Part shown: one piece after another, positions 1-52,138 of the stretch
Layout: the number at the start of each line of letters is the position of its first letter
Position numbering within the stretch: position 1 is the stretch's first letter
IMG/VR virus record: IMGVR_UViG_3300028840_005437
Coordinates: 1-52,138 of that record
Origin: a virus
Length of the DNA: 52,138 bases
Strand: one strand, 5' to 3'
Made by a program: the position numbers and the translations under genes
Notes under the pieces: generated by a model
Told to the model about the DNA's origin: nothing
Database searches by the model: none
The model's input: only the letters and a program-made list of their open reading frames with translations

Positions 1-195
1 CCCGTCAGATCGGCTCCCTTCAGATCGGCTCCCGTCAGATCGGCTCCCTTCAGATCGGCTCCGTTCAGATAGGCTTCCCTCAGATCGGCTCCGCTCAGAT
101 AGGCTCCCTTCAGATCGGCTCCCGTCAGATCGGCTCCCTTCAGATCGGCTCCGTTCAGATAGGCTTCCCTCAGATCGGCTCCGCTCAGATAGGCT
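1..195. repeat. Tandem repeat, 90-bp higher-order unit built from 15-bp units
   Basis: The 15-bp pentapeptide codon units are arranged so that 31-105 is repeated at 121-195, a 90-bp period (six pentapeptides). This indicates recent unequal duplication within the pentapeptide gene, and the window edge falls inside it. Confidence 0.9.
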
Positions 196-263
196 CGCGC
201 GCCTTCTGCCCCGCCGCTTTCAATCCATAATTTATGATTTTCAATTATTGATAAATAATCCAT
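1..263 (-). CDS. Pentapeptide-repeat protein, C-terminus cut by window edge
   Basis: Minus-strand reading from ATG at 263 gives a short N-terminus ([18 protein letters not shown]) followed by uninterrupted A(D/Y)LxG-type pentapeptides to the window edge. Pentapeptide repeats fold as a right-handed quadrilateral beta helix; some members (Qnr, MfpA) mimic DNA and protect gyrase, but most phage copies have no known role. It lies 6 bp downstream of the helicase stop, probably in the same transcript. The nucleotide repeat makes the array length prone to change and to assembly error. Family assignment is firm; function is unknown. Confidence 0.85.
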
Positions 264-269
264 TATTTT

Positions 270-1589
270 TTACGCTCTCTCGAATCTCGTATATTTTTTA
301 TTGAAAATAAGAGGAACATCCCCTATGGGACCATTGCGGTTTTTATCCATGATAAACACCGCGTTATCATCGTCTTTGTTCTCCCTGTACAAAAAGCCGA
401 CCGTGTCCGCGTCGCTCTCGAACTGAGAGCACTCCTTCAAGTCCGACATGCGCGGCCTTCGGTTCTGCTTCAGCGCCTCTCTGTTTATGGGGCTGATTAT
501 CAGCGAATAAATATGGAGGTCTTTTATGAGAGCGCAAAGCCGTCCGCAAATATCGGTGAACTTCTCCCACCTTCTGCCTTTTCCTTCGGGGAGTTTTATT
601 TTCTGGACGTAATCCAAAATCAAAAGATCAAGCCCTTCTCCGTCTTCTGATTTCGCTTCGGACGCCGCCAAAGATTCTATCTCGCTCATGGTCATCGTGG
701 CCTGATCGCATATTCTGAAATTATCATAGGTGGCGAGCAGGTTGGCTCCGTCGCCGAGCCTATCCCAATCATCAGGATCAAGGCGTCCCGGTACGCGGAT
801 TCTGGTGGAGCTAACTCCCGTGTTTATCGGGAAAAGACGGTCTCTGACTATTGACCTGGCCGTTGTCTCGAGAGAGATCATCAGGATATTCAGGTCAGGG
901 GAGGCGCTGTTGGCGATGTTGGAGACAAGCGCCGTTTTCCCGGAGGACGGCGACCCCGCGATAATATTTGTTTTGCCCCTGAAAAGTCCGCCTCCGAACA
1001 CTTCGTCGAGCGAATCGATGCCCGTCGATAAAGCCGGACTAACTCCAGTCTCCAGGATTTTTTCAGTCTCATGAAAGACGACCGGAATGACCTCTGAAAC
1101 GCTCCAGATTCTGTTTTTTCTGACTCCTAGTCTGGACTGAACGCTCTGGAGTTTTTCTATTCCGTCGCTAACCGCGTCCGTCAGACCGACGTCGGAGTTT
1201 AAAAGTTCCGTTTTGAGCCGGTCCAGTTCCGCCAGCGTTTTCCTGGCCAGATAATGCTCTCTGAGAATTTTGGCGTAGTAGGCGGGGTTGCAGCTTCCGG
1301 GAGCCTGATTCTGAAGCTCGGCAAGATACGAATATCCGCCGGAGTCGTTCAGTTTCTTTTGGGATTTGAGCGCGTTTCCAAGCCCTATTTCGTCCCAGTC
1401 TCCATTTTCTCCGTCCCAATCCAGCATGGCGGCGTAGATGTTTCTGTGCGCCAAAGCCGTGAAGCATTCAAGGCTCTCGATAACGGACTTGACTATGGAG
1501 AAAGCGGAAGTGTTGGCTATGAGATAGCCGAGCAGCCCCTTTTCGCAGTCAAGGTCCTGGAAGTCGGCTTGCGTCATGCGACTAGCCAT
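270..1589 (-). CDS. dnaB: DnaB-like replicative DNA helicase
   Basis: 439 aa, close to the usual DnaB length. An N-terminal DnaB-type helical domain (about residues 10-110) is followed by a linker and a RecA-fold motor: the STGIDSLDEVFGGG entry, Walker A GSPSSGKT at about 212-219, Walker B LLILDY at about 322-327, and the C-terminal arginine-rich DnaB region. It should unwind phage DNA as a hexamer at the fork, loaded by the initiator encoded at 2373-3353. The start overlaps the upstream small membrane gene by 16 bp, so it is operonic; an internal ATG four codons in is an alternative start. Confidence 0.93.
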   Translation of the reverse strand: MASRMTQADFQDLDCEKGLLGYLIANTSAFSIVKSVIESLECFTALAHRNIYAAMLDWDGENGDWDEIGLGNALKSQKKLNDSGGYSYLAELQNQAPGSCNPAYYAKILREHYLARKTLAELDRLKTELLNSDVGLTDAVSDGIEKLQSVQSRLGVRKNRIWSVSEVIPVVFHETEKILETGVSPALSTGIDSLDEVFGGGLFRGKTNIIAGSPSSGKTALVSNIANSASPDLNILMISLETTARSIVRDRLFPINTGVSSTRIRVPGRLDPDDWDRLGDGANLLATYDNFRICDQATMTMSEIESLAASEAKSEDGEGLDLLILDYVQKIKLPEGKGRRWEKFTDICGRLCALIKDLHIYSLIISPINREALKQNRRPRMSDLKECSQFESDADTVGFLYRENKDDDNAVFIMDKNRNGPIGDVPLIFNKKYTRFERA

Positions 1590-1762
1590 AGAAAAAATTT
1601 AGTGACTAATATTCCCGCGGCGAACGGCCAGCATAAAAGAGCCGCAACCATTCCTAGCCAATTATTATCGATAGCTCCGTTTTCCTCCATCAATATGATG
1701 ACTGCCGGAATGACAAGCAAAATGACGGGGATATACCACCAGAATAAGGGAATAGTTATCAT
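1574..1762 (-). CDS. Small two-helix membrane protein
   Basis: 62 aa from ATG at 1762, which overlaps the stop of the upstream gene as ATGA. That start is preferred over an upstream in-frame ATG at 1813. Two hydrophobic segments (about residues 3-24 and 35-60) are separated by a short polar turn, predicting a hairpin in the inner membrane. No family recognised. It is translationally coupled between a small acidic protein and the helicase. Confidence 0.65.
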   Translation of the reverse strand: MITIPLFWWYIPVILLVIPAVIILMEENGAIDNNWLGMVAALLCWPFAAGILVTKFFLWLVA

Positions 1763-1959
1763 ATCATCCCCTTTTCCAACGCCAGCCATTCGGGGATTCC
1801 GAATTCCAGCCATTCAATGTCGCCGTCAAAACTGGTTTCCTCGTCATGAATCTGACTTTTCGGAATCCAGACCTCTTGCTCTCCGTCATACAGCAGATAA
1901 GCCCTGTCCGTCTCATGGCGAACTTCGCAGGTGAAATATTCAAGATTATTATTCGACAT
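1759..1959 (-). CDS. Small conserved-type phage protein (WIPKSQI motif)
   Basis: 66 aa, acidic, with the pattern TDRAYLLYDGEQEVWIPKSQI. This resembles small phage proteins often encoded in replication operons near helicase or recombination genes; the family has no assigned function that I can name. It overlaps the upstream zinc-finger gene by 11 bp and the downstream membrane gene by 4 bp. Confidence 0.75.
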   Translation of the reverse strand: MSNNNLEYFTCEVRHETDRAYLLYDGEQEVWIPKSQIHDEETSFDGDIEWLEFGIPEWLALEKGMI

Positions 1960-2386
1960 TTTGATTATCTCTTTTTATCCTTCGTTTACGTTCAAGATTG
2001 GCGCTTGTCTGAATCTCGCCAAGATCATCTTCAGGCAGAATTGCCGCTTTGCAATGGGGACAACACACCGCATTTTGGCGTTTCCCGCGCCAAGCTTTGT
2101 CCACCATGTTCAGGCTCCTTAAAAAACGCTTTTCCTTGACTTGCTCATTATGTCGCCTTTTAGCCTCCGTTATTTCATCCCATGCGTCCTTGTAAGCAGT
2201 CAGCATATTTTTCAAAGCCCAAAATCCTGAAACTTGAATTTCACAGTCAGAGCAGGTTATGTAACCTCCGTTTTCATGCAAAAGCAGTTTGCGATGTTCG
2301 CATATTTCATCTTTTTCCCTTGATCGCTTATTGATATGCTTAAATTCATAATCATGAATTGAGATTACATTGTTATTCATCGTCAT
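1949..2386 (-). CDS. Putative zinc-binding protein
   Basis: 145 aa. Cysteines form two clusters: C29..H31 with C45..C48 in the first half (CEHRK, TCSDC), and a CCPHC knuckle near residues 108-112. This suggests one or two zinc sites. The C-terminus is basic. The start overlaps the replication initiator by 14 bp; ATG codons at residues 1 and 3 are both possible. Function unknown, nucleic-acid binding is a guess from charge and Cys/His content. Confidence 0.7.
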   Translation of the reverse strand: MTMNNNVISIHDYEFKHINKRSREKDEICEHRKLLLHENGGYITCSDCEIQVSGFWALKNMLTAYKDAWDEITEAKRRHNEQVKEKRFLRSLNMVDKAWRGKRQNAVCCPHCKAAILPEDDLGEIQTSANLERKRRIKRDNQNVE

Positions 2387-3353
2387 CCTCGTCCTTATAT
2401 CGTCCCCATACGACGATCATGTAGGTTTCCGGTCGTCTATGCAGAAAAGGAGCGTGTCTGCTGACCTTGCTGAAAACTCTCTTGTCTCGCTCCTTAAGCC
2501 ACTTCAAAAGGTCGTCCTGGTCTTTCGTCTCCGAGACTCCTTGTCTGATGAATTCGTAAAGCTCCTTTTGGGTCATACGGTTTTCGGGCGGCTTGTTTCG
2601 GGGAGCTTTGCCTTCGCCCGACTCCATCTTTATTTCCAAAGCGTCGAATTGCTTTCTTAACTTCGACATCGATAAAATGTTCACCTTCCAGAATTCGTCC
2701 GTCTGACACCACGCGATAACCTGCTTCACTTTCTCGATAGGACGCTGATCGATTCTTAGGATCGCGTCCGCGCTTCTGGCCCATAACTGAAGATTGGGCT
2801 TCTTGAAGTCTGGTTTGTTATTCCTGATATGATTCAGAAGAAAAAGAGACAATCGAAACTCGTTAGAGTTTTCGGGGAAGGTTTTTATTCTTTTTGATTC
2901 TTCTTTATTCTTATTGGATGGTTCCCGTTGCCTGTCCGTCCGCCTTACCGTTGCCTGTCCGTCCGCCTTACCGTTCGGGTTACTGTCTGCCTTACTATTC
3001 GCCTTACCGCTATCTTCGGGGTCAAGTTGATAAGTATTATAATTACATATAGTTATAAGTGTAGTTAGATTTCCTCTTTGCTGTGCTATCATGCCTTCCG
3101 TTTCTAGCAAATTCAGGAAACGCGAAACTTTGCCGCGAGACCAACCCCAACGATTTTTTAAGGTTTCCAAAGAATCGGCATTCTGACCCCGCTTGACATC
3201 TACCCGGATGGTCTTCTTATAGAAATGACCATCTTTATAATTAGCCCTGCCGATCAAATCAACCCAAGCCTGACCTTTTGTGAAAGGCTCCGAAGTCCAA
3301 AGCGGATGACTGAGGAGCTTTCTATTTATCTGAAAGTGATTTTTGACTGTCAA
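2373..3353 (-). CDS. Replication initiation protein, winged-helix (lambda O-like role)
   Basis: 326 aa. The N-terminal domain (about 10-110, LLSHPLWTSEPFTKGQAWVD) matches the winged-helix region of phage replication O/DnaD-type initiators. A low-complexity linker (about 115-150) rich in K, D, N and Q follows, then a C-terminal domain (about 160-320) that probably recruits the helicase. The linker is encoded by short nucleotide repeats that look like origin iterons. The gene begins inside the 3' end of the ribbon-helix-helix gene and is cotranscribed with it and the helicase. Confidence 0.75.
   Translation of the reverse strand: MTVKNHFQINRKLLSHPLWTSEPFTKGQAWVDLIGRANYKDGHFYKKTIRVDVKRGQNADSLETLKNRWGWSRGKVSRFLNLLETEGMIAQQRGNLTTLITICNYNTYQLDPEDSGKANSKADSNPNGKADGQATVRRTDRQREPSNKNKEESKRIKTFPENSNEFRLSLFLLNHIRNNKPDFKKPNLQLWARSADAILRIDQRPIEKVKQVIAWCQTDEFWKVNILSMSKLRKQFDALEIKMESGEGKAPRNKPPENRMTQKELYEFIRQGVSETKDQDDLLKWLKERDKRVFSKVSRHAPFLHRRPETYMIVVWGRYKDEDDDE
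2925..3085. other. Candidate replication origin: iteron-like repeats plus AT-rich stretch
   Basis: Two perfect 23-bp copies lie at 2925-2947 and 2948-2970, a degenerate third at 2971-2994 and a partial fourth near 3001-3008, all sharing the core GCCTTAC at 2942, 2965, 2989 and 3001. Because 23 is not a multiple of 3 the two perfect copies encode different peptides, so selection at DNA level is plausible. Immediately beside them 3027-3070 is very AT-rich. In phage lambda the origin has the same arrangement inside the O gene. Function is inferred. Confidence 0.55.
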
Positions 3354-3501
3354 TTGTACCCTTCAGCATGTCGTTAAGCAGAAGACGGTTTACGATTTCG
3401 CTTTTGCTGACCTTCAAATCTCCCGCTTGAATCTCAAGATACTCGTTCAGCTCCTTTTCCAAATAAAGAGAGACGCTTTCCCCTTTTCGTTCCTTAGCCA
3501 T
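3322..3501 (-). CDS. Ribbon-helix-helix DNA-binding protein (CopG/Arc-like)
   Basis: 59 aa from ATG at 3501 with a GGAG-type site upstream. The pattern GESVSLYLEKELNEYL followed by LKVSKSEIVNRLLLND is a short beta strand plus two helices, the ribbon-helix-helix fold that binds DNA as a dimer through paired strands. First gene of the replication operon, overlapping the initiator by 32 bp, so a likely autoregulator of the promoter at 3530-3559. Confidence 0.75.
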   Translation of the reverse strand: MAKERKGESVSLYLEKELNEYLEIQAGDLKVSKSEIVNRLLLNDMLKGTIDSQKSLSDK

Positions 3502-3529
3502 AAACTCCTTTTTGTTAAGTGTTTAATCT

Positions 3530-3559
3530 AATATATTTGTAATATAACAGGTATGTCAA
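3530..3559 (-). promoter_or_regulatory. Predicted sigma70-type promoter for the replication operon
   Basis: Minus strand TTGACA at 3559-3554 and TATATT at 3535-3530 with an 18-bp spacer, about 29 nt before the ATG at 3501. The -35 lies in the recurrent CTGATATTTTTCTTGAC box. Confidence 0.6.
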
Positions 3560-3578
3560 GAAAAATATCAGGTCTTCC

Positions 3579-3746
3579 TTAAAGACATGCAAACAGCGCT
3601 CCCAATGAAGAAATTGCCGCAATTAACAGGGAAATAACAAGCAGCGCATCATCCTGGTTATTAACTGCAATACCGACTCCAAGAAGAGCCGCCAGCGCAA
3701 CTGAAAAACATATCATATATATTGTGATTCTTAAACTAAATTTCAT
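3579..3746 (-). CDS. Small two-helix membrane protein
   Basis: 55 aa: MKFSLRITIYMICF, then two hydrophobic helices joined by a polar NNQDD turn. A GAGGGAAG ribosome site precedes the ATG. No family recognised. It lies between the tRNA-Asn and the replication operon promoter, on the same strand. Confidence 0.55.
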   Translation of the reverse strand: MKFSLRITIYMICFSVALAALLGVGIAVNNQDDALLVISLLIAAISSLGALFACL

Positions 3747-3799
3747 CTTCCCTCTTTGTTAGCGGAAAATTTTCATTTCCAGGAAAAATATCAGCTTGA

Positions 3800-3872
3800 C
3801 TCCCCAAGCAAGACTCGAACTTGCGACTTCATGGTTAACAGCCATGCGCTCTACCAACTGAACTATTGGGGA
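3800..3872 (-). tRNA. tRNA-Asn (GTT)
   Basis: Complete cloverleaf on the minus strand: acceptor TCCCCAA/TTGGGGA, D arm GTTC/GAGC, anticodon stem CATGG/CCATG with loop CTGTTAA (anticodon GTT), T arm GCAAG TTCGAGT CTTGC, discriminator G, no encoded CCA. Phage tRNAs usually supplement codons rare in the host or replace tRNAs cleaved by host defences. Confidence 0.93.
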
Positions 3873-4071
3873 TCAAAAAAAAATTACCGCGCAGCTCCGT
3901 GCAAAATCAAAAGCCGATCGTCCTTCGCTCGAAAAACTTTCTCGGAGATTTCATCATCTTTCAGCCTTAACCTTTAACCGATTTAAACTTTCAGCTTTAA
4001 GCCCTGAATCTTTAGCCTTAAGCTTTGAATTTTAAGCTTTGCCGGTTTAAGGTCCAATGGACCATAATCAG
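3873..4071. other. Non-coding spacer with quasi-repeats between two tRNA loci
   Basis: No convincing gene. The stretch 3957-4050 is built of degenerate AAGCTTAA / CTTTAAGC / CTTTCAGC words and contains the hairpin GGTCC-ATT-GGACC (minus strand) directly after the 5' tRNA half. It may be the trailer of the rearranged tRNA transcript. Confidence 0.5.
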
Positions 4072-4170
4072 TGCTTGATTTAGAGTCAAGTGCGTTTTCC
4101 ATTCCGCCACGTCTCCATACGGAAACGCCGGGATTCGAACCCGGAAACTGCTTGATTAAAATTCAAGTGC
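4072..4170 (-). tRNA. Candidate circularly permuted tRNA (3' half before 5' half; CUA in the 5' half)
   Basis: On the minus strand a 3' half comes first: anticodon-stem strand TCAAG (4155-4151), variable CAGTTT, T arm CCGGG TTCGAAT CCCGG, acceptor CGTTTCC (4127-4121), G. After only TAT comes a 5' half: acceptor GGAGACG (4116-4110), TG, D arm GCG..CGC, stem CTTGA, loop CTCTAAA. The acceptor strands pair with 7 bp (one G-U). Joined in tRNA order the halves give a normal 74-nt cloverleaf with anticodon CUA (amber). The anticodon arm is duplicated: 4072-4093 and 4149-4170 differ by three loop bases (the other loop, ATTTTAA, would read UUU) and lie 77 bp apart, one tRNA plus spacer. Neither half has its partner in the usual place. 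Permuted gene, dead tandem duplicate, or attP with a 3' tRNA half remain possible. Confidence 0.6.
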
Positions 4171-4229
4171 AGGGATACCCTCCCTGCGGGGAGACGAGTT
4201 CATGATTTTTCGCGCGGCAATTTTCAGTC

Positions 4230-4850
4230 CTAAACTTCTATGAACGTTATAGCGTTAGCCTCCGACAAAACGGAATCCACTTCGGAGTCGAACCTGTCGT
4301 TCTTTTCCTCCAATTCCTCAATGGTTTTCCTGAGATTCAAGGGATCGACTAATTTTAATTCATTGGCTTCAATATAAGGCTTCGTCACGTTTATAACGTC
4401 TTTGTCCGTCAGCTTCACGTTGTCTTTCGCTAATGCGGCTTCAGCTATCTGCAATGCCTGCTGAGCGACAGCCTTATTATGATTTTCAAGCCACGAGCTT
4501 ACTTCGGCGTAACGCTTTTTCAACGTTTTCAGAAAGGCGTTTCTTTGTTCGGTCATATGCTTTCTGTGAATGGCGTCCGCGATCGACATCTTCTCTCCAT
4601 TGATGTCGACGATGGTTTCAGTGTTGGCTTTCGCGATAGCGGACTTAATAGCCGTCCTCCTGTCAAACAAGTCATTCGCCTTTTGAAAATCGGCACAGGC
4701 CTTTTTAATGAAGTCGTTTTCCTCATGCCGGTTGTTGACGAGTTTTTTAATCTGCTTCCAGCCTATCGGCTCGATATTCACGTTAAGCTTGGCCATCTTT
4801 TTATCTATAAGCCTCAATTCTCCCAATGCTCTATGCAATGTCATCTCCAT
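4230..4850 (-). CDS. Coiled-coil phage protein of unknown function
   Basis: 206 aa, highly helical and charged (K, E, A-rich), starting MEMTLHRALGELRLIDKKM. Long helices at about 1-70 and 95-140 suggest coiled coils, and the C-terminus ends with a strand-like AITFIEV. Similar TLHRALxEL openings occur in phage proteins of unknown role. It has its own GGAGA site, and the region upstream encodes the small putative regulator. Confidence 0.7.
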   Translation of the reverse strand: MEMTLHRALGELRLIDKKMAKLNVNIEPIGWKQIKKLVNNRHEENDFIKKACADFQKANDLFDRRTAIKSAIAKANTETIVDINGEKMSIADAIHRKHMTEQRNAFLKTLKKRYAEVSSWLENHNKAVAQQALQIAEAALAKDNVKLTDKDVINVTKPYIEANELKLVDPLNLRKTIEELEEKNDRFDSEVDSVLSEANAITFIEV

Positions 4851-4865
4851 ATTCTCTCCTTAATT

Positions 4866-5036
4866 TTAATCTTTCAAATATTTCCCGACGGCCTTCCTTA
4901 ACTCGTCGCTGATGGCCGCGTAGCCGTTAAGCTGTAGCGCTACGGCATTGTAAGTAAGAGACGGAATATAGGTTTCATGAAACCACCTTAAGCTCCGCCC
5001 CTCTGATTTTAATTTTTCTTGAAGTTGCGCTTTCAT
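4866..5036 (-). CDS. Small helix-turn-helix-like putative repressor, likely leaderless
   Basis: 56 aa from ATG at 5036. The segment SLTYNAVALQLNGYAAISDELRKAV resembles an XRE/Cro-type helix-turn-helix, but it is too short and divergent to be sure. An in-frame TTG start at 5072 exists, but that TTG is the -35 box of the promoter just upstream, so ATG 5036 is chosen. The -10 box ends 6 nt before the ATG, predicting a leaderless mRNA as for lambda cI from PRM. A candidate regulator of the boxes repeated in this arm. Confidence 0.55.
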   Translation of the reverse strand: MKAQLQEKLKSEGRSLRWFHETYIPSLTYNAVALQLNGYAAISDELRKAVGKYLKD

Positions 5037-5042
5037 GTCCTT

Positions 5043-5072
5043 ATAATAAAAACTTTTTATTAGCACTGTCAA
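5043..5072 (-). promoter_or_regulatory. Predicted sigma70-type promoter for the small regulator
   Basis: Minus strand TTGACA (5072-5067), 18-bp spacer, TATTAT (5048-5043). The expected transcription start coincides with the ATG at 5036. The -35 is embedded in another copy of the CTGATATTTTTCTTGAC box (5068-5084). Confidence 0.6.
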
Positions 5073-5090
5073 GAAAAATATCAGCTCTTT

Positions 5091-5234
5091 CTAGTGCGTC
5101 AAAACATATGACAAAATCAATAAGCACATAAGAAAGCTACGCTCTACAGCCGCGTCCCAATCTCTGCCGGCAAAAAAAGCGTATATAAAATTTCCCAGGC
5201 ATATTCCTAAGCAAAAATCCCAAGGTATTTCCAT
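5091..5234 (-). CDS. Very small membrane protein
   Basis: 47 aa from ATG at 5234 behind a strong AAAGGAGGAGAG ribosome site. Two hydrophobic stretches (CLGICLGNFIYAFFAG and FLMCLLILSYVL) flank a charged turn, so a membrane hairpin is likely. No family recognised. Confidence 0.55.
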   Translation of the reverse strand: MEIPWDFCLGICLGNFIYAFFAGRDWDAAVERSFLMCLLILSYVLTH

Positions 5235-5273
5235 CTCTCCTCCTTTTCGGCGCTTCAATTATGGTTTTATCGT

Positions 5274-5480
5274 TCATTCATCATCCTCTTCAATCATTAA
5301 AGGTGTTGGCGGCAATGCCCTTATTTCCGCTTGAGGGTTATCATCATAATCCGATAATCTTCGCAAAGATTCCTCTATGACGTATTTATTATGAGAAGTT
5401 ATAGGCATTCCTCCTCCAGTCAACATTATCCTCCCTGTTTCTCTGGAAACCAATGCGTAGCAAGGCAATAAAAATTTCAT
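5274..5480 (-). CDS. Small protein of unknown function
   Basis: 68 aa with a beta-rich first half (MKFLLPCYALVSRETGRIML) and an acidic tail (EEDDE). Preceded by GCGCCGAAAAGGAGGA, nearly identical to the leader of the 5091-5234 gene, showing that leaders are shared between neighbours. Function unknown. Confidence 0.6.
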   Translation of the reverse strand: MKFLLPCYALVSRETGRIMLTGGGMPITSHNKYVIEESLRRLSDYDDNPQAEIRALPPTPLMIEEDDE

Positions 5481-5520
5481 CCATCCTCCTTTTCGGCGCG
5501 GGTTAAGAAAATATCAGTCC

Positions 5521-5745
5521 TTATCCGAGCCAACTTTTGAATTCATTCTTGCAGGCATCATAATCATAGCCTAATTCCGCCATCTTGTTTCTTATCGCCA
5601 GCAAAATTTTATCGTCGGCAGTAGCCGTCAAATCAAAAGAAACACTCAAATCCTCATGCTCATATAAGCCGTTTTCGCCTTCACAACCAAGCGCTTCCAT
5701 GATAGCGTTCATTTTGGAATAATCTCTGTTATCATTTGGTTTCAT
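5521..5745 (-). CDS. Small acidic protein of unknown function
   Basis: 74 aa; helices MNAIMEALGC and ILLAIRNKMAELGYDY surround a beta segment LSVSFDLTATA. Preceded by an AAAAGGAG site. No recognisable family. A copy of the intercistronic box lies just after its stop. Confidence 0.6.
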   Translation of the reverse strand: MKPNDNRDYSKMNAIMEALGCEGENGLYEHEDLSVSFDLTATADDKILLAIRNKMAELGYDYDACKNEFKSWLG

Positions 5746-5777
5746 TGTACTCCTTTTCAGGGCGGTTAAGAAAAATA

Positions 5778-5987
5778 TCAGTCCATTTGCTTCTTATACC
5801 TCTTGATCGCCTCAATGAGGTTATTACCCGGACACTGGGATATGATGGGAAATTCTTCTCCAAGCTCACCGAACATAAAATCATTAACTTTTTGAAAAGC
5901 GGCAAACCATTCATGCCCCGCTTTCACGTCTTCCGTGATCCGTTTGAATTTTTTTCTAGTGATTGATACAAGCTTTTTCTTCTTCAT
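5778..5987 (-). CDS. Small basic protein of unknown function
   Basis: 69 aa, opening MKKKKLVSITRKKFKRI, then a helical segment with many aromatic residues (HEWFAAFQKVNDFMFGEL). Its TGA stop lies inside the intercistronic box (5765-5781). The upstream candidate ORF ends directly before its ATG, suggesting coupled translation. Function unknown. Confidence 0.6.
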   Translation of the reverse strand: MKKKKLVSITRKKFKRITEDVKAGHEWFAAFQKVNDFMFGELGEEFPIISQCPGNNLIEAIKRYKKQMD

Positions 5988-6098
5988 TCATCGCCATTTT
6001 ATTGGTTTGACCGGGGAAATATCAGGCTTTGTCAGTACGGATAATCCCGTATGGCTCCAGTCATCCGGGGTTGGTAAGGAAACGAATTTCCCGACCAA
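5988..6098 (-). CDS. Possible 36-aa protein with TTG start
   Basis: Reading VGKFVSLPTPDDWSHTGL in this frame looks protein-like and ends with TGA immediately before the ATG at 5987. No ATG is available; TTG at 6098 with AGGTAAG a few bases upstream is the only plausible start. It could instead be the out-of-frame tail of the 6103-6285 gene after a frameshift. Confidence 0.35.
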   Translation of the reverse strand: MVGKFVSLPTPDDWSHTGLSVLTKPDISPVKPIKWR

Positions 6099-6102
6099 AC
6101 TC

Positions 6103-6285
6103 TTACCTGTAGTTTATATGATCGACCGTCCTGAGCAATTTGTAGGCGCGAAGCGGTCTGTCATGGCATCTGATGGCATCCGACCTTTTCGTCGTGGAAG
6201 TGTCGATCGATTTGGGCTTGGGAAGCTCCCCGGAAAGTCGTCTGACGACCAGCTCGGCGGCTATATCGGCGATAGTGATGGCCAT
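6103..6285 (-). CDS. Small protein of unknown function
   Basis: 60 aa beginning MAITIADIAAELVVRRLSGE one base after the upstream stop. The C-terminal half is basic. The end may be disturbed by a frameshift, since protein-like sequence continues in another frame (5988-6098). No family recognised. Confidence 0.45.
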   Translation of the reverse strand: MAITIADIAAELVVRRLSGELPKPKSIDTSTTKRSDAIRCHDRPLRAYKLLRTVDHINYR

Positions 6286-6286
6286 A

Positions 6287-6481
6287 TTATTTATCCGCCT
6301 CCGGATTTCTCTCCGTGGCGTCGCAGTTCGGGGCGACTCTTTTCTGGACGTTGAATCGGCAATGCTCGCCTATCTTCAATTCCTCTGTCTCTTCCTTTTC
6401 CAGAGAGCCTTCGACGTAGAAAGGACAATACATGTCGCAGACACCCGCGACCGGCCATATCATAGTGTAAATAGGTTCCAT
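6287..6481 (-). CDS. Small Cys-containing protein
   Basis: 64 aa with four cysteines in a CDMYCPF...EHCRFN...APNC pattern, compatible with a single zinc site. It overlaps no neighbour; the next gene begins one base later. Function unknown. Confidence 0.55.
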   Translation of the reverse strand: MEPIYTMIWPVAGVCDMYCPFYVEGSLEKEETEELKIGEHCRFNVQKRVAPNCDATERNPEADK

Positions 6482-6502
6482 GAATATCCTTGAAAACGGA
6501 GT

Positions 6503-6913
6503 TTAGTCAGGTTTGTTTTTCAGCCTTTTCTTATAATCCATAAGCCCCCCGTTAACAAGTTCTCTCGGAGGCCGCGGAAAGTCGCCGTCGACAGGTCTCC
6601 ATAGATGAAGACAGGCGGGGTGAAAATTCACATACTCGGACTTGGGAGGATGAATCTGCATAACCGCGTCCTCATCGTCCCAAAAAAGTGATTTGACCTT
6701 GCGCATGATTTTCCATGACGGAGGATTTTTCGGAATCCTGGCGCCGGGATTGGCGGCGGTCACGGAGACATGCTCCCACCCCAGAATATCGCTCGCTACG
6801 CATAATACCGACATTCCCGAATACGAGAATATAAAGGCTCCGTTGTTTCCCGCGCTCTCGCCTGTCGCCAGACTTCCGGTTTCGATTCTGTATTTTTCGG
6901 GGACTTTAAACAT
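6503..6913 (-). CDS. Conserved phage protein, DUF7694-like
   Basis: 136 aa. The run GWEHVSVT...PSWKIMRKVKSLFWDDEDAVMQIHPPKSEYVN...HPACLHLWRP matches a widespread phage protein family usually labelled DUF7694, recognised by the FWD-E-HPPxSEYVN and LHLWRP motifs. Biochemical role unknown. It lies among accessory small genes in the left arm. Confidence 0.75.
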   Translation of the reverse strand: MFKVPEKYRIETGSLATGESAGNNGAFIFSYSGMSVLCVASDILGWEHVSVTAANPGARIPKNPPSWKIMRKVKSLFWDDEDAVMQIHPPKSEYVNFHPACLHLWRPVDGDFPRPPRELVNGGLMDYKKRLKNKPD

Positions 6914-6934
6914 TCGCTGTTCTCCTTCGCTTCG

Positions 6935-7117
6935 CTATCTGAAAAATTTATCATTGACGCCTGCTACGCATATCCAGAAAATGGCGGTCAATGTCCAGAA
7001 AATAGCTTCATCTATATTGTCCTCATGATTAAGAATCCCAACCACCTGACATATTATCGCGGTAAAGCCGCACATTAAAGTTAAAACAATCCTCATTATT
7101 AGCCTCTTTTTCGTCAT
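6935..7117 (-). CDS. Small membrane protein
   Basis: 60 aa from ATG at 7117; an upstream in-frame ATG exists but the sequence before 7117 is not protein-like and spans a structured intergenic region. Two hydrophobic segments (IVLTLMCGFTAIICQVVGIL and AIFWTLTAIFWICVAG) predict a hairpin in the membrane. Function unknown. Confidence 0.55.
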   Translation of the reverse strand: MTKKRLIMRIVLTLMCGFTAIICQVVGILNHEDNIDEAIFWTLTAIFWICVAGVNDKFFR

Positions 7118-7315
7118 AATTATCGAATTTTTCCGATAAGAGTTAGGATTAGAGGGGTTGTCAGTATCAACCCCTCTGGAGACAGTCCTAGTTTTTAAGG
7201 ATCGCTCGACGGCTCTACAACGATCCCGATTCACCGAAGACGCGGAAAATATGATACTAAAAAAACACGCCTTATGCCGGAGAATTGCGGACTATCGCCT
7301 GGAGATGCGTTGCGC
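7118..7315. other. Structured intergenic region with inverted repeats
   Basis: No gene seen. TTATCG-8 nt-CGATAA (7121-7140) lies just before the ATG at 7117. A strong hairpin has AGAGGGGTTG (7151-7160) pairing with CAACCCCTCT (7168-7177) around a 7-nt loop, enclosed by TAGGA/TCCTA. A third pairing, GGATCG/CGATCC, lies near 7200-7230. No U-tract follows, so these are not standard terminators; a regulatory leader or small RNA is possible. Confidence 0.5.
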
Positions 7316-7513
7316 TTAACAAGTATTCTCCAATTTTTCGCGCAAAATCTCTTTCAGTTCCTTCGTTATTTCGGGGCTTTGTCCGGCATCGAAACCGGCT
7401 TCGAAGGCTTGTTTCCATATCTGAAAAGAAAATGAACTTTGATGAGATTCGGAAAGTATGGCGTTATAGCTTTCCCGGACCGCTTCCTTATATTCCGAAC
7501 TGTTTTTAAGCAT
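7316..7513 (-). CDS. Small phage protein of unknown function
   Basis: 65 aa, helical, with the AFEAGFDAGQ pattern common in short phage early proteins of unknown role. AGAGGAG site upstream of ATG 7513. Confidence 0.55.
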   Translation of the reverse strand: MLKNSSEYKEAVRESYNAILSESHQSSFSFQIWKQAFEAGFDAGQSPEITKELKEILREKLENTC

Positions 7514-7558
7514 GGTTTCTCCTCTTGTTAATATCGTTTTGCTGACCTCGAAAAACGA

Positions 7559-7678
7559 TCATAGATAATCCTCGAAACTCTGTTGAATATCCGGATCCTT
7601 CTGAAGCTTCTCCCCAAGCACTCGCAAAGCCTTTTCCGCAGCATAGCGAGACGCAAGTGATTTCGGGATTATCCACAT
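7559..7678 (-). CDS. 39-aa protein coupled to the methyltransferase
   Basis: Reading MWIIPKSLASRYAAEKALRV starts at ATG 7678, whose A is also the last base of the methyltransferase TAA (TAATG), implying coupled translation. A longer ORF in another frame across this region was not chosen because its sequence is not protein-like. Openings of the MWIIPK type occur in phage proteins next to methyltransferases, so this may be a truncated relative. Confidence 0.5.
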   Translation of the reverse strand: MWIIPKSLASRYAAEKALRVLGEKLQKDPDIQQSFEDYL

Positions 7679-8748
7679 TATAAATAGTCTTCAAAGGTTT
7701 TCTGACTGGCAGCCGCCTCGATGCGTTTGGCGGCTATCTCGCAATACTTTTTTTCCTTTTCGCAAAGAATCCAACGGCGATTTAAATGCTCGCATGCCAT
7801 AGCCATAGTGCCTGAACCTCCGAAGAAATCCATGCAAAGGTCGCCGGGATTGCTGGAATGCTTCAGGATATTCTCGATCAATCTTACAGGTTTTGGCGTT
7901 AAATGTCCGATTTGAGGCGCGGCTGAATAGTTCCAGACGCTATTATTCCAGTCCTGCAAGTGAAAACAAAAGTCACCGGTGACGGGTTGATTATTGAAGG
8001 TATATCTCAAGTCCTCGTATTCCTTCCTCAAGTCCTCGTATTCCTTCCTCAAGTACTCGTATTCCTTCCTCAAGTCCTCGTATTCCTTCCTCAAGTACTC
8101 GTTATTTAAGAATGCTCTAACTTTCAGATATTGATCTTTAGTGATTATGTTGTCACCATTCAGCCAATTAGAAACGCATCCAGTTAATCCACCCGTTTTA
8201 CTTGGAAATAAAGCCGCTATTTCTTTATTAGTAACACCCGCTTTTTTAAACTCATCCCGTAGGTACTGAGCGAATTTATTTTTTGGTTTAATATGTTCAT
8301 CTTTAATTGCCTCAAGCCCCGTCTCATCCTGAAAGGTATAGAAAAGGCAATATTCCGCCATTGTTTCATAATTGCGCGAACCATCAATAGCAAGATGTCG
8401 CATATAAAAGCCTCTATTTTTAGTTTCCTTAAAGTACTTATTCCAGACAATGAACTTTTTAAACACAAACTCCGTATTTTCTTCAATCCATCTCATCAAC
8501 CGAGCTATCACCGGCATTTTATTATGAAACCAGTAGAATGAACCGTTGTCTTTAAGCATCCTCTGACAGAGCTTGAAGACTGCTCCCATCCACTCTTGAT
8601 AATTATCGATCTTATCCCAGGTATCCTTCTTAATATTGTACGGCGGATCAATGCAAATCAAAGAAGCTTGTTCTTTGAGATACGGACCGATTTCCAAGCA
8701 ATCGCCGTGATAAAGTTTACCTCTCTCAGTCTCAAAATAAGGATTCAT
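7678..8748 (-). CDS. DNA methyltransferase, beta class (N6-adenine or N4-cytosine)
   Basis: 356 aa from ATG 8748 (GAGGAAG site); an in-frame GTG at 9066 belongs to another gene. Motif order is catalytic DPPY at 34-37 first and AdoMet-binding FGGSG at about 309-313 last, the beta-class order. Between them lie a helix-turn-helix-like segment (GVTNKEIAALFPSKTGG) and about five 7-residue EYEDLRK repeats before the C-terminal fold, probably in the target-recognition region. It likely protects phage DNA from host restriction or marks it for regulation. Substrate base and site cannot be read from sequence. Confidence 0.9.
   Translation of the reverse strand: MNPYFETERGKLYHGDCLEIGPYLKEQASLICIDPPYNIKKDTWDKIDNYQEWMGAVFKLCQRMLKDNGSFYWFHNKMPVIARLMRWIEENTEFVFKKFIVWNKYFKETKNRGFYMRHLAIDGSRNYETMAEYCLFYTFQDETGLEAIKDEHIKPKNKFAQYLRDEFKKAGVTNKEIAALFPSKTGGLTGCVSNWLNGDNIITKDQYLKVRAFLNNEYLRKEYEDLRKEYEYLRKEYEDLRKEYEDLRYTFNNQPVTGDFCFHLQDWNNSVWNYSAAPQIGHLTPKPVRLIENILKHSSNPGDLCMDFFGGSGTMAMACEHLNRRWILCEKEKKYCEIAAKRIEAAASQKTFEDYL
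8006..8105. repeat. 21-bp in-frame tandem repeat in the methyltransferase
   Basis: About five 21-bp units differing at one position (GTCCTCG versus GTACTCG) encode EYEDLRK heptads, a coiled-coil of variable length inside the target-recognition part. The arrangement suits slippage-driven length variation. Confidence 0.85.
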
Positions 8749-8749
8749 C

Positions 8750-9066
8750 CTACTTCCTCGCTCCGCAATCTTCGCACATCGAAACCTCATGACAATCGCA
8801 ATATCGTTCGCCCGGATGGCAATATCCGCCTGTTCCGCCGCGCACGCAGACCTTTTTTTTGACGTAGTTATGAGAATATCTCCTGCCGCCGCAGATCGGA
8901 GGCTGCCCGGGTGGTCTGAAAATCGGCCGCGAACGCCCAGCAGGATTCTGGATTGGCTTCGATGCGCCTTAATCAGTATTTCGGGAATTTTTATTCGCCG
9001 CGAATTGAATCCTTCGGCATCGCCGAATATCAGCGCCGCGAAGACAAAAGCGAATATCTTTTTCAC
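8750..9066 (-). pseudogene. Exported Cys-rich protein split by a -1 frameshift
   Basis: GTG at 9066 overlaps the upstream TGA (GTGA) and opens a signal-peptide-like MKKIFAFVFAALIFGDAEG. Further on, the zero frame runs into the methyltransferase without stop, whereas the -1 frame gives a clearly protein-like Cys-rich tail (CHPGERYCDCHEVSMCEDCG) ending with TAG at 8750, one base before the methyltransferase ATG. The frames can be joined at the A8 run (8855-8862 region, AAA AAA codons), a slippery-type homopolymer. A programmed -1 frameshift, a real mutation or a homopolymer assembly error would all explain it. Function unknown. Confidence 0.5.
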
Positions 9067-9233
9067 TGAACGCTCTCCGAATAATCTCGCCCTTTATCGG
9101 TGAGTTCCCATCCGTCACCCCTGAAATACTGAATCAATCCGGCATTCCACGCGCTTCTGAGATCATTATAGAAGTCTTCGGCGAAGCCTTTCACTTGCTC
9201 GCCGCTTTTTATTTTCCGCAACATTTCAGTCAT
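9063..9233 (-). CDS. Small winged-helix-like protein
   Basis: 56 aa from ATG 9233, overlapping the upstream gene by 8 bp and the next GTG by 3 bp. The segment GLIQYFRGDGWELTDKGRDY has the beta-wing look of a small winged helix. DNA binding is a guess. Confidence 0.55.
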   Translation of the reverse strand: MTEMLRKIKSGEQVKGFAEDFYNDLRSAWNAGLIQYFRGDGWELTDKGRDYSESVQ

Positions 9234-9834
9234 TGTTTATCTCCGGTTTCGGTATTTTGGTTACAGGAATATAATACTTCAATTTAGCGGTGTTTGAAAA
9301 GCTAGTCACCCAATTCTTCACTTCCGGGTACCATGTTCCTATGCATATCGTTCTGTCATCCAATAAACCAAAAAAATCAAACTGTTTGTCGGGCATTTCA
9401 GGAAGGCTGAATCTCTCCCAGGGGAGCCACGCAAGATTCTTGAATCGATCCGAGGGGAGCCACGCAAGATTCTTGAATCGATCCTCAGCCCATTCTCTTA
9501 TGACCTTACTGACTACGGGACCGCAATCCGGCGGCAAATCAAGGACGGCTGCACCTCCCGAAGAAGACGCGAATCGTAGCCAAAAGCCGTCGTCCCCTCT
9601 TTTCAGGGTTAGTCCTTCTCCGATTTCGACCTCTTTAGGATATGCCGGTTCCAGTTCCCATATTTTTTGTTTTTGCTGCTCAATAGTCGGATAAAAGTTG
9701 CTTCCTATCTCAGCATCATTATAAAGAGGCCTTCCGTATTCGCACGTAAACCATTCTCCTTTTTCTCCGCATCTCACTCTTCTTCCACTCTCCGCCGCAA
9801 TCCGCGAAGCGTCGAAAAAATCGTACTTATCCAT
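9226..9834 (-). CDS. Phage protein of unknown function with internal duplication
   Basis: 202 aa, no recognised domain. Residues near 118-139 carry a perfect 11-residue duplication (DRFKNLAWLPS twice) from a 33-bp tandem repeat. Start ATG 9834 overlaps the end of the AlpA-like gene by 8 bp, so it belongs to the same early operon. Confidence 0.6.
   Translation of the reverse strand: MDKYDFFDASRIAAESGRRVRCGEKGEWFTCEYGRPLYNDAEIGSNFYPTIEQQKQKIWELEPAYPKEVEIGEGLTLKRGDDGFWLRFASSSGGAAVLDLPPDCGPVVSKVIREWAEDRFKNLAWLPSDRFKNLAWLPWERFSLPEMPDKQFDFFGLLDDRTICIGTWYPEVKNWVTSFSNTAKLKYYIPVTKIPKPEINND
9420..9485. repeat. 33-bp in-frame tandem duplication
   Basis: Copies at 9420-9452 and 9453-9485 differ only at the last base and add 11 residues to the 9226-9834 protein, indicating a very recent duplication. 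Confidence 0.85.
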
Positions 9835-10228
9835 TTTGCTTATCCATGTCTTCGGCCATCATCGCGGCCATTCTGTTTTCCTCCCAATTCTCCGGATCGG
9901 CGATCCATAAAGAAATATCGCTCAGTCGCCAGCCGGGACTTTTCGCTTTGCCCGGAACCGCTACCGACTCAGGAAACGTTTTCTTTTTGATCAGCTCGTA
10001 AATAGTCGATTCGGGCGTCCCCGTTAAGGCGGAAACGACTTCCAGCTTGACTATTCTGTCCGTCGTGGCCGGAACGTCCGTCAGACATGAAAGCAGTTTT
10101 TGAAGACCAAGTCCGAATTTCCACAGCTTGCCGACCGGGAAAACGACCATCGTTTTATCCGAATGCTCTTCTCCAATCTCGAAAAGCAGGTCTATGATTT
10201 TCTCTATCGTTCGTTCGTTATCGTTCAT
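9827..10228 (-). CDS. AlpA/excisionase-type helix-turn-helix protein
   Basis: 133 aa. Residues about 62-110 (LEVVSALTGTPESTIYELIKKKTFPESV...GWRLSDISLWI) match the MerR-like winged helix of AlpA and excisionase proteins: helix-turn-helix, KKxxFP wing and final GWRxxDIxxWI. The N-terminal 60 residues are not recognised. Likely a regulator or recombination directionality factor, though no integrase is in the window. Confidence 0.8.
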   Translation of the reverse strand: MNDNERTIEKIIDLLFEIGEEHSDKTMVVFPVGKLWKFGLGLQKLLSCLTDVPATTDRIVKLEVVSALTGTPESTIYELIKKKTFPESVAVPGKAKSPGWRLSDISLWIADPENWEENRMAAMMAEDMDKQNG

Positions 10229-10246
10229 GTATAAGGTTGTATAAGG

Positions 10247-10630
10247 TTAGCGTTTATGAGGTTCGCGGATAAGACTTTCCGGCAGAACTTCGCGGAGCAT
10301 GGCCATCACGACGGAGTCCTTTTCCTCTTCGCTCGCGGCCGAAAATTGAGTGATTAGAGCTTTCGCCAAGTCCCGCTGAAAATCGGGACTCTCCTTCAGG
10401 AGGGAGTTGACCTCGCTTATAAGAGGATGCGTGGAATGCCCTTTGAGCGGCTCATATGCCTCTTTAAATGTTTCCGGGGTCATTATGCGAATGGAATTTT
10501 CAGGAAATTCTTCGTCTTCGGCCCGGATGACTTTAAAGACGGGATTATTATCCAGCGCGGAAAGTCCCGTATACTCGATAATATTTCCCTCATCGTCATC
10601 TTTGCGCTTGAAGCGGTCGTATTTTTTCAT
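10247..10630 (-). CDS. Phage protein of unknown function
   Basis: 127 aa, acidic and helical, no recognised domain. Overlaps the upstream gene by 4 bp (ATGA type), so it is translated with it as part of the left-arm operon. Confidence 0.6.
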   Translation of the reverse strand: MKKYDRFKRKDDDEGNIIEYTGLSALDNNPVFKVIRAEDEEFPENSIRIMTPETFKEAYEPLKGHSTHPLISEVNSLLKESPDFQRDLAKALITQFSAASEEEKDSVVMAMLREVLPESLIREPHKR

Positions 10631-10854
10631 TTCTTCTCCTTAAAGTTATCTAATATGGACGCGCCAATAACGGCGTTAACCAGATCAATCGCCAAGACGG
10701 TCGCTTTTCCGGCTCCACCGGGCAGCGAAATGTCAACCTCGTCATTCTGTCCATGAGCGCCCGACTCGACAATCAGCGGCGTCTCCCAATATTTATTATT
10801 TATTTCGCCGTCCAGTCGCGTCGTTCTGATTTTAATTTTCGCTTTCTCGATCAT
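10627..10854 (-). CDS. Phage protein of unknown function, first gene of left operon
   Basis: 75 aa from ATG 10854, preceded by AGGAGGAAGTT; the upstream in-frame ATG at 10884 lacks such a site. Beta-rich N-terminus (AKIKIRTTRLDGEI), a Gly-rich loop and a C-terminal helix. First gene behind the divergent promoter. Confidence 0.6.
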   Translation of the reverse strand: MIEKAKIKIRTTRLDGEINNKYWETPLIVESGAHGQNDEVDISLPGGAGKATVLAIDLVNAVIGASILDNFKEKK

Positions 10855-10892
10855 AACTTCCTCCTGTTCCGTTTTTCGATTCAACTGTCCTT

Positions 10893-10996
10893 AACTTATT
10901 TGCCTGAAACTTTTCTGTCAACACAAAAATGTACATATTTATTTTCATTTTTATGTTAACAAAAATGTTGACAAACTAAAATTGGTCATTTAAGCT
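10893..10996. promoter_or_regulatory. Divergent early promoters with three operator-like octamers
   Basis: Minus promoter: TTGACA (10921-10916), 17 bp, TAAGTT (10898-10893). Plus promoter: TTGACA (10968-10973), 17 bp, TAAGCT (10991-10996), weaker -10. Both -35 boxes are inside related octamers: TGTCAACA at 10916-10923, TGTTAACA at 10954-10961 (a perfect palindrome) and TGTTGACA at 10966-10973. A repressor bound there would shut both early operons, like a lambda immunity region. Confidence 0.6.
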
Positions 10997-11030
10997 GAGA
11001 TCATATTTTAAATTCAGCTAAAAGGACAAT

Positions 11031-11204
11031 ATGCCGATACCTAGAAAAAAAAGAGTGCGGATCGGGTCTCTAACCGTTAGCGAAGATTCCGCCGATTATC
11101 TGAAGCACTTAAAGGACAATGGATTTAACGCGAGCCAGGAAGTGGACGACGCTATCCGCACGTCATCCGGATTCAAGGCTTATATAAAGGAGAAAAATAA
11201 ATGA
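11031..11204 (+). CDS. Small DNA-binding-type protein (possible ribbon-helix-helix)
   Basis: 57 aa opening MPIPRKKRVRIGSLTVSEDS, a basic beta-type start followed by two helices (ADYLKHLKDNG and ASQEVDDAIRTSS), like short Arc/CopG-type proteins. First gene after the divergent region, overlapping the next gene as ATGA. A candidate regulator of that region. Confidence 0.55.
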   Translation: MPIPRKKRVRIGSLTVSEDSADYLKHLKDNGFNASQEVDDAIRTSSGFKAYIKEKNK

Positions 11205-11479
11205 AAATAGAACTCGATCTAACGCCGAAAACGCCGGAATCCATACGGAGATTAAGTTACGGAGACGGCTATCTGGTCCATTATCGGGACTGCCAGGGAC
11301 GCGAGAGGCTGGCTTTGGGAATATGGAAAATGGAAAATGATTTTCATTACCCGGCAATGACGCGCAGAACCCCGCCGCTCTTGGAATCCGTTCAGGGATT
11401 TTTCCGCGCAAAAGACTGGTTCGGCGAAACGCATGAAGCGTGTTCCGGGACGAGACTTTCCGAAATGATGACCGCTTAA
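11201..11479 (+). CDS. Phage protein of unknown function
   Basis: 92 aa with no recognised domain; beta-rich first half (GDGYLVHYRDCQGRERLAL). Coupled by ATGA overlap to the small regulator and 9 bp from the recombination ATPase. Confidence 0.6.
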   Translation: MKIELDLTPKTPESIRRLSYGDGYLVHYRDCQGRERLALGIWKMENDFHYPAMTRRTPPLLESVQGFFRAKDWFGETHEACSGTRLSEMMTA

Positions 11480-11488
11480 GGAGAAATA

Positions 11489-12913
11489 ATGTCGAAAAGA
11501 AAAAGGTTAAAAATTTTTAAAATAGAGTTCGCCAACCATGTGGTTCTCGAAAACATGGTATGCCAATTCTCGGATACCTACACGGAGATCATAGGCCTGA
11601 ACGGAACAGGCAAGAGTTCGATAATAGACTCGGTCTGGCAGGCATTCGAGGGCATAGCCGAAAAGGGACCGAGTTCCTTTCGCGGAGAACGGTTCAGATT
11701 CATCCGGCCGGGAGCGAAGTCGGCCGCGATCAAGCTGACTCTGATTGACGCCGCCTATGATAACGCCGAAATCATCGTCGAGCGAAAGTTCACCAAGTCC
11801 TCTAACGCCAAACTGAGCTTCAAGGCGCCGGACGGCTATCCGATTAGCCATGAATGGTTGTCGGAGTTGTTTTCGGTCGCTTTCTTCTCTCCCTCGACGT
11901 TCACGGCTCTGACGGCCAAAGAGCAAGCCCTGCTGCTCGGAATCGACACTTCTGAATTCGACGAGAAGAAAAAGTCTCTCAAGAAAAAGTATTCGGAGAT
12001 CAACGCGCGGCTGAAAGCGTTGGGGAAACCGGAGGAATTCGAGAAGGTTGAAAAGGTGGATGTCGATTCATTGGTTGAGAAAAAGATCGAGATCGACAAT
12101 GCCATTAAGTCTGAAAGACAAAAAATCTCGGACCGCAATGAAGAAAAGCGCAAGCTGTATGAAGAACAGTTGCGCGAAGCTAAAGAAATAGAAAAGTTGT
12201 TTAGGGATAAGCAGGACAGCAATCGTATTCTGATAGCAGACGCCAAGGATTGTCTGGAAGACTTAAGAAAGTTGGGATATACCGGAGAAGAGGTCCAAGC
12301 CTGGATAGATTCTCTTCCCAAGCCCGAAAAGGAATATGTCGGGAAAGAGATTCAAACGCCGACTTATGAAGACCCCGAACCCGACAAAACCGCGCTGACA
12401 GAAATTGACAGGCAAATAGCTTCCGCCTCCGAGACGAACGTGAAGGCCGCCGCCTACGAGCGATATCTCGAAAAGCTTGAAAAGATCGAATCCGTCAAAA
12501 AGGAGCTGACGGAAAACAAAACGCTGCAATCGGAACTTGAAAGCGAGCGAACGGATTTTCTTAAAAAATCCAAACTGCCGTTCAAGGGCATGACGATCGA
12601 CGACAATGGCGGACTGCTGTTCGGCTACCAGGGAGAGGCGCCGCGAGAAATCAGACCTCCCTATTTCAGTCAGGGGCAATTAATGAAGATCGTGCCCCAA
12701 CTCCTTGCCTCCCGAAATCCTGAAATGGAGCTTGTCTTTCTGGACGACTTCGACCTCTTCGACGATGAAAACCAGAAGAAAATTCCGGAAATGCTCATCA
12801 AGAAAGGCTTCCAAGTAATCGTCGCCAAAGTGGGAAGATCAAAGCCGGGCGAAAACATCATAACTCTAAGCCCAATCGAAGACGATCGGGAAGAAGGAGA
12901 GGAGCTGGCGTGA
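11489..12913 (+). CDS. AAA/SMC-type recombination ATPase (RecF/RecN-like)
   Basis: 474 aa. Walker A GLNGTGKSS at 36-44, a long coiled-coil centre (about 150-365, rich in E and K), then a signature-like FSQGQLMK near 393 and Walker B LVFLDDF near 415-421. That order is the split ATPase head of SMC/Rad50/RecF proteins with a short coiled coil. It should act on DNA ends with the exonuclease whose GTG start overlaps its stop (GTGA at 12910). This partnership is common in phage recombination operons. Confidence 0.85.
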   Translation: MSKRKRLKIFKIEFANHVVLENMVCQFSDTYTEIIGLNGTGKSSIIDSVWQAFEGIAEKGPSSFRGERFRFIRPGAKSAAIKLTLIDAAYDNAEIIVERKFTKSSNAKLSFKAPDGYPISHEWLSELFSVAFFSPSTFTALTAKEQALLLGIDTSEFDEKKKSLKKKYSEINARLKALGKPEEFEKVEKVDVDSLVEKKIEIDNAIKSERQKISDRNEEKRKLYEEQLREAKEIEKLFRDKQDSNRILIADAKDCLEDLRKLGYTGEEVQAWIDSLPKPEKEYVGKEIQTPTYEDPEPDKTALTEIDRQIASASETNVKAAAYERYLEKLEKIESVKKELTENKTLQSELESERTDFLKKSKLPFKGMTIDDNGGLLFGYQGEAPREIRPPYFSQGQLMKIVPQLLASRNPEMELVFLDDFDLFDDENQKKIPEMLIKKGFQVIVAKVGRSKPGENIITLSPIEDDREEGEELA

Positions 12914-13788
12914 AAGAAGTCAAAGTAACCCCCTGGCGCGAAGGCATGACGCCGGAAGCCGGGAAAATCTATTCCGGCATGCCCAATGAATCCTATCACG
13001 GATTCCGGGAATGGAACGGATCAAGCATGCTTAAACACGCTTTGAGGTCGGTCGAGTCGTTCCTGTACGAGAAGGAGCAGGAGCCGAAGTCTACGTTAGC
13101 CCTTGAGCGCGGAGGAGCTTTCCATCTGTGCCTGGAAGGACTGACGCAGGGAAAAGGGATGGAATTTTATCAAGACAATGTTTTGCCGTGTCCGACCAAA
13201 ACGATTCTGACGAAAAGCTGGTATGCGGAGAAAGAAGCGAACTCCGGTTGTTATTGTCTGCCGGAAGCGGAACGGGACGCGGTCGCCACTATGTCGTTGA
13301 ATATTCATGCAAAAGGTAGCCGTCTGAAGTTGTTCGATTCCGGATTCGCGGAACTATCCTTTTTCTGGATCGACGAGAAGACCGGGATTAAATGCAAGGC
13401 GCGGACGGACTGGATAGATTTCGGCGAACAGTCTGGAAACCAGTTCATTCTGGATTATAAGAGCACCAAAAATCATAAGCGGAAAGGCTTTGATCGAGAG
13501 ATGCTGAACTACGGCTATCATTTCTCGGCCGCCTTTTACATGGAGGGAGTCCGCCAAGTGACCGGATTGCCTTTCGATGATTTCACCGTCGCGGCTTGCG
13601 CCAACACGCCGCCGCACGAGGTAAGGTTCTATCCGGTAGGCCGGGATTCTCTGGACGAGGGACGGAGTCTTTTTCAGGATTGCCTCTGGAAGATAGCGAA
13701 CCATGAGCCGGACGAGGAGCCGATTATCGAAGAGCCGCTGGACATTCCCAGGTACGGAATGACGATTGAAAATCCTTTCGAGGAGTAG
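12910..13788 (+). CDS. PD-(D/E)XK exonuclease, RecE/exonuclease VIII-like
   Basis: 292 aa with GTG start overlapping the ATPase stop. RGGAFHLCLEG near 68-77, KARTDWID near 163-170 and ILDYKST near 180-186 give the usual His/Asp/DxK catalytic set, followed by the conserved YGYHFSAAFYMEG helix. RecE-type nucleases degrade the 5' strand of double-stranded ends to give 3' tails for an annealing protein. That partner is probably the 14922-15989 product. Confidence 0.87.
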   Translation: MKEVKVTPWREGMTPEAGKIYSGMPNESYHGFREWNGSSMLKHALRSVESFLYEKEQEPKSTLALERGGAFHLCLEGLTQGKGMEFYQDNVLPCPTKTILTKSWYAEKEANSGCYCLPEAERDAVATMSLNIHAKGSRLKLFDSGFAELSFFWIDEKTGIKCKARTDWIDFGEQSGNQFILDYKSTKNHKRKGFDREMLNYGYHFSAAFYMEGVRQVTGLPFDDFTVAACANTPPHEVRFYPVGRDSLDEGRSLFQDCLWKIANHEPDEEPIIEEPLDIPRYGMTIENPFEE

Positions 13789-13803
13789 AAAGACATAGGC
13801 AAT

Positions 13804-14046
13804 ATGGAACATAAAATTATCATGCCGCATTCGTTGACTGCGGAAAACGGAGCGAAAGCTCTATTAAGCGGTGAATTTCATGAAACCGTGATAATACCGT
13901 GCTCCGCATGCGAGGAAAACGGATATGATGAATTATGCGAAGAGTGCACGGGAGCTGGCGAGTATGCGCTGAAAGTTCCGGTATCCTGGACGACCATAAA
14001 GGAAATCTACCGAAAAGTTGTTGATGAGTTGGGGGTGGAGCAATGA
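13804..14046 (+). CDS. Small zinc-knuckle protein (DnaJ-type CxxC pairs)
   Basis: 80 aa. IPCSACEENGYDELCEECTGAG has two CxxC pairs as in DnaJ-type zinc fingers. The rest is helical. Coupled to the next gene by ATGA overlap. Function unknown. Confidence 0.6.
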   Translation: MEHKIIMPHSLTAENGAKALLSGEFHETVIIPCSACEENGYDELCEECTGAGEYALKVPVSWTTIKEIYRKVVDELGVEQ

Positions 14047-14216
14047 GCACTAAATACAAAATCGGGTCTGAAGTTCTGAGTGAAATACTATGCAGGAGAC
14101 TGCGGGAACTTTCAGACGCCTACAAGTCAATCAAGAAAAACGTCCTCGCCTTCGCGGAAATGCACGGCAAAAGCGAAGTGATAGAGGAGCAATTGAAGTT
14201 GGAGGAAAATCAATGA
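14043..14216 (+). CDS. Small helical protein of unknown function
   Basis: 57 aa starting MSTKYKIGSEVLSEILCRRL; one long amphipathic helix. ATGA overlaps on both sides. The CAATGAGCACTA start context is shared with the next gene, suggesting leader duplication. Confidence 0.55.
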   Translation: MSTKYKIGSEVLSEILCRRLRELSDAYKSIKKNVLAFAEMHGKSEVIEEQLKLEENQ

Positions 14217-14476
14217 GCACTACATGGAGGAAGGAAATATCTTACGCGATGAGTAAGACTCAGGAAACATGGCAGGATATAGAATCAATTACCCTTTCAG
14301 ACAAAGAACTGGATGTCGAGTTCAATGATGGATACGGACACGAGGAAGGCATTCCTTTTACCGCATGGTCAAAAAATCATGTATATTTCCCTATCTGTTA
14401 TGATGGCGCGGAATGGTGCGGTTCCGTTTCCAGAAATCCTAATGGGAAACCGACGGGTCATCAAGGAGGCGGCTAA
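14213..14476 (+). CDS. Conserved-type phage protein of unknown function
   Basis: 87 aa from ATG 14213, chosen over an upstream in-frame ATG because of the ATGA overlap. The pattern FTAWSKNHVYFPICYDGAEW...SVSRNPNG recurs in phage recombination operons, function unknown. Confidence 0.65.
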   Translation: MSTTWRKEISYAMSKTQETWQDIESITLSDKELDVEFNDGYGHEEGIPFTAWSKNHVYFPICYDGAEWCGSVSRNPNGKPTGHQGGG

Positions 14477-14625
14477 TGTTTGACCGCAAGCCCGAACCAT
14501 ACGCCTGGACCTGCTCACGCTGCGAATGCCGAAACGATGAGGAGGACGCGCCCGATTACGGAAAAACGCTGCGCTGCCGAAGGTGCGGCCGAAAAGTTCA
14601 ATTCGGAGAAGAAATTGATGATTGA
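14476..14625 (+). CDS. Small zinc-ribbon protein
   Basis: 49 aa. CSRCEC near residues 13-18 and CRRCGR near 34-39 form a zinc-ribbon pair. Start in TAATG overlap with the previous stop and end overlapping the next ATG by 8 bp. Unknown role. Confidence 0.6.
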   Translation: MFDRKPEPYAWTCSRCECRNDEEDAPDYGKTLRCRRCGRKVQFGEEIDD

Positions 14626-14917
14626 GAAAATCACTGCTTTTAGAACCACTGACGGAGAATATTTTGAGAATCTTCAGCAAGCTATTGATTATCAGCGAAA
14701 AATAGAACGAGAATTAAATATGGGGAAATGGCTCAATGATAATCTTGATCCCGTCAGCGCGTCTTTCATGGCGGAACATGCGCCGAATGTCTCGGTGGTT
14801 CCACTCTGGCATTTATCCTTATTCATAAGCAGACATGGCGAATTGCTGGAAGCCATACAGAAAATTCAGAAACGTCAATCATCTAAAACTGAAAATATTT
14901 TATTAATAGAGGAATGA
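14618..14917 (+). CDS. Phage protein of unknown function
   Basis: 99 aa from ATG 14618. The opening MIEKITAFRTTDGEYFENLQ followed by QAIDYQRKIE is typical of small phage proteins with an N-terminal beta hairpin and helix; no role known. Located just before the candidate annealing protein. Confidence 0.6.
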   Translation: MIEKITAFRTTDGEYFENLQQAIDYQRKIERELNMGKWLNDNLDPVSASFMAEHAPNVSVVPLWHLSLFISRHGELLEAIQKIQKRQSSKTENILLIEE

Positions 14918-14921
14918 AATT

Positions 14922-15989
14922 ATGAGCAACGAAAATAAGCCCGTTAAAGATTTAATGATCCCTGAAGAATTGCAGGAAAAATTCGATCTTGTAGTTAAGG
15001 AATGTTCGGGAGCTTTAAGCACGGGCGTGAACAGCATTAAGGACAGTTTGGTGGTTATGAACGGAATCAGAAGTCTGAAAGCGTTTTTTAAAACCCCTGA
15101 AATCCAGGAACTTGTGGAGATGTCCCAGGAAAGCCCCGCCGGGTTCCTGACTGATCGAAGCGAGAAAAATATTTTCAAACACAATAAGAACCCCGACAGA
15201 AAATACGACATGAAGCCGTACAGCTATGCGCAAATAGTCGAAGCGCTGATACCTTGCTGTCTGGAAGGCTATAGAATGCATGGCAATGAGATAAATATCA
15301 TTTCAGGAAAGGGAATGCCGGTTAAAGCCGGCAAGTTTCGCCGCATCCTTGAAATGACTGAAGGCTTCCGGGAAACAATCAGCACTCCGGCCGTAAAAGA
15401 CGGACATGCGTTTATAAAATGCAAGGCGAAATGGGTCATTGAGGGACGGGAGCAATCAATCGGTTATGAGGATGGAGATGAAGTCCACATAAAAGTGAAG
15501 TTCGGAAAATGGGATTCCCTGGACAAAGCGCGCGGGCTGGCTCAATCGAAATTATACAGCCAAGTTTTAACGAGAATTACAGGCCGTTTTATCGCCGAAG
15601 AGCCGGACGGCGTTATAATTCCAAATGAGGATACCAAACCATCGGACGTCAAAGTCACGGTCGAAGAGCCGGAGCCGCCGAAGACCGAAGAGACAACCAA
15701 GCCGAAGCGGGAAAAGAAGCCGGAGTCCAAAACGGAGAAGAAACCGAAGGAAAGAGAACCGGAAACCAAGCTTCAACTGCCGCCCAATCCCAATGAAGTC
15801 GTCAAAGAGCTTTTCGGACTGGCGACTCATCCCGACAACGAGGACGCCATAGACGCCATAGGCAGCATGGAAGGAGCGGTCCCTCTGGAGGATGTAATCC
15901 GCCTCAATGATATGAATATGGCGCTGTACTGGGTCAAGGAGATCAAGAGCTTTAACGCGACCGAGAAAGGGGAGGAGGACATGGCGTGA
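14922..15989 (+). CDS. Candidate single-strand annealing / recombination protein
   Basis: 355 aa. The core (about 85-230: PYSYAQIVEALIPCCLEGYRM, GNEINIISGKGMPVKAGKFR, KCKAKWVIEG, SKLYSQVLTRITGR) resembles conserved phage proteins found with RecE-type nucleases and is placed where RecT or ERF would be. A K/E/P-rich linker (about 240-290) and a small C-terminal helical domain follow, an architecture common in annealing proteins. The role rests on position and general pattern, not on a certain family match. Confidence 0.6.
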   Translation: MSNENKPVKDLMIPEELQEKFDLVVKECSGALSTGVNSIKDSLVVMNGIRSLKAFFKTPEIQELVEMSQESPAGFLTDRSEKNIFKHNKNPDRKYDMKPYSYAQIVEALIPCCLEGYRMHGNEINIISGKGMPVKAGKFRRILEMTEGFRETISTPAVKDGHAFIKCKAKWVIEGREQSIGYEDGDEVHIKVKFGKWDSLDKARGLAQSKLYSQVLTRITGRFIAEEPDGVIIPNEDTKPSDVKVTVEEPEPPKTEETTKPKREKKPESKTEKKPKEREPETKLQLPPNPNEVVKELFGLATHPDNEDAIDAIGSMEGAVPLEDVIRLNDMNMALYWVKEIKSFNATEKGEEDMA

Positions 15990-16420
15990 GCTATCCGATT
16001 GAAAGACAAGTCTGCTCTTTGGGGCAGGCTAAGAGGCTGGCTGAGTTGCTTGGGGACGATGCGCCGGAGAGTTTAATATGCTGGGTGAATTGGGACGGCG
16101 ACGACCTTCAGTGGGAATTAGCCAGCGATTCAGAATCGACGGAAGCGAATATTTCACTACCAGCCTACACGGGCGACGAGTTAGGGGCTTTGTTGCCATC
16201 TGTTATCGAAAAAGATGAAATCCAATATTATATAAGATTTTTCAGAACCTTGTATGACAATAAATTCAAAGCGGGTTATTTAAAAACTTATTCCGATTGG
16301 TCAGGAAAATTGTGTGGAAATAGAGGTGAAACCGAAGCCCAGGCCAAAGCCGCGCTCGCTATCCAGGGACTTGAGAAGGACTGGTTTAAAAAGGAGGACT
16401 TCAATTATGGACTTTCCTGA
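15986..16420 (+). CDS. Conserved-type phage protein of unknown function
   Basis: 144 aa, GTG start overlapping the previous TGA (GTGA). YPIERQVCSLGQAKRLAELLG opens a protein type frequent in recombination operons; no function known. Confidence 0.65.
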   Translation: MSYPIERQVCSLGQAKRLAELLGDDAPESLICWVNWDGDDLQWELASDSESTEANISLPAYTGDELGALLPSVIEKDEIQYYIRFFRTLYDNKFKAGYLKTYSDWSGKLCGNRGETEAQAKAALAIQGLEKDWFKKEDFNYGLS

Positions 16421-16640
16421 GAAACGTTATGGTCGGAATCCGACGTGGAAAAGGCGGAAAATAATTCATATTCCGCGCGAAGAGATTGAGGCGGCCACGG
16501 CCGAATTCCTGGCCGAAGGCGGCAAGATCACATATCTGGAATCGCACGAGGACAACAACGCCAATAGAATGAATCCGAAACCGCAGGTGTTCGGCGGAGA
16601 CGGTCCGGCGAACGACTGGGCGCCGCTGATGCCTTTTTAG
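16407..16640 (+). CDS. Small basic/acidic phage protein
   Basis: 77 aa from ATG 16407, preceded by AAGGAGG inside the end of the previous gene; an in-frame upstream start at 16314 is unlikely. RNPTWKRRKIIHIPREEIEAA then a loop-rich end (FGGDGPANDWAPLMPF). Function unknown. Confidence 0.6.
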   Translation: MDFPEKRYGRNPTWKRRKIIHIPREEIEAATAEFLAEGGKITYLESHEDNNANRMNPKPQVFGGDGPANDWAPLMPF

Positions 16641-16648
16641 GAGCAATA

Positions 16649-17131
16649 ATGAAGAATCAAGAATTCAAACAAATCCTTGATGAAAGAATTTCTAAGATAA
16701 CAGAAATTCTTTCCCGAAAAGCAAAGGAGTATTCGGGCAATGAAGATCGACTCTATAATTTCAGAAAAGCCGCAAAAATAAACGGAACAACATTAGAGAC
16801 GGCTTTATGGGGCATGGCATCGAAACATCTTGTTTCCGTTATTGATTTGATTCAGGGCAATCTGTCCCCAACGGAAGAAACCGTTGATGAAAAAATCGGA
16901 GATATGATCAATTATCTGATCTTGCTCGAAGCCATTTTTAAAGAAAAAACTATAGATGAGGAGAACATCATGAACGAACTGCAAAAACAATGTCTGAGAG
17001 CCGAGAAAATAATTAGAGATTCGGACCTCAGCGAAAACGAACAGCTACAGGCTCTCCATGATCTGATTAGAGATATTATGATTGTCGAGGCCGAGCCGGA
17101 GCCGAAGTACGAGGAGGAGAATGGAGAATAA
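16649..17131 (+). CDS. Nucleotide modification-associated domain 1 (Nmad1/DUF1599) protein
   Basis: 160 aa. KAKEYSGNEDRLYNFRKAA, LWGMASKHLVSVIDL and DEKIGDMINYLILLEAI match the DUF1599/Nmad1 family, an all-helical fold related to MazG/dUTPase-type pyrophosphohydrolases and found in phage nucleotide or base-modification loci. The C-terminal 50 residues are an extra helical/acidic extension. Exact substrate unknown. Confidence 0.75.
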   Translation: MKNQEFKQILDERISKITEILSRKAKEYSGNEDRLYNFRKAAKINGTTLETALWGMASKHLVSVIDLIQGNLSPTEETVDEKIGDMINYLILLEAIFKEKTIDEENIMNELQKQCLRAEKIIRDSDLSENEQLQALHDLIRDIMIVEAEPEPKYEEENGE

Positions 17132-17537
17132 AAAAATCGAAAAGGGTCGGCTCTATATCCCTTTAAACGGAAAGACGATCCATTATAAGGGACGAAAAGT
17201 TACGCCCGTGTGGAGAGTGACCGTGGTCCTGCGAAGCCATGTTTTCGCCAGAGAAGCGTATGGAAACAACGACGCGGTGATAAGCTTCGACGATCTGGAG
17301 AATAAATACGAATCGATAGAAGCGTCCGATCTTTACTCCGAGCGCGAGCTGACGCTCATGACGAAGAAGGAACTGGCGAATTTAAAAGAGCTTTTCGGAG
17401 ATGACGCGCTCAAAAGCATGCCTCCGATTAAAGAGGCGCGGTTAGCGATTAATACGCTAAGAGCGCTTGAGAAAGGAATCCCCGAAAAAAAATCATTTCG
17501 GCAAAAATTTCTGCAATATCTTAAATCCGCTTTTTAG
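17121..17537 (+). CDS. Phage protein of unknown function, last gene of recombination operon
   Basis: 138 aa from ATG 17121, overlapping the previous stop by 11 bp. Beta-rich N-terminus, helical C-terminus ending in a basic stretch. Its last 45 bp overlap the 3' end of the opposing 17493-17723 gene, leaving no room for a terminator between the operons. Confidence 0.6.
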   Translation: MENKKIEKGRLYIPLNGKTIHYKGRKVTPVWRVTVVLRSHVFAREAYGNNDAVISFDDLENKYESIEASDLYSERELTLMTKKELANLKELFGDDALKSMPPIKEARLAINTLRALEKGIPEKKSFRQKFLQYLKSAF

Positions 17538-17723
17538 ACCTCTTTCCGCCGCCAGCTTCGTGAACTCCTCGTTCTTCAGCGTCGAACCGTTCATGATTTC
17601 GGCGAGCTGGCGGTTCTCATGCCGACTCTTGAGAGAAGCGAATATCCATCCGGCCGCCAAAATAATATTTTCGACCTCCGTGGCCAGTTCGAGAGCTTTG
17701 CTCAGTATCATTTCCGTATTCAT
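17493..17723 (-). CDS. Small helical protein at end of late operon
   Basis: 76 aa, with a hydrophobic centre (IILAAGWIFASL) flanked by charged helices. Distal end of the late transcript, where lysis genes are often found, but no lysis function can be assigned. Converges with and overlaps the plus-strand gene. Confidence 0.5.
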   Translation of the reverse strand: MNTEMILSKALELATEVENIILAAGWIFASLKSRHENRQLAEIMNGSTLKNEEFTKLAAERGLKSGFKILQKFLPK

Positions 17724-17740
17724 CGCGATTCCCGATTAAA

Positions 17741-18067
17741 TCAACGTTTGCTTTTCAAGATGCCTCTGATTTCCCAAACCATTTCCTTGATGTTTTCGAG
17801 ATGGATCGTATTGGCCTGTATATCCTTGCTCATTTTTTCGACATGCCTGTTGCCCGCCTCCATCTTCTTTTCATGGGTCGCGACAGTTCGCCGTTGCGTT
17901 TTCAGGTCGTTCTTCAAAACATTCACGTCCGATCCTTGTCCGTAAACCCATTTCGCCAAACTGCCGGAAACGGCCATCGTAAGAACGCAAAATCCGCCGA
18001 TAGCCCATTTGAATAATTTTATCTGCATTTCAAGCCCCGCTATCCTTTCCGCCGTTTCCAGCTCCAT
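17741..18067 (-). CDS. Membrane-anchored coiled-coil protein
   Basis: 108 aa: helix, one hydrophobic segment (WAIGGFCVLTMAVSGSLAKWV, about 22-42), then a charged coiled coil to the C-terminus. The layout resembles small phage hemolysin XhlA-type or spanin-like proteins in reverse order; homology is not certain. Placed next to the tail fibre assembly gene, so a lysis role is possible. Confidence 0.5.
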   Translation of the reverse strand: MELETAERIAGLEMQIKLFKWAIGGFCVLTMAVSGSLAKWVYGQGSDVNVLKNDLKTQRRTVATHEKKMEAGNRHVEKMSKDIQANTIHLENIKEMVWEIRGILKSKR

Positions 18068-18068
18068 A

Positions 18069-18524
18069 TTATTCCGAGAAGTCTATGACTATCGCCTCCA
18101 CTTCGGCGATAGTCTGGCATGCGTTTATCTCGGTTTTCTTCGCGATATAATACACCATGACGCGATTTCGCTCCGTGATCATATCCAGCTTGAAAGCGTC
18201 CCACGCTTCCTGAGTCTCGAAATCATGAGCGACGCCGTTTATATCCCGGAAAGTATAAGCGTTCGGATCGGCCGGATCGAGGCCATTCACGACGGTGACT
18301 ATATTATCTATCCCGTCTTTCTTCAGACAATAAGTATTCCCGTCGTAGACATGGCCGCCGCACTCGAACGCCGAAAAGTCCAAATCCAATTCTTCGACTT
18401 TCGCTTTCTTAGCCTCTTCAAGTAAATAAGCGTCAAGCTCCTCCTGCGTAAGTTCGGTCCATCCCTCTTGCGGACGGTTGAATATTCCTATCGCTTCCGT
18501 AATGTCGTTTTTCAAGTATAGCAT
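18069..18524 (-). CDS. Tail fibre assembly-type protein with DUF4376 domain
   Basis: 151 aa. The C-terminal half (FRDINGVAHDFETQEAWDAF...MVYYIAKKTEINACQTIAEVEAI) matches DUF4376, found in phage tail-fibre chaperones. The N-terminal WTELTQEELDAYL segment is typical of these proteins. It sits directly after the fibre gene, as expected for a fibre-folding chaperone. Confidence 0.75.
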   Translation of the reverse strand: MLYLKNDITEAIGIFNRPQEGWTELTQEELDAYLLEEAKKAKVEELDLDFSAFECGGHVYDGNTYCLKKDGIDNIVTVVNGLDPADPNAYTFRDINGVAHDFETQEAWDAFKLDMITERNRVMVYYIAKKTEINACQTIAEVEAIVIDFSE

Positions 18525-18525
18525 T

Positions 18526-19782
18526 TTAAAATACCTCTATATCGTGGTCCACCCATCCTACCGTCGTTACATGCAGTTGATCAGTGGTAGTCGTGGCTCT
18601 AACAGCTATTTGCGACGAAGTATCAGTCATTACCCTTATTTGCGCCGATATATCCATTATTTCCGAAGGGCTGTCCTTAGCGCCCGAAAAAGTGAAAAGA
18701 CTATTAAAGACGGGAGCCTGATCAACTCCGTCAGGATCGGAAATAATTATCGCTCTTCCGCCTCCTACGGTCGCGGAAGAACGCCATGCGCAGTTTAGAA
18801 TCGCTTCCGTTTTTCTGCCCGAAGGAGTCGTCAGTGCGTAATTCGTTCTTGCTGTCGGAGTGGAGACAAGGGCGGCATCAACTATTAGCGCTCTGTAAAA
18901 AAACGTGTTCTTGACTTGCAGGAAAGCGATAATGTTAGACGAACCGTCCGTTAAGATAGCCCCCACGAGTCGTTTTTTCGTATAGTTAACTAAATTGCCT
19001 ACTAAAGAAGGACCCGCCGGATTGGTAGTAAAAGCGAAATCGCTTAAGCCGTTTGTAGGATCGAAAACAGCGAAACAATGATAAGTGGTGAGTGGCGCTT
19101 TAGTCCCCGTATCCAATCCTCCTTGAGCATCTCCCCCGACGAAGACGCCGTCAAGTTGTTTCGTGTAGGGCGGCGAAAGCGCTGTTGGGGAAATAGCTTC
19201 TCCGGTTCCGTCATCGAAAGTGAATTTTCCCACACTGAAGTCGATGTCGTTGTTCGGATCGACAGCGTTATTTTCGAGAATTATCATCTGATCGCCGAGA
19301 TATGCGATTCCTCGCGAAGTCTGAGTCGCGTCGGGAGCGCCGCTCTTGAGAAGAAAAGCTCCGGCCGTTATGTCGTAGCGGCATTCGGCGTCTCTGTCCG
19401 CAACCAAATCGCCGGGGGACAAGGCCGTCGCTCCATCCTCCTTGAGGATGGGTACGACGTCGACTCCGGCCACGTTAACCGTCGATCCGCCGGTATTGGG
19501 ATTCGTCGGCCTGAATCTGATTCGCATCCCCTCGAAATAAGCGGGAGGAGACCTTAGGGAACTGGTTCCCGGCTTGGAAAGGACATAAGCGTCCGCAAGC
19601 CCGGAATCATCGTAATAATCGGCTCCCGCGCCGTTAATCGCGGCGGCTCTGGAGAGCTGGAACGCGTCGCCTCCAAGACTTTGACCGGAATCCGTGACGG
19701 CGTTTTCGCGTTCGTTCTGATTGCCGTTGAATTCGTTCGCCGTATATTGATCTCCGGTGCCTTTCGTCGGAATATTCTGCAT
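18526..19782 (-). CDS. Tail fibre / receptor-binding protein
   Basis: 418 aa, low in Lys and Cys, rich in G, T, S, A. The N-terminus (GTGDQYTANEFNGNQNERENAVTDSG) is a typical phage tail-fibre base. Beta-structure (RIRFRPTNPNTGGSTVNVAG) follows, then a domain with SDFAFTTNP...KRLVGAILTD and a C-terminal part repeated in many phage fibres. Last structural gene after the gp48 baseplate gene, the usual fibre position. Confidence 0.8.
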   Translation of the reverse strand: MQNIPTKGTGDQYTANEFNGNQNERENAVTDSGQSLGGDAFQLSRAAAINGAGADYYDDSGLADAYVLSKPGTSSLRSPPAYFEGMRIRFRPTNPNTGGSTVNVAGVDVVPILKEDGATALSPGDLVADRDAECRYDITAGAFLLKSGAPDATQTSRGIAYLGDQMIILENNAVDPNNDIDFSVGKFTFDDGTGEAISPTALSPPYTKQLDGVFVGGDAQGGLDTGTKAPLTTYHCFAVFDPTNGLSDFAFTTNPAGPSLVGNLVNYTKKRLVGAILTDGSSNIIAFLQVKNTFFYRALIVDAALVSTPTARTNYALTTPSGRKTEAILNCAWRSSATVGGGRAIIISDPDGVDQAPVFNSLFTFSGAKDSPSEIMDISAQIRVMTDTSSQIAVRATTTTDQLHVTTVGWVDHDIEVF

Positions 19783-19785
19783 AAC

Positions 19786-20388
19786 TTACACTTCTATGAA
19801 AATAACCTGGCAATTAGCCGGTTTCAGTTTATTGAAAAAACATTGGAGTATGTCCAAAATCCCGTTTCCGAACACTAAAGGGAAAGCATAGGGAAATCCG
19901 CCCGTCAATTCATCCGTCACTTTCACGACAATGGTGAACCGGGATTCCTTGACCGATTCGAAAAAAAGAAGCGGGAAAACATAGGGAAATCCGGCCCCCG
20001 CTATTCCCGAAATCACTTCGACCGTCAAGCCGAACAAAGCGGCCAGCTCCTCGAAGTCGGTCGCGGTCTGCACGGCCGCCGTCAGCTTGGCGACCACGTT
20101 TATTCGGCGCTCATCCAGAGAGCCGCTTGCGTCGAATCAGTCGTCCGGGATTCCGACCGCCGATTCCCATTCCTCTATAAACTCCGTAGTCGTCGAAGGA
20201 TCAAGCTCCTCCCATACGGATTCGAGGAAATCCTCTCCCCTTTTGAAAGTCAGTCCCATGCCGAGAAGCAGTTGACGAACCTTCTTGCCGTCGATGCCCT
20301 TCGCCGCCCAAACGTCGTCGTCAGGCAGGTAAGCGGCAAGAGAGTCGGCATGTTCTTCTTTCGAGTGTCTAGTGAAAAGTTCAGTCAT
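19786..20388 (-). CDS. Mu gp48/YmfQ-like baseplate protein (DUF2313) interrupted by in-frame TGA
   Basis: An 83-aa N-terminal ORF (20388-20137) and a 103-aa ORF from GTG 20097 are in the same frame, separated only by TGA at 20139-20137 and 13 sense codons. Together they give about 200 residues, the normal DUF2313 length. The join reads EEWESAVGIPDD, TGA, FDASGSLDERR, then VVAKLTAAVQTATDFEELA; relatives usually have Cys after the LPD motif. The C-terminal KPANCQVIFIEV matches the family end. Nonsense mutation with GTG re-initiation, read-through or recoding are all possible. Family assignment is good, functionality uncertain. Confidence 0.75.
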
Positions 20389-20776
20389 CTTTTCTTATTG
20401 AAAAAACGTCGACGGGAATCCCGTAATATTTAATGTCGCTTTTCAAATTGGAAATTTTTATTCTATCGGCGTCATTCTTCCAGATTAAAACGACGGCTGC
20501 TTTTTTCCCCGTCAGTCTGGCGTACCTTAGAGCCTGCCCCAATCCTTCCGCCCATTTGCGAGCGAAATCGAATTCGACGGCGTATTCGCTCGTCACGCAG
20601 TCCGCCCTCGTTCCGTCGGAAAGACGGATTTCCATAATGCCGCCGTTAGCATGGCACCATCTTTCCTGATAATATCGTTCGTTTCTTTTTTCGGACCCGA
20701 ATGCTCTCTGAAAGCTCCTTGCGACAATCGCGAGCAACGCCGCCGTAATTATCAATGTTAGTATGGATTTTCGCAT
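20381..20776 (-). CDS. Exported or membrane-anchored cargo protein between baseplate genes
   Basis: 131 aa with an N-terminal hydrophobic helix (SILTLIITAALLAIVA, probable signal anchor). The domain RYYQERWCHANGGIMEIRLSDGTRADCVTSEYAVEFDFARKWAEGLGQALRYARLTGKKAAVVLIW (given here only as key motifs DGTRADC, EFDF..KW, GQAL) recurs in phage and plasmid proteins of unknown role and has a nuclease-fold look. It interrupts the gp47-gp48 order, so it is probably a moron. Confidence 0.65.
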   Translation of the reverse strand: MRKSILTLIITAALLAIVARSFQRAFGSEKRNERYYQERWCHANGGIMEIRLSDGTRADCVTSEYAVEFDFARKWAEGLGQALRYARLTGKKAAVVLIWKNDADRIKISNLKSDIKYYGIPVDVFSIRKDD

Positions 20777-20785
20777 AGCCTTCCA

Positions 20786-22108
20786 TTAAAATGAAACAGG
20801 TCCTTTAACGGGCATTTCAGCGAAAGCCACAGAAATAGGATCGGCTGTTGGAGTGCTTAAAGTAAAACTCTGCACAGTGTCTCCCGTCTCGGTATCTATG
20901 GTATTTTGAATAACGGATATATATTGATTTTTAGGGATGTCTGTTCCGGGAGCCGCTGTTTCCTCAAAAAACGCGTCTAAGCTATTATTGATCGCCGCTT
21001 GCATCGTAGACGTATTCGGGATAAGCGTCCCATTAAAATCAAAAGGAATTTCTTTAGCGGTAATATCTTTGACAATAACATCCGCATCTTCCGTATTAGC
21101 GGGCTTAATTTCCAGTATTTTCGCTTTAGTTCTATCTATGTCGCCGGAAGTCGGTATGATTCCATCATTATCGCGCGTAAAGCGAATTGTTACTTGACCT
21201 GGCGCCGGATATGCAGGAGTAACCCATACTCGCGTGTTCCCTTCTACTTCCAATGCCTTCAGAGTAATGGCCGCTTCATTGAAATTAGCCACCGGATTCT
21301 GAACCCGAAACAGAAATCTGATTCTCTGATCTTCGGTGGATTCCTGATCGGCTCCGCCGGTTAAGCCGTTAATGTCGGCGAAAGCGCTGTTGTTGACTCC
21401 GGCTATAGGAACCGTGAAGGAAAACTCCGCGCCGGGGTCCTGGTTGGTGTCGGCTCCCGCGTAAAGCACGGGGCTGTCGTCCGCTTGCGCCGGAATAAGA
21501 GCCGTGTCGAAAGACGCCGTTATAGTCCCGGTGGCCGGAGTGCTCGGAGTCGTTTCTATTTCATAGGTGAAGGCGTTCGATGCCGTGACGGTGATCGTCC
21601 AGACGCCGTTATATTCGGCCTCGACCGCTCCGGCTATAAGCACGATTACGCCGCTGGCCAAGTTGTGATCGGCCGCCGTGACCGCCGTCACCGTTCCTCC
21701 GAAACGAGTCAGAGACGTGATTCCCAGACTTTGAGCCTGTATGGTTCCGCTCAGAGTCGTCTTGTACTGAATCGCTCCCGAAGAAAGTTTGGAGTTGTTC
21801 GGAACGATCGAGCCGGGAGTTCCCTGAGCCACTATGTATCCCGAAGCCCGCGAAGCCGGATTGGTGACGATGTTGAATATCGAAGACCAGCGATTAAGAT
21901 AAGGATTCTCGGCCGTGTCCCAAAAGGTCTGCTTGAGAATTTCCTTCAGCTTCTCGTAAGTGTCGAAGTTTCTGAAAGCCAAAGCCGCCGCGATCGCGCC
22001 GATCCAGGAATTTCGCAGAAAGGGATTGCTTCCCAGCAGTTCCGAACGAATATCGACCTTCGCCGCCTGATTTATCTCTTCTCTATTCGGAAAAATAATT
22101 TCGGACAT
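20786..22108 (-). CDS. Baseplate J-like protein (Mu gp47-like)
   Basis: 440 aa. N-terminal NREEINQAAKVDIRSEL...NPFLRNSWIGAIAAALA and later GGADQESTEDQRIRFLFR and ALEVEGNTRVWVTP match the baseplate J family, the wedge protein of contractile tails. Residues about 128-200 are an extra beta module (SLTRFGGTVTAVTAADHNL...NAFTYEIETTPSTPATG) also found in the 32082-33197 product. It lies between gp46 and gp48, as in Mu. Confidence 0.9.
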   Translation of the reverse strand: MSEIIFPNREEINQAAKVDIRSELLGSNPFLRNSWIGAIAAALAFRNFDTYEKLKEILKQTFWDTAENPYLNRWSSIFNIVTNPASRASGYIVAQGTPGSIVPNNSKLSSGAIQYKTTLSGTIQAQSLGITSLTRFGGTVTAVTAADHNLASGVIVLIAGAVEAEYNGVWTITVTASNAFTYEIETTPSTPATGTITASFDTALIPAQADDSPVLYAGADTNQDPGAEFSFTVPIAGVNNSAFADINGLTGGADQESTEDQRIRFLFRVQNPVANFNEAAITLKALEVEGNTRVWVTPAYPAPGQVTIRFTRDNDGIIPTSGDIDRTKAKILEIKPANTEDADVIVKDITAKEIPFDFNGTLIPNTSTMQAAINNSLDAFFEETAAPGTDIPKNQYISVIQNTIDTETGDTVQSFTLSTPTADPISVAFAEMPVKGPVSF

Positions 22109-22110
22109 GA

Positions 22111-22554
22111 TTATTCAAAATTAGTCAGATTCCAAAGATCGTAATAAAACGGCTCTCCGTCAATGGTTATTAAAGCCTCGAGCGTTCCGTTTGAAATGGC
22201 GGTCTCGACCGTCACGTCTTTTGCCAGTCCGTCCTCGATTAGCCATTCGAGAGATTCCTCGATGTAGCTTTTGGCGTCGTTTTTCGTCGCGTCGTCCAAC
22301 CTGGCCTGCTTCAGAAGCCAAAGCTTGGAGCCGGCCTCGAAGCCCGGAAACGCGGATACGAGATTCCCTATCCAGCCGCTTCGATATTCGGGCGTAGGCA
22401 CTTCTCCTTCCGTCGCTCTCCTTCTTCCCGCCAGAGACATCGTCACGGTGGTCCCGAATCCGTCGTCGACTTGCAGGTCTCCGTTTTCGTCCAGGTTTAC
22501 GTCGAAAACTCCCTCGTCGTCCCGGATTAATTTCACGTCTACTGGTTGAGTCAT
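22111..22554 (-). CDS. Mu gp46-like baseplate protein
   Basis: 147 aa. DVNLDENGDLQVDDGFGTTVTMSL and the GSKLWLLKQARLDDATKNDAKSYIEESLEWLIEDGLAKDV region (motifs only) match the phage GP46 family of Mu-type baseplates. Its ATG lies 10 bp from the first attC site of the cassette array, so its upstream region and ribosome site now abut foreign DNA. Confidence 0.88.
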   Translation of the reverse strand: MTQPVDVKLIRDDEGVFDVNLDENGDLQVDDGFGTTVTMSLAGRRRATEGEVPTPEYRSGWIGNLVSAFPGFEAGSKLWLLKQARLDDATKNDAKSYIEESLEWLIEDGLAKDVTVETAISNGTLEALITIDGEPFYYDLWNLTNFE

Positions 22555-22564
22555 GATTGTTCTC

Positions 22565-22619
22565 GTCTAACCAATCGCTTCACCGGACGCTACCGCGCCG
22601 GTGAGCTCAGTCGTTAGAC
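22565..22619 (+). other. attC site 1 (55 bp)
   Basis: R boxes GTCTAAC (22565-22571) and GTTAGAC (22613-22619) are perfect inverted repeats. Inner stem TCACCGG/CCGGTGA. It begins 10 bp from the gp46 start codon, so the cassette it once ended is missing. Confidence 0.85.
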
Positions 22620-22641
22620 CTTAACTTAATTGGAGAAAATT

Positions 22642-22881
22642 ATGTTTTTAAAATTATACACTCGCAGCATCGTTGAAATGGACCATATTGAAATTGAAGA
22701 TGCTCATATGGCAGTAGGACAAACTTTAATTCATGAGAAAAATGAATATATTATTTTCGAGATCACTCATTCCATAATAGGCAAACAAACAATTACTACG
22801 GTTCATTGCAGTGAAGGAACATATCTTGATCGCCTTAAAGTTTTACTCAGCAATGATTGGATCGCGGAAAGCGGCATTTAA
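22642..22881 (+). CDS. Cassette 1 ORF, unknown
   Basis: 79 aa from ATG 22642 with GGAGAAAAT upstream; the 22-bp leader from the attC to the ATG is identical to that of the 23620 gene. Beta-rich (YTRSIVEMDHIEIEDAHMAV, EYIIFEITHSIIGKQTITTV). Overlaps the opposing 22843-23034 ORF by 39 bp at the 3' ends. No family recognised. Confidence 0.6.
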   Translation: MFLKLYTRSIVEMDHIEIEDAHMAVGQTLIHEKNEYIIFEITHSIIGKQTITTVHCSEGTYLDRLKVLLSNDWIAESGI

Positions 22882-23034
22882 TTGCTTCTCCGCGTTCTCT
22901 TTGAGAGTTTTTATTTGTTTCGTTAAATCTTCTTCTTGATGGCCTTCTTTATTTAACTCCATTAAACTCAGGGCTAGATAGTCTGATGCCTTATGTAAAT
23001 TCGTGATAATTTTTGTTTTGCTTTGTGCGTTCAT
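22843..23034 (-). CDS. Cassette 1 antisense ORF, small helical protein
   Basis: 63 aa opening MNAQSKTKIITNLHKASDYL; helical and charged, coiled-coil-like. No clear ribosome site. Convergent and overlapping with the 22642 ORF, the same layout as in cassette 3. Confidence 0.45.
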   Translation of the reverse strand: MNAQSKTKIITNLHKASDYLALSLMELNKEGHQEEDLTKQIKTLKENAEKQLNAAFRDPIIAE

Positions 23035-23051
23035 GGCTATTTTATTGCTTA

Positions 23052-23122
23052 GTCTAACAAATTGCTAGACGCGAACATCACGCCGCTTCGCGGCTCATGT
23101 CGCGTCAGCTCCGTCGTTAGAT
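23052..23122 (+). other. attC site 2 (71 bp)
   Basis: R boxes GTCTAAC (23052-23058) and GTTAGAT (23116-23122). Stem GCT-GACGCGA / TCGCGTC-AGC with one unpaired A as expected of an extrahelical base, and central CCGCTTCGCGG hairpin. Classical attC geometry. Confidence 0.9.
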
Positions 23123-23155
23123 AGCAATCCAAAAAATATTAATAATAGAGGAATT

Positions 23156-23548
23156 ATGAGAAAAAGAATAAAAGCGGTATTCATAAAAATAGTAGCTAAT
23201 TTTACCTGGGTCTCCATGCTTATTATTTCTTTTTTTTTAGTTTTCGCTTCACTCATATATTCCTTCCATATAAAAGATTTCGATATATTCGCGAGTTCAG
23301 GAGCAATTGTTACTATTGCAGGCATCTATCTTTCTTTTTGGCCTACCATAAATTTAACCCCCCAAAATGAAACCGAATTAATGGCTCATAAACTCGCATT
23401 TATGCGTTTCTGGCCCAAAAAAGGCACCGATGAATATGATCAGCTTCTTCAAGAAGCAAGACAAATACTTAGAAATGAAAGAATTGGTTTTGGAATGTCT
23501 ATAATTGGTACTTTTATTTGGGCTTATGGTGGTTATATTACTATCTAA
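23156..23548 (+). CDS. Cassette 2 membrane protein
   Basis: 130 aa, three hydrophobic segments (about 18-37, 45-62, 112-128) and a cytoplasmic-type charged region between the second and third (KKGTDEYDQLLQEARQILRNER). The TAA stop lies inside the R box of attC site 3, typical of cassette genes. No family recognised; small membrane proteins are common integron cargo. Confidence 0.75.
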   Translation: MRKRIKAVFIKIVANFTWVSMLIISFFLVFASLIYSFHIKDFDIFASSGAIVTIAGIYLSFWPTINLTPQNETELMAHKLAFMRFWPKKGTDEYDQLLQEARQILRNERIGFGMSIIGTFIWAYGGYITI

Positions 23549-23597
23549 CAAATCGCTTCACCGGACGCTACCGCGCCGGTGAGCTCAGTCGTTAGAC
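23543..23597 (+). other. attC site 3 (55 bp)
   Basis: R boxes ATCTAAC (23543-23549) and GTTAGAC (23591-23597). Nearly identical to site 1, including the following 22-bp leader. Confidence 0.88.
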
Positions 23598-23619
23598 CTT
23601 AACTTAATTGGAGAAAATT

Positions 23620-23829
23620 ATGAATTTAGAAAACAAAATACGCCAAGATGTTGAAAGAGATTTAAGGCGTAAAATAGGATATTTAAAATGTCAGGTGCAT
23701 TTAGAGGCGCCCCGAATCAACTTCAAAAATATGATTGGCAATAAAGTCAATTTTAATGTTTCCGGTTGCTGCCCTGAGTTTGACGACATCTTAAAAAAAA
23801 AACTTATTAGTCTTGGCTATCGCTTTTAA
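23620..23829 (+). CDS. Cassette 3 ORF a, small basic protein
   Basis: 69 aa from ATG 23620. Helical, basic N-terminus (IRQDVERDLRRKIGYLK) and a CC pair. 3' end overlaps the opposing 23807-23983 ORF by 23 bp. Function unknown. Confidence 0.55.
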   Translation: MNLENKIRQDVERDLRRKIGYLKCQVHLEAPRINFKNMIGNKVNFNVSGCCPEFDDILKKKLISLGYRF

Positions 23830-23983
23830 AGTCTATGCCTACTTCAGCGGTTCGCAGGCAAATACTGTAATAAAGCCAATTTTTATTTTCCTCATCTCCT
23901 TTAACCTCTGATTCGGAAGCTACTATTTCCGTGTTTTCGTCATTCAGCAAATCTATTAAAAATTGCTTATCTATTACGCCCAT
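23807..23983 (-). CDS. Cassette 3 ORF b (antisense), small acidic protein
   Basis: 58 aa on the minus strand, MGVIDKQFLIDLLNDENTEI with an acidic middle (ESEVKGDEEN) and an aromatic NWLYYSICL segment. Convergent with ORF a, so the cassette encodes a basic/acidic overlapping pair. No family recognised. Confidence 0.5.
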   Translation of the reverse strand: MGVIDKQFLIDLLNDENTEIVASESEVKGDEENKNWLYYSICLRTAEVGIDFKSDSQD

Positions 23984-23985
23984 AA

Positions 23986-24204
23986 ATATTTAATCCTCAT
24001 ATTACCAGCAAATTCGAGGAGTTACCAAAAAGCGAAATCGCTTCCCAGGGAAAGGAGGAATTTTCTTGCTTCATTCATCTGCGCGACGCTAAGTACTACA
24101 TCCCTGTTAATAATGGTGTGCCTAATAATAATACGGTCTTTGTTCGTCTTTCTCTTGAAAAAATACATGGGTTCTCTCTTGGAACATTAGAAGTTAGAGA
24201 ATAA
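23986..24204 (+). pseudogene. Cassette 3 ORF c, 5'-truncated gene fragment
   Basis: A protein-like reading (KFEELPKSEIASQGKEEF, then YIPVNNGVPNNN and FVRLSLEKIHGFSLGTLEVR) is open from an in-frame stop at 23985 to TAA at 24204, just before attC site 4, but has no ATG, GTG or TTG start near its beginning. It looks like the 3' remnant of a cassette gene whose 5' end and upstream attC were lost, fusing two cassettes. Confidence 0.5.
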
Positions 24205-24206
24205 CG

Positions 24207-24277
24207 GCCTAACAAATCGCTAGACGCGAACATCACGCCGCTTCGCGGCTCATGTCGCGTCAGCTCCGTCGTTAGAT
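24207..24277 (+). other. attC site 4 (71 bp)
   Basis: R boxes GCCTAAC (24207-24213) and GTTAGAT (24271-24277). Interior almost identical to site 2. Confidence 0.9.
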
Positions 24278-24297
24278 ATTTAAATTCGGAGAAAATT

Positions 24298-24747
24298 ATG
24301 AACGAATATAAAAAACTATTGAAGCAGTTCTCGGATCATCCGATCACAATAAATGATATTGAAAACAATGGATTCGATATTAACTCCAAAGAATTCGTAA
24401 CTTCTTTCCAATGGCTTGAGTCAGAGCAATTAATAACGCCACTATCTGAGTCCACTTGCGGGCTTAGATTATATGACAATGGTAGTCCCCTTTGGGTTCC
24501 AGTTGAGCTTGTCATTACCAAAAAAGGAAAAGACTATCTTGATCCGCCTAAACTTGAGAGTGATAAGCTGAAAAACTGGCTGTTTAAACCACTTATTGTT
24601 GCAATAATTACATCTCTGGTTTCTGGCGCCATTGGTTTCTATATAGGAAAAAAATTGCAACAGAACAAATTATGCCAACAAATAAGCCACCCGCAAAAGA
24701 AGCTGCCCAAACCACATGAATTAATTCAGAACACATCAAATCCATAA
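24298..24747 (+). CDS. Cassette 4 ORF, winged-helix-like domain plus membrane anchor
   Basis: 149 aa. The N-terminal 85 residues alternate helices and strands like a winged helix (TINDIENNGFDINSKEF, LVITKKGKDYL). A transmembrane helix follows (PLIVAIITSLVSGAIGFYIG, about 98-117) and a short basic tail. No family recognised; a sensor or membrane-tethered effector is conceivable. Confidence 0.65.
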   Translation: MNEYKKLLKQFSDHPITINDIENNGFDINSKEFVTSFQWLESEQLITPLSESTCGLRLYDNGSPLWVPVELVITKKGKDYLDPPKLESDKLKNWLFKPLIVAIITSLVSGAIGFYIGKKLQQNKLCQQISHPQKKLPKPHELIQNTSNP

Positions 24748-24775
24748 TGCTGAAATCATCAATATATTAATGTAT

Positions 24776-24832
24776 ATCTAACAAGTCGCTAGAGCCGACG
24801 CCTACCGGCGCGGCTGAACTCAATCGTTAATC
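24776..24832 (+). other. attC site 5 (57 bp), end of array
   Basis: R boxes ATCTAAC (24776-24782) and GTTAATC (24826-24832), the last bases probably being target sequence. Interior AGCCGACGCC...GGCGCGGCT strongly resembles attC sites of mobile-integron aad-type cassettes. Confidence 0.85.
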
Positions 24833-24881
24833 ATGCATATTTTATTCCGTTTACGCCGGGATACGGCGTTAAGAGCGCAAT

Positions 24882-25340
24882 CTATGGAGCCGGAGGACCG
24901 GACAAGCCCGCTCCCGTCGTCACTCCCGTGTGAACATGCGTAATCAGGTCCGAAATAACCAAAGTTCCTCCCTTCCAAACCTCTATCGTTCCTTGGTCCG
25001 TGAATTTCAAATAAGTCGGAACGGTAGCCGAGAAAGCTCCGACGACCACCTCTTTGGAATTGTGCGCCGGAATGGTCTTGGGATCGTAGGCGATTCCGAC
25101 CTGATTCGAGCTTTCGCCCTGGACGTTGAACTTGACTCCCGACGCGCCGACCGGCGGCTTGGCCGCTAATCCGTAGGGACTCAGCAACTCCACGTATGAC
25201 GTCTTTCCCAATGCGTCGACCTGCGCGTCCGGGTATTCGCCGGCCTCATAGGGTTCCGATTCGGTCACTATAAGACGCTGAATCATCGTCATGATTTTGT
25301 TTTTCAAAGCCGCTAGAGCGGCCTCCACTATAGGCGTCAT
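24882..25340 (-). CDS. Baseplate spike protein (Mu gp45-like)
   Basis: 152 aa. An N-terminal region, an OB-like middle and a C-terminal beta part ending in DLITHVHTGVTTGAGLSGPP. The HxH pair (about 135, 137) matches the iron-binding tip of Mu-type spikes. It pierces the host outer envelope at the baseplate centre. Follows the gp44-like hub by a shared base. Confidence 0.85.
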   Translation of the reverse strand: MTPIVEAALAALKNKIMTMIQRLIVTESEPYEAGEYPDAQVDALGKTSYVELLSPYGLAAKPPVGASGVKFNVQGESSNQVGIAYDPKTIPAHNSKEVVVGAFSATVPTYLKFTDQGTIEVWKGGTLVISDLITHVHTGVTTGAGLSGPPAP

Positions 25341-26497
25341 TAAAAAAACCCCAATGGAAGATCGCTGTAGCGATTTCCTATTTGCTCCTGAACCGGTATT
25401 TCAGGAAAGGCGTAGGCGCCGGGATTGACGCAGACGAGTTTCGTCGTCGAACCGCCGCTTTCGCTTTCTCTGAAAATCACGTCTCGAACCAGCATTTTGC
25501 CGTTTATATCCGCGTAATCGTCCAGCACGTTAACCGCTATATTGGAATCCCATACGTTTTCACCTAAAGAATGCCCCTGCATAAGAACATCGTAAATAAT
25601 AGATTCGCTCTGAATTTTCACGGCTTCCCATCTGGTTCTGTCCTGACAATCATTTTGCGAGGACGGATTTTCCGCAATCAGATACTTTTGCCGAGTAGTG
25701 CGAATATTCGGGTCGATAACGAAGTCACTCGTTAAAATCAGATTTTCCGGAGTGATTTCCGACAGTTTGCTTATATCACCCCTCGCCGGCTGGGAAGCGG
25801 CTCTGTAGACGTTGAAACGCTTGGTCCCGTCATAACTAACCGACATTTCCTTCAGAATATTATTATTTTGATTATCCGCCGTGTTTCTTATTACGAAAGG
25901 AGACGGAGAATTGCCGCGACCGCGAGTGAACACCAGATCGCCGTTGCCGTTAGTAGTGACCAGGACGCTTCTTTTTCGAGCGAATTTCTCTATTATTTCG
26001 ATATACTTTTGCCCGGGTTCCTCGTTCAAATCCTCGTCGTCCCTGAAATCTTCTATATCCTCGTCGATCGCCACCTTGATGAACGGCTCGATAGCGGGAG
26101 CGATAATGGCCGGAAGAGGAGCCGCTCCCGGAACGATGGAGTTCTCAAGATATCCTATCAGAGTTTCCGCGACGGTTCTCAGCGATTGCTTCCCTCTGAA
26201 CTGAACTCTTGAGTCAATCGAAGAATCAATCAAATCTCCCGTTTTGGTTCGCCCCGCAAGAGTGAATAAATCCTGGCCGGCGCTTTGCGTTCTTTGAAGC
26301 TTCTCGATGAATCCGTCCAGTCTCAACTGTTCGTCGACGTAAATTCTTATGCTATTGCCGACTTTAAGACGAAAATCGCCGAAATCGGTCGACGCGGTCG
26401 TGAAGGAAAAGCTTCTTACCGCGTTCAGCAAAGACGCTCTCAGAGATATTTCCTTAAATCCGTCATAAGGCAGTCTGTTGACCTCGACTCGCATCAT
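25340..26497 (-). CDS. Baseplate hub protein (Mu gp44-like)
   Basis: 385 aa. VRSFSFTTASTDFGDFRLKVGNSIRIYVDEQLRLDGFIEK (motif only), then GQDLFTLAGRTKTGDLIDSSID and later QGHSLGENVWDSNIAVNVLDD match Mu gp44/P2 gpD-type hub proteins. It forms the ring holding the spike. Overlaps the gp43-like gene by 4 bp. Confidence 0.85.
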   Translation of the reverse strand: MMRVEVNRLPYDGFKEISLRASLLNAVRSFSFTTASTDFGDFRLKVGNSIRIYVDEQLRLDGFIEKLQRTQSAGQDLFTLAGRTKTGDLIDSSIDSRVQFRGKQSLRTVAETLIGYLENSIVPGAAPLPAIIAPAIEPFIKVAIDEDIEDFRDDEDLNEEPGQKYIEIIEKFARKRSVLVTTNGNGDLVFTRGRGNSPSPFVIRNTADNQNNNILKEMSVSYDGTKRFNVYRAASQPARGDISKLSEITPENLILTSDFVIDPNIRTTRQKYLIAENPSSQNDCQDRTRWEAVKIQSESIIYDVLMQGHSLGENVWDSNIAVNVLDDYADINGKMLVRDVIFRESESGGSTTKLVCVNPGAYAFPEIPVQEQIGNRYSDLPLGFF

Positions 26498-27687
26498 CGG
26501 AAAACCTCCAGGTCTCCTCTAACGAAATCCACGTCCTTTACGGAGTTTAAAGACGCCAGCCGTTCGAAGTCGTCGACGTTCCCGTAAAGACGATAAGTCA
26601 GCTCCTGAAGAGTGGTCGGTCCGGTCTCGAAATCCACTATTCTCTTGACGTTCAAACGCCTGTCGTCAAGAAGTTCGTTCGTCAGCGATCTCAGAGAAGT
26701 CAGCTCCGCCGCCAGATCGTTGTCCGTCAGCGAAGGAAAAACCTTATCGAACTGGGAGTTCAGCTTTTCGGAGTAGACATCGATTTCGCGAATGGTGAAA
26801 AAGTCTATGTTAGCCGTTCTCTCGTACGCGAAAGCCAAAGCTCCGACCTGCATATACTGGTTAAGCAGCGTTCTGTTGGCCAGTCTCTCGATCCTCTCGA
26901 AAGTCGTCTGCGGTATTTCGGGATCTTCGTCTCCGAAGCCGAAGAACTTCTCCAAAGTCAGAAAAGCCTCTTCCGGCGTTTGAGCCAGAGCGACGGCCCT
27001 GTTGTAGAGATTCTTAAGACTGTTGACCAGTTGCTGCGGAAGATTGACGAGCCTGAGAATATTGTTGCGAAAATCCGTCAGCGCCTGAGCGAAGGCGTCT
27101 ATCTCCGCCAGTTGGCGATTAAAGGTTGTAGTCACCTTGTCGAACGCCGCTCCGATCTTGGCTAGAGTTTTAATGGCGGCGGAAAAATTAAAGGGAAACG
27201 CCGAGCTGACCTTGAAGTTTTCAACTATTTCCGTCCCGACGAATTCGATGGTCTGAACCTGCGCCTCCTCCACGGCGGCGATCGTGACCGTGAATTCCAG
27301 AGGAGCGATCTCGTCTTCGGCTCGAAAAAATTTCATCGAGAAATCGGCTCGGCCCAATTCCCCGACGCTCTCGACAAGAGTATACTTGTCGGCGACGACT
27401 AGAAACTTGCCTAGAAACGGATGGCTTAGAATGCCAGACCCCGGCTGCTCCAAAGCGTTTATCAGCGCTCTTTTCCGCTTAAAGTACTGACCGTCCGAAT
27501 TGGTGATTACGCCGCGAATATTAAAGACTTTCTGGTAAAGACCTTCATCCTCCACGGTCCTTCTGTCCGAATTGACGAACTCGTGCACCACGGTCTTGCG
27601 GCCTCCCGTCGTCGAAGTGTCGGCGGGTATGGCGAAAGGAACCCCCTTGAATGATGGCTCCTGCAATTCTGGTGAAATAGACGGCAT
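26494..27687 (-). CDS. Mu gp43-like protein (DNA circulation N-terminal domain)
   Basis: 397 aa. N-terminal SFKGVPFAIPADTSTTGGRK and KRKRALINALEQPGSGILSHPFLG are the hallmark of the DNA-circulation N-terminal family of Mu-like tails, followed by long helices. Baseplate/tail assembly role between tape measure and hub. Confidence 0.85.
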   Translation of the reverse strand: MPSISPELQEPSFKGVPFAIPADTSTTGGRKTVVHEFVNSDRRTVEDEGLYQKVFNIRGVITNSDGQYFKRKRALINALEQPGSGILSHPFLGKFLVVADKYTLVESVGELGRADFSMKFFRAEDEIAPLEFTVTIAAVEEAQVQTIEFVGTEIVENFKVSSAFPFNFSAAIKTLAKIGAAFDKVTTTFNRQLAEIDAFAQALTDFRNNILRLVNLPQQLVNSLKNLYNRAVALAQTPEEAFLTLEKFFGFGDEDPEIPQTTFERIERLANRTLLNQYMQVGALAFAYERTANIDFFTIREIDVYSEKLNSQFDKVFPSLTDNDLAAELTSLRSLTNELLDDRRLNVKRIVDFETGPTTLQELTYRLYGNVDDFERLASLNSVKDVDFVRGDLEVFR

Positions 27688-27748
27688 AGCATTGCAATGT
27701 GATGACGACCATTTTACCCGATCGGGAAAAATGGTTCGTTATTGATTC

Positions 27749-29353
27749 TCAGTAAGCGAAATTAGTTCCCATGTTGAAGTCCACGTCTCCTTCGGCGGTC
27801 CCACGCGCGCTTTCGACGGCTTCCGTATTGCCTCTTAGGTTCACGTCCACCTGAACTCGACCGGCGGCTCCGGCCTTACCCGCTGTTCCTCCCATTTCTT
27901 CCCGCGTCATAATGCTTTCCAATCGAGGAGTCTCGCCTTTTATCAATGACCATAATTGGCCGATATTTTCCAATCTCGCAAGAAAGGCATCCCAACCCTT
28001 AGCTAACGCGAAAGGAGCCGTTAGGATTTCCCAAATCAATAAAACGGTGTTCAGAAATTGCAGAGCGCTGCTCGTCAGTCTGATGAAGAAACCTAAAATA
28101 GCTTTCAGACCGCCGGGGGGAGCGCCGCTCAAAAGAGTTATGAAAGCCACCCATTGTCTGTGCAGTTCAAGCAAGGCGGGCTTAATTTCATCAAAAATGT
28201 CTTTAAGGGACTTATCCCAAACCGCCCATATTTTATTTACTTCCTTTTCATAAGAAGTAAGCACGGTCCTAGCAGTATCCAAAGCGATATTGGTTCCTTT
28301 TAATTCTTTTTTGAATTCCCTGATTAATGGTATGGCTTTCATGATTTCGGTAGCGGCATGCGCTTGGCGAACTCCGAAAATATCCGCTGATTTGGCCACG
28401 TCCAGAAGCGACCCGTCCACCGAAAGCAAGTCAGCCGCCAATCCTTCAAGGACGCTCATAAACGTATCGCCATTCTCTTTAGCCTGACGCGCCACTCGTA
28501 TCATCACCGTTCTAAGGGAAGTTCCGGCAATGCTGTTTAGTATGCCGGCGCGAGCCAATGCCTGAAGAACCGAGATTAATTCTATGAAGGGAACTTGAGC
28601 GGATTGGGCGATAGGACCGGATTTCAAAAAAGACCTCGCCATGTCGATAACTTCCGCGCTTCCCTTTCTCTGCGCCGCCGCCAGAATATTCGTGAATTCG
28701 GCAGCCGACTCCGCCGTGCGTCCGTAAACGTTCAGAGCGACGGTCAAGGCTCTGGAGACTTTTTCTATCTGCTCCATCGGAGCGTCCAGAATCAGAGTCC
28801 ATTTGGTGAGTTCGGCCAATGCCGGAACGTTTTTCAGAAGTTCGGGCTTCAATCCGGCGACGCGCTTGAAACCGGTCATCACGTCCTCCATAGGAACTCC
28901 CATGACGCGTGAAAATTGGAAAGCCTTCTTTTCCAGAAACTCGAAATCCTTCCCGACGATTCCAGTAAGAGCCTCCGTTATTTTGAAGGCCTTGTCCATA
29001 GGCTTCATCTTATCGACAAACTGTTTCATGCCCATACCCGTCATTCCCATGGTCACCAGCAAAGACGCCAGTCTGAACTTCAGATTGCCAACCACGGCGC
29101 TCATGCCGCGCATGGCCATCGTCTGCTTCCTGGTGTCGCGCGTAAAGCGCTCCATTCCTTCGCGCGCCTGACGGGTTCCTCTTTTAGCCTTGTCCATGCT
29201 CTCGGAAGCCGCCTTCTCGAATTTTTTGAAATTCTTGGACGCCCCCAGTATATTCTTGTCTATCTTCTGAATATGCTGGTTCAGTTGCGCCGCCACCTTG
29301 CTGTATTTGTCGATCAGCTCAATGACGTAGGCTATCTGAAAATTACCGGGCAT
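27749..29353 (-). CDS. Tail tape measure protein
   Basis: 534 aa, helical. N-terminal coiled coil (about 10-75), the TP901-type tape measure core (about 95-330, with AFKITEALTGIVGKDFEFLEKKAF and KSGPIAQSAQVPFIELISVLQAL motifs), then hydrophobic helices near 400-450. Length suggests a fairly short contractile tail. It lies directly after the tail assembly chaperone pair. Confidence 0.87.
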   Translation of the reverse strand: MPGNFQIAYVIELIDKYSKVAAQLNQHIQKIDKNILGASKNFKKFEKAASESMDKAKRGTRQAREGMERFTRDTRKQTMAMRGMSAVVGNLKFRLASLLVTMGMTGMGMKQFVDKMKPMDKAFKITEALTGIVGKDFEFLEKKAFQFSRVMGVPMEDVMTGFKRVAGLKPELLKNVPALAELTKWTLILDAPMEQIEKVSRALTVALNVYGRTAESAAEFTNILAAAQRKGSAEVIDMARSFLKSGPIAQSAQVPFIELISVLQALARAGILNSIAGTSLRTVMIRVARQAKENGDTFMSVLEGLAADLLSVDGSLLDVAKSADIFGVRQAHAATEIMKAIPLIREFKKELKGTNIALDTARTVLTSYEKEVNKIWAVWDKSLKDIFDEIKPALLELHRQWVAFITLLSGAPPGGLKAILGFFIRLTSSALQFLNTVLLIWEILTAPFALAKGWDAFLARLENIGQLWSLIKGETPRLESIMTREEMGGTAGKAGAAGRVQVDVNLRGNTEAVESARGTAEGDVDFNMGTNFAY

Positions 29354-29355
29354 GT

Positions 29356-29478
29356 TTATTTGCTCCTTCCGTCCATTTTAAGCAGTCTGGATAAGTCCGC
29401 ATGCATTCTTAAAAGCTTTGTCACGGGCATGTTTTCCGCTTCAGTCAGACTGACGGCTCCTCCGAAAAAATAAATCAC
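29356..29478 (-). CDS. Tail assembly chaperone downstream product (gpGT-like extension)
   Basis: Protein-like sequence EVIYFFGGAVSLTEAENMPV then LLRMHADLSRLLK is in the -1 frame relative to the upstream 29496-30059 gene, and its frame is open from 29628. It can be reached by -1 frameshifting near 29500-29560, as in lambda G/GT, or from a GTG at 29478 preceded by AGGAACGAG. No canonical slippery heptamer was seen, so the GTG start is given here. Confidence 0.5.
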   Translation of the reverse strand: MIYFFGGAVSLTEAENMPVTKLLRMHADLSRLLKMDGRSK

Positions 29479-29495
29479 CTCGTTCCTGATTTTCT

Positions 29496-30059
29496 CTAAG
29501 CCCTCGCGATCTTCTCTTCGGCTCGCGAATCTTCCGTCATGGACGCCTTGAAGATGGAGGGCTGGATAAAAACCCCGATAAACTGAAAAAGCATATCGAG
29601 CTTGTCGTCGTTCCGCAGTTCGTTCCATTGCAGGATATTGATTTTCATATCCTTGACCAGAACGCAGCCCGCCGTCGCCAGCTCGAAAAACATATCTATC
29701 GCGTCTTTCACGGGAAACCTGGAGAAATCCGCCAGATACTGAAAAGACTCTCCGGCTTTGGCCGGCGTCTGTTCCGCCAGCAAGTCGGGCTTTTCCTCCT
29801 CATCCATCGTTAGAAGCTTCGGAGTTTCGATCGCGTATTGAGCGATCATGGAAGAGATCGCCGCCGATTCCATCAGGGCTTTTCCGACCATTTGCCGAAG
29901 CGGATAAGCCTCGAAGAGAAGTCCCATCCCCGGCGCTTTCACCTTGAGCTTATCCACTCGAACGCTTTGACCGCCGACATTGTATCCAACCGGCTTCCTC
30001 AGATGAAAATCGAATGAATCGATTTCCAAAGCCTTTTTTTCGTCGTTGTTTTTATCCAT
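29496..30059 (-). CDS. Tail assembly chaperone (gpG / Mu gp41-like)
   Basis: 187 aa. N-terminal FHLRKPVGYNVGGQSVRVDKLKV is typical of small tail chaperones between the tube and the tape measure. The C-terminal helices end just where the overlapping -1 frame begins. It should bind the tape measure during tail assembly. Overlaps the tube gene by one base. Confidence 0.7.
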   Translation of the reverse strand: MDKNNDEKKALEIDSFDFHLRKPVGYNVGGQSVRVDKLKVKAPGMGLLFEAYPLRQMVGKALMESAAISSMIAQYAIETPKLLTMDEEEKPDLLAEQTPAKAGESFQYLADFSRFPVKDAIDMFFELATAGCVLVKDMKINILQWNELRNDDKLDMLFQFIGVFIQPSIFKASMTEDSRAEEKIARA

Positions 30060-30439
30060 TATACGAACGCTTCTCCCTCGAACACTATTTCCGCTTCTCC
30101 CTCGACTCCGATCGCTATTTCAGGGTCATTGAGCATAATGGCGCTAGTCATGGTTCTGGTAATTCCGGATTCCTGAAAAGCCACCGTGTTGGCGTCGAAA
30201 TTGCGCTGCCATTTCTCCACCAGCTCTACCGTCTCCGTCGTCGTATGCATGACGAATTTGATATAGCCGCGTTGAGTTTCAATGTCTTCGGTGTTTATGC
30301 TTTCCTTTTTGCCGGCTCCTCCCGAAGCGACTCTGCTTTTTCTGTCTCCCGCTCCCCCCTTGTAGCTTACGGAATTAGGCTTAATCCAGGCGACTACGCC
30401 GTTGACCGCTATTTGCGGCTGATAAAGTTCTGTTGCCAT
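30059..30439 (-). CDS. Tail tube protein (Mu gpM-like)
   Basis: 126 aa. The pattern IETQRGYIKFVMHTTTETVELVEKWQRNF and ITRTMTSAIMLNDPEIAIGVEGEAEIVFEGE (motifs only) fits Mu gpM-type tube proteins and the position right after the sheath gene. Forms the inner tube through which DNA passes. Confidence 0.82.
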   Translation of the reverse strand: MATELYQPQIAVNGVVAWIKPNSVSYKGGAGDRKSRVASGGAGKKESINTEDIETQRGYIKFVMHTTTETVELVEKWQRNFDANTVAFQESGITRTMTSAIMLNDPEIAIGVEGEAEIVFEGEAFV

Positions 30440-30452
30440 GTTTGATAACCTC

Positions 30453-32033
30453 CTATACCGAAAGCGGGACGTCGAATCTTATTTGAATCGTCGCCTGATA
30501 ATTTCTGAATTGAGTCAGTATCGGGACGCGTTGGTCCACGGTCGCGGTTCCCGTGTCGAAATCTATGGAAACGTTCAGATTCTGCCGGTAGAAGCTAACG
30601 GCCTCCGGTCCGCCCACCACGAGCGAATATTCCGGAGTGGACGCTCTGACGTAAAGCTGGACCAGAAACCCGGACAATTCGTCTACGTTCACCGACGGAA
30701 CGCCGGGAATAAGAGCGCCGTCCACCAGACGATGCTGAGGATATTTCGCGAGAATGTTGTTGTACTGAAGCTCCCTGAACGCGCTTCCCTCGTCCACGTA
30801 GTTCAAAAATTTGAATGTGACGTCGGGATTGGCCGCCGCGTCCGTCTTGTAGGTCGTGACGACATTACCGGAAATAATCTGGTTTTTGGCTCTGTTGTTG
30901 CCGCGAACCGTGATCCCGGCGTCGTTGAGAGCGTCGATCTGCGTTTGGGAAAACCCCTTCCCGGCCGGAATGACAGGCGAATAGGGGAAGGGCGTGTTGG
31001 CGTACGGCTTCGAAGACAGATGAACGCCTCCGAATGCGTCTCGTCCGGCTTCGCCCACTATAAACCGGGAAATATTTACTCCATCCGTCAGTCTCATCGC
31101 TCTGATCCCCCCCGCGTAGCCGACCGTGTCGTAGGAAGGCTCCAGGATGGCCGGTCCCTTGTACAGGGAATCGTTAACCAAAGCGTCTCCGTAAATGACG
31201 AGACTCTGACTGTTTTCAGCGTTCGCGGCCGATTTCAGATTAGCCTCCGTGTCGATCAGCGCCGTGATTCCGCGTCCGTCGAGCAGTTCTCCCGTGGGAT
31301 TGAAGCGCGGGTCCAGAAAGTCGGTCAGCGTGTCGAATCCCCAGTTGGCGGGATAAAGAACGGTCTGGTATCTCTCGGTCGCCACGGGATCGAAAAGAGT
31401 CGTCAAAACAGGGTCGGTAGCTCCGCCCGACATGGCCGTGACCGCGATCGAAACATCCGGGATCGATCCCACGACCTTGATCCCAATATCATTGCCGACG
31501 GTTCCCTTGTGAACCGAAGTCAAAGCAACGTCTCCCGCCGTGTTCACCGCCGAAACCTGAGCTTTCGAGTCCGCCGTTATCGCGGCCACGAGCGCGTCGC
31601 CGATAGCGGTGACGCTATCGTTGTCATCGTAGGAAACCGTATAGCTATGATTTCTGGAACCTCCGACAATCACGGTTATCGATCCGGATCCGTCCGCCGG
31701 TCCCGACGTGAAGGTCACATTACCGGACGCCTCCGTTCCCCCGCCGTTATCGTCAAGGCCTATGGCGTCCAACTTGGTGTAGCGATTGAGAGGCGCCGTC
31801 AGACTTCCCTTGAAGGCTCTAATCATCGACGCCAGCATTGATTGCTCGTCGAACAGAGTGTCCCAGGAATTGTCGTTTCCGATGTCCTCCTGAAGCTCTC
31901 CCGAAGTCGCCGTTCCGCCGGGCAGCTTTTGACCGACCGCCAAAACCCGATGTTCGGTCAATCCGACTTCGGGATTGTCGCCCCGCAAAGAAATGGAGGC
32001 GCTCGGATAAATTATTTTTGTGTCTCCCGCCAT
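30453..32033 (-). CDS. Contractile tail sheath protein (Mu gpL-like)
   Basis: 526 aa. N-terminal insertion-like beta modules, then ILEPSYDTVGYAGGIRAMRL, RGNNRAKNQIISGNVVTTYKT and the C-terminal YNNILAKYPQHRLVDGALIPGVPSVNV...FLVQLYVR region, typical of Mu-type sheaths (motifs only). The sheath contracts on adsorption to drive the tube into the host. Shows the phage is a myovirus. Confidence 0.88.
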   Translation of the reverse strand: MAGDTKIIYPSASISLRGDNPEVGLTEHRVLAVGQKLPGGTATSGELQEDIGNDNSWDTLFDEQSMLASMIRAFKGSLTAPLNRYTKLDAIGLDDNGGGTEASGNVTFTSGPADGSGSITVIVGGSRNHSYTVSYDDNDSVTAIGDALVAAITADSKAQVSAVNTAGDVALTSVHKGTVGNDIGIKVVGSIPDVSIAVTAMSGGATDPVLTTLFDPVATERYQTVLYPANWGFDTLTDFLDPRFNPTGELLDGRGITALIDTEANLKSAANAENSQSLVIYGDALVNDSLYKGPAILEPSYDTVGYAGGIRAMRLTDGVNISRFIVGEAGRDAFGGVHLSSKPYANTPFPYSPVIPAGKGFSQTQIDALNDAGITVRGNNRAKNQIISGNVVTTYKTDAAANPDVTFKFLNYVDEGSAFRELQYNNILAKYPQHRLVDGALIPGVPSVNVDELSGFLVQLYVRASTPEYSLVVGGPEAVSFYRQNLNVSIDFDTGTATVDQRVPILTQFRNYQATIQIRFDVPLSV

Positions 32034-32081
32034 GTCATCTCCTTAATGATCGCAGGTTGTTATTGATTGCCGCTTAAGGCG

Positions 32082-33197
32082 TTACAAAGGTTCCTCGTCC
32101 AGATCGATGTCGGATTCCAGTTTGCTTGTTCCGGTCCCGAAATCGTATCCCGTTTCCGTTTCCACGTCTCTCAAAGCCCGATTGTCTTCAGGACCAATCG
32201 TGTCGGGATAGGTGACGTCAACCACCCGCTGAAAGGAAAACTCATGAATGTAAATCGCGTCGTCGCTGCCTTCGGCCACGAATCTGTCTCCGGTGGGAGC
32301 CGTCTTCGACCAGGCGTTTTCTATCAGCGAAGTCGAGAAAATCCTGCCAAGCAGCGAATTGTATATGAATCCCCTGACATCCTCCATCGCGTCCTGAAAC
32401 TGGCGTCCGCCATAGGCGGTTACGGCCGGAGCGAAAACGAACGTTCTGAAATTCTCCATGAGCCGCGCTCTGAATTCGTCCTGTCGGGAAAACTCGAAGA
32501 CCGCGTCTCCCAAAATCTGCCTGTCCTTGACGGCCAGCGTGTCGTCGATTACGACGAACAGCCAGTATTCATCTGTCTGCTGCGCGGTATAGCTCCTCAG
32601 CGCTCGACCGAGATCAAGCGCCGAACTGATCCTCGTCCCTCCTTCGGCGAGGATGGTTCCTCCGGCCGGACTGATCGGAGTCGTCGCTATCTGGTAGGTG
32701 AAAGTCGTCGGATCGAAGACCGTTATCTCGAATCTGCCGTTATAGCCTCCCTCCTGCCTCAGCGCCGGACTTCCCGTCGCGGGAGTGCTCGGCGAACCGG
32801 AAACGGGATAGCTGAACGTCTTTCTGTTCGGGACGGCCGACAGAATCTCCCTGTCGTTGTATTCCGATTCGTTCGCTCCTTCGACATCCGCGTAGTTGAA
32901 GTCGTAAAGATTTCCGTAACGGATCATTCGCTCGGTCGGCAAAGTCAGATCATGATCGTTCTGAGTGATCGCCGTCGCGATTCCGTCCGCGAAAGTAAGA
33001 CTCGTAATCGGGTTCAGCTCTTTGGCTCCCTTGACGAGAACGTATGTCCCTGTCGTCAGATTGTGAGGGACGGCCGTGACCGCCGTCACCGTGTTTCCGC
33101 TTCTGGTTAGAGAAGTCACCGAGACCGAATCCGTGAATAAGTCGGTTCTCTTGGGAAGTTCGTTCTGTAGTTGGGCTACGACTTCGGAAGCTCTCAT
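32082..33197 (-). CDS. Tail terminator-position protein (Mu gp37-like) with inserted beta modules
   Basis: 371 aa. The first lines (ASEVVAQLQNELPKRTDLFTD) and the last part (SALDLGRALRSYTAQQTDEYWLFVVIDD, FRARLMENFRTFVFAPA) resemble gp37/terminator-type proteins, whose usual length is about 180-200 residues. The excess is a repeated beta module (about 27-190) carrying SLTRSGNTVTAVTAVPHNLT and ITVFDPTTFTYQIATTP, also present in the baseplate J protein. Located before the sheath gene, as expected. Confidence 0.65.
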   Translation of the reverse strand: MRASEVVAQLQNELPKRTDLFTDSVSVTSLTRSGNTVTAVTAVPHNLTTGTYVLVKGAKELNPITSLTFADGIATAITQNDHDLTLPTERMIRYGNLYDFNYADVEGANESEYNDREILSAVPNRKTFSYPVSGSPSTPATGSPALRQEGGYNGRFEITVFDPTTFTYQIATTPISPAGGTILAEGGTRISSALDLGRALRSYTAQQTDEYWLFVVIDDTLAVKDRQILGDAVFEFSRQDEFRARLMENFRTFVFAPAVTAYGGRQFQDAMEDVRGFIYNSLLGRIFSTSLIENAWSKTAPTGDRFVAEGSDDAIYIHEFSFQRVVDVTYPDTIGPEDNRALRDVETETGYDFGTGTSKLESDIDLDEEPL

Positions 33198-33478
33198 TCT
33201 TCGATCATCTCGTAAGTATCCTTGAAAATGTCGGGCTTACATGGGTAGAATTCCCCCCGAACTCCCTTGATGATCCAATCTCCTTGAGATGCGATCATTT
33301 CACCCTCCAAAGTCTGGATTGGGAAAATGGATTTGCCTAGATTATACGCGGAAACAATGTAGGTATCATGGCGGATGTTCATGAAACTTAATACGTCTCT
33401 AATATTTCCGCCGTCTTCCGGATGATAGCCAAGCCATTGAATCGCCTCTATCTCCACAGGTCTTTTTCTGAATCTCAT
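33194..33478 (-). CDS. Conserved phage protein of unknown function (GDWIIKGVRGEFYPCKPDIF)
   Basis: 94 aa. Opens KRPVEIEAIQWLG and contains GDWIIKGVRGEFYPCKPDIF, the signature of a small protein widespread in phages but normally early-encoded. Its insertion in the head-tail region is unusual; it is likely a moron. Overlaps the next gene by 4 bp. Confidence 0.75.
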   Translation of the reverse strand: MRFRKRPVEIEAIQWLGYHPEDGGNIRDVLSFMNIRHDTYIVSAYNLGKSIFPIQTLEGEMIASQGDWIIKGVRGEFYPCKPDIFKDTYEMIEE

Positions 33479-33524
33479 AATATTTTATATTCTAATAAGC
33501 TCCTTCCAAGGCTGATTGGCGTAA

Positions 33525-34043
33525 TTATATCCTTAGCATTTTTCTGGCTATTTGCCTGGAATAGTAATTATTGATATTCCGATAATTAAACATGACATTC
33601 TTGCGAAGATAAAAGCGGCGCATAACCGTTTCCAGTTTAAGCGCGTAGTTAACGGTTCTACCGAATCCGACTTGACCTCCCAAATCAATATATCGGACTC
33701 TTTTAACCATCGGGACCGATCCTCCTTCGTTGCCTGCTCCTATTACAAGCTGGGAACTCGAAGCGACGTAATTAACGGAAGCGCTCAGGGAACCGGTGAA
33801 AACCGCCGGGGCTTCTCCTGGCGCGGAAGCCCTGTGAACGACATCCTTTTCTCCTCTCCAGAACTCTCTAAGAACGTAACGCTTGCCGTGCTTCGGCCTG
33901 CGCATGTCGGCTCTAATGTCTTTTTGAACCTGCCTGCCTATCAGCGTGTTCGCGCTTCTTATCCCAACTTCGATGTTTCGCGGAATATTGGCGATCTGCC
34001 TGAAAACCTTTTGATTCGCCGGGCGTCCGGTTATTCTGAACAT
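33525..34043 (-). CDS. Neck/tail completion protein (HK97 gp10-like role)
   Basis: 172 aa, basic. The pattern DMRRPKHGKRYVLREFWRGEKDVVHRASAPGEAPAVFTGSLSASVNY (motifs only: RASAPGEAP, TGSL) is the hallmark of HK97-gp10-type tail completion proteins. Position between adaptor and terminator agrees. Confidence 0.75.
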   Translation of the reverse strand: MFRITGRPANQKVFRQIANIPRNIEVGIRSANTLIGRQVQKDIRADMRRPKHGKRYVLREFWRGEKDVVHRASAPGEAPAVFTGSLSASVNYVASSSQLVIGAGNEGGSVPMVKRVRYIDLGGQVGFGRTVNYALKLETVMRRFYLRKNVMFNYRNINNYYSRQIARKMLRI

Positions 34044-34045
34044 GG

Positions 34046-34438
34046 CTATACCTGATTAATGGGAAGCGTTTTGATTCCCCTGATAACGCAGTAAAGAAAC
34101 AAATATTCGTTGCGCTGCTCCAGGTTCTCCGCGCTTAGAATATCGTAGTTAACGTTTTCGTACTCGACCCAAACTTCCGAAGTCACGTCGTCCCGATACC
34201 GAATCATGAACAAATGCGTGATCTGACGAGCGATATTCGTTCTGTCGAATAAAATCGGACCTCTGGACATCGTCTGAACCGCGGCCCATTCCTCGCTCCC
34301 CGGGTCGAAAGTCTCCGAATAATCGACCGAATCTCCGCTTGGGGGAGTGATGTTTCGCCCCTTCAGCGTAATCAGCTTGTCCATCGCCCCGATGCATACC
34401 TGACGACGCTTCGGGTTTATTTTAGCGCATTTCGTCAT
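34046..34438 (-). CDS. Head-tail adaptor/stopper protein
   Basis: 130 aa. MDKLITLKGR, EEWAAVQTMSRG, IARQITHLFMIRYRDDVTSE and YDILSAENLEQRNEYLFLYC follow the SPP1 gp16-type head-closure family. Acts at the portal-tail interface. A second ATG (MDKL) at residue 19 could be the true start. Confidence 0.75.
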   Translation of the reverse strand: MTKCAKINPKRRQVCIGAMDKLITLKGRNITPPSGDSVDYSETFDPGSEEWAAVQTMSRGPILFDRTNIARQITHLFMIRYRDDVTSEVWVEYENVNYDILSAENLEQRNEYLFLYCVIRGIKTLPINQV

Positions 34439-34444
34439 ACGGTT

Positions 34445-35233
34445 TTATTCGAACTCGGCCGCGTCGACGCCGTCGAAGACGATCGGCGGATTGAAAGAAG
34501 CGTCAGGCAAACCCGTGACGGAAGGTTCATTGCGCGAAACCGGAATAAGAATCGCTTTTAAATATTCGGCTATTTCCTCGCCTGTGGCGACGCGCCAGGG
34601 AAAGCCATAAAAAAATATTCCCAAATCATGATTGTCGCATGCCATTTCTCCGGTAAGGGAGTTGCGCCTGTAACCATTGACGCATACGGCGAGAAGCGAT
34701 TCGCAGGCGTATTCTCCGGGACTCGTTTCCTTAAAAGCGCTTATGGGAATCGCCACCTTCATAAGCGATGTTTTCGGAGGATAATAGTATAACGATTCTC
34801 CGATCGAGAATATTTCTCCATATAGCGGAGCGATCGGAAAACGATCCGACGGCATGGGATAGTCGGAAAACTCGACATAAGGCGCCCCCGCGCAGTGATC
34901 GGCGGCGAATACGATCTTGTCTCCGGGAATTATTAATCGGCCGTCGCTCATAAGAGGCAAAGCCTTGTATTCAGGATTGAACCGCAAAAAAACCTTTCCC
35001 TTGTCGATTCTGGATTTTCCTATGGGAACGCCCGCCGCGTATGTGGAATACAGCCTTTGCGAGAAGGGCGTCAGGGATTCCAGGTAAGAGAAATTACTGT
35101 TTAGCTCGTCAGCGTCCACTATTTTCCCGTTTCGCAGAATATGGGGGACGTCGGCTGAAACTATCGCTGCGAAGGTTATTATCGCAAGAAACATGACTCC
35201 GAAGAGCTTCTTTTCGCGATCTATGAATTCCAT
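34445..35233 (-). CDS. Exported protein of unknown function (cargo in late operon)
   Basis: 262 aa from ATG 35233 (GGGGA site), giving a signal peptide FGVMFLAIITFAAIVSA. The mature start GKIVDADELNSNFSYLES resembles exported bacterial proteins carrying an ADxLNxNF motif. Several Cys in the C-terminal half may form disulfides. It is not a known virion gene and splits the connector and adaptor genes, so it is likely a moron affecting the host surface. Confidence 0.6.
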   Translation of the reverse strand: MEFIDREKKLFGVMFLAIITFAAIVSADVPHILRNGKIVDADELNSNFSYLESLTPFSQRLYSTYAAGVPIGKSRIDKGKVFLRFNPEYKALPLMSDGRLIIPGDKIVFAADHCAGAPYVEFSDYPMPSDRFPIAPLYGEIFSIGESLYYYPPKTSLMKVAIPISAFKETSPGEYACESLLAVCVNGYRRNSLTGEMACDNHDLGIFFYGFPWRVATGEEIAEYLKAILIPVSRNEPSVTGLPDASFNPPIVFDGVDAAEFE

Positions 35234-35375
35234 TGTTTTTTCCCCGCGCATATTGAGATTCTCCGTAGATTCCGACTCCGTATACGGATGACTCCTCTTC
35301 ATGCTCATTCGAATAGGATTGTTGGCAGCCATACATCAGAGCGATAGCGATATATATTTTCAAAAGAAACGGCAT
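35109..35375 (-). CDS. Small lipoprotein-like ORF overlapping the exported protein
   Basis: 88 aa; signal peptide with lipobox-like ALMYGC (residues 12-17) after MPFLLKIYIAI. The last 125 bp overlap the start of the 34445 gene in another frame, reminiscent of Rz/Rz1 nesting although no spanin similarity is seen. Only the first 45 residues look protein-like, so it could be a short lipoprotein with extension. Confidence 0.4.
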   Translation of the reverse strand: MPFLLKIYIAIALMYGCQQSYSNEHEEESSVYGVGIYGESQYARGKNNGIHRSRKEALRSHVSCDNNLRSDSFSRRPPYSAKRENSGR

Positions 35376-35393
35376 ACGATTCTCTTTCGTTTA

Positions 35394-36056
35394 TCAGATT
35401 CCGATTTCCAGAATGCGGTTCTGATTATAGATCCCCCTGGCTCCCGGAGGCAGAAACCTGCCGTCGACGCAGTCTCCGCGATTGGCGAAGGCGTTGGCCA
35501 CATGCATCTTGATGGCCGTCTTCACGTCTTCCGGCACGGCGTCCGCGTCCGCCCCGTAGCCGGCCGTGAAGTCGATCCTCACGGCCTGCTCCCGGTTGTC
35601 GAGATCATTAGGCCAGGATTGACCGTCCGCAAGCAGTATCCTGGAATACTCGTTCTCCGAAGTCGCGTAGTAAATCGAAGAATCCACCAGGGTCCAGACG
35701 TCCGACTTCAGATATTCTATAGAATCAACGCTTTGAAGAGGAGATCGTCTTAATTCGATTCCGGGACGATAGCTTCGCCGCGAAGCGGGAATCAAAACCG
35801 AGTAATCGCCGCAAAGCCCGTCATAGTCGTCGAACCGATCGCGAAAGGTCCGGAAACCCTTGTCGATCAGCTCGCGCCTCATGTGATTCTCGGCCGTTTT
35901 CGTCGCGCCTTTAATCAAAGCCGTTATCTCGGCGTCCAAAGATTCCCCCCATGCGCCGGACGGTTTCAGCCAAAGCTTGACCTCGTCCAGAGGGACCGCG
36001 AGTTCGGCCGCCGGAACTTCGACGAAATAACTCCAATTCTTTTTGTGACTAGCCAT
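35394..36056 (-). CDS. Head-tail connector protein (HK97 gp6-like)
   Basis: 220 aa. LDEVKLWLKPSGAWGESLDAEITALIKGATKTAENHMRRELI (motif only), SYRPGIELRRSPLQSVDSIEYL and AIKMHVANAFANRGD match gp6-type connectors that form a ring under the portal. Confidence 0.83.
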   Translation of the reverse strand: MASHKKNWSYFVEVPAAELAVPLDEVKLWLKPSGAWGESLDAEITALIKGATKTAENHMRRELIDKGFRTFRDRFDDYDGLCGDYSVLIPASRRSYRPGIELRRSPLQSVDSIEYLKSDVWTLVDSSIYYATSENEYSRILLADGQSWPNDLDNREQAVRIDFTAGYGADADAVPEDVKTAIKMHVANAFANRGDCVDGRFLPPGARGIYNQNRILEIGI

Positions 36057-36064
36057 CGATTATC

Positions 36065-36523
36065 TTAAGTTCCGTAATCTCCCGTCACCAATTGCCGGCT
36101 GACCGTCAGCAATCCGCTGAAGGGCAACTGAGCCGCGACGTAAAAGCCCGTCTTGGCGCTGTCGGTTATTTCCAGAGTGTATGTCCCGTCCGCTTTGGTC
36201 TGGACGCGCAGGGCTTTCTTGGCGGTGTAAATGCCGATGTCGGCTCCTTCGCCGGACTTGGCCTGAACCGTTCCGCTGGCCGAAGTCGCCGTCAGTCCCG
36301 CGCCCGCCGAATCGTCGGAAAGCGACAGGTCGAAATTCATGGCCTTCGCGATCGTCGCTCCGTGTCCGTCCCGGACGGTAAGCGTCACTTCGCAGACGTT
36401 AGCTCCTCCGGCGGCTATGGAATAGCCGATTATCTGAGGCGTCAATTCGCCTTCCAGATAGGGAGCGTTATCGTCGTTGTCAGGCGTTCGCGGCTGCTCG
36501 AAGCCGTTTTTAACAGTGCTCAT
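36065..36523 (-). CDS. Ig-like structural protein (possible head decoration)
   Basis: 152 aa, beta-rich with an Ig-like bacterial C-terminal pattern (VCEVTLTVRDGHGATIAKAM, ALRVQTKADGTYTLEITDSA). Between capsid and connector genes, where decoration or accessory head proteins are found. Stop overlaps the next start by one base. Exact role unknown. Confidence 0.55.
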   Translation of the reverse strand: MSTVKNGFEQPRTPDNDDNAPYLEGELTPQIIGYSIAAGGANVCEVTLTVRDGHGATIAKAMNFDLSLSDDSAGAGLTATSASGTVQAKSGEGADIGIYTAKKALRVQTKADGTYTLEITDSAKTGFYVAAQLPFSGLLTVSRQLVTGDYGT

Positions 36524-36885
36524 TATTCTCCTTCGTCAAAATTGAATTCGCCGTTCTCCTCTTCACGTTTCAGTATGACTCCGATGATCGCCGGAATGGT
36601 CCGATGCTTGGATTTCACCGGAATCCCGTTCGCCTTGCAGAACTCTTTAAGCTCGGCCAGGGAGAATCTCTTCTCGTAAAGCCGAAAGCGTTCCTCTCGT
36701 TTCGCTTCGGAATCAGGCTCCGGCTTTCTCCCCTGGTTCTCCGTAGGTTCCCTGACCGCGAACCCGGATTCAATCATACGTTCCGCTTCGGAACGCTCGA
36801 CGTCGCAGAGAATGCCTTCGTCATATACCGTGATTCTTCCGTCCGAAAACGGCCAATGACCTTTATTTAAAATTTTAACCAGCAT
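36523..36885 (-). CDS. Phage head-region protein of unknown function
   Basis: 120 aa. N-terminal beta part (MLVKILNKGHWPFSDGRITV), acidic linker, and a SAP-like helix-loop-helix (SLAELKEFCKANGIPVKSK) that may bind DNA or protein. Lies among head genes; no certain family. Confidence 0.55.
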   Translation of the reverse strand: MLVKILNKGHWPFSDGRITVYDEGILCDVERSEAERMIESGFAVREPTENQGRKPEPDSEAKREERFRLYEKRFSLAELKEFCKANGIPVKSKHRTIPAIIGVILKREEENGEFNFDEGE

Positions 36886-36906
36886 TTTTTATATATCGGT
36901 TAAGGA

Positions 36907-37308
36907 TTAAGCCATGTTTTTGCGGTTCAGCGGGCTTTTCCACGCGGTCGCGCCAATCAGACCATTGGGAGTGGCCGCTCCGGTTAAAGTCAGCCTGACG
37001 TAACGCTTATGGCTGACTACGCCAATGCTCTTCGCCAACCCGTCATCAGTCGCCGCGAACGTCGCGCCGGCGATAGTCCCGATCAAAAGAGCCGAATCCA
37101 CGTCGGCCGCGTCCGACAAGGCCGCGTCGTCTCCGTCTTCTATTTTCGGCGTCCATGTGCCGGTGGTCAATACACCCGCCTGTATAATGAATTCCAATCC
37201 TTCCGCGCCCAAAGTGTCGATAATATCTCCTACTTTGGTAGCCGTGTAAACCGCCGGCGCTATAGCCGGAACAAGTTCCTTGTCAGTGTGAATATCAACG
37301 CTAGACAT
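36907..37308 (-). CDS. Head decoration-type structural protein
   Basis: 133 aa. IIDTLGAEGLEFIIQAGVLT, TWTPKIEDGDDAALSDAADV and the closing SHKRYVRLTLTGA are typical of small structural proteins encoded just after HK97-type capsid genes. Probably sits on the capsid surface; not biochemically defined. Confidence 0.65.
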   Translation of the reverse strand: MSSVDIHTDKELVPAIAPAVYTATKVGDIIDTLGAEGLEFIIQAGVLTTGTWTPKIEDGDDAALSDAADVDSALLIGTIAGATFAATDDGLAKSIGVVSHKRYVRLTLTGAATPNGLIGATAWKSPLNRKNMA

Positions 37309-37365
37309 TTCTCCGTACCTTTTTAGATGTTCGCAATGCGGGCATGAAGCCCGCTTTTATTTCAA

Positions 37366-38598
37366 TTAAACGGCGCACTTCATTTTCACGAAAGCTTCAG
37401 GCAATACGATGTCGCACCCTGTCCTTTTCCTCGATTTGAAAACGACTTTGTCGTCATCGGACCCGGTGAAGACGTCTCTCAGCAATGTGATTCCGATGCG
37501 ATCCACGATATAGAACTTCCTGAAATCGCCGTATATGATAGGATAGGCGTCAGCCGCTATATCCGGCATATCAGGCACTATTATGTACTGATAACCGTTG
37601 ATCTCGTTGGGAACGCCGGGATCCAGGCCGTTCGTTCCGGACGGAGTCCAGATATAAGCTCCGGCTCCGTCCTTGAATTTTCTGATTCTGGCGAGAGTCT
37701 TTCTGTTAAAGGCGAAAATCGGCCTGTAACCGCTTTTCAGTTCGCCCGTCAGATCAATCAGAGCGTCCGCCTTGATGTCGTCCGCCACGGTGCTGTTGAC
37801 TGACGCTACCAAAGGATTATTCATAAAGCCCTTCATCTCGTTCACGCCGTCTCCCGACACCATCTGCTGACCCTCTTTGCGGTCGAACTCCTCCTGAATG
37901 TCGCGCCTGATCTCGCTTTCGAGATTATACTGGGCATCCTCCAGAGCTTCCGCCGTGACGGGCACTTTAGCGGTTATCTTCTTGACGAAAATTTCAATTC
38001 CGCCATACTGGGAAATGCTCGCGACAAGAGCCTGAGCTTCGGCGGTCATAGCCGAACCGAGCAATTCGGTCCTTACCGGCTGAAACCAGCTCTTGGCCCC
38101 GATGGTGATAACTCTTGAAAACGGACGCAAAGCCGAAATCTCGGTCATATTGCGCTCGATCTCGCTCGACCATTCCACAGGCGCCAGAAAACCGCCGTCA
38201 GGGTTGTTATCAGTGCGCATATATTGTTTATGGTTGGCAAGAAGAATTTTTCGATTTTCGGCTTTCATGTTTTGGCCGTTCTTCATGTAATCCAAAAACG
38301 CCTTTTCTTCGGCAGTTCTTTCAGGATCCCCGCCCGCTGCGCCGGGCATCCGAAACAGCTTTTTCTCAAGCTCCTTCATCTGCTCCTTAAGCTCTTCGCG
38401 CTCGGCCTTTTCCTTATGGCTGTCCGCCGTTATTTTCTGATTGACCTCTTCAAGCTTGTCGAACTGCTTTTCCAGCTTTTCTATTTTCTCTTTGCCTTCG
38501 GCGGTTTCCGCCGCCTGGCTGTCGTGAACTTCCTTGTACTCTTCCCAAGTTTTCTGAAGTTTCTTAATGTAATCCGGTATTTCAGGATTTCCAGACAT
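37366..38598 (-). CDS. Major capsid protein, HK97 family
   Basis: 410 aa: an N-terminal coiled-coil delta/scaffold domain (about 1-105, K/E-rich), then the HK97 fold (ALRPFSRVITIGAKSWFQPV, EIFVKKITAKVPVTAEALED, YGDFRKFYIVDRIGI). The protease encoded upstream would remove the delta domain during maturation. Its ATG lies inside the protease gene end (17-bp overlap). Confidence 0.92.
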   Translation of the reverse strand: MSGNPEIPDYIKKLQKTWEEYKEVHDSQAAETAEGKEKIEKLEKQFDKLEEVNQKITADSHKEKAEREELKEQMKELEKKLFRMPGAAGGDPERTAEEKAFLDYMKNGQNMKAENRKILLANHKQYMRTDNNPDGGFLAPVEWSSEIERNMTEISALRPFSRVITIGAKSWFQPVRTELLGSAMTAEAQALVASISQYGGIEIFVKKITAKVPVTAEALEDAQYNLESEIRRDIQEEFDRKEGQQMVSGDGVNEMKGFMNNPLVASVNSTVADDIKADALIDLTGELKSGYRPIFAFNRKTLARIRKFKDGAGAYIWTPSGTNGLDPGVPNEINGYQYIIVPDMPDIAADAYPIIYGDFRKFYIVDRIGITLLRDVFTGSDDDKVVFKSRKRTGCDIVLPEAFVKMKCAV

Positions 38599-39643
38599 AA
38601 TCGTTAAACTCCGATAATGTTTTTATCTCGTTCGTTATTTCAGCGAAAGCTGCGGCTATGGCGCTCTCCTCGGACTTCCTCCGACTCGGCAGCGAAGACG
38701 ACAGCTTAATCAGGGCCTTTCTCGAAAACAGGCCGGTTTCCTTGAGAAATTCGTTCAAATCCTCTCTCGTTTCGATGTCTTCCACATCCGACAAGATGAA
38801 GGACTTTTCCGCATCCTCAAGCTGCGAAAGGTAGCGCTCCGCATGGCGCAGAATTTTGGGCTTGTCCGCCTCCGGCACGTCGAGTCCTCCCCTCGCCCCG
38901 CCCACGGCCGCCTTGATCGCTATCAAAGCCCTGGGGACGGCCTTGAACTTGCCGTCGATCCAGTCCGCGTAGGGAAGTTTGTAGGCGGTGAAGTCGCTCG
39001 CGTTCGCGGAATCGAACCACATGAAATATTTTCTGTACGAGCGCGAAGGCTTTTCGGAGGAGCCGGTATGCTCTCTTATCCTCGGTATCGCCGCCTTTTT
39101 GCTCCATTTGGTCTTTCTGTCGGCCAGGGGAAGATTCTTGAATCCGGTGACGGTTTTAGAGGTTAAGTCATCAAATATTTTGAAATGTTCAATGGCCGCA
39201 TTCGGATTCATGGGAATCGGGACGGGCGATATTTCATAAAGCTTGCCCTTTTCAATAATTCTAATGCGACGTTCGTGTATTTCCTTGAAACTAAAAACAC
39301 AAATTTCAAATCCGATCGACATGGTACGGACGGACCCAATCTCAATTTGCGGAATAACTCGACCTGAAACCAGCGTGTCTTTTCTGGGAAGCTTCGCCGC
39401 GAATTCAATGCCTCGCGCCGTGTGAAGCGCCTTCGTGATTCCAATTGGCTCTTTCATCTGGTGTATCCACAAGACAACCGGGTCAAGCTCTTTTAGACTT
39501 TCAGAAAATGCCCCCGGCGCTATGATGTCATCTCCTCGATCAATATCAGAAGTGCTCGCCAATCCGCTGAAACGGAAAAACTCTTCGTCACCTTGTATTT
39601 CTTCAACTTTGAAGCTTAACGTCTTATATTCCAGGCCTTCCAT
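38582..39643 (-). CDS. Prohead protease, HK97 family, with C-terminal extension
   Basis: 353 aa. The N-terminal 160 residues carry the S78/U35-type protease fold: SGLASTSDIDRGDDIIAPGAF, a catalytic His near LWIHQMKEPIG, and SVRTMSIGFE with the nucleophile Ser. The usual length is about 180-220. The extra C-terminal part (about 175-350) includes KLPYADWIDGKFKAVPRALIAI and GLDVPEADKPKILRHAERYL, found in protease-scaffold fusions. Confidence 0.87.
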   Translation of the reverse strand: MEGLEYKTLSFKVEEIQGDEEFFRFSGLASTSDIDRGDDIIAPGAFSESLKELDPVVLWIHQMKEPIGITKALHTARGIEFAAKLPRKDTLVSGRVIPQIEIGSVRTMSIGFEICVFSFKEIHERRIRIIEKGKLYEISPVPIPMNPNAAIEHFKIFDDLTSKTVTGFKNLPLADRKTKWSKKAAIPRIREHTGSSEKPSRSYRKYFMWFDSANASDFTAYKLPYADWIDGKFKAVPRALIAIKAAVGGARGGLDVPEADKPKILRHAERYLSQLEDAEKSFILSDVEDIETREDLNEFLKETGLFSRKALIKLSSSLPSRRKSEESAIAAAFAEITNEIKTLSEFNDYVWKS

Positions 39644-39666
39644 GCGAATCCTATTGATTTTTATTA

Positions 39667-41001
39667 CTATTTCTGTGGCTCATCGAACTGGTCGTCAGTA
39701 TATCGGTCTCGAGAAATCGGCACCATAGACGCCGGTCTGTACAGCATGTCTCCTCCCTCGTCCAGTTTCTCCATTCCGGCCATCGTCCTCAGCTCGTTTA
39801 TAGTGTATATCCCCGTCTCGCCTTTCTCCTTCACCTCTCTCGTCTTGCGATTGTTAAGCGCCGAAATAGCGGACTCGTCGTAAGTCAGCGTCAGGTTTTC
39901 GGAACGCTTGTACCTGGGCAACAGAAACAGATTCAGCTCCTCGAACAGTCTGTCGGCCAAAGGCAGCACTCCGTTGTCGTAAAGCTGATCGTTAGCCGTT
40001 TCCATATTGGAGAAGGTCTGACGAGACGATGATATGAACGGCAAAGGAATCTTGTACTGAACGTAAATAGTCTCCCTGGTGTCGCGCCTCCCGGATATGA
40101 AGTCCATTTCCTGATTGGTGGTCAGCAAAGTCTCCCATGACGCCTCCCGGTCCGGAATATCGAAAACAACGGGCTTGCCGCTGTTGCTCGCGCCCGCGAA
40201 CTTCGTTTGAAACTGCTCCACCAGTCTCTTATATTGATCCTCGGTCAGAACGTCGCCCCCTTCCTCCTCCGAAGCCTTTCCCGCCGTCAGCGTCAGAATA
40301 CCCGAAGGCCGCGCCCCTCTTTTCAGGAGACTAACGTTATGCGTCGACGACAGGTTGTACCAGTCTATTTCCGGCAATATGGCCGAAACCGGAGTTTGAC
40401 CGACCAGCATGCTCTTATTGGGATTGAATCTCTTTACCTGCCAAAGCTCCGACCAGTCCTCGAAGTAGTATCTGAAAACGCCGCCTATTTCGTCGCGCTT
40501 GTACGCCATGCCGCCCGATTGCGTCTCCAGATTGAAAACCGCGGCGAACCCGTCCTTGTCGTCCGGCTGAATATACGAAATCTGCTGCGGCCACGGGCCG
40601 TAAATCTCAAGAGGCTCACGCCTCACGTCTCCCGACGCCGTCAGGTAGGTGTTTCCCGTAATCAGATAAAAGGCGGCGAGCCGATACAGAAACTCGCTTC
40701 CTGTCGAATCCGCGTTCGGCCGTTTCAGCAAATCAAGAACGGGATGACCCGATACGATTTCCTCCTTGTCGCCCTTTTTCTCCTTCACTATCGGCTTCAA
40801 GGATGAGAATTCGGAACTAAGAATATCCACCGCGCTCGAAAGAGGCGCCGTCTGGTCGAATAGTGAAACGGTCGCATACGCCGCGAGGTCATGATGACCG
40901 TAGGTCGTCAGATATTCGGAAAACGCGCCGAGAGGAACGTATGATTTGCGAACCAGACGCGGCGAAGCCGTTTTACGTTTGAAGGGATTCCAGAATCTCA
41001 T
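39667..41001 (-). CDS. Portal protein, HK97 family
   Basis: 444 aa. SSAVDILSSEFSSLKPIV, LLKRPNADSTGSEFLYRLAAFYLITGNTYL, IDWYNLSSTHNVSLLKRGARPSGIL and YDESAISALNNRKTREV are the standard HK97 portal blocks. It forms the dodecameric DNA entry ring. Abuts terminase large without gap. Confidence 0.92.
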   Translation of the reverse strand: MRFWNPFKRKTASPRLVRKSYVPLGAFSEYLTTYGHHDLAAYATVSLFDQTAPLSSAVDILSSEFSSLKPIVKEKKGDKEEIVSGHPVLDLLKRPNADSTGSEFLYRLAAFYLITGNTYLTASGDVRREPLEIYGPWPQQISYIQPDDKDGFAAVFNLETQSGGMAYKRDEIGGVFRYYFEDWSELWQVKRFNPNKSMLVGQTPVSAILPEIDWYNLSSTHNVSLLKRGARPSGILTLTAGKASEEEGGDVLTEDQYKRLVEQFQTKFAGASNSGKPVVFDIPDREASWETLLTTNQEMDFISGRRDTRETIYVQYKIPLPFISSSRQTFSNMETANDQLYDNGVLPLADRLFEELNLFLLPRYKRSENLTLTYDESAISALNNRKTREVKEKGETGIYTINELRTMAGMEKLDEGGDMLYRPASMVPISRDRYTDDQFDEPQK

Positions 41002-42321
41002 CTACAGCGCTCTCGCTCTACGTCGTTGTTTTTTGCGTCCCGATTCGAGAAAAAGATAAGTTCCCCCCCAGACAAGCGCGTCAACTCTATTCGGAGATTT
41101 TCCAAGTCCCGGAACCCATTCAAGCTGTTCGTTCTCCAGCTTGTCCAGACCTTCCATGTGCTTTATCTGACCGTTTTCGTACAATGTGACGATTGGCTCC
41201 GCTCTTGGATGCTTGCCCTTGCTGGCAGGCACAAGCTTCACCGGGACCGTCGGGTCTTCCGCCCTCAAAGCCATTTTCACCAAAGCTCCTCCCTGGTTCT
41301 TTTCGGCCACTATCTTGTTGGCTCCGTAATACTGATAAGCCCACACCGCCTTTTTAGCCCATTGGGTCGCGGAAAGTTCCCCGCTATAATCGGCGACCAC
41401 AACCGCGTTGCCGTCCGGGCCTCTAAACGGAGTATCCTTGGACATCACCACAATTCCAACTTCGTCGGCCGTGAAATTTTCGCCCGGCTTTATGTCGTCG
41501 GCGACGTTCGGATCCAGAGCGACGACGGTCAAAGGAGCGTTCGTCATCCACGGTTCGCGGTCTTCTTCTGAAAGCTGCACCGCGTTAATCAGATCGTTGC
41601 TCCAAAGAGCGCCTTCGGTGTCGGAGGCGAAAAGGCCATGTTTAAATCTATCTCGCTTGCGCTTTCCCATGCTGTCAAGGACCTTAAAATAGGTCTTCGG
41701 CAAATGACGCTTGTTGTGAACTGGATTTATAAGCAACGATCCGTAATCTCTTTTCGCCGATTCAGACAGCTTTTTGTCGTTGTCGGGATGAATGCCCTTC
41801 ATGAATAGCTTGTATATCCAATGCTTTTTACTGGGCGGGTTGCAGTCGCCCAACAGTCTAAGCGGGAGCCCCGATTTTTCCCCTAAACGAGTTTTTATCG
41901 TGTCCTGGTGATGAAAATTCATTTCGGAGGCTTCGCTTAATAAAATAGTGCTATAGCGATTTCCTAAAATTTTATCCAGCCTTTCTCCTTCGTCCAGGCC
42001 GGCGAACCAGATCATGGATTTATTGTGAAATTCGCAATACCAGTCACCTTTATTGAGTTGGTAATGGACGTCTTTTTTTAAGCCTGGAAAACACTCGGCT
42101 AAAACATCGGGAAGCGTCTCATACCAAATCGACCGCTTAACGGCGTTAAATGTCCTTCTGAAAAAAACATGACGCGAAACCTTATGCAGAGCTCTTGTCA
42201 CCGTGACATACACGTTAGTGAACGTCTTGCCGGAATTACTTCCGCCAAACAGCATAGTGAACAGATGTTCTCCAATTAGATCAATCGCCTCTCGTTGCCT
42301 GGGATTTCTATCAAAAGACAT
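41002..42321 (-). CDS. Terminase large subunit
   Basis: 439 aa. Walker A FGGSNSGKT at 25-33, Walker B ILLSEAS near 127-133, and a C-terminal nuclease starting VVALDPN near 262 with a second acidic region (VVADYSGELSATQW). It motors DNA into proheads and cuts concatemers. A 19-aa mini-ORF (42371) bridges the upstream stop and this start and may couple translation. Confidence 0.93.
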   Translation of the reverse strand: MSFDRNPRQREAIDLIGEHLFTMLFGGSNSGKTFTNVYVTVTRALHKVSRHVFFRRTFNAVKRSIWYETLPDVLAECFPGLKKDVHYQLNKGDWYCEFHNKSMIWFAGLDEGERLDKILGNRYSTILLSEASEMNFHHQDTIKTRLGEKSGLPLRLLGDCNPPSKKHWIYKLFMKGIHPDNDKKLSESAKRDYGSLLINPVHNKRHLPKTYFKVLDSMGKRKRDRFKHGLFASDTEGALWSNDLINAVQLSEEDREPWMTNAPLTVVALDPNVADDIKPGENFTADEVGIVVMSKDTPFRGPDGNAVVVADYSGELSATQWAKKAVWAYQYYGANKIVAEKNQGGALVKMALRAEDPTVPVKLVPASKGKHPRAEPIVTLYENGQIKHMEGLDKLENEQLEWVPGLGKSPNRVDALVWGGTYLFLESGRKKQRRRARAL

Positions 42322-42372
42322 ATTTTAATAATGACTCGATCTCCTGCTTCGCCGCCTTACTGAACGCCATGT

Positions 42373-42735
42373 CTAAACCTCAAAAGGAGCTTCCCATTCG
42401 ACGCTGTACGGCTCGACGGCGTAATCCTCGACTCCGTCCATCAAATCCTCCTCCGGCTTTGGAACGTGCCACTTGTCGAGACTATGGGCTTTATCGATAC
42501 GCGTCGGCATCGTCGTTCCATTCAAAGAGGGATCCACGCGGCCGTTTCTCTCGCTGTATATTTTAAGCCCCGCTATCCGGTCATCGGTCAACCCCGACAA
42601 ATCAGAGTAATGAACAATACCCGTTCCGACAAGATTCTCGCCTTCCGCCGCTCTCTTCCTAACCCTGTTTATCCAGATTCTTCTTTGCGCGGCCAGCGCT
42701 TTCTCCTCCGCGTCGAACGTTAGACAATCTCTCAT
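42373..42735 (-). CDS. Phage protein of unknown function upstream of terminase
   Basis: 120 aa, charged, with no recognised domain (LAAQRRIWINRVRKRAAEGE; HSLDKWHVPKPEEDLMDGV). Lies between the LamG-like gene and terminase large in the late operon. Confidence 0.6.
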   Translation of the reverse strand: MRDCLTFDAEEKALAAQRRIWINRVRKRAAEGENLVGTGIVHYSDLSGLTDDRIAGLKIYSERNGRVDPSLNGTTMPTRIDKAHSLDKWHVPKPEEDLMDGVEDYAVEPYSVEWEAPFEV

Positions 42736-42736
42736 C

Positions 42737-43540
42737 CTACAATGCCCACCTGGGCTTTAAATATGAATTTTTAAGCCGATCCTTCTCGCTGGAGTTCAGC
42801 TCTCTTCCGTAATATAGAACTTCCGCGATATGTCCCTTCATCTGAGTCACCGGATTAGCGCCCGGCGGCACAAGATTGGGCTGGCTTCCAAGCATTGGAG
42901 TCGGACCTCCTCCCGCGTAGATTTGAGAGCCGTAAGCGCCAGACAATCCGGCTGTCGCTCCGTTGTAATCCGTGTCCAAGCGTCCGGGCTTTCTGGTGCA
43001 GATCAACAGCGAATACGTTGAAACCAGAATCGGTCTAACCCGCAGGCTATTCCCCGCCGCGTCTCTCGCGAAAAACACGTCCTGGCTTCCTTTATTCTCC
43101 GATCTGACTAAAACGATAGGATTAGCCGCCTGCTGGACATAGTCCGCCATCAATGTGGGCGCCGCCTGGATTCCGTTCAAATCGGATTGGAAAACGAAAA
43201 ACCATGTCCCAGTGTCGGTCGTTATGAAATCGTTGACGCATGTCAGGTGTCCAAGATTCACATCGTTAACGCTGATCGTCGCCCGGCCGTTCTGCTGATT
43301 CAGTTGGTATTCAGGCTGATTAGTCGGCGTAGACTGCGAAAAATGATTTCCGTTCCCGCTCTTGTCGTACCACGTCGTTACATATTGCGAAAGCCGCAGG
43401 TCGACCGTATTTATATCAGACGCGTCAAGCCACAACTTCAAGCCCGGAATGTCCAGCGGGTTGAACGGACGTCTCTCCGTGTATATCGCGCGGTTCGCCG
43501 CTCTGCCTATCGAGCTCGTCACTGCTCTGGATACGCTCAT
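42737..43540 (-). CDS. LamG/concanavalin-like structural protein, possible adhesin
   Basis: 267 aa from ATG 43540 (TAATG overlap); a longer in-frame start at 43612 is unlikely. FNPLDIPGLKLWLDASDI, TTWYDKSGNGNHFSQSTPTN and HIAEVLYYGRELNSSEKDRL are typical of LamG-like beta-sandwich domains in phage tail or surface proteins. Its place between the terminase subunits is unusual. Probable carbohydrate or cell-surface binding. Confidence 0.7.
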   Translation of the reverse strand: MSVSRAVTSSIGRAANRAIYTERRPFNPLDIPGLKLWLDASDINTVDLRLSQYVTTWYDKSGNGNHFSQSTPTNQPEYQLNQQNGRATISVNDVNLGHLTCVNDFITTDTGTWFFVFQSDLNGIQAAPTLMADYVQQAANPIVLVRSENKGSQDVFFARDAAGNSLRVRPILVSTYSLLICTRKPGRLDTDYNGATAGLSGAYGSQIYAGGGPTPMLGSQPNLVPPGANPVTQMKGHIAEVLYYGRELNSSEKDRLKNSYLKPRWAL

Positions 43541-43872
43541 TATTCGCCCATGTACACTGAAACAAGCGTGGCCGTTCCGCTCGTTATGACAAGGTCCGCT
43601 CTGATCTGCCATCCGGCCGGCAACGAAACCCTGACCCCGGCGGTGTTGGAGCTGTATTCGGCCAGACCGCTGATGGTGTTGACGTCCTCCAGGGTTTTGA
43701 AGGCGTTCGCCGCTCCGTAATTGGCGCGAGCTTTCAGGACAACTTTGCCGTCGCCGCCGAAGCTTGACGCCTGGATGTCTATCGACACCTCGGAGCCGTT
43801 CATGTTGACCGGAGTTCCTTCGACCCCCGGACTGCCCTGCGAGGCTACGCTTAATAGTTCAGTGTTGCTCAT
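43540..43872 (-). CDS. Beta-rich structural-type protein
   Basis: 110 aa, G/S/T/V-rich (NMNGSEVSIDIQASSFGGDG, WQIRADLVITSGTATLVSVY). Resembles small phage beta-sandwich proteins. Coupled to the LamG-like gene through TAATG. Confidence 0.55.
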   Translation of the reverse strand: MSNTELLSVASQGSPGVEGTPVNMNGSEVSIDIQASSFGGDGKVVLKARANYGAANAFKTLEDVNTISGLAEYSSNTAGVRVSLPAGWQIRADLVITSGTATLVSVYMGE

Positions 43873-43874
43873 AG

Positions 43875-44396
43875 CTATTTATAATTGATTTGATACGTAA
43901 GCTCTTTAGGCGCTCCGAGCCTGTTTCTGATCCTGACTCCGTTATCATGCGCGAAAAAGCACAACTTGTCCGCCTCGTCCGAGTCGGAGACGTTCGCGGA
44001 GCTGATCATCAATACCGGCGTTCCATCCTGGCTCCAGGAAAACTGCGCCCATGCCTCGTTGTTTCCTAGTTGCGCGAAACCGTTTCCGGTCGTAGTCTCC
44101 GGCAGGTCTATATAGGCGTCGTCATCAATGCTTACGGTATCGACATTTCCCTCCGGCGTGACTGATAGCCGCGTCCTGACTCCGGCGGAGTTGTCCGCGA
44201 CTTTGGCGTAGAGATTCAGGTTGCCCTGATAGCGATGCTGCGGGAATTTGAACGCCAGCACGGAGTACTCGTCATCGCCCGCGGGCTCGGCCGCTCCGGT
44301 ATAAATCCAGGCGTTCAGCCCCTCCAGCATCTCGATAGACGAACTGCCCTCGCCTATTTTCTGCCAGTCGTCCGTCAGCGTGTAGATAGTCGTCAT
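43875..44396 (-). CDS. Beta-rich structural-type protein
   Basis: 173 aa with alternating polar and hydrophobic strands (LNLYAKVADNSAGVRTRLSV, TPVLMISSANVSDSDEADKL). No known family; likely a virion surface component with the two downstream genes. Start shares bases with the upstream TAA (TAATG). Confidence 0.55.
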   Translation of the reverse strand: MTTIYTLTDDWQKIGEGSSSIEMLEGLNAWIYTGAAEPAGDDEYSVLAFKFPQHRYQGNLNLYAKVADNSAGVRTRLSVTPEGNVDTVSIDDDAYIDLPETTTGNGFAQLGNNEAWAQFSWSQDGTPVLMISSANVSDSDEADKLCFFAHDNGVRIRNRLGAPKELTYQINYK

Positions 44397-44509
44397 TATT
44401 TGTATTCGATATTCAGAGTTTTACGGAGCTGTTCCGAGTAAGAGCCTGTCGGCTTCGGCCGCTTCTGGTTCGTCGGCTTGGCGGCGGTCTTTGTTTTGTC
44501 GCGCTTCAT
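44396..44509 (-). CDS. 37-aa basic peptide
   Basis: MKRDKTKTAAKPTNQKRPKP then SYSEQLRKTLNIEYK, strongly basic. Ends in TAATG overlap with the next gene, so it is translated. Function unknown. Confidence 0.5.
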   Translation of the reverse strand: MKRDKTKTAAKPTNQKRPKPTGSYSEQLRKTLNIEYK

Positions 44510-44878
44510 GTCTTTATTTTTGAAAGGACGTTCCGGCCGGCTTGATCGTCATCGAGAAATTAAAAACAGGTATTCAGTGAAACTTAACACCTGAAACGAC
44601 CGGAACGTCCAAGACCTTTTCTATTATCAAATAGATTTTATTATATTCGACTGACGCGCTCTTACGGCGTTAAAGCGACATCAACAATAGTACAACCTTT
44701 AAAAGAAAACTTCCCCGCAAGAGCGCTTAGAGCTGTTTTTCGCATCTTTTCTTCAATTGTCTGCATAACGTGACACTATTATCAAGAAGTTATGCGCCGC
44801 GTGTTACTTTTTTAAGATTCGTGTTACGCCGGAAGCCGAAAAAACGACCGACTAGGGAGGACGCGAGCCGGCCGCTTG
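44510..44878. other. Intergenic region with long-range inverted repeat
   Basis: No supported gene; a 34-aa ORF (44662-44766, minus) lacks a ribosome site. GGACGTTCCGG at 44526-44536 is perfectly complementary to CCGGAACGTCC at 44600-44610 across 63 bp, giving an 11-bp stem just upstream of the 44509 start codon. Possible mRNA processing or late-gene control element. Confidence 0.5.
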
Positions 44879-45046
44879 TTATTCTTCTTTCGCTTTATGA
44901 GCCTTGACGCACAATTTGCAGGTAACCGGCGTTCTGTCGCTGTGATAATGAATTTTCCTTTTCACCAGACCGCAGACGGATACATGAGTATACCAGCGTC
45001 CGCTGTAGTTAGTGTGTTTTCTGATCATGAGATGATTTTTGCTCAT
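44879..45046 (-). CDS. Small zinc-finger-like protein
   Basis: 55 aa, His/Cys-rich (HLMIRKHTNYSGRWYTHVSV, CGLVKRKIHYHSD, TCKLCVKAHK), with one CxxC and two further His/Cys candidates. Start in TAATG overlap with the preceding gene. Confidence 0.5.
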   Translation of the reverse strand: MSKNHLMIRKHTNYSGRWYTHVSVCGLVKRKIHYHSDRTPVTCKLCVKAHKAKEE

Positions 45047-45330
45047 TACATAACCCTGTTGCGGCTTAACTGTCGCCTCGTTTCCTCAGCCTCGCGGTTT
45101 CTCTCTATGATCCGCAGGCAATCCGGGCATGTCGGCCGCTCATGGCGCGGCGCAGGGTAATCGGTCATCCAGGGACCGCACAAGGCGAAATATCCCCGCG
45201 CGTCCGCTCTCGGACTTCCGGCTCTGCGAGGGTCAGTGCGGTGAGTGATCCGGGTAGAAGTCGTCGGCGGCGGCTCCGGTTTCAGCTTTTCCTTGAATTC
45301 GTCCAGTTTTTCCTTGAATATGCTCGTCAT
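45046..45330 (-). CDS. Small Cys-containing protein
   Basis: 94 aa with a helical start (KEKLDEFKEKLKPEPPP) and a CGPW...CPDC zinc-like end. Type common in actinophage and metagenomic phages; unknown role. Confidence 0.5.
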   Translation of the reverse strand: MTSIFKEKLDEFKEKLKPEPPPTTSTRITHRTDPRRAGSPRADARGYFALCGPWMTDYPAPRHERPTCPDCLRIIERNREAEETRRQLSRNRVM

Positions 45331-45351
45331 GACGTAATGAGTTCAGGTTGC

Positions 45352-45395
45352 GGAAGCCGCCGTCCCGACCAGCGACAGCAAGACGGGCGGCTTCC
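45352..45395. other. Strong GC hairpin between genes
   Basis: GGAAGCCGCCGTC (45352-45364) pairs with GACGGGCGGCTTCC (45382-45395), one bulged G, 17-nt loop. No U-tract on either strand, so not a standard terminator. It separates the 45428 peptide from the 45330 gene in the late transcript. Confidence 0.6.
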
Positions 45396-45427
45396 TGGAC
45401 AGGTGCCGTTAAACCCTGTCGTTAAAT

Positions 45428-45520
45428 TCAAACGTTTTTGTACGCGGCCCAAATCAGCGCGATTACTCCGAGTCCTAGTAGTCCGGCGAAAATGTCCAGG
45501 GCAAGGTCAATTCCATTCAT
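45428..45520 (-). CDS. 30-aa single-pass membrane peptide
   Basis: MNGIDLALDIFAGLLGLGVI then ALIWAAYKNV: one transmembrane helix. Start overlaps the end of the upstream gene by 14 bp. Could be a holin-like or regulatory small membrane peptide; unproven. Confidence 0.45.
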   Translation of the reverse strand: MNGIDLALDIFAGLLGLGVIALIWAAYKNV

Positions 45521-45737
45521 CACTGAGACTGCGGTCAAAAAGTTTCGCCGCCAAGTCCGCCTTTTTAGCGGCGGCGGTCATGCTTTTAGGCGTATCGGAT
45601 AACTCTTCCCGATAATGCATCATAAATACATTAATCCAGAAATTCGCGCGAACCTCGAACACTTTCGCCGCTAACGTCTCGCTTACTCTGAGTGTCTCGC
45701 ACTCGTCGTTCGTCTCTGTTTTTGCCTCGTCGCTCAA
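45507..45737 (-). CDS. Small helical protein next to terminase small subunit
   Basis: 76 aa (VSETLAAKVFEVRANFWINV; MTAAAKKADLAAKLFDRSL), fully helical, 4-bp overlap with terminase small subunit. Probably translated with it; role unknown. Confidence 0.6.
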   Translation of the reverse strand: MSDEAKTETNDECETLRVSETLAAKVFEVRANFWINVFMMHYREELSDTPKSMTAAAKKADLAAKLFDRSLSDEWN

Positions 45738-46141
45738 TCCTCGTCTCCCTCGATCAATTTTCGGTCCTGTTCGTCGAAGTGAAGGTGGACCGCTCCGGTG
45801 TGTTCCAGCTCTTGCTTGTCGCGCCAGCCGAAATTATTTTTGAGGCTGAATTGAACGCCGTTGGAGTTTTTGACAATGAACAAATGTTCCTCCGCGTACG
45901 CCTGTATTTTCAACTTCGCGCGCGTAACCGTGTCCAGAAACGCGCCTTTCTCCGAGTAGTTCAAAAGCGTCTGCCTGCTGCAATTCAGCGCGTACGCCAT
46001 GCCGCAAACAGTGTAGGGCTTTCCTTTCTCGTCGCACTCTGCAAAATATTGATCAATGCATTTTTGAAGTTCCTCCGGCGTTTTAAACTTCAGCGGTCTT
46101 CCGCCTTTCCCTGGCACGGTCATGATTCTCCTCTCTGTCAT
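45734..46141 (-). CDS. Terminase small subunit (P22 gp3-like DNA-packaging protein)
   Basis: 135 aa. GRPLKFKTPEELQKCIDQYF, the helix-turn-helix-like YTVCGMAYALNCSRQTLLNY, and SNGVQFSLKNNFGWRDKQE are hallmarks of the gp3/terminase small subunit family. It recognises the packaging site and recruits the large subunit, which here is encoded 3.4 kb further on. Confidence 0.87.
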   Translation of the reverse strand: MTERRIMTVPGKGGRPLKFKTPEELQKCIDQYFAECDEKGKPYTVCGMAYALNCSRQTLLNYSEKGAFLDTVTRAKLKIQAYAEEHLFIVKNSNGVQFSLKNNFGWRDKQELEHTGAVHLHFDEQDRKLIEGDED

Positions 46142-46145
46142 TTCG

Positions 46146-46646
46146 TCAATACGCTCTGACTACTGGTTCTTCTTCGGGCATGATCGTCTTTCCTTGCCGC
46201 CTATGCCCAGCGGTGAATGTTTTTGTTTTTTCGTCATAGTGCACGTACATGCCGGGGGAATATTCAACGCGCGCTGTTCGTCCGTTCAGTTCGAACGTGG
46301 CGGTTTTCATTTTTTTTTCATTCGATGAATTTCCCTTCGGCAGGACGTGTGGAAACCTGGCTATGACGTTCGATTTTTTCTCCGCTCCGTCTTCGCTGTT
46401 CAGGTCTGGGAACAGCGCGGACGCGTCAATTATAAGCGCATCGTCTATGCTTCCGCATTCGCGGAAATCTCTGAATCGTCCGCAATAGTCGTTCTTTCCT
46501 GGTTTCGGCCAGTAGGGTCGGTGTCGAGGGCTGTCGGCCATCGGCGGGGCTTCTCTGCACTCGCCGTTTTTATTCCGATAATGACAGTGTTCGCAGGTTT
46601 GGTACATGTCGCTGTTTTTATTGACGTTTTCAGTTGCTACCGACAA
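46146..46646 (-). CDS. Cys-rich phage protein, first gene of late operon
   Basis: 166 aa. The first half has a zinc-type set (CEHCHYRNKNGECREAP...DYCGRFRDFREC). The second half (KTATFELNGRTARVEYSPGM, TKTFTAGHRRQGKTI) is a separate small beta domain following an A9 run, and could be a separately translated or once-separate gene. Unknown role. Confidence 0.55.
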   Translation of the reverse strand: MSVATENVNKNSDMYQTCEHCHYRNKNGECREAPPMADSPRHRPYWPKPGKNDYCGRFRDFRECGSIDDALIIDASALFPDLNSEDGAEKKSNVIARFPHVLPKGNSSNEKKMKTATFELNGRTARVEYSPGMYVHYDEKTKTFTAGHRRQGKTIMPEEEPVVRAY

Positions 46647-46729
46647 ATGGACCGGGCGCGTTCTAAAGTTTTGGATCGTAGCGGCGTCCGCCGCCTTGTT
46701 TCGCGAAGAACCGCTTCGCTTCGCTCGCT

Positions 46730-46761
46730 ATGCAAGCTGACGCTTGCATGGAGTTTTTTTT
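46730..46761 (+). terminator. Rho-independent terminator, plus strand
   Basis: ATGCAAGC/GCTTGCAT stem with TGAC loop at 46730-46749, followed by GGAG and eight T. It would stop plus-strand transcripts that run antisense out of the late operon. Confidence 0.7.
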
Positions 46762-46870
46762 CTTTAATTTTCGTTTTTCTTTTTTGCGGTCGGCTCCGAG
46801 TTCGGGCCGGACCGTCTTTCCTGCGTTCGTTTCAGCTCCGCGATTATTTCAAGTCTCAGTATTGACTTCG

Positions 46871-46899
46871 AAGATAAACTTTTTTTTCGATAATGTAAA
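46871..46899 (-). promoter_or_regulatory. Predicted late-operon promoter
   Basis: Minus strand TTTACA (46899-46894), 17-bp spacer, TATCTT (46876-46871), about 225 nt before the first late gene. The only good minus-strand sigma70 match in the control region. Confidence 0.45.
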
Positions 46900-46919
46900 G
46901 CTGAAAACTCGTTTTATTT

Positions 46920-47043
46920 TAGTTGCGGCGTGAACTAATGCTTTGGCAACCGTTGCTCTTTGAATTGCTTGCGTACAATTTACTCGCATACTAGTAATTG
47001 CGGGTTGAACAGTTGCGGCGGTAATGATTGCAGTGGCAACTAT
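46920..47043. repeat. Two related hairpin-forming repeats
   Basis: GTTGCGGCG...GGCAAC near 46921-46952 and GTTGCGGCG...GGCAAC near 47014-47043 each close with GTTGC/GCAAC and share sequence. A third TTGCGGGTTGAAC lies between. Non-coding; possible regulator-binding or origin-type element. Confidence 0.5.
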
Positions 47044-47069
47044 TATATTGTTCGGCTACCCTTCGGAGC

Positions 47070-47115
47070 GATAAAAAAAGCCCGCTATTCTGCGGCAACA
47101 GAGAAGCGGGCTATT
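47070..47115 (-). terminator. Rho-independent terminator, minus strand
   Basis: Minus strand AGCCCGCT...AGCGGGCT with an inner TTCT/AGAA pairing, followed by a T7 run. It would insulate the late operon from minus-strand transcription entering from the right. An A-rich left flank could also allow function on the plus strand. Confidence 0.75.
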
Positions 47116-47332
47116 AAAAAACGATATTTTCAATCATATATCATGAATAACAATAGCATTTCGGAGTGGGAAATTTACGACGAATTTATGGCATTTGGTT
47201 TTTTCTTCACTTCTTCACCTTTTTTACAGTCAAACGCTAAAAAAACTTTAGTGAATCTCAAGATAATTTATCTTTTCTCGCACTCGCTTGATTTCGTTAA
47301 ACATCTTTTTTAATAATAATTACATTTTATGC

Positions 47333-47361
47333 TTGACATAATGTCACTGATTAGAGATACT
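47333..47361 (+). promoter_or_regulatory. Predicted sigma70-type promoter of the right early arm
   Basis: TTGACA (47333-47338), 17-bp spacer, GATACT (47356-47361), about 50 nt before the ATG at 47412 that is preceded by AAGGAG. Stretch 47116-47332 upstream is AT-rich with no supported gene. Confidence 0.65.
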
Positions 47362-47411
47362 GTATTTAACGAATCAGGGAAACCTAAACCAAAAACTCTA
47401 AGGAGAAGAAA

Positions 47412-47804
47412 ATGAAACTGAAAAAATTAATCGGCGATATTAAAAAAAGCATTGAAGCCAATCTCGAAATCGGCGACGCCTGCGATGTTTGCCGCATGGG
47501 TTACGTGGATAACGCGCATATGTTTTCGGAAACCGAAATCGAACTCGGCTTAAACGCCCCGAATTGCGCCGGTTGCGGACTGAATGATTGCGAAACGCTC
47601 AGCGAAAAACTCAGGACCTACAAATACGGCATGTGGCATACCGAGTCCTGGATTGATTTCGCCTTTAACGACGCGGGCTATGACCTGAGTCCCGCCGATT
47701 ACGGATTTGACGGTTATTACGGCGATGAAATCACGGAGGAGGAAGAGGAAAAATTAAACGCGGCCTTGGAGGCGTTTTGCGCTGAAATTGAGAAAAAATC
47801 ATGA
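47412..47804 (+). CDS. Cys-rich acidic protein, first gene of right arm
   Basis: 130 aa. CDVCRMGYVD...CAGCGLNDC suggests a zinc site, followed by an aromatic acidic middle (YKYGMWHTESWIDFAF) and a Glu-rich helix. The first gene behind the 47333 promoter. Function unknown. Confidence 0.6.
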   Translation: MKLKKLIGDIKKSIEANLEIGDACDVCRMGYVDNAHMFSETEIELGLNAPNCAGCGLNDCETLSEKLRTYKYGMWHTESWIDFAFNDAGYDLSPADYGFDGYYGDEITEEEEEKLNAALEAFCAEIEKKS

Positions 47805-48067
47805 AAAGGGAAAAATTCAAAATCGACAGAGGAATTCCAATCCCAATTACGTTGCGTCGATACCCGTTCGATGAAATGAAAATCGGGGACTCTTTTTTAA
47901 TACCAGGGGAGCAGTGCGACGCTCCCGAAAACAAAAAGCGGGAAAACAGCGTTCACAAATCCCTGAGACACTATAATAAATTTTCAATGGAGAGTATTGC
48001 AATAACAACCAGAGCCGTCAACAGCGAGAGGCTTGGCTATGGAATTAGGGTTTGGAGAATCAAATAA
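47801..48067 (+). CDS. Small phage protein with FDEMKIGDSF domain
   Basis: 88 aa, ATGA overlap with the previous gene. IPIPITLRRYPFDEMKIGDS opens a domain frequent in phages (P-F-x-x-M-x-x-GDSF, followed by a helix and ending in RVWRI). The same domain, divergent, forms the C-terminus of the HigA-like protein at 49461-50000. Function unknown. Confidence 0.65.
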   Translation: MKREKFKIDRGIPIPITLRRYPFDEMKIGDSFLIPGEQCDAPENKKRENSVHKSLRHYNKFSMESIAITTRAVNSERLGYGIRVWRIK

Positions 48068-48106
48068 CGAATCGGGGAAACCTAAACTAAAACCAGCGAG
48101 GAAAAG

Positions 48107-48628
48107 ATGACCCTGCAAGAGATCGAAAACAAGTGTTGCGAGTTAGAGGAGAAAGTGAGAGCGCTTCAAGCCCGGCAACGAGAGAATGACGAGCCGGTAA
48201 CGATAATCGCCAAATCTTCCGACGAGGAGCTGAAAGCGTCCTCTTTCGAGATTCCGCCGAAGCCCTCCGCGGAAAAGACTGTGGATAAGGATTTGAAAAA
48301 ATATTTCAGTTTAGCGAAAAAAATGGTTCAGGCTATGCGCAGAGCCGGGCTAACTGAAAATAGTCTGTCATATACTAGGCAAACCTACGAGGTTAGAGAA
48401 TCCAGAAAAAAAATGACTGAGTTTGCCGAATCGCGCGATATGGACATAGTTGTAAAAGATAATTGGGCTAGATTGGAAATCAGCCGCGAAGGAGAGCTTC
48501 TTGGAAAAATAAGCCCGCGTCACGCGCAAAGAAAAATCAACGGTTGTTACGCATGGATTGGCTATGTCTTATACCCGGCTGATTATTTCGATGCGGACGG
48601 ATTCATTATTAAATTGGGAATAACCTAA
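48107..48628 (+). CDS. Right-arm protein with shared N-terminal coiled-coil tag
   Basis: 173 aa. Residues 1-24 (MTLQEIENKCCELEEKVRAL) are nearly identical to those of the next gene, together with the leader. The rest (about 70-173) is unrelated to the neighbour and unrecognised. The tag is a short coiled coil that could mediate oligomerisation. Confidence 0.6.
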   Translation: MTLQEIENKCCELEEKVRALQARQRENDEPVTIIAKSSDEELKASSFEIPPKPSAEKTVDKDLKKYFSLAKKMVQAMRRAGLTENSLSYTRQTYEVRESRKKMTEFAESRDMDIVVKDNWARLEISREGELLGKISPRHAQRKINGCYAWIGYVLYPADYFDADGFIIKLGIT

Positions 48629-48645
48629 AAACCAGCGAGGAAAAG

Positions 48646-48933
48646 ATGACCCTGCAAGAGATCGAAAACAAGTGTTGTGAGCTCGAGGAGAAAGTAAGAA
48701 CGCTTCAAGCCGGGCAACCTATCCCCGGAATGATTTTCAGGGAACGGAAAACGGCTCTATCCGAATCCGGCGAAGTGACGATATGCGACATGGGGAGAAT
48801 CAAAGGCCGTAACAGAGTGATAGCGGCCGGTTTTTCTCAATGTCCCAACCCGAACTACTTTCAAAGGGGATTCTGGGTGACTCATTACAATATGAAAATT
48901 AAAGCCTGGATTCTCTACGAAACTAAAGATTAA
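48646..48933 (+). CDS. Right-arm protein with the same N-terminal tag
   Basis: 95 aa. N-terminal tag as in the preceding gene, then a different beta-rich domain (VTICDMGRIKGRNRVIAAGF, FWVTHYNMKIKAWILYE). The two genes look like one promoter/leader/tag module joined to different domains by recombination. Confidence 0.6.
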   Translation: MTLQEIENKCCELEEKVRTLQAGQPIPGMIFRERKTALSESGEVTICDMGRIKGRNRVIAAGFSQCPNPNYFQRGFWVTHYNMKIKAWILYETKD

Positions 48934-48958
48934 ATCAACCTGAAAACCAGCGAAAGAA

Positions 48959-49144
48959 ATGAAAAACGAATTGCTGAACATACTGACCGAGACGGCGATA
49001 GAGACATTGTCGGAAGCGCATGGCGCGAGCGTCGCGGACGTGAAGACGGCGTTGATGGCGGGCCAGGAAATCGTCTGCCGGGAATTTCAGAAGTTGATGC
49101 AAGCCGGGCTTGAAACCGTCCGGGAAATGAAAACGCGAATCTAA
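48959..49144 (+). CDS. Small helical protein
   Basis: 61 aa, helical (LLNILTETAIETLSEAHGAS; EFQKLMQAGLETVREMK). Preceded by a variant of the AAAACCAGCGA leader. Unknown function. Confidence 0.55.
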   Translation: MKNELLNILTETAIETLSEAHGASVADVKTALMAGQEIVCREFQKLMQAGLETVREMKTRI

Positions 49145-49155
49145 GGAGAAGGAAA

Positions 49156-49482
49156 ATGACATATTTAAAATCACATTACGAAAGATTAAGCGAATTTCTC
49201 GAAACGTCTAGCGAAATTCTTTATGCTATCGAGCAAATCAGCGATGATTATTTTGATTTCATTGAAGATGAAGACGTTTTCGGCGAAAAAACGAATGAAA
49301 TCGATGAAAATTCGCATTCTTACGAACTTTGGGAAGACGGCGGGCGCGAAGATGAAATACTGGCCGCTCTTCCGACTGAAAACGGCGGCTCGCCGATAGA
49401 GGAAGGAACGGAGGTTTTATGGGGAATGGAGGGGAAATTCGCGGAATTCGACGGAGAGAAATGGGCAAGAACACGGGAATAA
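49156..49482 (+). CDS. Small acidic phage protein
   Basis: 108 aa, strongly acidic helical N-terminus and a C-terminal beta part (GTEVLWGMEGKFAEFDGEKW). Ends 22 bp into the HigA-like gene. Unknown function. Confidence 0.55.
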   Translation: MTYLKSHYERLSEFLETSSEILYAIEQISDDYFDFIEDEDVFGEKTNEIDENSHSYELWEDGGREDEILAALPTENGGSPIEEGTEVLWGMEGKFAEFDGEKWARTRE

Positions 49483-50000
49483 AAAGAGAACCGACGCCGC
49501 CGGGCGTGATCCTGCGCGAGAAGCTATTGAAGCCGCTCGGAATCTCCAGACGCGAACTGGCGGAATATCTCGGATGGAGCGTTCGGCAAGTGGACCGAAT
49601 ATGCGACAACGAAGCCGCGATCACCCCCGAAAAAGCCGTGCCGCTAGGGTTGGCGTTCAACATTCGTCCGGAATTCTGGCTGAAAGCGCAGGCGGCGTAC
49701 GATCTATGGCGACTGCGCGGTCTTTGGGACGCGCGAAGCCCGCTTGCGGACGGATCCGGATTCGTTAAGAAAGTTAAAATTATCAATTTTCCGCGTCCGC
49801 GACACGGTATCCGCAAATATTTTTTCGCGGATATGAAAATAGGAGAGTGGGAATATTTTGAAGCACATCCCGAAAAAGTAAAAAATCGGCAGGCAATCAT
49901 TCATTCAACGATTAGTCAATATAACAGGAGATATAACAGAAATATATTGGTTATCACGCGGAGGACTGAAACGGGATTCAAAATATGTCGCGTGCGATAA
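49461..50000 (+). CDS. HigA-like antitoxin/XRE regulator fused to a phage C-terminal domain
   Basis: 179 aa from ATG 49461 (GGAGAG site). Residues 10-90 match HigA: TPPGVILREKLLKPLGISRR, helix-turn-helix ELAEYLGWSVRQVDRICDNE, then LAFNIRPEFWLKAQAAYDLW. The usual family length is about 95-110. The C-terminal 75 residues (FPRPRHGIRKYFFADMKIGE ... CRVR) align with the 47801 protein domain. No HigB toxin gene is adjacent, so it may be an anti-defence orphan antitoxin or a phage regulator. Confidence 0.78.
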   Translation: MGKNTGIKREPTPPGVILREKLLKPLGISRRELAEYLGWSVRQVDRICDNEAAITPEKAVPLGLAFNIRPEFWLKAQAAYDLWRLRGLWDARSPLADGSGFVKKVKIINFPRPRHGIRKYFFADMKIGEWEYFEAHPEKVKNRQAIIHSTISQYNRRYNRNILVITRRTETGFKICRVR

Positions 50001-50045
50001 ATGATTTATGCGTGATAACGAAACCGAAAACCAGCGAGAGGGAAA

Positions 50046-50426
50046 ATGTTAAAAAAATTAAAAGCTTTAAATTTCTCGGATTTGGCGAAACTGAATCCGG
50101 CTTTGCTTGAAAAATATTATCGCAACTGCGCTATTGACCAACATTGCGATGTCGAACAGCTCAAAAGGTTGCGCATCAACGATAGAGCGTCTCGAAAAAT
50201 GATTTATAGCCGAATCAAAGAGGCACTGAACATCAAAAAAGGATTTTGCTTTAAAGACGCTTCTTCCGTTTATCATGGTCTTGAGGCCGTGATCAAATAT
50301 CATTTAGAGTATAAAACCGTCGGATTTCATTACGAACCGTTATGGTGCGGCGTGAAAATAGGCGAAATACTGAATGACGACAATCTTGATGAGCACGGCG
50401 CTGTAGTTATAGCGGTAGTCAGATAA
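50046..50426 (+). CDS. Phage protein of unknown function
   Basis: 126 aa, basic helical N-terminal half, aromatic/acidic C-terminal half ending in a beta strand (AVVIAVVR). It has the AAAACCAGCGAGAGGGAAAA leader and is followed by the 36-bp repeats. Confidence 0.55.
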   Translation: MLKKLKALNFSDLAKLNPALLEKYYRNCAIDQHCDVEQLKRLRINDRASRKMIYSRIKEALNIKKGFCFKDASSVYHGLEAVIKYHLEYKTVGFHYEPLWCGVKIGEILNDDNLDEHGAVVIAVVR

Positions 50427-50559
50427 CCGAAAAACATCGGTTTAAACTGAACCATCAACGAGCCGAAAAACATCGGTTTAAACTGAACCATCAACGAGCC
50501 GAAAAACATCGGTTTAAACTGAACCATCAACGAGCCGAAAAACATCGGTTTAAACTGAA
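50427..50559 (+). repeat. Four 36-bp tandem repeats in a gene leader
   Basis: Units start at 50427, 50463, 50499 and 50535 (last partial). Each contains CCGA-AAAACA-TCGG hairpin arms followed by GTTTAAAC. The last unit runs into AAGGAGAAAG and the ATG at 50573. A related CCGA...TCGGTTTAAA hairpin with the ribosome site occurs before 51329, so this is a leader element that has been multiplied. Confidence 0.9.
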
Positions 50560-50572
50560 AGGAGAAAGATAA

Positions 50573-50797
50573 ATGCTTAAAAGACTGGAAATAAACAAAG
50601 ACGGAGCGCTTGAAATTCAGCGCGGATCGAGAGTGATACAGCAATATTGTCCAAGACAGGCACGCAGTGTGTGTTGCGGCGATTACTGCGCTTTATTCGG
50701 AGAACCCCAGTATTGTCAAGTCGCAAAAGTCTGGTCCCTGGAACTGTGCGAAGGCAAGAAGCTGATAACCGAAAACTTCGATGACGAGAGAATTTGA
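50573..50797 (+). CDS. Small Cys-rich protein
   Basis: 74 aa with six cysteines (QQYCPRQARSVCCGDYCALF; QYCQVAKVWSLELC). Similar small phage proteins keep the pattern YCPF...CGDWCPLF; role unknown. Confidence 0.6.
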   Translation: MLKRLEINKDGALEIQRGSRVIQQYCPRQARSVCCGDYCALFGEPQYCQVAKVWSLELCEGKKLITENFDDERI

Positions 50798-50798
50798 G

Positions 50799-51080
50799 AT
50801 GAAAAAACTAATGCTGGCCGCTATGATGCTGGCCGTCTCGACCGGAGTTCAGGCGCAGGCCGTCGAAAAGGCCGAAACGGAGCATGACGCTTACTGCGCA
50901 AGCGTCTACTGGGAGGACGAGGAAAACTGCGTCGATCCCGAAGAGAAAATAGACAAGGAATTTTGCGAAAGTCTGCCGTTTGAATACTCTGCGAAATTGT
51001 GCCTTCAGGCTCTTGATGCTTGGAAAAAGTCTATTGAAACCAAAACCGAAAACCAGCGAGGAAGAAATGAGAAAAATTAA
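50799..51080 (+). CDS. Small exported protein
   Basis: 93 aa from ATG 50799 with signal peptide MKKLMLAAMMLAVSTGVQAQ and AQA cleavage site; the short mature part has four Cys likely to form disulfides in the periplasm. Overlaps the next gene by 14 bp. Unknown effect on the host envelope. Confidence 0.65.
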   Translation: MKKLMLAAMMLAVSTGVQAQAVEKAETEHDAYCASVYWEDEENCVDPEEKIDKEFCESLPFEYSAKLCLQALDAWKKSIETKTENQRGRNEKN

Positions 51081-51252
51081 AAAACTGCTCGAAAACACGG
51101 ATATTGAGACATTGAAAGAAGTCGTCAAGGGATTGAATGACGATTTTAACGCTCCCTGCGTGTTATTCGAGGCTGCCCTGGAAGAGCTGGAAAATAGAAT
51201 GGAGGCGTCTGAATTAATTAAATTTTGCGAAGATTTATATAAAGCATCTTAA
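51067..51252 (+). CDS. Small helical protein
   Basis: 61 aa from ATG 51067 behind the AAAACCAGCGAGGAAG leader. RKIKKLLENTDIETLKEVVK and ALEELENRMEASELIKF helices. Unknown function. Confidence 0.55.
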   Translation: MRKIKKLLENTDIETLKEVVKGLNDDFNAPCVLFEAALEELENRMEASELIKFCEDLYKAS

Positions 51253-51297
51253 GACTTAGCGTTTGCCTGAAGGAAGAAAACGCGCTTAACAACGACC

Positions 51298-51542
51298 GAT
51301 TTCATGTCGGTTTAAAAAGGAGAAAATCATGAAACTGACGACTACCTTGAACCTGATAGACGAACACGAACCCTGCTACCGCGATCCCGACAATCCCAGC
51401 CACAGCGGATGGAACCGTCTGATAGATCATCTCGGTCATGACTACGATCGCGACGCGGAAATAAATCTCTTGACCATCCTGGAAAGCAACGGCGTCGCTG
51501 ATTGTTTATGGTCTTTGCGGGCGACGATCCAGGATTCGCGGG
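51298..51542 (+). repeat. Long direct repeat, copy 1 (copy 2 at 51894-52138)
   Basis: 245 bp including the hairpin leader and the first 71 codons of the gene recur 596 bp downstream and continue to the window end with essentially no change (one difference seen, AGCCAC versus CGCCAC). Confidence 0.9.
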
Positions 51543-51879
51543 TGAAGCGGCTAAAGCATGTCTGGAAAATCCGACGGAAGAGAACAGGAGAAAAGCCGAC
51601 AATGCCGCCGAAGCCGCCCGTTCCGCCTCCTATGCCGCCCGTTCCGCCGTCGCCGCCGCCGAAGCCGCCCGTTCCGCCTCCTATGCCGCCGAAGCCGCCC
51701 GTTCCGCCTCCTATGCCGCCGAAGTCGTCGCCGCCGAAGCCGAAGCCGCCGAAGCCGCCTATGCCGGCTATGCCGCCGCCGCCGTCGGCGCCGCCGAAGC
51801 CGCCTATGCCGCCGCCTATGCCGCCGAATGCGAAAAGCAGGCGGAAATTATCAGAAAACATCTTGTGGGCAAAATATGA
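51329..51879 (+). CDS. Ala-rich repeat phage protein, split by a -1 frameshift
   Basis: The first frame (ATG 51329) opens MKLTTTLNLIDEHEPCYRDP and LLTILESNGVADCLWSLRAT, a family whose members normally continue with an acidic middle and an Ala-rich tail. That tail is in the -1 frame: EAAKACLENPTEENRRKADN, then AAEAARSASYAA repeats and KQAEIIRKHLVGKI, ending at 51879. The first frame meanwhile stays open as a Pro-rich shadow until 51928. A deletion near 51530-51550 or a programmed shift would explain it. Upstream of it 51253-51297 holds no gene. Confidence 0.6.
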
Positions 51880-51924
51880 TCAACCAAGGAAACGATTTCA
51901 TGTCGGTTTAAAAAGGAGAAAATC

Positions 51925-52138
51925 ATGAAACTGACGACTACCTTGAACCTGATAGACGAACACGAACCCTGCTACCGCGATCCCGACAATCCCCGCCACA
52001 GCGGATGGAACCGTCTGATAGATCATCTCGGTCATGACTACGATCGCGACGCGGAAATAAATCTCTTGACCATCCTGGAAAGCAACGGCGTCGCTGATTG
52101 TTTATGGTCTTTGCGGGCGACGATCCAGGATTCGCGGG
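51925..52138 (+). CDS. Second copy of the same gene, cut by window edge
   Basis: 71 codons nearly identical to those at 51329-51541, with the same leader and AAAGGAGAAAATC ribosome site. The remainder is outside the window. A tandem paralogue or an assembly artefact of a repeat. Confidence 0.75.
   Translation, partial: MKLTTTLNLIDEHEPCYRDPDNPRHSGWNRLIDHLGHDYDRDAEINLLTILESNGVADCLWSLRATIQDSR

What the first reader, a model, noticed from the sequence alone, without database searches (positions are those of the whole stretch)
4072..4170. Apparent circularly permuted tRNA gene with amber (CUA) anticodon in its 5' half
The 3' half with a perfect T arm precedes a 5' half with a class-typical D arm, 3 nt apart. 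Acceptor strands GGAGACG and CGTTTCC pair, and reordered halves make a 74-nt cloverleaf. The anticodon arm is duplicated at 77-bp spacing (tRNA + 3), the footprint of a tandem duplication that lost both outer halves. Permuted tRNAs are known from some algae and archaea; I know of no established bacterial phage case. If processed and joined, it could decode UAG.
Basis: partly seen in the sequence, partly recalled or inferred. Interest (0 to 1): 0.85.

Follow-up and report, generated by a model that had tools for sequence, protein, structure and literature searches.

The report
Permuted tRNA-like RNA in a phage
A phage carries a tRNA-shaped gene with its two halves in reversed order; similar reversed genes turn up in many other phages and match the layout of a known tRNA-mimicking regulatory RNA (bacterial Y RNA), so it is probably a tRNA mimic rather than a working amber-suppressor tRNA.

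Summary
On the minus strand, a T-arm/3'-acceptor half (4170-4120) precedes a 5'-acceptor/D-arm/anticodon half (4116-4074), with TAT between them. Rejoined, they give a 74-nt cloverleaf that ARAGORN calls tRNA(CUA). About 0.007 such cores are expected per window by chance.

The layout is not unique. IMG/VR pattern scans returned dozens of permuted loci in large phages. Their acceptor stems differ in sequence but pair, and their outer ends often pair as well. A few lie within a few kb of a Ro60 (Rsr) gene, in phages and in Chryseobacterium, and some carry the YrlA consensus motif. That is the architecture of bacterial Y RNAs (YrlA): a capped acceptor stem, T and D arms, and a stem made by the RNA's own ends.

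My best reading is a Y-RNA-like tRNA mimic. In the window, the two quasi-palindromic "anticodon arms" can pair with each other as the terminal stem. I do not file it as YrlA: Rfam gives no hit, and the contig has no Ro60.

Decoding of UAG is unsupported: no BHB motif, TAG an ordinary stop, no CUA relative. A decayed tRNA duplication and a truly spliced permuted tRNA remain possible.

The parts
4151..4167 (-). Leader arm CTTGA-ATTTTAA-TCAAG: relic of an upstream tRNA copy's anticodon arm; can act as the 5' strand of a terminal stem
   Evidence: 86% direct repeat with 4074-4090; cross-pairing in fold
4120..4150 (-). 3' half: variable region CAGTTT, T arm (4144-4128), 3' acceptor strand CGTTTCC (4127-4121), discriminator G 4120
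4117..4119 (-). TAT spacer that, with G4120, caps the acceptor stem
   Evidence: acceptor hairpin present in the folds
4091..4116 (-). 5' acceptor strand GGAGACG (4116-4110) and D arm (4107-4092)
   Evidence: 7/7 acceptor pairs, D arm matches RF00005
4074..4090 (-). Anticodon arm CTTGA-CTCTAAA-TCAAG, anticodon CUA at 4083-4081
4051..4063 (-). Trailer hairpin GGTCC-ATT-GGACC
4025..4035 (-). TTAAAATTCAA, complementary to leader 4166-4156 (11 bp); lies in an AAGCTTAAA-rich repetitive stretch, so only weak evidence
   Evidence: shuffle P about 0.02
4169..4187 (-). Upstream hairpin GCAGGGA-GGGTA-TCCCTGC, in the place where the lost 5' half of the first copy would lie
4190..4196 (-). CGTCTCC, perfect complement of the 5' acceptor strand; possible relic of another 3' acceptor
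   Evidence: sequence; could be chance

Best explanation
The locus encodes a small tRNA-like RNA in circularly permuted order with the architecture of a bacterial Y RNA (YrlA type). Shown by sequence: T arm, acceptor stem closed by a short loop, D arm, and two quasi-palindromic anticodon arms outside them. Inferred: the two arms pair with each other (outer CTTGA/TCAAG, inner TCAAG/CTTGA), so the transcript's own ends form a terminal stem carrying a tRNA body. Such an RNA would be seen by tRNA-binding proteins and act as a tRNA mimic, tether or decoy rather than be joined into a decoding tRNA. It probably arose from a tandem tRNA duplication whose outer halves were lost.
For: Many phage loci share the layout, with different but paired acceptors and no complete tRNA on either side. 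Terminal pairing, not used to select loci, is significant (P<=0.05) in 21 of 42 permuted loci against 3 of 80 ordinary tandem tRNA pairs; in one 22-member group the terminal stem is 97% paired with double changes at 4 pairs (the trailer was picked by pairing, which biases this). Permuted loci lie within a few kb of Ro60 (PF05731) in phage contigs G004, G008, G025, G037, G024 (weak Ro60 hit) and in Chryseobacterium; L180, L185, L190 and L254 carry the YrlA-like GAATGC..NTACA leader motif. YrlA is described as a stem of the two ends plus a tRNA-like domain with D, T and acceptor arms (PMC8394870). In the window, with the tRNA arms held, the best fold pairs the two anticodon arms with each other (-28.2 against -26.4 kcal/mol for two local hairpins).
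Against: YrlA (RF02553) does not match the window even at E=10, and no Ro60 is found in the 52-kb contig. No relative of this very locus was found, so its conservation is untested. The energy difference between the two foldings is small and the unconstrained fold prefers other pairings. The intact anticodon arm with C32-U33...A37-A38 is more than a Y RNA needs.
Confidence: 0.5

Rival explanations
1. A non-functional relic: two tandem tRNA genes recombined or decayed so that only the inner halves remain.
For: 22-nt direct repeat at tRNA + 3 spacing, extending beyond the stems on both sides, is the footprint of a tandem duplication; acceptor pairing then follows from ancestry. A CGTCTCC relic lies upstream. 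No homologue of this locus was found. The terminal-stem evidence in the window itself is weak (P about 0.02).
Against: Every tRNA arm of the two inner halves is intact and the acceptor has a G.U rather than a mismatch, while both outer halves are gone; neutral decay would not be expected to spare the inner halves. The same layout is maintained in many unrelated phages.
Confidence: 0.27
2. A bona fide permuted tRNA gene: the ends are cut and ligated, RNase P and 3' processing open the capped acceptor, and the product reads UAG (or AAA if the leader arm is kept).
For: Rejoined halves are a complete tRNA by ARAGORN. In Ro60-less phages, rejoined permuted loci give complete tRNA-Thr, -Ile and -Asn, an ordinary-order tRNA(CAU) in L010 carries the same stem in a 62-nt insert, and some permuted copies encode CCA. 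Algal and archaeal permuted tRNAs mature through a circular intermediate (PMC3978253).
Against: No strict BHB motif in the window, and 6 of 42 loci against 9.1 expected. TAG ends 14 of 69 predicted ORFs including terminase and portal, with no sign of recoding. The rumen-type phages carry ordinary tRNAs with mostly the same anticodons, and anticodons vary freely between matching permuted loci. No splicing enzyme was identified; RtcB and T4-type ligase occur in only 1 of 21 contigs each. L078 has no anticodon loop at all.
Confidence: 0.15
3. A two-piece tRNA: RNase P cuts in the acceptor loop and the two fragments stay together through the acceptor stem and the terminal stem, as in two-piece tmRNA, without ligation.
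For: Acceptor strands are separated only by a short loop in front of an ordinary-looking tRNA 5' end (sequence); the pairing of swapped halves is as in permuted tmRNA (established knowledge, not tested here).
Against: No CCA; weak terminal stem in the window; the permuted tmRNA model gives only 12 bits.
Confidence: 0.05

Closest known systems
Bacterial Y RNA, YrlA type (Rfam RF02553; Rsr/Ro60 partner)
   Same: Order T arm, capped acceptor stem, D arm, with the RNA's 5' and 3' ends able to form a basal stem; found in phages and bacteria; tRNA mimic (PMC8394870, PMC7790460).
   Different: Window gives no RF02553 match, shows no Ro60 gene in its contig, and has complete anticodon arms instead of the conserved Y stem.
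Circularly permuted tRNA genes of algae and an archaeon (Soma 2014, PMC3978253)
   Same: 3' half before 5' half with a short intervening sequence; rejoined halves make a normal tRNA.
   Different: No strict BHB motif at the junction; duplicated anticodon arm; bacterial-type phage, and bacterial hosts are not known to have the BHB splicing endonuclease (from general knowledge).
Permuted (two-piece) tmRNA, RF04321
   Same: Swapped tRNA-like halves joined at the acceptor end.
   Different: No tag-peptide or pseudoknot region seen; 12 bits only.
Ordinary phage amber-suppressor tRNA (CUA)
   Same: Anticodon CUA and a class-typical D arm.
   Different: Gene order is permuted, CCA is absent and the phage shows no UAG recoding.

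Membership tests
YrlA / bacterial Y RNA | Permuted tRNA-like domain: T arm, capped acceptor stem, D arm | tested here: met
YrlA / bacterial Y RNA | Basal stem formed by the 5' and 3' ends | tested here: inconclusive
   two possible pairings (arms with each other; 11-bp leader/trailer helix); shuffle P about 0.02
YrlA / bacterial Y RNA | Match to RF02553 covariance model | tested here: not met
   no hit in the window at E<=10 or in G000
YrlA / bacterial Y RNA | Ro60/Rsr (TROVE) gene nearby | tested here: not met
   none in the 52-kb contig; contig may be incomplete
YrlA / bacterial Y RNA | Binding to Rsr and PNPase | not testable with these tools
   needs biochemistry
Circularly permuted tRNA gene | Rejoined halves form a canonical tRNA | tested here: met
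Circularly permuted tRNA gene | BHB splicing motif between leader and trailer | tested here: not met
   strict hBHBh' absent; a loose 3/4/2 arrangement between the two arms can be drawn by eye only
Circularly permuted tRNA gene | Expressed joined tRNA and circular intermediate | not testable with these tools
   needs RNA from infected cells
Amber suppressor tRNA of a recoded phage | UAG recoded in the phage's genes | tested here: not met
   long structural ORFs open in code 11; TAG ends 14 of 69 predicted ORFs

The most novel reading that the evidence does not exclude
The window belongs to a class of phage tRNAs interrupted by small non-BHB inserts that occur in two topologies (insert closed = intron-like, insert open = permuted gene) and are spliced by an unknown machinery into working tRNAs, here an amber suppressor: these would be the first permuted tRNA genes known in bacterial viruses.
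Probability: 0.15. Interest if true: 0.92.

Novelty: new variant of a known kind. Interest (0 to 1): 0.58.

Why it matters
Standard annotation (ARAGORN, Rfam at gathering scores) misses these loci, yet they recur in many large phages, often without the Ro60 partner and with intact anticodon arms. They make it directly testable whether phages use permuted tRNA mimics against anticodon nucleases or RNA decay (YrlA has been suggested as a competitive inhibitor of such a nuclease, PMC7790460), or whether bacterial viruses have an unrecognised way to splice tRNAs. For the amber reading, the result is a caution: a CUA loop here is not evidence of UAG decoding.

Tried and rejected
Relatives of the window through the neighbouring 206-aa ORF and DnaB: none in IMG/VR. 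Named-phage BLAST of the core: the hits examined were single or tandem ordinary tRNAs or short chance matches. Terminase and helicase-loader searches gave only distant phages of mixed hosts, so the host is unknown. Genome-contig scan with the rumen-type motif: mostly unrelated T arms, but two Chryseobacterium genomes and a Weeksellaceae MAG carry permuted loci. Group I/II introns, hammerhead, HDV, twister: no Rfam hit on the permuted loci tested. BHB splicing: no excess. Assembly collapse of a tandem pair: rejected, because the two arm copies differ at 3 of 22 positions. Papers on permuted tRNAs in phages or bacteria: none found in the open library; most subscription papers, including Chen 2014 on Y RNAs, could not be read.

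Full report
Observation. The two arms are an 86% direct repeat at 77-bp spacing. ARAGORN and Rfam at gathering scores see only a tRNA-Asn at 3800-3872. Rejoining the halves gives a 74-nt tRNA(cta) by ARAGORN. One such core was found in 150 dinucleotide shuffles of the window, so it is very unlikely to be chance.

Context. The record is a 52-kb virus contig with HK97 capsid, portal, minor tail protein and DnaB, and DnaD-like helicase loader, terminase, baseplate and excisionase-like proteins. Close relatives were not found, and terminase and loader matches are distant and of mixed hosts. The standard code fits: TAG ends 14 of 69 predicted ORFs.

Relatives by layout. Pattern scans of IMG/VR for a T loop followed by a D arm and for motifs seen along the way gave mostly ordinary tandem tRNAs, but also many loci with no complete tRNA on either side and acceptors that pair 6-7/7 with quite different sequences. 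Their outer flanks, not used for selection, also pair: 21 of 42 permuted loci at shuffle P<=0.05 against 3 of 80 ordinary tandem pairs. In the rumen-type group (leader ..ACTTACAA; the rumen origin of these metagenomes is my recollection of the IMG numbers), 22 distinct loci show a terminal stem 97% paired with double changes at 4 pairs, and double changes at all 7 acceptor pairs. Acceptors and trailers were chosen by pairing, so these two numbers lean upward.

What they resemble. A permissive Rfam scan pointed to YrlA, the bacterial Y RNA described as a stem of the two RNA ends plus a tRNA-like domain with D, T and acceptor arms, bound by Rsr/Ro60 (PMC8394870). Scores stay below the gathering value, and ordinary tandem tRNAs also reach 35 bits, so the score alone proves nothing. 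Gene neighbourhood does better: permuted loci sit within a few kb of Ro60 in G004 (L015), G008 (L043), G025, G037, G024 (weak Ro60 hit) and in Chryseobacterium, and L180, L185, L190 and L254 carry the GAATGC/NTACA leader of the YrlA consensus. Ro60 is not exclusive: 3 of 20 control contigs have it too, one of these weakly, and most permuted contigs lack it. In a Listeria phage, abundant RNAs near an Rsr-like gene were proposed as Y RNAs (PMC12282133); TROVE proteins are known in jumbo phages (PMC7824862).

The Ro60-less group. These phages carry large ordinary tRNA sets with mostly the same anticodons as the permuted copies, and anticodons differ between matching permuted loci, which argues against decoding; L078 has no anticodon loop. 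Yet rejoined L108, L080 and L105 loci are complete tRNA-Thr, tRNA-Thr and tRNA-Ile, and in L010 an ordinary-order tRNA(CAU) carries the same stem in a 62-nt insert (junctions chosen by me to restore the anticodon stem). Mimic and spliced tRNA cannot be separated by sequence here.

The window. In the 97-nt unit the two anticodon arms, being quasi-palindromes, can pair with each other: outer CTTGA/TCAAG and inner TCAAG/CTTGA, the inner one being the anticodon stem of the cloverleaf across the halves (-28.2 against -26.4 kcal/mol for local hairpins when the tRNA arms are held). The direct repeat extends beyond the stems, so origin by tandem duplication is still likely. A second, 11-bp leader/trailer helix is weak evidence (P about 0.02, repetitive trailer). 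Strict BHB is absent, and YrlA and Ro60 are absent.

Verdict. The permuted tRNA-like gene is real; it works most likely like a Y-RNA-type tRNA mimic (0.5), with decayed duplication (0.27) and spliced permuted tRNA (0.15) as rivals. Membership in YrlA fails two tested features, so it is scored as a new variant of a known kind.

Noticed in passing
L010 minus strand 6172-6303 (contig IMGVR_UViG_3300028048_000050): Ordinary-order tRNA(CAU) with a 62-nt insert in the anticodon stem that carries the same stem and CTACAA motif as the permuted loci; removed, it leaves a complete tRNA.
   Followed up: partly
L014 2668-3950 (437-kb phage contig): Three permuted loci with a shared leader GACATCCCGCCGRGATGAGCNTACAAGCAA (one varies at the start) and a GGGC..GCCC hairpin between the acceptor strands; the phage encodes RtcB and no TROVE was found.
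   Followed up: partly
L124 2263-3720 and L115 minus strand near 3562: Chryseobacterium chromosomes carry several permuted tRNA-like loci with leader AAGTGYCGT...TACTTCG within about 4 kb of Ro60; they look like Y RNAs below Rfam's cut-off.
   Followed up: partly
L054 (284 kb), L196, L203, L226, L188: Another permuted group with leaders like TTAGG..CAGCA and trailers like CCTGTTTAAT; no Ro60 found in the contigs.
   Followed up: partly
window 3940-4045: Degenerate AAGCTTAAA/GGCTTAAAG repeats between the permuted locus and tRNA-Asn.
   Followed up: no
window 4120-4184 minus: The 3' half with its own leader scores 29.2 bits as a D-arm-less tRNA (GGGAGGG pairing with CGTTTCC), just over Rfam's cut-off in a restricted search.
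   Followed up: no
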